A DNA stretch of 35,240 nt, from NCBI GenBank assembly GCA_035939775.1, contig DASZFO010000269.1, positions 1 to 35,240 of the forward strand, read 5' to 3'. Both the position numbers and the translations under genes were made by a program. Positions 1 to 35,240 of the stretch are shown piece after piece. Source of the DNA: Pirellulales bacterium (GTDB taxonomy: Bacteria; Planctomycetota; Planctomycetia; Pirellulales; DATAWG01). Under the pieces are notes generated by a model. That model was given only the letters and a program-made list of their open reading frames with translations, ran no database searches and was not told the origin of the DNA. Every line of letters starts with the position of its first letter. Position 1 is the first letter of the stretch.

Positions 1-885
1 GCCCAGTGACGGCAGCGCGTCGAGGAACGTTTCAAAAACGGTGCCGGTGTAATAGTCGAGGCCTCGGGCGATCGCCACATCGAGTTTCAGCCGCGCGCCC
101 GGAAGGCCGGCCCCTTTGACTGCCACAAGCAATTCAGCCAGGCGAGCGACCCCGGTCCGTCCCTTCTCGCTTCCGACAACCAACGGCTCCAATTGGCGCA
201 GAATCTCGTCGTTGTCGCCCGAGAGTTCCGCGATCTTCAATACCTCGCGAGCCTGCTCGGCGGTGGCGCCGGCCGTGGTCTGCATTTCCGCGGCCACCTG
301 ATCGGGGCCAATCTTGTGCAGCTTGTCGAGCGAACGCAGCACCGCCGCCGAACGGTCGGCCAATTGAAGCCGCTCAAGCAATCCCGTCAGCACCATTCGA
401 TTGTTGAGATGGATCGTGAACGCGTCGAAGCCGCTCGCCCGCAGTAAATCATGGATCACCAGTGCTGTCTCGATATCGGCCGCCGGGGCTAGCGTTCCGA
501 TCGTGTCGAAGTCGCACTGCATGAATTCGCGATAACGGCCATCCTGCGGCTTCTCTCCGCGCCAGACCGTAGCGATATGGTAGCGCTTAAATGGAGTCCC
601 CAACTCATTGATGTGCTGGGCGACGAATCGAGCCAACGGCACCGTGAGATCGAACCGCATCGCCACGGCGCGGCCGCCGGGGTCATTGAAGCGGTACATT
701 TGCTTCTCGGTTTCCCCGCCCCCCTTGCCAGCCAGAATCTCCTCGTATTCCAAGGCCGGAGTATCAATCGGGCTGAAACCATAAGAGCGATAAACCCGCT
801 TGGCTGTCTCGATAAGCCGTTCGCGCGGGATCATCATCCGCGGCAAATAGTCGCGAAAGCCTTTCAGTGTGCGCGGCTCAATCAC
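1..885 (-). CDS. hisS: Histidyl-tRNA synthetase (C-terminus beyond window)
   Basis: This is a class II aminoacyl-tRNA synthetase that charges tRNA-His in the cytoplasm. The gene reads leftward and leaves the window at position 1, so only the first 295 residues are visible. It starts at a GTG (883-885) and opens IEPRTLKGFRDYLP, the usual HisS beginning. Motif 2 follows as a VWRGEKPQDGRYREFMQCD block. The histidine-specific ARGLDYYTGTVFE block lies just before the window edge. The missing part would be motif 3 and the anticodon-binding domain. The start lies 18 bases after the stop of the YkgJ-type gene, so the two are probably cotranscribed. Family assignment is certain; the choice of GTG rests on the family N-terminus and the absence of a better ATG. 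Confidence 0.95.
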   Translation of the reverse strand, partial: MIEPRTLKGFRDYLPRMMIPRERLIETAKRVYRSYGFSPIDTPALEYEEILAGKGGGETEKQMYRFNDPGGRAVAMRFDLTVPLARFVAQHINELGTPFKRYHIATVWRGEKPQDGRYREFMQCDFDTIGTLAPAADIETALVIHDLLRASGFDAFTIHLNNRMVLTGLLERLQLADRSAAVLRSLDKLHKIGPDQVAAEMQTTAGATAEQAREVLKIAELSGDNDEILRQLEPLVVGSEKGRTGVARLAELLVAVKGAGLPGARLKLDVAIARGLDYYTGTVFETFLDALPSLG

Positions 886-903
886 GGGCAAGCGGTCCCT
901 GGT

Positions 904-1341
904 TCAAAGAATTGGCAAAAGCGGCGGCTTGGGGCTGCGGATGTCGCCATCGGTCGGCCCCAGCACCGCCTCCATGTATTCTTCCACCTGCTCCGAAGTC
1001 TCGAAATAGTGGTCGTAGACCCAGTCGTCTTCGTATTCGCAGTCCTTCGTCGAATAGTCGCGGCAAACCTGCGGCCGGGTCGTGTAGATGCCGCAACGGT
1101 TGTCCGGCTGCAAGTGTTTGCAAGTCGTGTGAACCAGCAAATACCAGGTTCCCTCTTCGGTGAACACCGTCGCCTGGTCGTGCAGCAGGAACCAGCGGAT
1201 GAACTCGAAATCCTCTTGATCCTCCGGCTCGTCGAGCGGAAGCGCGAAATAGCGGCAGCATTTCGCGATGCAATGCGAGCAGAGAACTTCGTCGGGCTGG
1301 AGGTCTTCGCGGCGAGGCTTCGTGCGGAGTGCAGTGGACAT
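904..1341 (-). CDS. YkgJ-family cysteine-cluster protein
   Basis: A 145-residue cytoplasmic protein of the YkgJ / zinc- or iron-chelating domain family. An N-terminal C-x2-C-x3-C-C cluster (CSHCIAKCC) is followed by CKHL, RCGIY and RPxVCRDYSTKDC, which is the family's usual set of metal-binding cysteines. The family is thought to bind Fe-S or Zn, but its cellular role is not established. I chose the ATG at 1339-1341; a TTG two codons upstream is possible. It sits immediately before hisS on the same strand. The acidic C-terminal half (EDDWVYDHYFETSEQVEEYMEAVLG) is common in planctomycete members. Confidence 0.85.
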   Translation of the reverse strand: MSTALRTKPRREDLQPDEVLCSHCIAKCCRYFALPLDEPEDQEDFEFIRWFLLHDQATVFTEEGTWYLLVHTTCKHLQPDNRCGIYTTRPQVCRDYSTKDCEYEDDWVYDHYFETSEQVEEYMEAVLGPTDGDIRSPKPPLLPIL

Positions 1342-1379
1342 AGGCAAGAGGTCGGAGGTCAGCGGTCGGAGGTCGGGTT

Positions 1380-1432
1380 GTTGGAGTTCAGCCTTTAGGC
1401 TGCGGGTCGCAGGCTAACGCCTGAACTCCAAC
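1380..1432. repeat. 53-bp palindromic repeat, copy 1 (inverted relative to copies 2 and 3)
   Basis: The arms GTTGGAGTTCAG and CTGAACTCCAAC enclose two small inner hairpins (GCCTTTAGGC and GGCTAACGCC). Read on the reverse strand it matches the copy at 31093-31145 in 51 of 53 positions. The flank ACTCATTCGGAG (1433-1444) also matches the flank of the copy at 29366 in reverse orientation, so the full unit is about 65 bp. Short GGTCGGAGGTC units lie just to its left (1350-1377). It lies between two minus-strand genes. Confidence 0.85.
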
Positions 1433-1510
1433 ACTCATTCGGAGGCCGGGCGTTGCGCACTCCGGCACGGGTGCCGGCAAAGTTAAGTTAACAAACGCTC
1501 ACGACATTGC

Positions 1511-2080
1511 CTAGCGAGCGGGTTTGCCGCCCCCCAGCGGTTCTTCCTTCCCTGATCGCGGCGCTGGACCGCCAACCTCCGACATCTTGAATTGTTCGGC
1601 GAAGAAATCACGCCAACCAGTTACCAGCGGAGCGATGGCGAGAACTTCGCCGCCGTCGGAGCGGCCGACCAGCCGCCCGCTGGCGTCAAAGGCCACGATC
1701 AACGACCGTCCGGCGTTTTGGAATTCGAGTCCGAATCGCCAGGTTGGTTCGCCGGCGGATGACGCTTGCCAAACGAAATTCCTGTCGTCGAGTAGTTCGT
1801 GCCGCAAATGGTCGATGCCCTCCGCGTTGGCGACATCGGTTCGCCGGCTAATAACATAACGCCGGCTGCCGATGGCTGCGGTTTCTGAGGAATCCGCTTG
1901 GCTCGCTGGTCGCAGTTCAACTGCCGCGACTCGCGGAGCGTCGGCGATCAGCTCGACGTTGTCGCTGCCCCACCAGGCGATCGCCCGCCGCGCCAGACCA
2001 TGGTGATAGGCGATGCTCAGGCCGCCCATCGCGCAGCCCACCAGCACCATCAACAGAATTACCAGCTTGCCGCGATGCAT
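1511..2080 (-). CDS. Membrane-anchored protein of unknown function
   Basis: I do not recognise this 189-residue protein. From the ATG at 2078-2080 it begins MHRGKLVILLMVLVGCAMGG, a single hydrophobic N-terminal segment with a positive start. It looks like an uncleaved anchor or signal peptide, so the rest should be periplasmic. The body has short beta-rich stretches (SRRYVISRRTDV, WRFGLEFQNAGRSLIVAFDASGRLVGRS) and a Lys/Arg/Gly-rich end. The frame stays open to 2218, but that would overlap the end of the CoA-transferase gene and lacks a signal sequence, so I prefer the shorter start. A repeat-like stretch (AGTACGAAGGACAAAGTGCG) lies directly upstream. Confidence 0.6.
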   Translation of the reverse strand: MHRGKLVILLMVLVGCAMGGLSIAYHHGLARRAIAWWGSDNVELIADAPRVAAVELRPASQADSSETAAIGSRRYVISRRTDVANAEGIDHLRHELLDDRNFVWQASSAGEPTWRFGLEFQNAGRSLIVAFDASGRLVGRSDGGEVLAIAPLVTGWRDFFAEQFKMSEVGGPAPRSGKEEPLGGGKPAR

Positions 2081-2086
2081 TTTATC

Positions 2087-2118
2087 TAAGTACGAAGGAC
2101 AAAGTGCGAAGTACAGAA
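2087..2118. repeat. Short AGTACGAAG-type degenerate repeat
   Basis: A stretch of about 30 bases between two minus-strand genes is built of near copies of AAGTACGAAGGAC and AAGTGCGAAGTAC. It resembles the imprecise 8- to 12-base iterations also seen at 30936-30988. No function is apparent; it replaces a recognisable ribosome binding site for the downstream gene. Confidence 0.4.
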
Positions 2119-2157
2119 CGACCATTTCGACGCGGCGCTCGCGCCGCGAGACTTGAA

Positions 2158-3387
2158 TCAGTCCAGAACTTTCTGTTCGCGCAGCCGCGCGGCCCGTTCG
2201 GCAGCATACCCCAGCCACTCGCGCAGGATTTCGCCGCTGTGCTCGCCGATCGTGGGGGGCGATCGCGGCGAGCAGAAGGGCTCGCCGTCACAGTGAATTG
2301 GACTGGCCACGACGCGATAGGTCCTTCCATCGGTGCCCGTCAACTCGCGCACCATCCGCCGAGCGGCGACCTGCGGCGTTGCAAGAATCTCGTCGAGCGC
2401 CGTCACCGGCGCATGCGGCACCTCGGCCGACGTGAGCAGCGCCTGCCATGCCGCCGCGCCGCGATCAATGAACAAGCGGTTGAGCAATGGAATCAACTCG
2501 CCGCGGCGCTCGACTCGCGCGGGATTCGTCGCAAAGCGCGGATCGGCGCCCCATTCCGGATGACTGACGGCGGCGCAGAAGCGCTGCCATTGCTGATCGT
2601 TGCCGACGGCTAGCACAAGATATCCATCCGCCGTCGCGAACGCCTCGTACGGAACGATCTGCGGATGGGCGTTGCCATACCGCTGCGGCCGGTCGCCGGT
2701 TACGAGCGCTCCTTGCACTACATTGACCATTGCCGCCAGCGTGCAATCCGCGAGCGCTAAATCAAAGGCCGGCGCCGCGCTCCCCTGTCGGGTCGCGGCT
2801 AAACTTTCGCTTCGTTGGTACAGCCCAGCTAGCACGCTCACGGCGGCATACAGGCCGGTCAGCACGTCGGTGATCGCCACGCCGATCTTCATCGGCGACC
2901 CGTCCGGCTCGCCGGTGATGGACATGATGCCGGCGGTGGCCTGGACCACCAGATCGTAGCCGGGCGTCGCGGCGGCTGGACCGGTCCGCCCGTAGCCCGA
3001 GATCGATGCCCGAATCAAGCGGGGATTCAGCTTTTCAAGCCGCTCCGGCGCGAGCCCCAACTTTTCCAGCGACTGGGGGAGAAAGTTCTCGATCAGCACG
3101 TCGGCCGCGCGGATCAGGTCGTCCAAAACCTCTCGCGCCTCGGGGCGAGCCAGGTCGAGCGCCAGCGAACGTTTCCCCCGATTGCACGAGACATAATAGG
3201 CGCTCGGCCCCTCATCGGGCAAAAACGGCGGACCCCATTGCCGCGTATCGTCCCCCAGCGGCGGACGTTCGACCTTCACCACGTCGGCCCCGAGATCGGC
3301 CAGCAACTGCGAGCAAAACGGCCCTGCCAAGACCCTTGAAAGATCGAGCACGCGCACGCCGTCGAGTGGTCTTGATAATCTGGCCAT
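2158..3387 (-). CDS. CaiB/BaiF family CoA-transferase (class III)
   Basis: A 409-residue cytoplasmic enzyme of the class III CoA-transferase family (formyl-CoA:oxalate, carnitine and succinyl-CoA transferases), which moves CoA between carboxylic acids. It opens LDGVRVLDLSRVLAGPFC, followed by LADLGADVVKVERP, VSCNRGKRSLALDL and DVLIENF, all family hallmarks. The catalytic aspartate is most likely D174 in the ITDVLTGLYAA block. The C-terminal part carries DGYLVLAVGNDQQWQRFC and the PPTIGEHS.EIL ending. The segment before the second Rossmann half (SAAPAFDLALADC) departs from the usual GQ.IDVSLLD. The substrates cannot be told from sequence. It is divergent from the plus-strand genes that start at 3522. 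Confidence 0.92.
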   Translation of the reverse strand: MARLSRPLDGVRVLDLSRVLAGPFCSQLLADLGADVVKVERPPLGDDTRQWGPPFLPDEGPSAYYVSCNRGKRSLALDLARPEAREVLDDLIRAADVLIENFLPQSLEKLGLAPERLEKLNPRLIRASISGYGRTGPAAATPGYDLVVQATAGIMSITGEPDGSPMKIGVAITDVLTGLYAAVSVLAGLYQRSESLAATRQGSAAPAFDLALADCTLAAMVNVVQGALVTGDRPQRYGNAHPQIVPYEAFATADGYLVLAVGNDQQWQRFCAAVSHPEWGADPRFATNPARVERRGELIPLLNRLFIDRGAAAWQALLTSAEVPHAPVTALDEILATPQVAARRMVRELTGTDGRTYRVVASPIHCDGEPFCSPRSPPTIGEHSGEILREWLGYAAERAARLREQKVLD

Positions 3388-3521
3388 GTCGTCAAAACGC
3401 TTCCTCCGCTCAAGCCACTTCCCCGCCGCCAGCCCGCCAGTATACTGTCGAATAGCGACGCTCGATAACCGGCCCCCTCCTCTTTTCGAGCCCCTATCCC
3501 CGAATCCCGAGCCCCTCTCCC

Positions 3522-3749
3522 ATGGCGAACGAGTTCGATCCGTACCGTGAAGCTCTGATCGTGGAGACGACCACGATTTGGCCGGAGGAATACGACGATT
3601 GGTCGCTTGCCGACCGGCAGCGGGTCGAGGCCCTGCTGCATGGGGAGCCGCAGCAGGCGGCCGAACTCGAATACGTGCGCCAACATTCCGGTTTCTGCCG
3701 CCAGATCACCGTCACGTCCGCCGATCTCGAACGTTTGGCTGCCGCGTGA
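3522..3749 (+). CDS. Small conserved acidic protein of unknown function
   Basis: A 75-residue soluble protein beginning MANEFDPYREALIVETTTIWPEEYD, with no signal peptide or membrane segment. It is acidic and predicted mainly helical; the second half (DRQRVEALLHGEPQQAAELEYVRQHSGFCRQITVT) could be one or two helices. I do not recognise a domain, but the sequence has coding character and an ATG start in the right place upstream of aroB (41 bases between them). It probably shares a transcript with aroB. Related short proteins are, to my knowledge, found next to unrelated genes in planctomycetes, so the context does not give a function. Confidence 0.6.
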   Translation: MANEFDPYREALIVETTTIWPEEYDDWSLADRQRVEALLHGEPQQAAELEYVRQHSGFCRQITVTSADLERLAAA

Positions 3750-3790
3750 CGATCATCCGCGTGCATCTGTCTTCATGCGCGGTTTTCCTG

Positions 3791-4879
3791 ATGGACTCAA
3801 AACAGACCATCCACGTCGCGCTTGGCGAGCGAAGCTATCCGATCGAGATCGGCAGCGGAAACCTGCCGGAAACAGGCCGGTTTCTCAACGCACTCGGCGG
3901 CGCGGAGCACGTCGTGCTGATGACCGACTCCAACGTCGAGCCGCTGCACGCGCCAACGGTCGGAGATAGTCTCGCGGATGGCGGAGCGGAGGTCGATCTG
4001 GTGGTGGTCGAGGCGGGCGAGACCTCCAAGTCGGCGGCAGTCGCCGACGCGGCCTGGCAGAAGCTGCTGGAACTCGGCGCCGACCGCCGGACGGTCGTCA
4101 TCGCGCTCGGTGGCGGAGTGGTCGGCGATCTGGCCGGATTCGTGGCGGCGACGTATGCCCGCGGAATTCGGTTCCTGCAAATCCCGACGACGTTATTGGC
4201 TCAAGTCGATAGCTCCGTGGGCGGAAAGGTCGGGATCAATCTGCCGGGCGCGAAGAACATGGTCGGGGCCTTTTGGCAGCCGCTCGGGGTGCTGATCGAC
4301 ACCGGCGTGCTCGGCACATTGCCGCGGCGCGAATTTGTCTCCGGTCTCGCCGAGGTGGTCAAATACGGAGTGATTCTTGATGCGGAGTTCTTCGGCTATT
4401 TGGAAGCGCACGCCGGGGAACTCGACGCCCGCCAGCCCGAAGTGCTCCGTCAGGTCATTGCCCGTTGTTGTCGTCTCAAGGCCGACGTGGTCGAGGCCGA
4501 CGAGCGCGAGATCGCCGGCGGCCGAGCGGCGCTGAACTACGGCCACACGTTCGCCCACGCCCTCGAGGCGGTGGCGGGCTACGGCGAGCTGTTGCACGGC
4601 GAGGCGGTGTCGATCGGCATGATGTGCGCCGCGCGGTTGGCGGAGCGGCTGGGACGCGTCGATTCGGCGTTCGCGCGGCGGCAGGATGCCCTGCTGACGA
4701 CGCTGGGGCTGCCGGTCCGTTGTCCGCCGGTGGATCACGACGCGCTAGTCGATGCCATGTCCCGCGACAAAAAGACCGAAGCCGGCCGGCTCCGTTTCGT
4801 GCTGCCGGATCGTTTGGGTCACGTCGAACTGGTCGGGGCTGTCGCGGCTGCTGACGTCCGAGCCGCGCTGGCGCCTTGA
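3791..4879 (+). CDS. aroB: 3-dehydroquinate synthase
   Basis: The second enzyme of the shikimate pathway, converting DAHP to 3-dehydroquinate with NAD and a divalent metal. At 362 residues it has the usual family length. The NAD-binding GGGVVGDLAGFVAATYARG block, the IPTTLLAQVDSSVGGKVGIN block and the metal-ligand motifs (NYGHTFAHALE, HGEAVSIGM) are all intact. I chose the ATG at 3791 because the protein then starts directly with the family's short N-terminal strand. The frame is open to 3578, but that extension overlaps the preceding small gene and has no homologous counterpart. The histidine kinase gene follows within 20-40 bases. The other pathway genes seen here (aroK, aroDE) are 24 kb away on the other strand. 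Confidence 0.96.
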   Translation: MDSKQTIHVALGERSYPIEIGSGNLPETGRFLNALGGAEHVVLMTDSNVEPLHAPTVGDSLADGGAEVDLVVVEAGETSKSAAVADAAWQKLLELGADRRTVVIALGGGVVGDLAGFVAATYARGIRFLQIPTTLLAQVDSSVGGKVGINLPGAKNMVGAFWQPLGVLIDTGVLGTLPRREFVSGLAEVVKYGVILDAEFFGYLEAHAGELDARQPEVLRQVIARCCRLKADVVEADEREIAGGRAALNYGHTFAHALEAVAGYGELLHGEAVSIGMMCAARLAERLGRVDSAFARRQDALLTTLGLPVRCPPVDHDALVDAMSRDKKTEAGRLRFVLPDRLGHVELVGAVAAADVRAALAP

Positions 4880-4916
4880 CGGGCATTTCTAACCGCCAAT
4901 GCGCAAAGGACGCCAA

Positions 4917-6494
4917 GTGGAAGCTGATGTGAATCTGTTGATCATCGAAGACCGCCAAGAAGACGTCGCGCTCGTGGTCAACGAGTTGCGGCGAGCCGGG
5001 ATTGCACCGCTTTGGGAACGCGTCGATTGTGAGCCGGACTTCGTCGCGCGCCTCGAGCGGCCCGACCTGCCTGACGTGATCCTGGCCAATGATGCCTTGC
5101 CGCGGTGCGGCGCCATGCGGGCCTTGGAGCTGCTCAAAGAACGGAAGCTCGATATACCGCTGATCGTGATGGCCGACGCGGTCGACGAAGAGGCGGCCAG
5201 CGACCGCATCCAGCGGGGAGCGGCGGACTATTTCGTCAAGGACCGGCTCGGAAGGGTCGCAGCGGCGATCGATCGCGCCCTCGAGGTGAAGCGCCTTCGC
5301 GGCGACAAGCAGCGGGCCGAAGAGCGGCTCGAGGAGAGTGAGCGGCAACTCCATCTGGCCCTCGAGGCGGCCCGAATGATCACCTGGACTTGGGACATGC
5401 GGACGGGCAAGCGGTCCTCCTCGCCGCCGGATTCCACGACGATCTGGCCGCCGGGAAAGGCCCCTCCCGACCTGGATACTTTTTTCCGGAGCATTCATCC
5501 CGACGATTGCCAACCGCTTTTCGATCGTGTGCAGCAGACGTTGAAAGACGGATCGGGTTACTCGGTCGAGTTCCGCATCCCGTTGCCGACGGGGGGAGTG
5601 CGTTGGGTTAGGGGGCAAGGCCGCGTTTTTCGCGACGCCGCCGGCCAGCCGACGCACCTGGCCGGAGTGTCAATGGACATCACCGACCAAAAGCTCGCCG
5701 AACGGGCGCTGCGCGAATCCGAGGCCAAATGGCGCTCGGACCAAGAGAAGGTCCAGCAGCATCTGGCCAAGTTGGCGCACGTCACGCGCTTGCAAATGAT
5801 GGGAGAGCTGATGTCCGAAGTGTCGCATGAGATCAACCAACCGCTGTACGCGATCTCCAACTTCGCCGAGGCCTCGCTCAACCGGCTGCGATCGCCGATC
5901 GAGGGCGCCGGCCCGGAGATTCTATCCTGGCTCGAGCAGATCGCGGTGCAAGCCAACCGAGCGGGCGAGATCATCCGCCGGATCGGCCGCTTCGTCCGCA
6001 AATCGCCGGCCAAGCTGGCGCCGGCCGACGTCAATCGCATCGTGCGCGACGTGGTCGGGCTGTTGAGCGTCGACGTGCGATTGGACACCGTCGAACTCGA
6101 GCTGCAATTGGCCGAATCGTTGCCGCCGGTCAAGGTCGACCGCATTCAGATCGAGCAGGTCCTCGTCAATCTGCTGCGCAACGCGCTCGAGGCGATGGCC
6201 GACAACCCGGCCGCTCGGCGACACCTTAGCGTCCACACCGAATCGCTCCCCAGCGGCGCCGTGCGCATCGCCGTGCGCGACAACGGCCGCGGTCTGGAGA
6301 GCGGCGAACTCGATCGTCTATTCGAACCATTCTTCACGACGAAGACCGACGGCATGGGGATGGGCCTATCCATCAGTCATTCGATCGTCGAGGCGCACGG
6401 CGGCCGCCTGGAAGCGGTCCCTAATCCCGAGCGCGGAATGACGTTCCAGTTCACGCTCCCGGTTGCAAGCAACGAGGCGCCCGATGACATCTGA
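4917..6494 (+). CDS. Receiver-PAS-histidine kinase (FixL-like) with degenerate receiver
   Basis: A 525-residue soluble sensor kinase. Residues 4-120 form a receiver-like domain. At the usual phosphoacceptor site (LANDALP) an asparagine, N58, stands where aspartate is expected, with an aspartate next to it. A helical linker (125-145) leads to a PAS domain (about 150-260, ending HLAGVSMDITDQK). Then come a second coiled linker, the H-box SEVSHEINQPL with H304, and an HATPase domain with NLLRNALEAM, DNGRGL and a GMGMGLSIS lid. There is no membrane segment, so the signal is probably internal or delivered by a partner. I chose the GTG at 4917 because AAAGGA lies six bases upstream; an ATG at 4899 is the alternative. 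It overlaps the regulator gene by 11 bases. Confidence 0.92.
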   Translation: MEADVNLLIIEDRQEDVALVVNELRRAGIAPLWERVDCEPDFVARLERPDLPDVILANDALPRCGAMRALELLKERKLDIPLIVMADAVDEEAASDRIQRGAADYFVKDRLGRVAAAIDRALEVKRLRGDKQRAEERLEESERQLHLALEAARMITWTWDMRTGKRSSSPPDSTTIWPPGKAPPDLDTFFRSIHPDDCQPLFDRVQQTLKDGSGYSVEFRIPLPTGGVRWVRGQGRVFRDAAGQPTHLAGVSMDITDQKLAERALRESEAKWRSDQEKVQQHLAKLAHVTRLQMMGELMSEVSHEINQPLYAISNFAEASLNRLRSPIEGAGPEILSWLEQIAVQANRAGEIIRRIGRFVRKSPAKLAPADVNRIVRDVVGLLSVDVRLDTVELELQLAESLPPVKVDRIQIEQVLVNLLRNALEAMADNPAARRHLSVHTESLPSGAVRIAVRDNGRGLESGELDRLFEPFFTTKTDGMGMGLSISHSIVEAHGGRLEAVPNPERGMTFQFTLPVASNEAPDDI

Positions 6495-7095
6495 ACCGAC
6501 CGTGTTCGTGGTCGACGACGATCCGGCCGCTCGCGGCTCGGTCGCGGCGCTCGTCGCCTCGCACGGGCTGGCGGTCGAGTCGTTCGCCTCGGCGGAAGAG
6601 TTTCTGGCCGCCTATGATCCCGCGCGGCGGGGCTGCCTGATCGCCGACGTGCGGATGGCCGGCATGAGCGGACTCGACCTGCAGCAGCACCTGGCCGCGA
6701 AAAGTTCGGCCCTGCCGGTGATTATCATCACCGGTTTCGCCGACATCCCGATGGCCGTGCGGGCCATGCAGACCGGGGCGGTCACGTTTCTGGAAAAGCC
6801 CTGCGCCGACAAGGAACTTTGGCAGAGCATCCAGGTCGCGCTCGATTGGGAAGAACAGGCGCAATTGGATCGACAAGATCGGGCCGAAATCATTGCCCGC
6901 CGCGAGAGCCTCGCCCCCGGCGAAGTCGAAGTCCTCGATCGTTTGCTCGCGGGCAAGGCGAATAAGTTGATCGCCGTCGAACTCGGTCTGGGCCTGCGCA
7001 CCGTCGAGCTGCGGCGCGCGACGCTAATGAAGAAAATGCACGCCGATTCGCTGGCCGAATTGGTACGGCTGGTGCTGGTGGCCGATGGGAAATGA
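6484..7095 (+). CDS. FixJ-type response regulator (receiver + LuxR helix-turn-helix)
   Basis: A 203-residue transcription regulator. The receiver domain has the acidic pocket VVDDDP, the phosphoacceptor aspartate in IADVRMAGMSGLDL, the threonine in IIITGFAD and the lysine in FLEKPC. A linker (WEEQAQLDRQDRAEIIARRESL) leads to a LuxR/FixJ-type helix-turn-helix (GEVEVLDRLLAGKANKLIA, then TVELRRATLMKKM). It overlaps the histidine kinase gene by 11 bases, which implies translational coupling and a cognate pair. Although this pair looks like FixL-FixJ, nothing here identifies the signal or targets. The gene is followed by a clear hairpin terminator at 7162-7216. A TTG start 21 bases upstream is less likely. 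Confidence 0.93.
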   Translation: MTSEPTVFVVDDDPAARGSVAALVASHGLAVESFASAEEFLAAYDPARRGCLIADVRMAGMSGLDLQQHLAAKSSALPVIIITGFADIPMAVRAMQTGAVTFLEKPCADKELWQSIQVALDWEEQAQLDRQDRAEIIARRESLAPGEVEVLDRLLAGKANKLIAVELGLGLRTVELRRATLMKKMHADSLAELVRLVLVADGK

Positions 7096-7161
7096 ACAAT
7101 CGGCGAAGTTTGCGGCAATCCGCATGGAATTCCGCCCCGCCGCGGCCGAAACTAATAAAGA

Positions 7162-7221
7162 ACGGCTCTCCCCCGCGGGGACTGGGGCAGGAGTCCCGGA
7201 TGCTGAGGAGAGCCGTCTTTT
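7162..7221 (+). terminator. Branched hairpin terminator after the two-component operon
   Basis: ACGGCTCTCC (7162-7171) pairs perfectly with GGAGAGCCGT (7207-7216), directly followed by CTTTT. An inner stem pairs GGGACT (7177-7182) with AGTCCC (7192-7197). A ten-pair outer stem with a T-run fits a factor-independent terminator. The inner stem makes it larger than usual, so a structured RNA ending here is an alternative. Confidence 0.7.
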
Positions 7222-7321
7222 GACTTCTTGCCGTAGTGCCGCAAACGACTGGCTTGCAATTCTATATCGGCAAGTTGGCGGCTTCACTATAGGGCGGCGC
7301 TAGCGCGTCGAACGCAATTCC

Positions 7322-7349
7322 TTGCCACGACTGGCTCTGCGGCTATAGA
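7322..7349 (+). promoter_or_regulatory. Sigma70-type promoter candidate for dprA
   Basis: TTGCCA at 7322-7327 and TATAGA at 7344-7349 are separated by 16 bases. Both are close to the vegetative consensus. Transcription would begin near 7356, leaving about 115 untranslated bases before the dprA start. Confidence 0.5.
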
Positions 7350-7470
7350 ATGCGGTCTCCGCAAGCATGGATTGCGTACCGGCGCCAAGGCAAATCGTTG
7401 CTTGCCAAGTCGCGATTGTCACGTGTCAATTCTCGGCGGCCAACGGAAGAGATTGGCGGCTCAAAACACG

Positions 7471-8598
7471 ATGCACGACCCACCCGCCACCGAAACGGAC
7501 GTTGATTTGCACTCGTCCGTGCGGCTGGCGCTCGTTTCAGGGATCGGCCCGCGACAGTGGCAAGTGCTCATCGAACGCTTCGGCACTCCGCAGGCCGTCT
7601 TGGCCGCCCCGGCCAGCCATTTGCGCGACGTGCCCGGCATCGGGCCAAAGCTGAGCCAAAAGATCGCCGCTGCGAACGACGAAATCGACGCCGAGGCGGA
7701 AATCGCGCTCTGCCGCGAATGCCGTATCGAGATCCTCACTCGCAATCACTCCGCCTATCCGCGCTCGCTCGCGGAGATCGCCGATCCGCCGGCGCTGTTG
7801 TTCATGCAAGGCGCTCTCGAACCGGCCGACGGACTGGCGATTGCCATCGTCGGCGCGCGCCATGCGACTCATTACGGCCTGACTCAAGCGGAGCGGCTCG
7901 CCGGGAGCCTCGCCCGGGCCGGACTCACGGTGATAAGCGGATTGGCCCGCGGCATCGACGCGGCCGCGCATCGCGGGGCGCTCGCCGCCGGCGGGAGAAC
8001 GCTGGCGGTGCTGGGGAGCGGAGTGCTGAACATCTACCCGCCGGAAAACCGCGAGCTGGCCTTCGACGTTCGCCAGCGCGGCGCGCTATTGAGCGAGGCT
8101 CCGCCACGCGGCGAGCCGCTGAGCGGCGCCTTCCCCCAGCGGAATCGGATCATCAGCGGGATGTCGATGGGGGTTGTGGTGGTCGAGGCCTCGTCGCGCT
8201 CCGGCGCGCTGATTACCGCCCGCCACGCGAGCGAGCAGGGCCGCGACGTGTTCGCCGTGCCCGGGCGCGTCGACAGCCGCATGTCGCAAGGCTGCCATCG
8301 CCTGATTCGCGACGGCGCGAAGCTCGTGGAAACCGCCGACGACATCCTCGAAGAACTCGGCCCGCTAGTCGCGGCCACCTCATCTCGCGATGGCCACGTA
8401 GTCCATCATCCGGCCGAACTCCTGCTCAACGAACCGGAGCAGCGGATCCTCGCCGCCGTCGATACCGCCCCGACTTCGATCGATCAGATTATCTCCACTA
8501 GCCGGCTCCCCGCCGCTCAAGTGCTCTCGACGATCAGCGTCCTCGAAATGCGCCGCCTGTTGCGGCGAGTCAGCGGCAATCTGGTCGTGCGGCCGTGA
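7471..8598 (+). CDS. dprA: DNA-processing protein DprA
   Basis: A 375-residue cytoplasmic protein that loads RecA on single-stranded DNA during natural transformation. The N-terminus has a helix-hairpin-helix region (LVSGIGPRQWQVLIERFG, DVPGIGPKLSQKI). The central Rossmann domain has IVGARHATHYG, ISGLARGIDAAAHRGAL, SEAPPRGEPLSGAFPQRNRIISGMS and VVVEASSRSGALITARHASEQGRDVFAVPG, which are the defining DprA blocks. A small winged-helix domain follows (about 305-370). I chose the ATG at 7471; the frame is open to 7372 but the extension lacks conserved content. The presence of DprA does not alone show competence, as many non-transformable bacteria keep it. Confidence 0.95.
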   Translation: MHDPPATETDVDLHSSVRLALVSGIGPRQWQVLIERFGTPQAVLAAPASHLRDVPGIGPKLSQKIAAANDEIDAEAEIALCRECRIEILTRNHSAYPRSLAEIADPPALLFMQGALEPADGLAIAIVGARHATHYGLTQAERLAGSLARAGLTVISGLARGIDAAAHRGALAAGGRTLAVLGSGVLNIYPPENRELAFDVRQRGALLSEAPPRGEPLSGAFPQRNRIISGMSMGVVVVEASSRSGALITARHASEQGRDVFAVPGRVDSRMSQGCHRLIRDGAKLVETADDILEELGPLVAATSSRDGHVVHHPAELLLNEPEQRILAAVDTAPTSIDQIISTSRLPAAQVLSTISVLEMRRLLRRVSGNLVVRP

Positions 8599-8633
8599 GA
8601 ACGGGGCGTCCACGCGGTTTGAACAGGGCTGTT

Positions 8634-8981
8634 ATGCCGACGATCGAGAGCAAAACGGTCGCACTTCTCGTCACAATCGCGTTCAGCGGGATCGGCGTTC
8701 TGGGGGATTACTTTCTCAAATTGGCCAGCGCAAACGAGCGGCCGGTAAAGACGCCGTGGTTTTTCATCGGCTTCGCGCTGTATGCGTCGACTGCCTTCGG
8801 CTGGGTGTTGGTGATGAAGCACCTGAAGCTGGCAACCATCGGAATCGTCTACTCAGTCTCGATGGTCTTGATGCTGACAGCGGTCGGCGTCGTGTTTTTC
8901 CGAGAATCGCTCGATTACTCCGAGATAGTTGGCCTCGTTCTGGCCGTTGCCTCGCTCATCCTGCTGATGCGTTTCGCCTGA
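8634..8981 (+). CDS. Small four-helix DMT/SMR-like membrane protein
   Basis: A 115-residue inner-membrane protein with four hydrophobic helices: about 8-32, 43-65, 69-92 and 96-115. The size and fold fit the small multidrug resistance / ArnE-like branch of the drug/metabolite transporter superfamily. It includes a GDYFLKLA stretch at the end of helix 1, like the family's T.LK.S, and a TIGIVYSVSMVLMLTAVGVVFF helix 3. The membrane-embedded glutamate that drives proton exchange in EmrE is not in its usual place; a glycine stands there and an aspartate lies four residues nearer the lysine. It may therefore act on a different substrate or need a partner. The ATG at 8634 is preferred; the stop of dprA is 35 bases upstream, so cotranscription is likely. 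Confidence 0.75.
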   Translation: MPTIESKTVALLVTIAFSGIGVLGDYFLKLASANERPVKTPWFFIGFALYASTAFGWVLVMKHLKLATIGIVYSVSMVLMLTAVGVVFFRESLDYSEIVGLVLAVASLILLMRFA

Positions 8982-9125
8982 ATCTTGAACTACTTCTTCG
9001 ATGCGTTTGGCGAAATCGCATGGCCGCATGAATGGCGCTCTTGGATAGTCAATTAAGAGTTTGCTTCCGCGAGCCGCAGTAGGTAGCATGGCGTAGCCGT
9101 CGCCTTCAATCCAACTGAGCCATCC

Positions 9126-9875
9126 ATGAACGTGCGTCTCGTCGTCGCCCCTCTCTGTCTGATCTCCGCGGCTGCTTTTGCCGCTGACTTGCCCGCGATC
9201 CCCGCCAAGTCGATCGCCGAGAAGAAGGAACTCCTGTTCTCCGACGATTTCGAGGGCGCCGAGCCCGCGAAGGTTTGGCACCAGGTCGTCCCGACTTTCG
9301 TCGTCGAAAACGGCGCGCTCAAGGGGACGCAGACCCGCGACAAGAACGTTCCCGCCGCTGACGGCAAGCCCGCCATCCAGGCCCACGCCGCCGTGCACGG
9401 TCTCGAAATCTCCACCAAGGACAGCGTCGTCGAGGTCCGGATTCGCTTCGAAGGCGCCTCGATGATCGACGTCGAGTTTGACGACCGCAAATACACCGGC
9501 TCCCACTACGGCCACATCTGCCGCGCCCAGGTGCGCCTCAACGGAGTGACCGTCATCGACGAACGCGACGGCGGCATGCGAAACGATATCTATGAGATGA
9601 AGAACGATCCCGCGAAGAAGGCCGAAGTCGCGAAGCTCCTCGTCGGCCGCAGCAAAACCTACCCCGCCCAGCTCGAGCCCGGCAAGTGGTACACCCTCGT
9701 CGTCGAGACAGTGGGCGACGAAATGCGAGTAACCCTCGACGGCAAGCCGTCCGGTTACCTCAAGTCCTCCGGCATCGCCCACCCGACCAAGTCCAAGATC
9801 GAACTCGGCGTCGGCGGCAAAGACGGCTTCTTCGACGATATCAAGGTCTGGAACGCCGTAGCGGCTCAGCCGTAA
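9126..9875 (+). CDS. Secreted DUF1080-like (3-keto-disaccharide hydrolase-type) protein
   Basis: A 249-residue exported protein. The signal peptide MNVRLVVAPLCLISAAAFA is followed by AD, a good cleavage site. The body is a concanavalin-like jelly roll of the DUF1080 / 3-keto-disaccharide hydrolase type: LLFSDDFEGAEPAKVWHQV near the start, VEVRIRFEGASMIDVEF in the middle, and GKWYTLVVETVGDEMRVTLDGK with a FDDIKVWNA ending. Such proteins are numerous in planctomycetes and act on or bind sugars. The exact activity here is unknown. Codon choice looks unlike its neighbours to the eye (many CTC, GTC and AAG), so recent acquisition is possible but unmeasured. It is convergent with the esterase gene, 71 bases away. 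Confidence 0.75.
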   Translation: MNVRLVVAPLCLISAAAFAADLPAIPAKSIAEKKELLFSDDFEGAEPAKVWHQVVPTFVVENGALKGTQTRDKNVPAADGKPAIQAHAAVHGLEISTKDSVVEVRIRFEGASMIDVEFDDRKYTGSHYGHICRAQVRLNGVTVIDERDGGMRNDIYEMKNDPAKKAEVAKLLVGRSKTYPAQLEPGKWYTLVVETVGDEMRVTLDGKPSGYLKSSGIAHPTKSKIELGVGGKDGFFDDIKVWNAVAAQP

Positions 9876-9946
9876 CTCGCGATTACGTCTTGGAAACTAA
9901 GCGCGGCGTCGGGCGGTCCGGATGGCACCGAGTCGCAAAACAAGTA

Positions 9947-11218
<1,272 letters not shown>

Positions 11219-11445
11219 TCATTTGCCATCTGCCAGTGCCTGCTCGGCTACGCCGCCGAGCCGATGAGTTCGCGTATTATGAAGGGTCTTGAATCGAATT
11301 GAAATCCTTGGCCAAAAAAGCGTGGGCAAAAAAACGCCAAAGTCCCTGCATGCTGGAGTTTGCCGGCGGCTCTTGCTACGATGCTGTCTTGGCAGTCTCC
11401 CCAACCAAGAAAACGCTTGCGGCTTAGCCGCGAAATGGAGCGAGC

Positions 11446-12021
11446 ATGTTTTCGGCATTCAAGCGGATCGGTTTAGCGGCATTCCTGGTGGTATTCAGCT
11501 CGGCGGCCCGCGCGGCCGACACGTTCACGGTCGATCCCGTGCATTCCTCCATCTCGTTCATGATCTCGCACGAGGGGATCAGCTACATTCACGGACGATT
11601 CAATCAATTCTCGGGCAAATTCACGATCGATCGCGTCGACCCAGCCAAGTCGTCGTTTGCGCTGTCGATCAAAGTGGAGAGCGTGGACACGAACAACCAG
11701 AAACGGGACGAGCATTTGCGTGCTCCCGATTATTTCAACGCCAAGCAATTCCCGGACATGACCTTTCAAAGCACGCGGGTCAAGCCGATCGACGCCGGCT
11801 ATGAAGTGACCGGCGACCTCACGCTTCACGGCGTTACGAAGGAAGTGACGTTGGACCTCAAGGGAGGCGACAAGCTCGTGGAATTTCCCAAGGGAACTCA
11901 CCGGATCGGAGTTACGACGACAACGACCATCAAGCGCAGCGACTTCGACGTCAAGGCCGGATTGCCATCCGTCGGCGACGAAGTTCATATCACCATGGGC
12001 ATCGAAGCCGCCAAGGATTGA
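11446..12021 (+). CDS. YceI-family periplasmic lipid-binding protein
   Basis: A 191-residue exported protein. A signal peptide (MFSAFKRIGLAAFLVVFSSAARA) precedes the YceI lipocalin-like barrel, which starts DTFTVDPVHSSISFMISHEGISYIHGRF. Later blocks FNQFSGKFTIDRVDPAKSSF, HLRAPDYFNAKQFPDMTFQST, GDLTLHGVTKEVTLDL and IKRSDFDVKAGLPSVGDEVHITMGIEA are all classic. Members bind isoprenoid lipids in the periplasm; the physiological role varies. The ATG has GGAGCGAG just upstream. The stop lies 17 bases before the ATG of the propeller gene, suggesting an operon. Confidence 0.93.
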   Translation: MFSAFKRIGLAAFLVVFSSAARAADTFTVDPVHSSISFMISHEGISYIHGRFNQFSGKFTIDRVDPAKSSFALSIKVESVDTNNQKRDEHLRAPDYFNAKQFPDMTFQSTRVKPIDAGYEVTGDLTLHGVTKEVTLDLKGGDKLVEFPKGTHRIGVTTTTTIKRSDFDVKAGLPSVGDEVHITMGIEAAKD

Positions 12022-12038
12022 AGTCGAGCGAGCCTCCC

Positions 12039-13037
12039 ATGAGCTGCAAAAGGAAGCGTTGTCGCGGGACCGCCGTTTTACTCATATCAGTCGTGCTGGG
12101 ATTAGCGGCGTCGCCGGTCCGCGCGGATGGGAAGGGGAAATGGATTCCCGTCTCCGACGAGGTGATCGCGCAACTCGAAAAACAGGGTAAGAAAATCGGC
12201 TGGCCCGGTTTGACCGGCGGAGTTGGCGTGGATCGCGCGAACGGCGATGTCTATATGATGGTCTGCGACAATGGGCTTTGGAAGAGTGCCGATCGCGGGA
12301 AGAGTTTCGAGCGCATCGATGGCGGCGCGATCGGCGGGCGATGTGAAACCGGATTCGCTTTGGACATCGACCCGGCCGGCAATCGCGTTGCCTGTTTTCC
12401 GGTTTATGGCCCCGCCGCGTCGAGCCTCGATGCCGGCAAGACCTGGCAGAAGAGCACCGCCAACCACGTCGATTGCATCGCCGTCGCTTGGCCCGATTTG
12501 GCCATGCTCTCGATTCGGCACGAAAGCGGTGGCGATTTGATCTTTGCTCCCGACGGCGGCAAAACCTGGAAGAGCCTCGGCAAAGGATTCAACGGCGTCG
12601 GCCTGTTCGACGTCAAGACGTTCGTGGCCTTCAAGGACAAGGGCATCTTGCGCAGCGTCGACGGCGGAGCAAATTGGGCGAGCGTTTCCGATCTCAAGCC
12701 AACCGGCAAGTCGATGCGAGTTCTCGACGGCGTCGGCTACTGGATCGGCGAACGGGGAGTTCTCACCAGCCCCGACAAGGGAGCGACATGGGCACTTTTG
12801 AGCAGTCCCGTCTCTTGCACCATCGGACCCTATTTCGGCAAGGATGCGAATCACCTTGTTGTCTTCGGCAAACAGGGAGCGATGGAAACGGCCGACGCCG
12901 GCAAGACGTGGAAATCGGCCGCCCCGCTGCCGCCCGGCATCGACGGAGGCTATATGTCTCAGTTCGGCTGGGACCCGATCCACGACGTTTTCTACGCCGG
13001 CAAGATGGGTCAGCCGACATTCAAGTACGAGCGCTGA
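12039..13037 (+). CDS. Exported BNR/VPS10-like beta-propeller protein
   Basis: A 332-residue exported protein. A signal peptide (CRGTAVLLISVVLGLAASPVRA) is followed by repeated Asp-box units: GLWKSADRGKSFERI, SSLDAGKTWQKS, LIFAPDGGKTWKSL, GILRSVDGGANWASV, GVLTSPDKGATWALL and AMETADAGKTWKSA. Each is the S-x-D-x-G-x-T-W type of turn found in sialidases and sortilin-like propellers. No sialidase arginine triad is apparent, so binding or structural roles are more likely than catalysis. It follows the YceI gene at 17 bases. I chose ATG 12039 over a TTG 21 bases upstream that overlaps the YceI stop. Confidence 0.75.
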   Translation: MSCKRKRCRGTAVLLISVVLGLAASPVRADGKGKWIPVSDEVIAQLEKQGKKIGWPGLTGGVGVDRANGDVYMMVCDNGLWKSADRGKSFERIDGGAIGGRCETGFALDIDPAGNRVACFPVYGPAASSLDAGKTWQKSTANHVDCIAVAWPDLAMLSIRHESGGDLIFAPDGGKTWKSLGKGFNGVGLFDVKTFVAFKDKGILRSVDGGANWASVSDLKPTGKSMRVLDGVGYWIGERGVLTSPDKGATWALLSSPVSCTIGPYFGKDANHLVVFGKQGAMETADAGKTWKSAAPLPPGIDGGYMSQFGWDPIHDVFYAGKMGQPTFKYER

Positions 13038-13129
13038 ACAGCCGAAGCCGCTGCCGTCGCTCGACTCTTGTAAATCAAATCTCCCGTAATTAGAGTTGGC
13101 TTAATGACTCTCTTTCTTGGAGGAGGCAG

Positions 13130-14038
13130 ATGTTCCGTTTCCGCTTGGTCTTGACCACGGCCTTCTTGATTGCCATAGCCGCCCCATGCGCAGTGGCGGT
13201 TGATGCTGCAGCGAGCGACAAGGAAGAATTGGACGCGATCCGGGCCGCCGCCAAGGCATACGTGAAGGCCCTTGAGCAGGGTAATCCGGACTCACTGACC
13301 TCCGCCTGGACGTCCGACGGCGATTATGTTGACGCCGCGGGCCGCTCGTTCAAAGCCCGCGACCTGATCGCCACTGAATTCCATAAGGGGACCGGCGGAC
13401 ATCGGCGCGATCTGCAAGCGACGATCGATCGCGTTCGTTTGATAACTCCCGAGGTGGCCGTCGAGGATGGTCATATCCAGCGCGCCGCCGCGCCCGGAGA
13501 GCCACCGTTGCGCAGCCGGTACACAGCCGTTTGGGTGAAGCGCGATTCTCGCTGGCTGCTGGATAGCCTGCGCGAAGCGGCGTTGTCGCAACCGACCGTC
13601 AATCCACGACTGGCAGAGTTGAAGTGGCTGCTCGGCGATTTTGCCGGCAGTTCGCTCGACGGAATGCAGATGATCGTGTCCGGCTCGATGAGCAGCGACG
13701 GAAACTTTTTGCTCCGCGAGTTCTTCGTGACCTTGCCCGACGGCGCCCGACGCCGGGCCAGCCAAAGGATCGGATGGGATCCGCTGGCCGGCGGCTTCAA
13801 GTCGTGGACCTTTCACTCCGACGGCGGCTACGGTGAAGGCGTTTGGAAGCGGCAAGGCGATGTTTGGCTCGTCAACAATAACGGCGTGTCGCCCGAGGGC
13901 AAACGCTCCTCCAAGACGACGATCTATTCGAAGATCAACGATGAGAGCATGATCGTCGCGTCGGTCGGCGCGATGGTCGAAGACCAGGCGGAGCCGGATG
14001 TGAAGCTGAAACTGGTCCGTCAATCGCCGAAAGAGTGA
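13130..14038 (+). CDS. Exported NTF2-like (SnoaL/DUF4440-type) protein
   Basis: A 302-residue exported protein. The signal peptide MFRFRLVLTTAFLIAIAAPCAVA precedes an NTF2-like domain (about 30-150): EELDAIRAAAKAYVKALEQGNPDSLTSAWTSDGDYVDAAGRSFKARDLI, then the RYTAVWVKRDSRWLLDSLRE ending typical of DUF4440/SnoaL folds. Residues 155-300 form a second, beta-rich domain (LKWLLGDFAGSS, SQRIGWDPLAGGFKSWTFHSDGGYGEGVWKRQGDVWLV) resembling small ligand-binding barrels. A very strong ribosome binding site, GGAGGAGG (13119-13126), lies just before the ATG, which suggests high translation. I do not know a function; the double-domain arrangement is frequent in planctomycetes. Confidence 0.75.
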   Translation: MFRFRLVLTTAFLIAIAAPCAVAVDAAASDKEELDAIRAAAKAYVKALEQGNPDSLTSAWTSDGDYVDAAGRSFKARDLIATEFHKGTGGHRRDLQATIDRVRLITPEVAVEDGHIQRAAAPGEPPLRSRYTAVWVKRDSRWLLDSLREAALSQPTVNPRLAELKWLLGDFAGSSLDGMQMIVSGSMSSDGNFLLREFFVTLPDGARRRASQRIGWDPLAGGFKSWTFHSDGGYGEGVWKRQGDVWLVNNNGVSPEGKRSSKTTIYSKINDESMIVASVGAMVEDQAEPDVKLKLVRQSPKE

Positions 14039-14095
14039 CCGTCCGGATCGGCGCATCGCAATTCGGAGCAAATCAATCGGCTTGAGGAGTTTTCC

Positions 14096-14806
14096 ATGTC
14101 CCCGCGGCGCGCGACCTCGACGCTGTCTCTGTCCCTGCTAGTCATTGCAGGATTGGCTCACTTGGGTGTTGCTCCTTTCTACATCACGGCCGCTCGCTCG
14201 GCGGAGTCCGATGGCGATCCCGAGGCCAGGAGCCAAATTCTCGACAGCCCGGCGTGGCGCCAGGCGATGGAGGGTTTCAACGAATGGCTCTCCGCTCAAG
14301 CGATCTACGACAAGAGCCAGGTTCCCCAAGTGCGAGCCCGAGTGAAGGACAAGATCAGCAAGATGTCCGTCAGTCAATTGCAAAGCTACTTGCAGGATAT
14401 GCAGCAAAAGCTGGCGATCATCAATAGCAAGGCGGCCTTCGACGCCCAGGCCATCGTCCTGGACGATTTGAACGTGGCCAGCAACGCCTATGCGGCCAAG
14501 CTCCGCAAGGAGTTGCCCGACCTCTCCACGATGACTGCCGGCCAGGTGCAACAGACTTTGATCGACCTTCAACAGCAACAGGCCCAAACGCGGGCCAATG
14601 AGGCCGCGTTTCAAACTGGCCGCGAGCAGGAACTTGCCGCGGTCAAAGCCTGGAATAAACAGACCGCCGACGCCAACGCCGCGGCGGAAGCGGCCATGTC
14701 GTCGGGCGCCGGCAATTATTCCGGCGGGCTTTACGCGCCGCGGCCCTACCAACCGCCCGTATACAATCCCGCCCCGATCATCGTCGGCTGGCCTTGGCCT
14801 TGGTAG
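14096..14806 (+). CDS. Exported helical/coiled-coil protein with Trp/Pro tail
   Basis: A 236-residue protein I do not recognise. An N-terminal hydrophobic stretch (LSLSLLVIAGLAHLGVAPFYITAARS) acts as signal or anchor. Residues 45-200 are strongly helical and glutamine-rich (SQLQSYLQDMQQKLAIINSKAAF, QVQQTLIDLQQQQAQTRANEAAFQ), consistent with a coiled coil. The end is low complexity (GGLYAPRPYQPPVYNPAP) and closes with GWPWPW. The ATG follows GAGGAG at a good distance. A 16-base tandem duplication spans its stop codon (14796-14827). It lies 57 bases after the NTF2-like gene and may share its transcript. Confidence 0.65.
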   Translation: MSPRRATSTLSLSLLVIAGLAHLGVAPFYITAARSAESDGDPEARSQILDSPAWRQAMEGFNEWLSAQAIYDKSQVPQVRARVKDKISKMSVSQLQSYLQDMQQKLAIINSKAAFDAQAIVLDDLNVASNAYAAKLRKELPDLSTMTAGQVQQTLIDLQQQQAQTRANEAAFQTGREQELAAVKAWNKQTADANAAAEAAMSSGAGNYSGGLYAPRPYQPPVYNPAPIIVGWPWPW

Positions 14807-14827
14807 ACAGCGGCCTTGGTAGACAGC
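14796..14827. repeat. 16-bp tandem duplication across a stop codon
   Basis: GGCCTTGGTAGACAGC occurs twice head to tail (14796-14811 and 14812-14827). The TAG stop at 14804-14806 lies in the first copy. The upstream GGCCTTGG also echoes the unit. This looks like a recent slippage or short duplication event. Confidence 0.8.
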
Positions 14828-14861
14828 GCCGACTCGCTCCGCGGTCGGTTATAATCACGGC

Positions 14862-15221
14862 GTGGCCGAGAATCCCGCGCCTATCCGCCGTTTCCAGTTC
14901 AGCCTCTGGACGCTATTCGTGATCGTCACGGTCACGGGCGTTATTGCCGGGGCGATTCGGTGGCTCGTCATTCTGACGGGCGGCAGAGTTGCCGTTTCCG
15001 TTCTCGTGGCGTTGTCGCTCGCGGCGATTTGGGTGCGGGTCTCGTTTTGGGGGCGCCGCTTCTGGCGGAAATGGGAGAGGCGGCGCGAGGAAAGAGTGCA
15101 ACACTGCGAAACAGAGGCCACGCGCAAGCTGTTGGAGTTGCCCGAGGTTAAGGAGGCGATTCTCGCCGTCAAGAGTGCGAACCCGCAGAATCCCGGCCAC
15201 ACCCCGGCAACGCGCCCATAG
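14862..15221 (+). CDS. Small membrane protein of the 'FSLWTLFV' planctomycete type
   Basis: A 119-residue protein starting at GTG. It opens AENPAPIRRFQFSLWTLFVIVTVTGVIAGAIRW, the arginine-then-FSL.TL leader that recurs in many planctomycete membrane proteins. A second helix follows (GGRVAVSVLVALSLAAIWVRVSF). The C-terminal half is a basic, charged cytoplasmic helix (RRFWRKWERRREERVQHCETEATRKLLELPEVKEAILAV). No enzymatic motif is visible. There is no competing ATG, and the leader position fixes the start. It is convergent with the small gene at 15280. Confidence 0.65.
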   Translation: MAENPAPIRRFQFSLWTLFVIVTVTGVIAGAIRWLVILTGGRVAVSVLVALSLAAIWVRVSFWGRRFWRKWERRREERVQHCETEATRKLLELPEVKEAILAVKSANPQNPGHTPATRP

Positions 15222-15279
15222 AATCCGGCTGCTTTCGCTGGCTCACTCGCCGTTGTCGCGATCGGCGGTTCCACCACGT

Positions 15280-15519
15280 TTAATTCGCGGCGGGGCGGTT
15301 GGTTCCGCTAGTGCGCGACCCCACCCAGTCGACCAACAGAAAGGTGCAGACGAAAAACGGGAAGATGCCATATAGCGTGTCGCTCACGGAATGCGAATGC
15401 CGGTCCACGGCGACAAACACAGTGGCGCAAAAAAGTGCGGCCAAGACGCAGACAATTGCGCCGGGGACCGAAACCGGAACGTAAAACCATCCAATGCGTG
15501 AGAACCATCGATCACTCAT
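15280..15519 (-). CDS. Two-helix membrane protein of unknown function
   Basis: A 79-residue protein beginning MSDRWFSRIGWFYVPVSVPGAIVCVLAALFCATVFVAVDRHSHSVSDTLYG, with a second helix IFPFFVCTFLLVDWVGSRTSG. AGAGG lies eight bases before the ATG at 15517-15519, supporting this start. The frame is open upstream to 16206, but that extension is antisense to another gene and not coding. The 'IGWFYVPVS...VDRHSHSVSDTLYG.FP' pattern is, as far as I recall, conserved in several phyla, with no known role. Confidence 0.7.
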   Translation of the reverse strand: MSDRWFSRIGWFYVPVSVPGAIVCVLAALFCATVFVAVDRHSHSVSDTLYGIFPFFVCTFLLVDWVGSRTSGTNRPAAN

Positions 15520-15648
15520 GGGAACCTCTGGAAAAATGCGGTGAGGGAGTATCCGACCGAGCGGCAGCGCGGAAATCATCCCACCGATTCTAGCATCCCT
15601 GACCAGACCGACGGGAGAACTCTGGCGGAGTTCCAAATCTGACTTGAC

Positions 15649-15725
15649 GGGTGCCATGGCCACTGCCCTGAGTGGCCATGCGCCGACACGGTCCATGCCC
15701 ACGCCGAGCCGTGGGCATGGCACCC
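15649..15725. repeat. Paired-hairpin palindromic element (77 bp)
   Basis: Hairpin 1 pairs CATGGCCACT (15655-15664) with AGTGGCCATG (15671-15680). Hairpin 2 pairs CCATGCCCACG (15693-15703) with CGTGGGCATGG (15710-15720). The ends GGGTGC and GCACCC close both into a three-way junction. The two halves are inverted near copies of each other. It lies between two minus-strand genes and could also act as a transcriptional barrier. Confidence 0.75.
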
Positions 15726-15755
15726 AGCGCTCGCCACCAATGTGACCGGCACATC

Positions 15756-17261
15756 CTATACCATCACCGCCGGGCACGCGACGAACTGGCCGCCGCTCAG
15801 GCCGCCGGCGCCGATCGGTTGGGCCGGATTCTCTTTCGCCGGGATCGCCCGCCGGTGGCCGAAGAAGCCGCGGCGGCGGATCACTTCGGCAACTTCGGGG
15901 GGCACGTGGTCGCACCACACGGGATCGCCCGCCTTGATTTGCTGGATCACGTCGCGCGAGAAGATCGACAGATACTCGGGGTTGTAGTTGTCCAATTGCT
16001 CGATGCAGCCCGTCTCGACCAGGTGCTCGTACAGCTTCCGCAATTGCGGGGCCACCGACAGGTTCTCGACCGTGGTGAGCGCGCCCGTCTGCCGGTCCAA
16101 CAGCGGGTAGATGTACAGCTTCAAATCGTTTTTGAACAGCCGGCCGAACGATTCCAGGATGCCGCCATCGAGCTGTGCGTAGTATTTCTCGTCGAACAAT
16201 TCGCACAGGCTGGCGGCCCCCATCGTGATGCCGATTTTCTTCTTCGTGTACCGGGCCAGGTAGGCGGCCAATCGGTAGTACTCGAAGTAATCGGAGATCA
16301 GCACCGTCTTGCCGCAGGCGGCCAGCACGTCGGCCCGAGCCAGAAAGTCGCGCAGATCGATCTCGCCGTTGGCCTGTCCGCCGGCGGCCTGCAGGTTGTG
16401 CATCGTGATTTCCATCAACTGCACGACCGGCTCGTCCGCAACCTCGGGCTCGCGCACAAACTTTTCGTGCGCCGCGCGGAGCATGTCGACGTTCACGTGC
16501 GTCACGGGCCGAAAACTTCCGCGCTCGACCAGGATCGGTTTCTTATACAGCACCTCGGAGGGTTGCAGCACTTCGCCGCCGGCCGAGAATATGGCCGCGT
16601 TGCTCAGCCCCAATTGCACGAGTCGCAGGCTCATCACTCGGTTATCGACCTGCCGAAAGGCGATGCCCGAGAACTCGATCATGTCGATTTCGATGCGTCG
16701 CGTGTTGAGGTTATCGAGGAGCGACTCGACGAGCCGGTCGGGCTCGTGGTTGAGATTGAAGGCCCCGTAGAGCAAGTTGACTCCGACAATGCCCAGAGCC
16801 TCCTGCTGCAGGGCGTTTTCCACGTCGAGCATCCGCACGTGGAGAATGATCTGGCTGTCTTGGTCGCGGGGATGGGCCTGGAATCGCACTCCCATCCAGC
16901 CGTGACATTCGTTCGTCCCCTTGAAGTTGCGGGCCGAAACCGTGTCGGCAAACACGAAGAAGGCGGTCGTATCCCCGCGGCTCTCGCGCAACCGGCTGAG
17001 GTTCAGCTCCTGCTCATGGTCGAGCATCGATTCGAGTCGTTGCCGGCAGACGTACCGGTCGCACGGGCCGTAGATGGCGTCGCTCACGGTCATGTCGTAA
17101 GCCGACATGCTCTTGGCGATCGTGCCCGCGGCGCCTCCGACGCGGAAGAACCACCGCACCACTTCCTGCCCCGCGCCGATCTCGGCGAACGTGCCATAGC
17201 GGCGCTGGTCGAGATTGACTTCCAGGGCTTTGCGATCGGTTGTCGGATGCTCATTCGACAT
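15756..17261 (-). CDS. Conserved 501-residue protein of unknown function
   Basis: A soluble protein with no signal peptide. It starts at the ATG 17259-17261 and reads ALEVNLDQRRYGTFAEIGAG, then GGAAGTIAKSMSAYDM, SDAIYGPCDRYVCRQRLESMLDHE, NECHGWMGVRFQAHPRDQ, LQQEALGIVGVNLLYGAF and CGKTVLISDYFEYYRLAAYL. To my knowledge the same blocks occur in planctomycetes, cyanobacteria and proteobacteria. Automated names for the family, such as TonB receptor or nucleotide adenylyltransferase, are not supported by motifs I can see. The dense invariant Gly, His, Cys and Glu residues suggest an enzyme. The C-terminal 25 residues (AIPAKENPAQPIGAGGLSGG) look variable. It stands alone, with a repeat element behind it. 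Confidence 0.85.
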   Translation of the reverse strand: MSNEHPTTDRKALEVNLDQRRYGTFAEIGAGQEVVRWFFRVGGAAGTIAKSMSAYDMTVSDAIYGPCDRYVCRQRLESMLDHEQELNLSRLRESRGDTTAFFVFADTVSARNFKGTNECHGWMGVRFQAHPRDQDSQIILHVRMLDVENALQQEALGIVGVNLLYGAFNLNHEPDRLVESLLDNLNTRRIEIDMIEFSGIAFRQVDNRVMSLRLVQLGLSNAAIFSAGGEVLQPSEVLYKKPILVERGSFRPVTHVNVDMLRAAHEKFVREPEVADEPVVQLMEITMHNLQAAGGQANGEIDLRDFLARADVLAACGKTVLISDYFEYYRLAAYLARYTKKKIGITMGAASLCELFDEKYYAQLDGGILESFGRLFKNDLKLYIYPLLDRQTGALTTVENLSVAPQLRKLYEHLVETGCIEQLDNYNPEYLSIFSRDVIQQIKAGDPVWCDHVPPEVAEVIRRRGFFGHRRAIPAKENPAQPIGAGGLSGGQFVACPAVMV

Positions 17262-17645
17262 AACAGGCCATACTCCAGGGGGGATGCGCGCGGAAGGGAC
17301 CGTCTGTGGCTGGTATCGACCGCGTAAACGAGGAAAACCAGCCGAACCTTGCGGATGAGGTAGAGGTTGACGATTCCGGTTTGTTAAAGACGTTAGAAAT
17401 GTCGCCACCTGATCTTGCGCAATGGATACAACCAGATGGTGGCTTCGATCTTGCCAGTGGTTATAATCGCTGGCATGGACGGCGACCGGCCAGCGGCTCT
17501 CCGCTGCTCCGTTCCGATCCCGACCGCCGGCGCTGGAGATTACCACGATGGACTTCGCGTTTTTTGCGAGACAGCCAATATGTGCGCCGTTTTTACGAAT
17601 ACGTAGCAACAGGCAACAGTCATCCTCGGGCAATGAAGGTGAACC
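17262..17645. other. Intergenic region without a supported gene
   Basis: 384 bases between divergent genes. A frame open from 17306 lacks protein character after its first 45 codons and runs into the next gene in another frame. A TATAAT at 17462-17467 has no good partner upstream. I see nothing else I can support. Confidence 0.5.
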
Positions 17646-17858
17646 ATGAATTCTTTCGCGATCTTGGCCGACGCGGCCGATTCGCCCAGATGGCTTGAGT
17701 TGGTCACGCGGCCGGAGGTGATGGTGTTCGCCGTTCCGATCGTGGCGATCGTTTGCGGTATCGGCTACAAGACCGTAGTCGCGATTATTCGCCATCGCGA
17801 ACGGATGGCTAAAATCGAACACGGCATCGATCCCGACGCGAGAGACGTCCTGAAGTAG
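17646..17858 (+). CDS. Small single-pass membrane protein
   Basis: A 70-residue protein. After MNSFAILADAADSPRWLELVTRP a single helix VMVFAVPIVAIVCGIGYKTVVAII spans the membrane. The cytoplasmic tail RHRERMAKIEHGIDPDARDVLK has the 'ERMAKIE.GIDPD' pattern common in small membrane proteins found beside ECF sigma or phage-shock-like genes. GAAGGTG precedes the ATG. Its stop overlaps a possible GTG start of the next frame, and the lipoprotein ATG is 23 bases on, so the two may be cotranscribed. Confidence 0.7.
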   Translation: MNSFAILADAADSPRWLELVTRPEVMVFAVPIVAIVCGIGYKTVVAIIRHRERMAKIEHGIDPDARDVLK

Positions 17859-17881
17859 TGCTGACAACTCTGGTAATCACG

Positions 17882-18474
17882 ATGAATTGCCCAGTGGTAA
17901 TTGGATGTGCATTGTCACTTTCGGTCTTCATGCTTGGATGCGGCAAGGCGGAGGATACCAGGTTGGCAAGACATGACGAAACACCGAACAGTGCCCAGGA
18001 ACTTCCCGCCGATCTGGCTCGCAAGATCGAAGAGTTAAAGACGTCCCCATACTACAAGCGTGTGAAGTCGCTTGAACAATCTGTTGTTGGACGAGCGGTC
18101 GTGACGACTGAGGCGGGAACGTCCGGGTTTATTCTGGAACTGGACAACGGAACGTGGGTGATGGCATACCTGGAAAAGGCGAATTTGTCTGGAAGATGGG
18201 AGACCGCCAACGCGATCGGCCGGACAAAGAACTGCTTAACTCTCCACTTTTTGGCGACGCATCCGCCCCGCTCAAAGAAAATGTTCCCTACGCTGACCAC
18301 ACATGCAACTTTTCAGTCGAGGTTGCCAATGCTCGGGGAAGAAAAATCACCGGACTGTCGTACGGCGATCGGTGTTTCAATTTCTGTTTCCCTGAAGGAC
18401 GCGAACTAGACGTAAATCTGCGACAAGACCCGAGCGGAAAACTCGCGTACCGGGTTTTTTGGGAGCAGTGGTAA
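17882..18474 (+). pseudogene. Lipoprotein gene interrupted by a -1 frameshift
   Basis: The first part, from ATG 17882, encodes MNCPVVIGCALSLSVFMLGC, a lipoprotein signal with its lipobox cysteine. It continues with a charged helix (LPADLARKIEELKTSPYYKRVKSLEQ) and a beta stretch (GTSGFILELDNGTWVMAYLE). After the AAAA at 18174-18177 coding character moves to another frame: GEFVWKMGDRQRDRPDKELL, then VPYADHTCNFSVEVANARGRKITGLSYGDRCFNFCFPEG, ending at 18474. One extra A would join the two as YLEKGEFVWKM. This may be a true mutation, a sequencing error, or programmed slippage. The uncorrected frame would end at 18409. I do not recognise the domain. Confidence 0.65.
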
Positions 18475-18497
18475 GGGGTAGTTCACAATCGGCCGGA

Positions 18498-19376
18498 TCA
18501 GTCTCGCGGGCTCGACACTGCATCGTGCTCGCCGCGCGGGAATTCTCGAGATTCGATACTGCTTCTGGATGCGAACCCGCGCACGAGTACGGCGGCCAAT
18601 ACTAGCGCGCCGCCGACGAGGCTCCACGGCCCGGGAAGTTCGCCGCGCGCCAGGGCGACCCAAATCGGATTCAAGATCGGCTCCAGCATCGGGATGAGGA
18701 TCGCCTCGAGCGCGGTTACTCGCCGGATGGCAAGGCTATACAGGATATAGGGAATTCCAAGTTGCACGACGCCGAGCACGACGAGCGCACCGGCCTCGGG
18801 CGTGGAGAGCGGATGGCCGATGGCGAAAGGGAGTCCGATCGCGGCGGTCACGAGATTACCGAGCAGCAATGCGCTGGCCGGTGAGCCGTCGCGCTCCTTG
18901 CGCAGCAAAATGACCATCATGCCGAAGCTGATTCCGCTGCCAAGCGCGGCGAGGATGCCCGAGAGCCCTCGCGGACTGAATTGATCGCGGAAGAACAGCG
19001 CGATCCCCGCCATTGCGACGACGACGCAGACCCAGTCAATTCGCCTTGTGCGCTCGCCGAGCCACCAAGGCCCGAGCAGGGCGACATAAATCGGGGCCGT
19101 GTATTGAAGGAAAATCGCGTTGGCTGCCGTGGTGCGGTCATTGGCGATCACGAAGAGCGAAACGGTGGCGGCATAGGCCAGCGCCGCGCCGACCTGCGTC
19201 GGCCGCCATGTAAACTCCGGCTTGCGCAGCCAGCACCAGAGCACCACGCAAGCAATTCCGCTCCGCGCCCCGGCCTTGGCCATCGAAGGCCATTCGACGC
19301 TCTTGATCAGCACCCCGCCGAGACTCCACAGAATGGCCGTCGCCAGCAACAGGAGAATGGCAGCGCGATGAGTCAT
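18498..19376 (-). CDS. EamA-family drug/metabolite transporter
   Basis: A 292-residue inner-membrane protein with about ten helices in two EamA repeats. The first (AAILLLLATAILWSLGGVLIK through NDRTTAANAIFLQYTAPIYVALLG) carries the typical 'FLQYTAP.Y...LG...LGE' signature. The second (GLSGILAALGSGISFGMMVILLRK through LAIRRVTALEAILIPMLEPILNPIWVALARGE) carries the matching 'LEPI..P.W' block. Members export metabolites or amino acids; the substrate cannot be told. The C-terminal tail (SRSSIESREFPRGEHDAVSSPRD) is charged and cytoplasmic. It is convergent with the frameshifted lipoprotein gene, 23 bases apart. Confidence 0.9.
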   Translation of the reverse strand: MTHRAAILLLLATAILWSLGGVLIKSVEWPSMAKAGARSGIACVVLWCWLRKPEFTWRPTQVGAALAYAATVSLFVIANDRTTAANAIFLQYTAPIYVALLGPWWLGERTRRIDWVCVVVAMAGIALFFRDQFSPRGLSGILAALGSGISFGMMVILLRKERDGSPASALLLGNLVTAAIGLPFAIGHPLSTPEAGALVVLGVVQLGIPYILYSLAIRRVTALEAILIPMLEPILNPIWVALARGELPGPWSLVGGALVLAAVLVRGFASRSSIESREFPRGEHDAVSSPRD

Positions 19377-19536
19377 CGATGCTCAAGAGGAGTGCCGTTC
19401 CGAATTGCTCACGGCCGCATTGTAGCAACCAGGTAAAGAACGCCGCCGGAATCGGCCGTTTTCTATTGAAGTTTAATTGCTGGTGGTAGTAAAAGACGTA
19501 ACCACCATCGGCTGTTCGCCCGTGCGATCGCTCGAG

Positions 19537-19566
19537 TTGCGGCCGCGCTCAAGATATTTGCATAAT
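19537..19566 (+). promoter_or_regulatory. Promoter candidate for the sigma-factor operon
   Basis: TTGCGG at 19537-19542 and CATAAT at 19561-19566 are 18 bases apart, about 65 bases before the sigma-factor ATG. The elements look vegetative rather than ECF-type. A GGTGGT/ACCACC inverted repeat (19482-19487 and 19501-19506) lies upstream and could be an operator. Confidence 0.4.
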
Positions 19567-19630
19567 CGCGGGTAAGCCCGTCGTGATATCTATGAAGAAC
19601 GGCCCGACGCGGCAAGGATGAGTCGTCGAA

Positions 19631-20116
19631 ATGCCCACATCAGATTGGCTTGGCGCGATGTACCAGCGGTTTCGTCGGGAATTGTTCGTCACTGCCTGGA
19701 CGATTCTGCGTCGCGCGGATTTGGCGGAGGATGCGGTTCACTCGGCATTTGCGAGATTGGTGAAACTTGAGTCGCCGCCGATCGATCCAAAACCCTACGT
19801 TTTCCGCTCCGTCCGCAACGCGGCAATTGATCTGGCCAAGTCGCGGTCGCGTCGACGCGAGGAGCCGCTGTTGCCCGCTTGGGATCAGACGGAGTTGGAA
19901 TTGGCATCGCCCGATTACGACATGTCGCGATCGCTTGCCGATGTGCTGGAGCGACTCGACGACCCTAGCCGTGAAGTGATCGAGTTGCACTTGCAGGCCG
20001 CGCTCACGTTTCAAGAGATCGCGCAGATGCTGAGTGAACCGCTCCCCACCGTTGCCTCGCGGTATCGCCGCGCCTTGGACAAACTGCGTGCAGAAATGAA
20101 GGTTCGCCATGAATGA
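19631..20116 (+). CDS. ECF-type RNA polymerase sigma factor
   Basis: A 161-residue sigma70-family factor with regions 2 and 4 only. Region 2 reads MYQRFRRELFVTAWTILRRADLAEDAVHSAFARLV and KPYVFRSVRNAAIDLAKSRSRR, covering the core-binding and -10 recognition helices. Region 4 reads SLADVLERLDDPSREVIELHLQAALTFQEIAQMLSEPLPTVASRYRRALDKLRAEM, the -35 recognition helix-turn-helix. It overlaps the next gene by eight bases, as sigma and anti-sigma pairs often do. It would direct RNA polymerase to a small regulon in response to an envelope signal. The regulon and signal are unknown. Confidence 0.92.
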   Translation: MPTSDWLGAMYQRFRRELFVTAWTILRRADLAEDAVHSAFARLVKLESPPIDPKPYVFRSVRNAAIDLAKSRSRRREEPLLPAWDQTELELASPDYDMSRSLADVLERLDDPSREVIELHLQAALTFQEIAQMLSEPLPTVASRYRRALDKLRAEMKVRHE

Positions 20117-20507
20117 AATCGAACGAATGATTTCGGGCCTCCCCCGGCCCGAGCCAAGCGACAACCTCGACGACCTCGTCCGTGTGCTACTCGCTCACCA
20201 GCAGGTTCGCTCGCGAGTCTCCCGCCGGACGATCGCAATCGCGTGGTGCGGAACGGCCGCCTCCGTGGGCATACTCGGCTTCTTTCTGGGGCGACACACC
20301 GCGGTCGCGCAGTCCACTCCGGCACTGGTGACGTCGACGGCGCAGTCGAACGATCGACGCGTTGAGAGTCCCTCAGAGCCAGTCACGTCAGTGAGAATTC
20401 CGCTCCGGGCAGACCAACTCGCCGGCCTTTTTATGGCATCCCCCGTTCACGAAGGGATGTTGGGCAGAGGTCCCGTTACGATTCATGTTTCCACTTCCGC
20501 CAGATAG
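20109..20507 (+). CDS. Single-pass membrane protein, probable anti-sigma partner
   Basis: A 132-residue protein overlapping the sigma gene by eight bases. Residues 1-40 are cytoplasmic, charged and helical (NEIERMISGLPRPEPSDNLDDLVRVLLAHQQVRSRVSRR). One membrane helix follows (TIAIAWCGTAASVGILGFFLG), then a periplasmic part of about 65 residues. That layout, with the coupling, is what one expects of an anti-sigma factor. There is no zinc-binding HxxxCxxC motif in the cytoplasmic part, so it is not a classical ZAS-type anti-sigma. The assignment rests on position and topology alone. Confidence 0.6.
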   Translation: MNEIERMISGLPRPEPSDNLDDLVRVLLAHQQVRSRVSRRTIAIAWCGTAASVGILGFFLGRHTAVAQSTPALVTSTAQSNDRRVESPSEPVTSVRIPLRADQLAGLFMASPVHEGMLGRGPVTIHVSTSAR

Positions 20508-20519
20508 AAGGAGTCTGTC

Positions 20520-21368
20520 ATGTTGCGAGCTGGTTTAATTCTTGGAATTGCAGTTTGGCTCGCTGGCCACGTCTCAGCGCAAGACACGAAGCCTGCCGCG
20601 ACCGAAATTTCGCTGCTGCGAGTGGCGCCCACCGCGCCGCGGGCCTCGAACTCCGAATTGCGAGCGATGGAGGGCTCCTACACCGTTGAATTGAAGGTTG
20701 TGGAAGGAAAGGGGTTATTCGGAGCCGTTTTGGATAACACCTCTCCGAATGCCGATTTCCCGCGGGGGTTCGAGCGTAGATCGCTCGATAGGGCGAATGC
20801 CGAAGAAACCTCGCCAGTTACGTCCCGGCCTCAGGCGCTCTACGTCGGCTTGAGCGATGCCGCGAAACCAACTTCCATAGGTCTCAGTCCAACAAAGGTG
20901 CAGCGCAATCCAACCGATGTTTGGGACCAGCCCCAGGACGACCCTCGCCTGAGGACAATGGAGGCCCCTACGATGACAATGCGCGCCAAACAGTCAGGCT
21001 TCATGGGAGTGGAGAACCCGCAATCATTCGCCTATTTGGAACCTTTGGGCCACGATGATTTCCATCTCAAGCGAACTGACGTAAAAAAGTTGGGAATGAA
21101 GTTCACGATTGAACCGCGGCCCGTGGAGAACGACTTAGAATCCGTCGAAGTGTCGTTAGAAATCGAGACGACGACTCTCGACGGGCGCGAAGCGGTGGAA
21201 GGCTTGGACCTGGATGCTGGCAAGCCGATTATTGCAACGCGGTCCCTCAAGACTACCGCCAAATTGAAACTAGGCGTAACACGGGTCGTGGCGATTCCCT
21301 CGGGCCCCGCGACGCAAGCCGCATTGCTGCTGCGAGTCAAACGGTTTGAATTGCCGAAGAAGGACTAG
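20520..21368 (+). CDS. Exported protein with secretin-like C-terminal region
   Basis: A 282-residue exported protein, third in the sigma operon (12 bases after the second gene, with GAAGGAG before the ATG). A signal peptide ends at VSA-QDT. Residues 25-160 are low in recognisable order. Residues 165-282 read GMKFTIEPRPVENDLESVEVSLEIETTTLDG, then a Gly/Pro turn with IIATRSLKTTAKLKLGVTRVVAIPSG and a final hydrophobic strand. This resembles the beta strands that close type II/III secretion secretins ('G..L.V.P...', 'TR...TT..V..G'). It lacks the N0-N3 and full secretin domains, so it is not a complete pore. It may be an envelope sensor or assembly factor controlled by the sigma factor. The likeness is by eye only. 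Confidence 0.55.
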   Translation: MLRAGLILGIAVWLAGHVSAQDTKPAATEISLLRVAPTAPRASNSELRAMEGSYTVELKVVEGKGLFGAVLDNTSPNADFPRGFERRSLDRANAEETSPVTSRPQALYVGLSDAAKPTSIGLSPTKVQRNPTDVWDQPQDDPRLRTMEAPTMTMRAKQSGFMGVENPQSFAYLEPLGHDDFHLKRTDVKKLGMKFTIEPRPVENDLESVEVSLEIETTTLDGREAVEGLDLDAGKPIIATRSLKTTAKLKLGVTRVVAIPSGPATQAALLLRVKRFELPKKD

Positions 21369-21411
21369 GCCGCTTTTGGGGAGATAAGGCGGCAGGGAGC
21401 GTGCAGACGAG

Positions 21412-21463
21412 GAAGGAGAGTAGGAGAGGGACAGGCTAGCCTGTCCCTCTCCTACTCTCCTTC
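21412..21463. repeat. Perfect 52-bp palindrome between convergent genes
   Basis: Two perfect 26-base arms (21412-21437 and 21438-21463) meet at GGCT|AGCC with no loop. It lies between the stop of the secretin-like gene (21368) and the stop of the protease gene (21569), where a bidirectional terminator would be expected. There is no long T-run directly after either arm. DNA of this kind can extrude a cruciform. Confidence 0.9.
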
Positions 21464-21568
21464 AATCAAGCTGCGGTTTTGTTGGTTGCGGCAAGATGCT
21501 CACCAAGCTCGTTTCCGGCGAATTGTCTCGCTTCCTCCTGCCTTCCTGGTCTCCTCATAAAACCCTCT

Positions 21569-22789
21569 TCACACCTGCTCATCCGCCAACGCCAACCGTT
21601 CGGCTATCGGCGGGTGGCTGTGGAACAGGAATACGGCGATTGGGTTGGGGTTCGGGTCGTCTTTATTCAACTTGGCCAACTTTTTGAAGGCGGAGATGTA
21701 GGCCGCGCGCAGGCCGGTGCGCGAAAGCGCGTAACGATCGCATTGCCGCTCAAAGCGGCGGCTGATCGCGTTTTGCAGCGGCTCGAGGAGCAGCGAGAAA
21801 AACGTCAGCCACAGCATCAAGAGCGGCAGGCTTGCGGCGGGCAACTGGCGATACGCAATTCCGCCGGGGCCGATGCCCGCCCACGCCGATAAGAGGCGAT
21901 CGCAGGTCCAGAAGCCGATGGCGCTCAGCAGCACTCCGACTGCGATCAGTTTCCAGATGTGTCGATGCACGTGATGGCCGATCTCGTGGGCGAACACGAC
22001 CTCGATTTCGTCGGGTGTGAAGCCGTCGAGGAGCGTGTCGCCCATGATCACCCGCCGCGTGCGGCCCAGGCCGGCTAGCATCGCGTTGGCCTTAGCCGTC
22101 TCGCTGCTCAAGTCCATCCGGTATACGCCTTCGATCGACAGGCCGGTACCGTCGGCCAGTCGAATCATCCGCCGCGCGAGTTCCGCGGCCTTGGCGTCTT
22201 GCTCCGGACTGGCAGCCGAACCGTTTTGCGGCGCGGTCCCAATCCGCTCGATCTTGTAGAACAGCGGCAGAATCAGCACCGGTACGAGTTGCCCGAGCAA
22301 GACGCTCACGGCGAAAAACGCCCCGGCCGCAATCCACCACCAGTTCGGCCCGGTCCACCAGATGAGCGCGTAAAGCCCTTCGAACATCGCCAGCCCAAAG
22401 ACGAGCACGAGCAAGTTGCGCTTCGCGTAGTGCCAAAGCCAGCGCCCGAGCGTCTGCCGGCTCAAGCCGAAGCGATGCTCGAGCACGAAGCCCGAGTAGA
22501 GCGAGAGCGGGAATGACAATGCAAGATGCAGCCCCGTCACCACGACGAACATCGCCGCCAGCCGCAGCCCAGCCCGCGCGATCAACTGCGCGAGCCAGCC
22601 ATCCAGCGCTCGCGCGAATGCGAACGCCATCACCGCCAGATAGGCCAAGTCGATTGCTTTATCCGCCAATTCGCAGATCAACTCCAGCCGGCCATAGTGC
22701 CGCGCCTCGGCCAATTGCTCGAGCGTCATCTCGGCGCCAGAGTCCGCGCGGGCGTCGTCGATCAGTTCGTGTTTTGATTCCGATTGCAT
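21569..22789 (-). CDS. M48 zinc metalloprotease (Ste24/CAAX prenyl protease 1-like)
   Basis: A 406-residue integral membrane protease. Several helices (about 45-100, 118-145, 150-178) precede the catalytic region. The zinc motif is AHEIGHH with H268, E269 and H272, and the third ligand is E347 in SRRFERQCDRYAL. Between them lie two more helices, as in Ste24-type enzymes. The family cleaves membrane or misfolded proteins near the membrane face; bacterial members usually act in envelope quality control. The long frame upstream to 23512 is not coding. I chose ATG 22787-22789, giving a charged N-terminus followed by LEQLAEARHYGRLELIC. It is divergent from the PfpI-type gene. Confidence 0.92.
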   Translation of the reverse strand: MQSESKHELIDDARADSGAEMTLEQLAEARHYGRLELICELADKAIDLAYLAVMAFAFARALDGWLAQLIARAGLRLAAMFVVVTGLHLALSFPLSLYSGFVLEHRFGLSRQTLGRWLWHYAKRNLLVLVFGLAMFEGLYALIWWTGPNWWWIAAGAFFAVSVLLGQLVPVLILPLFYKIERIGTAPQNGSAASPEQDAKAAELARRMIRLADGTGLSIEGVYRMDLSSETAKANAMLAGLGRTRRVIMGDTLLDGFTPDEIEVVFAHEIGHHVHRHIWKLIAVGVLLSAIGFWTCDRLLSAWAGIGPGGIAYRQLPAASLPLLMLWLTFFSLLLEPLQNAISRRFERQCDRYALSRTGLRAAYISAFKKLAKLNKDDPNPNPIAVFLFHSHPPIAERLALADEQV

Positions 22790-22964
22790 CGCGTCACGGA
22801 AAGCTTTGCGGGCATAATTGAATCTCCCGCTCGGCACGATGACCGATGGCCAATTGCAAGTCAATATATGACTTCGGAACGGCGCGTGATTTGCACGCTT
22901 CCGTTCATGTGATGCTAGATCCATGGAAAATCCACAGCGCCGCGAGCGGCGCAGGAGAACCAAT

Positions 22965-23519
22965 ATGAGCAACGAACTAAAAGGCAAGAAAGTTGCCATT
23001 CTGGTGGCCAAGGGTTTTGAAGAAGTGGAACTCACCGAGCCAAAACGGGCCTTGGAAGAAGCCGGCGCGGAAACGAAGATCGTCTCGCCCGAGCGGGGAG
23101 TCGTTCGCGGCTGGAACTTCACCGATTGGAGCGAATCGATTCCAGTCGATATACCGCTCGACGACGCCGACGCCGGAGATTTCGACGCCCTAGTGCTCCC
23201 CGGCGGCGTGATGAATCCCGACCAACTTCGCCAGATCGAAAAGGCAGTCGAATTGGTCAAGGAATTCTTCGTCGAAGGGAAACCGGTCGGGGCGATCTGC
23301 CACGCGCCTTGGACGTTGATCGAGGCCGGTGTGGTCGCAGGCCGCACGATGACTTCGTATCCGAGCCTGCGGACCGACCTGCGCAACGCGGGGGCGAATT
23401 GGGTGGACAAGGAAGTCGTCGTCGACAACGGCCTCGTCACGAGCCGCGACCCGAACGACCTCAAGGCCTTCTGCGCGATGCTGATCGATGAAATCCGCGA
23501 AGTCGCCCGCACGCGCTAA
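22965..23519 (+). CDS. DJ-1/PfpI-family protein (putative protease or deglycase)
   Basis: A 184-residue cytoplasmic protein. It opens with KGKKVAILVAKGFEEVELTEPKRALEEAG, and E19 or E20 here is the conserved acidic residue. FDALVLPGGVMNPDQLR and GKPVGAICHAPWTLIEAG follow, with the nucleophile C112 and its neighbour H113. The size and motifs match the PfpI/YhbO/YraA group. Members are described as intracellular proteases or as deglycases repairing glyoxal damage; the roles are still argued over. AGGAGA (22953-22958) lies seven bases before the ATG. An upstream ATG at 22923 gives an Arg-rich extension that is not conserved. Confidence 0.92.
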   Translation: MSNELKGKKVAILVAKGFEEVELTEPKRALEEAGAETKIVSPERGVVRGWNFTDWSESIPVDIPLDDADAGDFDALVLPGGVMNPDQLRQIEKAVELVKEFFVEGKPVGAICHAPWTLIEAGVVAGRTMTSYPSLRTDLRNAGANWVDKEVVVDNGLVTSRDPNDLKAFCAMLIDEIREVARTR

Positions 23520-23822
23520 TTGATTATTGCCCAGTCAATTCTCGCGCGCTGCTTAATCCGCGCGCAATTCCCCCTTCCCCGTGCTTGCAGCGCCGCGGAA
23601 AAAATGCCGCGGAAAATTCTGCGCAAGCCCGTTGCAAGCCAAGGATTATGCCTTATGATGGTCGGTTCCCGCGGTCGCTTCGCGGCAACGACTGGGCGAA
23701 TGAACGCACGTGCCGTGCCAACACGTGCAGCTTGAGCACGGCCCGATTCGGTTCCGAATCGTCGAGTCTGTGGCGGATGTATTCAAGACCTTCGGAAATC
23801 TCTTGTGGAAAGGGGACTTGCT
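23520..23822. other. Intergenic leader upstream of glnA
   Basis: 303 bases. A promoter-like pair is at 23632-23659 (listed separately), leaving a leader of about 155 bases. GCCGCGGAAAA occurs twice (near 23592 and 23606). I see no sigma54 consensus with correct GG/GC spacing, no P-II binding or riboswitch fold, and no gene. Confidence 0.5.
23632..23659 (+). promoter_or_regulatory. Sigma70-type promoter candidate for glnA
   Basis: TTGCAA (23632-23637) and TATGAT (23654-23659) are 16 bases apart. It is the only good pair in the 303-base leader. The start of transcription would be near 23666. Confidence 0.4.
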
Positions 23823-25235
23823 GTGAAGCCTAAAGAAGTGTTGGCGCTGTGCCGCGAAAAGGATGTCAAGGCGGTTGACTTGCGGTTCATGGACTTCCCG
23901 GGACTCTGGCAACACTTCACCATCCCGGTGAACAAGCTCGAAGAAGATGTATTCGAAAACGGGCTGGGCTTCGACGGCTCCAGCATTCGTGGCTGGCAGG
24001 CCATCAACGAGAGCGACATGCTCGTCGTGCCCGAGGCGGACACGGCCTTCCTCGATCCGTTCACGACCCTGCCCACGCTGGTCATGGTCTGCAACATCCA
24101 GGACCCGATCACGCGCGAAGACTACAGCCGCGACCCGCGCAACATCGCCCGCAAGTCGGTGAACTATCTGAAGAGCACCGGCATCGCGGACACGGCCTAC
24201 ATGGGCCCCGAGCTGGAATTCTTCATTTTCGACGACGTGCGCTTCGATCAGAACCAGCACGAAGGCTATTACCACGTCGACAGCATCGAAGGGGAATGGA
24301 ACCGCGGCCGGGTCGAAAACCCGAACCTCGGCTACAAGCTGCGCTACAAGGAAGGCTACTTCCCCGTCCCGCCGTCCGACCAGATGATGGACATTCGCAA
24401 CGAGATGATGCAAACGCTCATTGACTGCGGCATCGATATCGAGGCCCAGCACCACGAGGTGGCTACGGCCGGGCAATCGGAAATCGACATGAAGTTCCAG
24501 CCGCTGGTGAAGATGGCCGACAGCGTGCTCATCTACAAGTACGTGCTCAAGAGCGTGGCCAAGAAGCACGGCAAGACCGTCACGTTCATGCCGAAGCCGC
24601 TGTTCGGCGACAATGGCTCGGGGATGCACACCCACTTCTCGTTCTGGAAGGGTGGCAATCCGCTCTTTGCCGGCGGCGGCTATGCCGGGCTGAGCGAGCA
24701 GGCGATCCACGCGATCGGCGGCGTGCTCAAGCACGCCCCATCGATCCTTGCCTTCTCGAACCCGACCACCAACAGCTACAAGCGCTTGGTGCCGGGTTAC
24801 GAAGCGCCGGTGAACCTGGCCTATTCGCAGCGGAACCGCTCGGCTTGCTGCCGGATTCCGATGTATAGCCCCAGCCCGAAGGCGAAGCGCGTCGAGTTCC
24901 GTTGCCCCGACCCGAGTTGCAATCCGTATCTGGCCTTCTCCGCGATCCTTATGGCCGCGGTCGATGGAATCCAGAACAAGATCAACCCGGGCGAGCCGCT
25001 CGACAAGGACCTCTACGATCTCGAGCCGGAAGAGCGGGCCGAAATCCCACAAGCCCCCGGCTCGCTCGACGAGGTGCTCGACGCCTTGCAGCGCGACCAC
25101 GAGTATCTGCTCCGGGGGAACGTCTTCACCAAAGACGTGATCGAAACCTGGATCACCTACAAGCGCGAGAAGGAAGCGGATGCCGTTCGGCTCCGCCCGC
25201 ACCCGTATGAGTTCTGCTTGTACTATGATATTTGA
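23823..25235 (+). CDS. glnA: Glutamine synthetase, type I (adenylylation-site form)
   Basis: A 470-residue cytoplasmic enzyme that makes glutamine from glutamate, ammonia and ATP; it forms dodecamers. The N-terminal domain has [13 protein letters not shown]. The catalytic domain has [80 protein letters not shown] and [22 protein letters not shown]. Near the end the KDLYDL block carries Y398, the tyrosine modified by adenylyltransferase in the type I-beta group, so activity is probably controlled by adenylylation. I chose the GTG at 23823, with GGAAAGGGG ahead of it; a GTG 18 bases upstream overlaps that site. A terminator follows at 25398. Confidence 0.97.
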
Positions 25236-25397
25236 GTAACTCGATATTCGAGCGCCGCGCGGCACGATCGACCACTCTCGTTCGTCGCCGTGTTGACGCG
25301 GCGGAGCGGTCGGGTGCGTCAAGTCCGCGCTGGCGAACCGCCGACGAGCGACGACTCGGCGCTGAGTCGCCACGAATTGTGAAGAACTCGAGAAGCT

Positions 25398-25423
25398 CAG
25401 GGGCCGCAACCCCTGGGCTTTTT
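25398..25423 (+). terminator. Rho-independent terminator
   Basis: CAGGGG (25398-25403) pairs with CCCCTG (25410-25415) across a six-base loop, followed by GGCTTTTT. It lies 160 bases after the glnA stop and would close that transcript. Confidence 0.75.
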
Positions 25424-25606
25424 GCATTTCAACCCCAAAGCCAGTACGTCAGACGTCCGACCCGGCAATCCATGCCTTCCGTGCCAAGGACGGACACGGG
25501 AGCAAAGGTCACTCCCAACGCTCATCGAGCCGACGGCGACACTCAATGGCTTGATGGCTTGCCCCTCCGAGAGTATTTGTTTGCATCAATCCGCGGCTTC
25601 TGTTAG

Positions 25607-25624
25607 GGTAACCGAGTGGTTACC
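25607..25624. promoter_or_regulatory. Operator-like inverted repeat
   Basis: GGTAACC GAGT GGTTACC is a perfect 7-base inverted repeat with a 4-base spacer, 65 bases before the surface-protein ATG. It could be a repressor site or a small hairpin in the leader. There is no other evidence. Confidence 0.35.
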
Positions 25625-25689
25625 AACTTTCGAGGTAGCTTCGGTCTAACCTTCGCCTAACGTCTCTCTCAAGCACCCGGATTTCGGAC

Positions 25690-27225
25690 ATGCGGCTTCC
25701 TCTGCGTGCTTTAAGGGAGGCGGTCGAGGGCCTTGCCTCTACGATGGGATTTGCGCCCCCGCATGCCGATCGCGGGCGGAAACGGCGGCCGTCGCGATGT
25801 CTGCGGCTGGAAATGCTCGAAGGCCGCGACCTGCTCGCCGCCGGTTCGCTGCTCCAGTCCTGGCACGGCGGCTCCACGATGGCACATGCGCAATTGGTCT
25901 CCGCATCCTCGAACTCGATCGGCTCGACCTTCGTGCCACAGCGGCAAAGCCATGTCGGAGTTCAATCCCCAGCGACTCCACAAGGGGCTTCGCGATTCCT
26001 GATGCACGCAGCCAACTGGCATCCGCCGGTTTCAGGAGATTCACCTGCGACGCTCGAAGCTTTCACACCGCAATACTTTCAGGGCCTGCAGGGCGGCACA
26101 TTAAGCCTCGGCTCCGGCTCGACCTCACTCCCGATGGGCATGCTGGTCAGTGCCAGGACCGTCCAGGGCACGACGTTGAACGGCGGTAGCGCGCTCAATA
26201 TCGGCGGCGGCACTTTGGCGCTTCAACCCATTGGCGGCGCCAGCTCGTTGACGTTGGTCGGCGCCAACACCTTCGGCGGCGGTACGACGATCACCGGCGG
26301 CAGGTTGCAACTCGGCGGCGGTACGAACGTGCCAATCAGCGCTGGCTTGCAGGTGCCCATCACAAATACCGGCAGCACTTCTGAACAATTGCCGATCTTG
26401 AATTCTGCCGGCACGCTAACCTTGACTTCCAGCACCGCCGAGGACCTGAGCTTCGGCGGCTACTCCGGCTCGATCTTAGGCGCCGCGCCGGGCGCCGGCC
26501 CGGCCTATAGCGGCACGCTTACTCCCAACAGCAACAGCTACCGTCTCAGCGGAGGAGAAGGCACGCTCGCGCTTTCGAGCGCCGCCACCTACCGCGCCAG
26601 CGCGTCCACATTAGACGGCAACGGCTCCTTGACATTCAGCGGCGGTGCGGTCGGCGGCGGTACGTTCGCCAAGTCGGGCACCGGCACGTTGGAAATCGGC
26701 GGTGCCCCGTCGCTCGGCAGCAACAGCGGCATTCAAGTCAGTGGCGGAACACTGCGGTTCAATACTACTTCAGGCGCTGCGACGATCGCCACCGGCGTGA
26801 CTGCGCCGATCACCAATGGGGCGACTTTGGAATTGGCCGGCTCGGTCTCCGATTTGTCCGCGCCGACTACGGTGGCAAGCCGCGTGCATGTCATCAATAA
26901 CAGCTCGCAGGCCGGCACCGGGGTACTTGTCAGCGGGACCAACCAGCAGGTCGGCGCCATCGACGGCTCGGGCACGACGCTGCTCAACGTCGGCAGCGAT
27001 CTGACGGCTGACCATATCGTGCAAAACTCGCTGGTCATCGGCGGCACGGCTACGTCCGCGGGGTTGGTGACGATCAACGCCTCGGATTCCAGCGGCACTC
27101 CTCTTGCCGCGACGCTCGGGCTCAGTTTGGCCAATTCGCTCTCGCCAAGCACTCCCTTTGCCGCCGGAACCCTCAGCGGTTCCAGCCTACTCGCGTCCAG
27201 CGGATCGTCGAGCGGCGCGATCTAG
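25690..27225 (+). CDS. Surface protein with autotransporter-type beta-strand repeats
   Basis: A 511-residue protein. The leader RGRKRRPSRCLRLEMLEGRDLLAAG matches the arginine-rich 'LExLExR.LLA' motif found at the start of many large planctomycete secreted proteins. The body is Gly/Ser/Thr-rich and carries the autotransporter-associated strand pattern, clearest at LTLVGANTFGGGTTITGGRLQLGGG, and again around GSLTFSGGAVGGGTFAKSGTGTLEIGG and SGIQVSGGTLRFNTTSG. This should form a right-handed beta-helix. There is no C-terminal barrel, PEP-CTERM or other anchor, and the end is a plain SSGSSSGAI. The gene may be a shortened member. An internal ATG at 25744 would keep the leader. Confidence 0.75.
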   Translation: MRLPLRALREAVEGLASTMGFAPPHADRGRKRRPSRCLRLEMLEGRDLLAAGSLLQSWHGGSTMAHAQLVSASSNSIGSTFVPQRQSHVGVQSPATPQGASRFLMHAANWHPPVSGDSPATLEAFTPQYFQGLQGGTLSLGSGSTSLPMGMLVSARTVQGTTLNGGSALNIGGGTLALQPIGGASSLTLVGANTFGGGTTITGGRLQLGGGTNVPISAGLQVPITNTGSTSEQLPILNSAGTLTLTSSTAEDLSFGGYSGSILGAAPGAGPAYSGTLTPNSNSYRLSGGEGTLALSSAATYRASASTLDGNGSLTFSGGAVGGGTFAKSGTGTLEIGGAPSLGSNSGIQVSGGTLRFNTTSGAATIATGVTAPITNGATLELAGSVSDLSAPTTVASRVHVINNSSQAGTGVLVSGTNQQVGAIDGSGTTLLNVGSDLTADHIVQNSLVIGGTATSAGLVTINASDSSGTPLAATLGLSLANSLSPSTPFAAGTLSGSSLLASSGSSSGAI

Positions 27226-27262
27226 CCGGAGTGATCGAGAATCTGAGTCCATCGGTGTCATC

Positions 27263-27295
27263 TGTGGATAAAAACTCATACGGTAGTTGTCCACA
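27263..27295. other. Inverted pair of DnaA-box-like sequences
   Basis: TGTGGATAA (27263-27271) is a perfect DnaA box on the minus strand, and TTGTCCACA (27287-27295) is one base from consensus on the plus strand. They form an inverted repeat (CTGTGGA/TCCACAG) between convergent genes. The sequence ATCTGTGGATAAAA also resembles a common dispersed repeat, so binding is not implied. Confidence 0.3.
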
Positions 27296-27405
27296 GAAAA
27301 CAAAGAGCAGCACAGATACGCCGCCGGCCCTCGATGACTTCGAAGTCGCCTCGCAGTGTGCAGCAGGTACGGAGCGCGCCGCCTCGTTCATGGTGCTTTG
27401 CATGT

Positions 27406-28701
27406 TCACTCGCCGCGGAGCCGGTTGCCGATCGCGCGGACGATGACTAGCAGCGGGCCCATCAGAAGCAGGCAGATGGCGAGCGTGACCGGGATTAGCC
27501 AACCCAGGGCGAAGAGTGGCTCGGTCTTTTCCCAAATCTCGGCCCAGCGAACGATTGTCACGAGCGCGGCGAGACAGAGGAATGGCCCGTAGCGGATTTC
27601 CGGATCGCGGCGCGAGAGCCATTGCGAGATGCCGATGGCGACCGCGCCAAATGGCGCCAGGAAGAAGATGACCAGGCAGGGCTGCCAGCCGAGAAACGCG
27701 CCGATCATGGCCGTCAGCGTCACATCGCCAAATCCCATCGCCTCGCGGCCGAGGATTGCGCTGGCCACGATTCTCACGACCCAGGTCAAGCCGCCGCCGA
27801 TCGCCATTCCCACGAGCGCCGTCAGCAATCCCTGCCAATGCGCGCCACCGAGATGATGGTGGACGAACACCAGGGCGAGCGTTCCCAGCGCGCCCAGGAT
27901 CACGAGCCACTTGGTCACCGGATCGCGCACCAGCCGCGCCCAAAACAGCCGAATTGCGACTCGCCAACCCCGGCGCAGGCGCAAAACACGCGTCATCAAG
28001 CCAAAGCACCAGATCCACAGGCATCCGATCCCGAGCGCCAACGATAGTCCGCTGCCCCAATTCCAGTCCGCGCGATCAGCGAAGGTAAGGAAGCTCAACC
28101 GCGGGTTGGCCAGGCCCAGGCCGTTCGGCCCACGAGCGAATTCAACGACCGGCAAGAGCGATTGCGGCGCGGCCGCCGCCAGCAGCAAACCGATCAGCGT
28201 GCCCGGAATCGTAATGCCGTCGGGGATCGTCTTCTCGTCCAAATCGATAAACGAAGCCACGATCATGAAGGCCAGCAGGCAGACGTGAGCGCAAAACTCG
28301 ATGTGGACTGTAATGAGCGCCGCGCGCGCTAGGCCCTGATTCCCAGGCAGGTCGAGAAACTGGCGGAATTGGTCCGGCAGCAACCCTCGCACGCCGACCT
28401 CCCACCAATAGAGCGCCGCGACGAGCGCCCCGGTGAGCAGTTCCAGCACCAGCGGTCGGACCCAAAAGCCGTCGCCATGGAGCGCCGCTTCGCGCCGCAG
28501 TCCGAACCAGCCGACCACCGGCAGACGGTCGGTGATCCGCCGCGGCGGCGCGGCCGGCAAGGCCGCTGACCAAGGGCTAATCGAGCGCAACTGGTACGCC
28601 AGCCGATAGATGCCCAGATTGAGGAAGCCGCCGAGCCAAATGCCCAATAGGAATAGAACCGCAAGCCGGACGATCAGAGGCGTTTCGAGGATCCAGTTCA
28701 C
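27406..28701 (-). CDS. Prepilin peptidase / A24 family, planctomycete type
   Basis: A 431-residue membrane aspartic protease that trims type IV pilin-like or type II secretion prepilins, and may N-methylate them. The catalytic aspartates are D153 in ASFIDLDEKTIPD and D326 in AMGFGDVTLTAMIGAFLGW. The N-terminal domain (LGGFLNLGIYRLAYQLRSISPWS... VVGWFGLRREAALHGDGFWVRP) keeps the shape of the GspO/PilD cytoplasmic loop but lacks its four zinc cysteines. The protein is longer than the usual 250-290 residues because of an insert (about 180-290) between the two active sites. It starts at a GTG whose GTGA overlaps the aroK stop, so translation is coupled. Confidence 0.88.
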   Translation of the reverse strand: MNWILETPLIVRLAVLFLLGIWLGGFLNLGIYRLAYQLRSISPWSAALPAAPPRRITDRLPVVGWFGLRREAALHGDGFWVRPLVLELLTGALVAALYWWEVGVRGLLPDQFRQFLDLPGNQGLARAALITVHIEFCAHVCLLAFMIVASFIDLDEKTIPDGITIPGTLIGLLLAAAAPQSLLPVVEFARGPNGLGLANPRLSFLTFADRADWNWGSGLSLALGIGCLWIWCFGLMTRVLRLRRGWRVAIRLFWARLVRDPVTKWLVILGALGTLALVFVHHHLGGAHWQGLLTALVGMAIGGGLTWVVRIVASAILGREAMGFGDVTLTAMIGAFLGWQPCLVIFFLAPFGAVAIGISQWLSRRDPEIRYGPFLCLAALVTIVRWAEIWEKTEPLFALGWLIPVTLAICLLLMGPLLVIVRAIGNRLRGE

Positions 28702-29324
28702 GTCGCGGATTGAGTCAAAGGGAGCCTCGTGAGAATCTCGGTTGTCACTTCGGCGGCGGTCTTATTTTCCGTGTCGATTTCGATATCGCGGCACTGGCGG
28801 TAGAGCGGCATCCGCTCGGCCAGCAGATGGCGAATTTCGGATAGACCGCCGGCAATCAGATTGGGGCGGCGGGCGTTGGTCGAGGCGTCGGATTCGAGGC
28901 GACGGGCGATCGTTTCAGGATCGGCGGTGAGCCAGATGATCGTGGTCCGAGAAAAGGGGTCGGGAGCCTTTTCTCGTGCTATCTCGTCCATATCGCGTCG
29001 TTCTGAAAAGGTCCCCGACCCCTTTTCTCGCGCGGGGCGAAGCAATGCTCGGTTCTCGGGCCGCAATACGACGCCTCCGCCGAGCGCGAGCACCGTGCGA
29101 TCGCGGCCGATCAAGTCGCGCAAGTTCGCTGCCTCAAGATCGCGAAAAGCCGGCTCGCCGTCATCGGCAAAGATCGCGGCGATCGACTTACCGGCATGCA
29201 GCTCCAGTTCCACGTCGGCATCGACCCAATCCCACCCCAGCCGCAGCGCAAGCTGCTGAGCGACCGTCGTCTTCCCCGTCCCGCGATAACCGATCAATGC
29301 GATGTTCATCTTCAAACTTGTCAT
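28698..29324 (-). CDS. aroK: Shikimate kinase with an in-frame palindromic repeat insert
   Basis: A 208-residue enzyme that phosphorylates shikimate with ATP. The P-loop is IGYRGTGKTTVAQQL (12-20), the shikimate-binding Asp/Arg motifs are WDWVDADVELE and EPAFRDLEA, and LALGGGVVLRPENRALLR closes the core. The usual GTIIWLTADPETIARRL continues only after 28 extra residues, R99-R126 (REKGSGTFSERRDMDEIAREKAP...). These are encoded by the paired-hairpin repeat at 28948-29030. Without them the protein has the normal family length of about 175-180. The insert lies where family members differ in length, so activity may persist. An internal ATG (29309) gives MNIALIGYRG and may be the real start. Confidence 0.93.
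   Translation of the reverse strand: MTSLKMNIALIGYRGTGKTTVAQQLALRLGWDWVDADVELELHAGKSIAAIFADDGEPAFRDLEAANLRDLIGRDRTVLALGGGVVLRPENRALLRPAREKGSGTFSERRDMDEIAREKAPDPFSRTTIIWLTADPETIARRLESDASTNARRPNLIAGGLSEIRHLLAERMPLYRQCRDIEIDTENKTAAEVTTEILTRLPLTQSAT
28948..29030. repeat. REPIN-like paired hairpin inside aroK
   Basis: The outer arms (28948-28964 and 29014-29030) are 17 perfectly paired bases starting CGAGAAAAGGGGTCGGG. Each end is itself a small imperfect hairpin, GAAAAGG...CCTTTTC. The two inverted units are separated by about 31 bases. A half unit of the same family is at 34355-34380. The element is read in frame within aroK. Confidence 0.85.
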
Positions 29325-29365
29325 TCGCCGACGCGACTTCCCTTGCTTCCGATCTCCGACCGAGT

Positions 29366-29418
29366 GTTGGAGTTCAGGCTTTAGCGTGCGGGCAGCAGCC
29401 TAAAGGCTGAACTCCAAC
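29366..29418. repeat. 53-bp palindromic repeat, copy 2
   Basis: The same arms as at 1380-1432, here in the orientation shared with the copy at 31093. It matches that copy in 49 of 53 positions. The flank CTCCGACCGAGT on its left is shared with the other copies. It lies between aroK and aroDE and separates them by 117 bases. Confidence 0.85.
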
Positions 29419-29441
29419 AGCCGGACTTCCGACCTCCATCG

Positions 29442-30929
29442 TCACACCTTGGCCGCGCCGATCGCGCGCTTGAGCACGTCGCGCATCAATTCCCACGGCG
29501 CGTCTTGCCCGGTGAACAGCTTGAATTGCAGGCTGGCCTGTCGAACGAACATTTCGACGCCGGTCACGACAAGGCAACTTTGGCTCCGCGCGTCTTTGAT
29601 TAACAGCGTGTTCTCCGGATTGTAGACCATGTCGAACACGACCATCGACGGCCGCAGATGGTGCTTCTCGAACGGGGTCTCGTCGAGGAACGGGTGCATT
29701 CCAATCGGCGTACAGTTGATCAAGACATCGGGCGATACCGAATAGCGAGAATCCCAGTCGATCGCGCTGCATCCTAGTTGTTCGGAGAGTTGCTCGGCGC
29801 GAGAACTCGTGCGGCTGGCGACCACCACCTTCGCATTCCGGCGTTCGAGGCCATAGACCATCGCTCGGGCCGAGCCGCCTGCCCCGAGCACCAGGACGGT
29901 CTTGCCGTCGATCGGGCCGCGGTCGTAGGCCGGCGGCTGCATCGCCCGCTCGAGGCTGTCCATCGCGGCGCGAAAATCGGTGTTGTAACCGGTGAGCGAT
30001 TGTCCCTCGAAGACGACCGTGTTAGCCGCGCCGATCCCCTTCACGGCCGGATCGACCTTAGTCAGTCTGCGGATCACGGCTTCCTTGTGCGGGATAGTCA
30101 CGCTCAAGCCGCGAATGCCTAACTCGTCGGCCTCGCTCAGAAATTGATCCAAATTCTGGGCCGGCACGCGAAACGGCACATAGACGGCATTCAGCCCAGC
30201 CTGGCGAAAGGCGGCATTGTGGACCGGCGGACTGAGGCTGTGCCCGACCGGATCGGCGACGACGCCATAGACCACCGTCGAGCTGTCGATCTCGTCGTAG
30301 TGATAGCTCTCGGTCATCAGTTGAAAGCTGAGTTGGCCGGGGGCGAGCACGCGCTCTTGATGAAACGTGGCATACGTCCACGGAGAGCCGAATTGGCCGC
30401 AGAGCAACCGCGACGGGGTGCCCATATCTCCCATGCAGAAGCCGACCGTGGGCAACTTGCTCTCGCGCACCAACCGCAACATGCGGAGATTGTCGTGCGG
30501 CTGGTTGGCGAGCGTGGCCAGCTTGACGACATCCGGATCGTGGCTAGCCAACTGCGCGTGGATCGCCGAGAGTTCGTCGGGCGTCTTGCGGAAGTTGTGG
30601 TAGCTGATGACCCGCTTGGTCTTGCCGAATCGTGGGATCGACGCGGCGATGTCCTCCTCCAGATCGATGTAATCGACCCCCTCGGCAATCGCCGTGCGCA
30701 GCAACATGAGCCGTTTCTGCTCGTTGCCCGCCCACTTGCCGCCGTCCGCCTCGCGCCGGCAAGCAATCATCACGGGGCCGGGGCGCTCGTTCAGAAGCCG
30801 CTTGAGGTTGACATCGCCCGCGATCCAATCCAATCGCAGCTCGACGAGTTTCGCTCCCTTTTCGACCAAATGACGATGCTCGGCAATCACGTGCCGGTGC
30901 CGACTGCGACCGATACTGACACAGATCAT
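29442..30929 (-). CDS. aroDE: Bifunctional 3-dehydroquinate dehydratase / shikimate dehydrogenase
   Basis: A 495-residue fusion catalysing the third and fourth steps of the shikimate pathway. Residues 1-215 are a type I dehydroquinate dehydratase: VELRLDWI, the catalytic H111 in ISYHNFRKT and the Schiff-base K136 in VVKLATLAN. Residues 218-495 are an NADP-type shikimate dehydrogenase: GVVADPVGHSLSPPVHNAAF, SVTIPHKE with K282, NTVVFEGQSLTGYNTDF with D318, and the dinucleotide loop GAGGSARAMVYG (349-360). The AroD-AroE order is the same as in plants and several planctomycetes. The start is the ATG at 30927-30929. Direct channelling between the halves is possible but not shown. Confidence 0.96.
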   Translation of the reverse strand: MICVSIGRSRHRHVIAEHRHLVEKGAKLVELRLDWIAGDVNLKRLLNERPGPVMIACRREADGGKWAGNEQKRLMLLRTAIAEGVDYIDLEEDIAASIPRFGKTKRVISYHNFRKTPDELSAIHAQLASHDPDVVKLATLANQPHDNLRMLRLVRESKLPTVGFCMGDMGTPSRLLCGQFGSPWTYATFHQERVLAPGQLSFQLMTESYHYDEIDSSTVVYGVVADPVGHSLSPPVHNAAFRQAGLNAVYVPFRVPAQNLDQFLSEADELGIRGLSVTIPHKEAVIRRLTKVDPAVKGIGAANTVVFEGQSLTGYNTDFRAAMDSLERAMQPPAYDRGPIDGKTVLVLGAGGSARAMVYGLERRNAKVVVASRTSSRAEQLSEQLGCSAIDWDSRYSVSPDVLINCTPIGMHPFLDETPFEKHHLRPSMVVFDMVYNPENTLLIKDARSQSCLVVTGVEMFVRQASLQFKLFTGQDAPWELMRDVLKRAIGAAKV

Positions 30930-30935
30930 AAATCA

Positions 30936-30988
30936 ACGAATCTCGAATGACGAATGACGAGTGAATGTCGAAGCACGAATGACGAATT
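30936..30988. repeat. GAATGACGAA-type degenerate short tandem repeat
   Basis: About five imperfect copies of CGAATGACGAATGA and CACGAATGACGAAT fill the space just upstream of aroDE. No periodic function is evident. It occupies the place where the aroDE ribosome binding site and promoter would be expected. Confidence 0.6.
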
Positions 30989-31092
30989 AACGATGGCCTT
31001 ATTATAGTTCGCCGCACTGCCTATTGGGTATCCGTGACAAACGTTGACACCCGCCATTTGTCACAGGCCACTTCTCCGACTTCCGACCGAGC

Positions 31093-31145
31093 GTTGGAGT
31101 TCAGGCTTTAGCCTGCGACCGGCAGCCTAAAGGCTGAACTCCAAC
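31093..31145. repeat. 53-bp palindromic repeat, copy 3
   Basis: The cleanest copy. The arms GTTGGAGTTCAG and CTGAACTCCAAC are perfect, with inner hairpins GGCTTTAGCC and GCCTAAAGGC. It is flanked by CTTCCGACCGAG on the left and by CCTCCGACCTC on the right (31189-31199). It lies between the aroDE start and the glucosidase stop. Confidence 0.9.
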
Positions 31146-31201
31146 GGTTCGACGAAAATAAGCGGCGGGATGCCTCACGATCTCCGGCCTCCGACCTCTG
31201 C

Positions 31202-33868
31202 TCAATGCTGCTCCTCCCGCTTCGGCTGGAGCAGCTTGGCGATCAGGCCGGTCCAGCCGGTTTGGTGCGAGGCGCCCAGGCCGCGACCGTTGTCGCCGTG
31301 GAAGAACTCGTGGAACAGCACGCAGTCGCGGAAATGGGGATCGGTCTGGAACTTCTCGTCGTTGCCGAAGATTGGGCGGCGGCCGCTTGCGTCGCGAAGA
31401 AAGAGCCGCGTGAGCCGCCGCGTCAGTTCCTCGGCCACCTGGTTGATCGTCAGGAATTGCTTCGAGCCGGTCGGGCATTCGATCTTGAAATCGTCGCCGT
31501 AGTAGTGATGAAACTTTTGCAGCGACTCGATGATCAGATAGTTGATCGGAAACCAGATCGGGCCGCGCCAGTTCGAGTTGCCACCGAACATTCCCGAATT
31601 CGAGTCGCCCGGCTCGTAGTCGACGGCAAGCTGCGTGCCGTCGCAATGCGTGACGTAGGGATGTTCGCGATGGTAGCGCGAGAGCGAGCGGATCCCATGA
31701 TCCGAGAGAAACTCGGTCTCGTCGAGCGTGCGCTTGAGCAACTGCTTCATTCGGTGGCCGCGCAACAGCGACAACAGCCGCCGCTCGCCGCGCCCCGGCT
31801 CTTCCCACCGCGAGACCAATTGGGCCGCGGCGGGGCGATTTTTCAAATACCACTTTAGCCGGCTGGCGAAATGCGGCAGCTTGGCGAGCATCTCGGGCTC
31901 GATCGTCTCTACGGCAAACAGCGGAATCAGCCCGATCGTCGAGCGGACCTTGATCGGATGCGGTTCGCCAGTCGGAAGCCGCAGCGCGTCGTAATAGAAC
32001 TGGTCCTCTTCATTCCACAGGCCGACACTACCGCCGTTGCCGCCGATATTCGTGAGCGCTTCGGCGATTTCAAGGAAATGCTCGAAAAACTTGCTGGCGA
32101 TATCTTCATACACGCGATTGTGCTGGGCCAATTCCAGCGCGATCCGCAGCAGGTTCAGGCAATACATCGCCATCCAGCTCGTGCCATCGGCCTGATCGAG
32201 CGCGCCGCCGAACGGCAGCGGCTGGCTGCGATCGAACAGCCCCACGTTGTCCAATCCCAGGAAGCCTCCTTGGAACAGATTCCGCCCGTCGACGTCCTTG
32301 CGATTCACCCACCAAGTGAAATTGATCATCAGCTTATGGAACACCCGCTCCAAGAACTCGAGGTCGCCGCTGCCGCCGCGGTACTTGCTCTCGATCTTGT
32401 AGATGCGCCACGCGGCCCAGGCATGGACCGGCGGATTCGAGTCGCTGAAGTTCCACTCGTAGGCCGGCAACTGGCCGTTGGGGTGCATATACCATTCGCG
32501 GGTCAGCAGCACCAATTGCTCTTTAGCGCAATCCGGATCGACCATCGCCAAGGGTAGGCAATGAAACGCCAAATCCCAGGCCGCGAACCACGGATATTCC
32601 CATTTGTCGGGCATCGAGAGCACGTCCGCGTTGTTCAGGCTCTTCCAATCCCGATTGCGGCCTTGGCGGCGCTCGGGAGGCGGGGGCGGCTGAAGCGGAT
32701 CGCCTTCGAGCCAGCGGGGAACGTCGTAATGATAGAGCTGTTTGCTCCACAGCATTCCTGCCAAGGCCTGTCGCTGGACGTTGCGAGCTTCGGCATCCGT
32801 TAACTCGGCTTGCAATTCACCGTAGAACTCGTCGGCGTCGGCCGTGCGCGCTGAAAAGATCTGATCGAAATCGGCAAAGGGCGTCTTCCATTCGTTGCCG
32901 GCGAGCAGGAGTCGCAATTGCGTCTGCCCGCCGGCGGGCACGTTCAGCCGATAATAGGCCGCGGCCTTCGTCCCTTTTTGCTCAGGATTCACCGCCGATT
33001 TATTGCTCTGCACGACATAGTCGTGAAACGCATCTTTGAAATACCCTTTGGCGTCATGCATTCCGAACAGCCGGCGGATATTCGTGTCGTTGTCGCAGAA
33101 GAGCCAGGTGGGCGAGCCTTCGGCATGAAGCTGAAAGTGCCCCGGCGCCCGGCGATGCGCCACGATCGTGTTCGGCCCCGCCACGTCGATCAGCGGCCGC
33201 TGCGAATCCGCTTTCCACGACCATCCGTTGCGAAACCAAAGTTGCGGCAAGACGTGAATTTCAGCCGGCTCGGGGCCACGATTGCAAACCGTGATCCGCA
33301 TTAGCAGGTCGATCGGGGTGGCTTTCGCATATTCCACGAACACGTCGAAGTAGCGATCGTCGGCGAAGATGCCCGTGTCGAGCAGTTCGAATTCGGGATC
33401 GAATCGCCCGCGGCGGCGATTCTCCTCTACCAGCCAACTATATGGAAACTCGCGCTGCGGATATTTGTAGAGCATCTTGAGATACGAGTGCGTCGGCGTG
33501 GCGTCGAGGTAGTAGTACAACTCTTTGACATCCTCGCCGTGGTTCCCCTCTTGATTGGCCAGCCCGAACAGCCGCTCCTTGAGAATCGGATCGCGGCCGT
33601 TCCAAAGTGCCAGCGCCAGGCAGAGCCGCTGCTGGTCGTCGCAGATTCCTGCCAGCCCATCCTCGCCCCAGCGATAAGCGCGGCTCCGGGCCATGTCGTG
33701 GGTGAAATAGTTCCACGGATCGGCGGCGGCACTGTAGTCCTCGCGCACGGTCCCCCACTGCCGCTCGCTTAAATACGCTCCCCACTTTCGCCATGGCTGC
33801 TGGCCCAGCCGGGCTTCTTCGAGGCGACGTTTCTCGGCGGAAGACGGTTGCGAGGACATGAGATTCAT
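31202..33868 (-). CDS. GH63/MGH1-like glucosidase
   Basis: An 888-residue cytoplasmic protein of the large bacterial MGH1-type / GH63-like glucosidase group. The first 400 residues are mainly beta: GTVREDYSAAADPWNYFTHDMARSRAYRWGEDGLAGICDD and FGLANQEGNHGEDVKELYYYLDATPTHSYLKMLYKYP. The rest is an (alpha/alpha)6 barrel: WFAAWDLAFHCLPLAMVDPDCAKEQLVLLTREW, QGGFLGLDNVGLFDRSQPLPFGGALDQADGTSWMAMY and NSNWRGPIWFPINYLIIESL. The substrate is probably an alpha-glucoside, possibly an osmolyte or storage sugar. There is no signal peptide. I chose the ATG at 33866-33868; ATG 33859 is the alternative, and the longer frame to 33961 lacks a good start. Confidence 0.88.
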   Translation of the reverse strand: MNLMSSQPSSAEKRRLEEARLGQQPWRKWGAYLSERQWGTVREDYSAAADPWNYFTHDMARSRAYRWGEDGLAGICDDQQRLCLALALWNGRDPILKERLFGLANQEGNHGEDVKELYYYLDATPTHSYLKMLYKYPQREFPYSWLVEENRRRGRFDPEFELLDTGIFADDRYFDVFVEYAKATPIDLLMRITVCNRGPEPAEIHVLPQLWFRNGWSWKADSQRPLIDVAGPNTIVAHRRAPGHFQLHAEGSPTWLFCDNDTNIRRLFGMHDAKGYFKDAFHDYVVQSNKSAVNPEQKGTKAAAYYRLNVPAGGQTQLRLLLAGNEWKTPFADFDQIFSARTADADEFYGELQAELTDAEARNVQRQALAGMLWSKQLYHYDVPRWLEGDPLQPPPPPERRQGRNRDWKSLNNADVLSMPDKWEYPWFAAWDLAFHCLPLAMVDPDCAKEQLVLLTREWYMHPNGQLPAYEWNFSDSNPPVHAWAAWRIYKIESKYRGGSGDLEFLERVFHKLMINFTWWVNRKDVDGRNLFQGGFLGLDNVGLFDRSQPLPFGGALDQADGTSWMAMYCLNLLRIALELAQHNRVYEDIASKFFEHFLEIAEALTNIGGNGGSVGLWNEEDQFYYDALRLPTGEPHPIKVRSTIGLIPLFAVETIEPEMLAKLPHFASRLKWYLKNRPAAAQLVSRWEEPGRGERRLLSLLRGHRMKQLLKRTLDETEFLSDHGIRSLSRYHREHPYVTHCDGTQLAVDYEPGDSNSGMFGGNSNWRGPIWFPINYLIIESLQKFHHYYGDDFKIECPTGSKQFLTINQVAEELTRRLTRLFLRDASGRRPIFGNDEKFQTDPHFRDCVLFHEFFHGDNGRGLGASHQTGWTGLIAKLLQPKREEQH

Positions 33869-34156
33869 CGAGCCGAGAGTCAGCAAGTCATTGAATTGAA
33901 GAAGTTTACCGCAGGAAAGGCTTGTTCGGGACTTGCTCTGAAGCCTTTGCAATTGCCGCATAATACCTAGTTTTCATGCTGACCGCCGCATGTCGCCGTC
34001 ATAAGCCACAAATGCTGTGGAATCGTTACAGATTACCGCCATGCCTTCCGATGGATATGGACGCGCCACATGATTCCGACTTTGGCAGTGTCGGCAACGT
34101 GGGCGACGCTGCCAGCGTCGGCAATTCACTGGCCCAAATTACCGCGGACCGCACGA

Positions 34157-35071
34157 ATGTGGTGTAAAAACTGTCGCCAAGATGTGCCGGCGGTCGCCTC
34201 CGAGAAGGGTGGGGCGTCTCGCTGCGTGCGCTGTCGCGGCGAAATCGGTTCGAGCGAATTCACTCCGCCCAATCGGCATCTCAGCGGCGTCCGCCAAACT
34301 GCGGATTATGGATTGCAATTAGACGAGCCAACAGGGCCACGCGAGGAAGGCCAAGAAAAGGTTCCTGACACTTTTTTTTCCTCTGGATCGAGCGACGACT
34401 TGGACGATTGGACGCTGAACGCCGAATTGCAGCGAATCCGCCGGCGCTTCGATACTCCGCTGGCGGGCGATGCATCGACCGCCGCGATCGGAACGCCGCA
34501 TCTCGATCATTCCGCGCTCCATGGGTATGCGCCGAGCTTCGACGACCGGCTAAGCGACCATTCGCGAATGCGATCGACTCCGAATATTCCGTCGCATGCG
34601 ACGGGGCGAAATGCCGGGCGGCGCCGGCCTCCGACCTCTGACCTCCGAACTCTGACTTCAGCCCGCCGCCGCTCATCGCGGCTGGCATGGGGCGCGCTCT
34701 CGCTTGGGCTGATGGCCTTCGTCTGCGGCGCGGTCCTGCTGGGATGGTCGCTCGCCGCTGGACGCAATGACCTGTGGAGCCTCGGCATGCCGATCACGCT
34801 CGGCGGGCAATTTGGCCTGCTGTTGGGCCTGATCTTGCAACTGGAAAGTTTATGGGAGGGGAACCGGCACACCGTCGATAAGCTCGATGAAGTTGACGGG
34901 CGGCTCGAAGATCTCAATCAGACGGCCGCGCTCTTGTCCTCAAGCCACAGTTCGCCGGCGCAAGCCTTCTACGTCCACATGGCGGGCGGCGCGAGCCCGC
35001 ATCTGTTGCTGGCCGACCTGAAAGGCCAACTCGATCTCCTGGCCGTCCAAATGGCCTCGACGCGGCGATAA
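34157..35071 (+). CDS. Zinc-ribbon membrane protein with coiled coil; linker contains repeat-derived segments
   Basis: A 304-residue protein. MWCKNCRQDVPAVAS and RCVRCRGEIG form an N-terminal zinc ribbon. A long disordered linker (about 35-200) follows. Two membrane helices (WGALSLGLMAFVCGAVLLGWS and MPITLGGQFGLLLGLILQLESL) and a C-terminal coiled coil (RHTVDKLDEVDGRLEDLNQ...) complete it. Two linker pieces come from dispersed repeats: GQEKVPDTFFSS from the GAAAAGG-type unit (34355-34380), and RRPPTSDLRTLTSA from the CCTCCGACCTC-type unit (34627-34662). I chose the ATG at 34157, which places the zinc ribbon at the very start. Function is unknown. It is convergent with the gene at 35079, 7 bases apart. 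Confidence 0.75.
   Translation: MWCKNCRQDVPAVASEKGGASRCVRCRGEIGSSEFTPPNRHLSGVRQTADYGLQLDEPTGPREEGQEKVPDTFFSSGSSDDLDDWTLNAELQRIRRRFDTPLAGDASTAAIGTPHLDHSALHGYAPSFDDRLSDHSRMRSTPNIPSHATGRNAGRRRPPTSDLRTLTSARRRSSRLAWGALSLGLMAFVCGAVLLGWSLAAGRNDLWSLGMPITLGGQFGLLLGLILQLESLWEGNRHTVDKLDEVDGRLEDLNQTAALLSSSHSSPAQAFYVHMAGGASPHLLLADLKGQLDLLAVQMASTRR
34355..34380. repeat. Single GAAAAGG-type hairpin unit in a coding linker
   Basis: GAAAAGGTTCCTGAC followed by ACTTTTTTTTC matches one half of the aroK element. It is read as EKVPDTFFS, the same phase as EKAPDPFSR in aroK. Confidence 0.65.
34627..34662. repeat. CCTCCGACCTC-type short repeat in a coding linker
   Basis: Near copies of CTCCGACCTCTGA and CTCCGAACTCTGA follow each other in the linker of the zinc-ribbon protein. 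The same unit flanks the 53-bp repeats at 1350-1377, 29341-29365, 29424-29437 and 31181-31199. Confidence 0.65.
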
Positions 35072-35078
35072 TGGCGGT

Positions 35079-35240
35079 TCAGATATCCAGCCCTTCGAAC
35101 GGATCCGCCGGTTTCTCGTTTGGCTTTTCGAGTGGCTTCTTGTCGGTCGGTTTGTCGGGCGCCGGCAGCGGCGGCGGCGGAACTTTTACAGCGGGCTTAT
35201 TCCCCTCGATGTTCCGGTCCGCCGGCTTCTTCTCCGACGG
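35079..35240 (-). CDS. Lys/Pro-rich C-terminal tail of a gene beyond the window
   Basis: Only the last 53 codons and the TGA stop (35079-35081) are inside the window; the gene enters from the right. The visible part is low complexity: PSEKKPADRN, KPAVKVPPPPLPAPDKP and TDKKPLEKPNEKPADPFEGLDI. Such tails commonly end planctomycete exported or membrane proteins. No domain can be named. It is convergent with the zinc-ribbon gene. Confidence 0.6.
   Translation of the reverse strand, partial: PSEKKPADRNIEGNKPAVKVPPPPLPAPDKPTDKKPLEKPNEKPADPFEGLDI

Follow-up and report, generated by a model that had tools for sequence, protein, structure and literature searches.

The aroK gene in the window (the whole stretch of 35,240 nucleotides analysed here) very probably, at about 0.85, carries a REPIN, that is, a miniature non-autonomous element of the RAYT (Y1/HUH transposase) class that consists of two inverted REP palindromes and is inserted in frame. 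The gene (28701–29324, minus strand) encodes a shikimate kinase of 208 aa (ORF list; Pfam SKI, 1.6e-39), and the inverted-repeat tract that interrupts it at 28948–29030 is translated as about residues 99–126 (REKGSGTFSERRDMDEIAREKAPDPFSR).

An inverted pair of REP units inside aroK

The tract is composed of two in-frame GAAAAGG...CCTTTTC units of 23 bp in opposite orientation, located by the repeat search and the unit pattern: unit 1 (GAAAAGGGGTCGGGAGCCTTTTC) lies at 28951–28973 on the plus strand and unit 2 (GAAAAGGGGTCGGGGACCTTTTC on the minus strand) at 29005–29027. The spacer between them (28974–29004) is not common to the other copies in this genome. The repeat search extends the arms to 28948–28973 and 29005–29030 (26 nt, 92% complementary, 31 nt spacing). 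With up to three mismatches allowed, the unit pattern matches five times in the window against 0.04 expected, a number that none of the shuffles reached, and the tract forms a more stable hairpin than its shuffles (z = -5.3 as RNA and -6.7 as DNA), the mRNA hairpin being predicted at -45 kcal/mol. The REPIN-like doublet described by the first-pass annotation is therefore borne out. Rfam matches to mir-H7, MIR1507 and isrG fell far under the gathering scores and were set aside as reflecting a generic hairpin. Neither REP end of the aroK copy has the GTAG tetranucleotide of the GTAG REP superfamily, and the element ends have no CGTC tag of the Rickettsia palindromic element type (RPE-4/RPE-6). 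Elsewhere in the window, a single REP unit of the AAAAGGTGTCAGGAACC / TGTCAGGAACC subtype was found by the unit pattern at 34355–34377 (minus strand), inside a plus-strand open frame of 362 codons for which no Pfam match was obtained; there the unit would be read as ...QEKVPDTFFSS....

The segment is absent from the aroK genes of relatives. The genomes nearest to this one are planctomycetes, and in the 72 other planctomycete genomes with an aroK match (76 searched) the 28 extra codons are missing. The matches split at about residues 97 and 126 of the AroK query, with the target halves adjacent or a few codons apart (0 nt in genome G001), and in an alignment with seven relatives the 28 columns are empty except for one relative in which a few loop columns are filled. 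No conservation of the insert across species was seen. The first-pass annotation had equated an 83-base element with exactly 28 codons; the 83-nt tract and the 28 codons stand, but the insertion amounts to a net 84 nt, and its ends in aroK are not exact, because the adjacent turn varies by a few residues among relatives. At the DNA level these relatives are too distant for a target-site duplication to be read at aroK.

The reading frame of aroK is open across the palindromic tract to its normal end (ORF list). AroK residues 14–201 align to positions 1–158 of the SKI profile, which is the full profile, indicating ~30 surplus residues in AroK. By-eye reading identified the P-loop GYRGTGKT and the DAD, FR, GGG, RRPNL and RMPLYR motifs on the two sides of the insert, so the earlier statement that both flanking halves keep the catalytic motifs holds. 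When AroK was aligned by sequence with solved shikimate kinases, the break came directly behind the helix downstream of the GGG motif, ahead of the following beta strand; we take the surface turn between these two elements to be the place of the insert in the shikimate kinase fold. A structure predicted from the single sequence had a mean pLDDT of 38 and was set aside. A search with the AroK protein detected no second aroK in the genome, a draft assembly of 384 contigs with 96% completeness. Next to aroK lies a fusion of aroD and aroE (type I dehydroquinase and shikimate dehydrogenase; window 29442–30929), which belong to the same pathway.

Copies in this genome and in other planctomycetes

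As the first-pass annotation had anticipated, the palindrome has further copies in the genome; neither of the two observations named there as refuting, a segment shared by all relatives or a palindrome with no other copies, was made. There are about ten further paired copies (nine exact pairs plus diverged ones) and few single units, so that the family is dispersed mainly as doublets. About half of the copies lie within genes. Six of them, aroK included, are in frame, and the five other hosts, whose families were confirmed by Pfam, are a kdsB-like CTP transferase, homoserine dehydrogenase (hom), a poly(A)-polymerase/CCA-family gene, the linker of a REC-Hpt histidine kinase and a DUF1614 membrane protein. 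The kdsB, hom and DUF1614 inserts are absent in relatives. The corresponding loop of the poly(A)-polymerase/CCA-family gene differs among relatives, one of which (G001) carries an unrelated insert at that place. About five copies lie outside recognised genes and are apparently intergenic; two copies were placed in the rplL-rpoB and rpsD-rpoA gaps by by-eye reading of their flanks. A match in KdpD proved to be native sequence with no insertion.

GTCGGG ends are found in each of the six in-gene copies, and the four intact copies without a recognised gene carry a CAGG-type core, with GTCAGG at one end or at both. This split, noticed post hoc, has a chance of 1 in 210 (calculated by hand) and may reflect two subfamilies. 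The six in-gene copies also end in one reading frame (PDPF; PDSF in hom), for which chance is about 1 in 240, likewise post hoc. Other repeats are present in the same genome: a separate perfect palindrome, AAAAGGGGACTGTCCCCTTTT, occurs with its variants at roughly 25–30 places (e.g. G000:C169:28639 and C373:16872), and the poly(A)-polymerase/CCA-family gene (L221, G000:C110) additionally contains KYEVRSTKYE...LPLPKGEG, which resembles another translated repeat.

The paired pattern is present in 35 of 396 genomes of the order and, among named genomes, in many Planctomycetota and some other phyla. Of 158 distinct elements, 54 are situated in long open frames. A single Pfam domain spans the insert in PheS (L073), an SNF2 helicase (L090) and a PAD_porph agmatine deiminase-type enzyme (L135), and for phosphoglucomutase (L065), a hydantoinase (L099) and a B12-binding/MeaB protein (L122) Pfam places the insert in a linker or between two domains; the pgm insert of G001 is missing in relatives. 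RlmN (L093) and Mfd (L070) also carry a copy, which in Mfd occupies a loop that differs in length by several residues among relatives. The net gains of kdsB (+23 residues), hom (+26) and Mfd (about +13 to +19) are smaller than a full unit, suggesting that target bases may be lost at insertion or trimmed later. When 150 codons on each side were considered, 20 elements were in frame and open and 15 were shifted, a count blurred by spurious ORFs in GC-rich DNA, and the excess of in-frame over shifted elements across all loci is only suggestive.

The REP core occurs in inverted orientation on both sides of Y1 transposase genes in nine genomes (G016, G024, G036, G159, G173, G236, G302, G363 and G376), in several of which the variable part next to the Y1 gene also matches the REPINs of that genome. 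At one locus (L283, G016:C4), the RAYT gene lies between two complete REPINs. These flanks of RAYT-type (Y1) genes mark the element as a probable REPIN of the RAYT/TIRYT class, of the sort in which the repeats beside the transposase have a GGGG(T)CAG-type core. The aroK copy itself has two inverted REP palindromes forming a hairpin, and the family core GGGGTCAG fits the GGGGWSAS motif, from which the aroK copy (GGGGTCGG) differs by a single base. The draft of this genome yielded no cognate RAYT: its four Y1 genes have flanks of another kind, or no flanking repeat was detected. One of its own RAYT-type genes (L032, G000:C88) has a repeat of a different REP family (AAAAGGGGACATTCTAC / AAAAGGGGACATTCTACTTT) on either side, the two copies being inverted. 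The link to a RAYT-type transposase proposed by the first-pass annotation is thus shown for the family, through its relatives, but not for this genome.

Insertion and retention of the element

Arm identity is 92% within a copy versus 76% between copies, so that the stems differ by copy yet stay paired. Pairing extends beyond the conserved AAAAGG ends into flanks that are complementary well above chance; once recurrent flanks had been removed, 522 matches over six positions remained, and the shuffles gave 320 at most. At the one clean filled/empty site, in a close genome pair, the net gain is 84 bp including the outer arms, and no target-site duplication is present. Since the outer arms are missing at the empty site, we take them to be a variable outer part of the element, and palindromic target sites were rejected as the main reading. 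For the genus of G290, the search for empty sites was obscured because the elements there are nested within another repeat, and the siblings of five other genomes were too distant. In G290 and G376 (L303–L313), REPINs are centred in another palindromic repeat (GTCGAGCGG/CCGCGGCACC), and at some loci this host repeat, too, is missing from sibling genomes.

A REPIN copy entered aroK at what we take to be the turn between the post-GGG helix and the next beta strand, probably by single-strand hairpin transposition catalysed by a RAYT with many insertion sites. With a net 84 bp and no stop in frame, aroK stayed open and the kinase gained 28 residues, which would be placed in a loop whose length already varies among relatives. 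At least five more genes of this genome, and many in other planctomycetes, underwent the same kind of insertion independently. Purifying selection would then remove copies that shift the frame, carry a stop or disrupt the core, and in-frame copies would remain in tolerant loops. Mobilisation by a RAYT, continued activity of the enzyme and near-neutrality of the aroK insert are what we infer from this pattern. Our best reading is random insertion filtered by frame and loop tolerance, with neutral or mildly costly consequences.

The first-pass annotation had gone further, suggesting a mobile family that can enter genes as protein-compatible units. Such a family would have evolved for tolerance within genes by way of a length of ~84 bp, which is divisible by three, and of GTCGGG ends that contain no stop and encode a short hydrophilic peptide, and its insertion would usually add a harmless loop. 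We consider this unlikely: many copies elsewhere carry an internal stop or shift the frame relative to the flanking ORFs, and survival after random insertion therefore suffices, with no adaptation of the element needed. It is less probable still that the insert has been co-opted, its peptide or its mRNA hairpin altering kinase activity or aroK expression to the benefit of the cell. The strong mRNA hairpin in a biosynthetic gene and the shared terminal frame of the six in-gene copies would fit co-option; the host genes, however, are unrelated, the inserts occupy linkers or length-variable turns, the spacers differ by copy, and the aroK insert was not seen conserved across species. Moreover, Rickettsia guanylate kinase (Gmk) with an RPE is active with a changed substrate affinity, which has been read as neutral to slightly harmful (PMC2229807).

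A similarly poor prospect, if anything slightly poorer, is a MITE with long terminal inverted repeats that is mobilised by a DDE transposase. One can view the entire unit as such repeats around a variable spacer, but its ends are individually palindromic in many copies, the same ends flank the Y1 genes of nine genomes, and the single clean empty site shows no target duplication. We regard it as very improbable that aroK is becoming a pseudogene through a harmful insert. Although the insert is large relative to a 180-residue enzyme and AroK activity is predicted from sequence, no stop intervenes before the normal end of the gene, the SKI match covers the full profile, the catalytic motifs are intact by eye, and this is the sole aroK found in the genome, next to the aroD-aroE fusion gene. 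An assembly or binning artefact is hardly credible: repeats can cause misassembly in a 384-contig draft, but the insert lies in frame within a 35 kb contig, the aroK spacer sequence is unique in the genome and five other genes have the same pattern.

Relation to known intragenic palindromes

REPINs were described as extragenic REP doublets that form hairpins and are associated with RAYT transposases (Bertels and Rainey 2011, PMC3116915). The planctomycete family shares with them the inverted REPs with a spacer, the hairpin, the dispersal and the REPs flanking RAYT genes, here in relatives; it differs in that about half of the copies in this genome are in genes and in that no cognate RAYT was detected there. 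According to PMC3733652, TIR repeats with the GGGGWSAS motif flank TIRYT transposases. The core GGGGTCAG fits that motif and, like TIRs, the present repeats flank Y1 transposase genes and occur as dimers, whereas the aroK copy (GGGGTCGG) departs from it by one base and the intragenic repeats described in the sections consulted are GTAG and CGTC repeats, not TIR repeats.

The first-pass annotation had treated coding palindromes as a Rickettsia matter and REPINs elsewhere as mostly intergenic, a view at odds with PMC3733652, in which intragenic REPs and REP dimers encoding 20–30 residues are reported for many species, most of all in Opitutus terrae. The GTAG REP dimers described there, e.g. in Opitutus terrae uvrA, resemble the aroK element in being of the RAYT class, in adding 20–30 residues translated in frame within known proteins and in belonging to the same superphylum; they differ in REP sequence and host genes, and the aroK family is without the GTAG tag. 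RPEs were found in conserved Rickettsia genes including that of guanylate kinase, and the Gmk enzyme is active (PMC2229807); like the aroK element they are palindromic, in-frame inserts in conserved genes that include a P-loop kinase, but RPEs are 105–146 bp long and unrelated to it in sequence. RPE-4 and RPE-6 are CGTC repeats, which according to PMC3733652 are without a dedicated transposase.

Given the published in-frame REP dimers (the Rickettsia RPEs and the GTAG REPs of Opitutus terrae and other species), the kind of event is already known. The open literature, which omits most subscription journals, yielded no description of this family as intragenic. What is new is the planctomycete family itself and how often it occurs in housekeeping enzymes, in a REP class and a phylum different from those of the precedents. 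Coding palindromes read in frame, known from Rickettsia and a small number of other lineages, are extended by this finding to a planctomycete family that is widespread, has transposases that can be identified and reaches core enzymes such as AroK, the KdsB-like enzyme, homoserine dehydrogenase, PheS and RlmN. With in-frame copies in at least five genes besides aroK, the bacterium appears to tolerate insertions in core enzymes much as Rickettsia does. The family thereby offers a natural set of insertions in well-studied folds, with which to ask how often an essential enzyme can acquire a peptide from a mobile element and whether this brings any gain.
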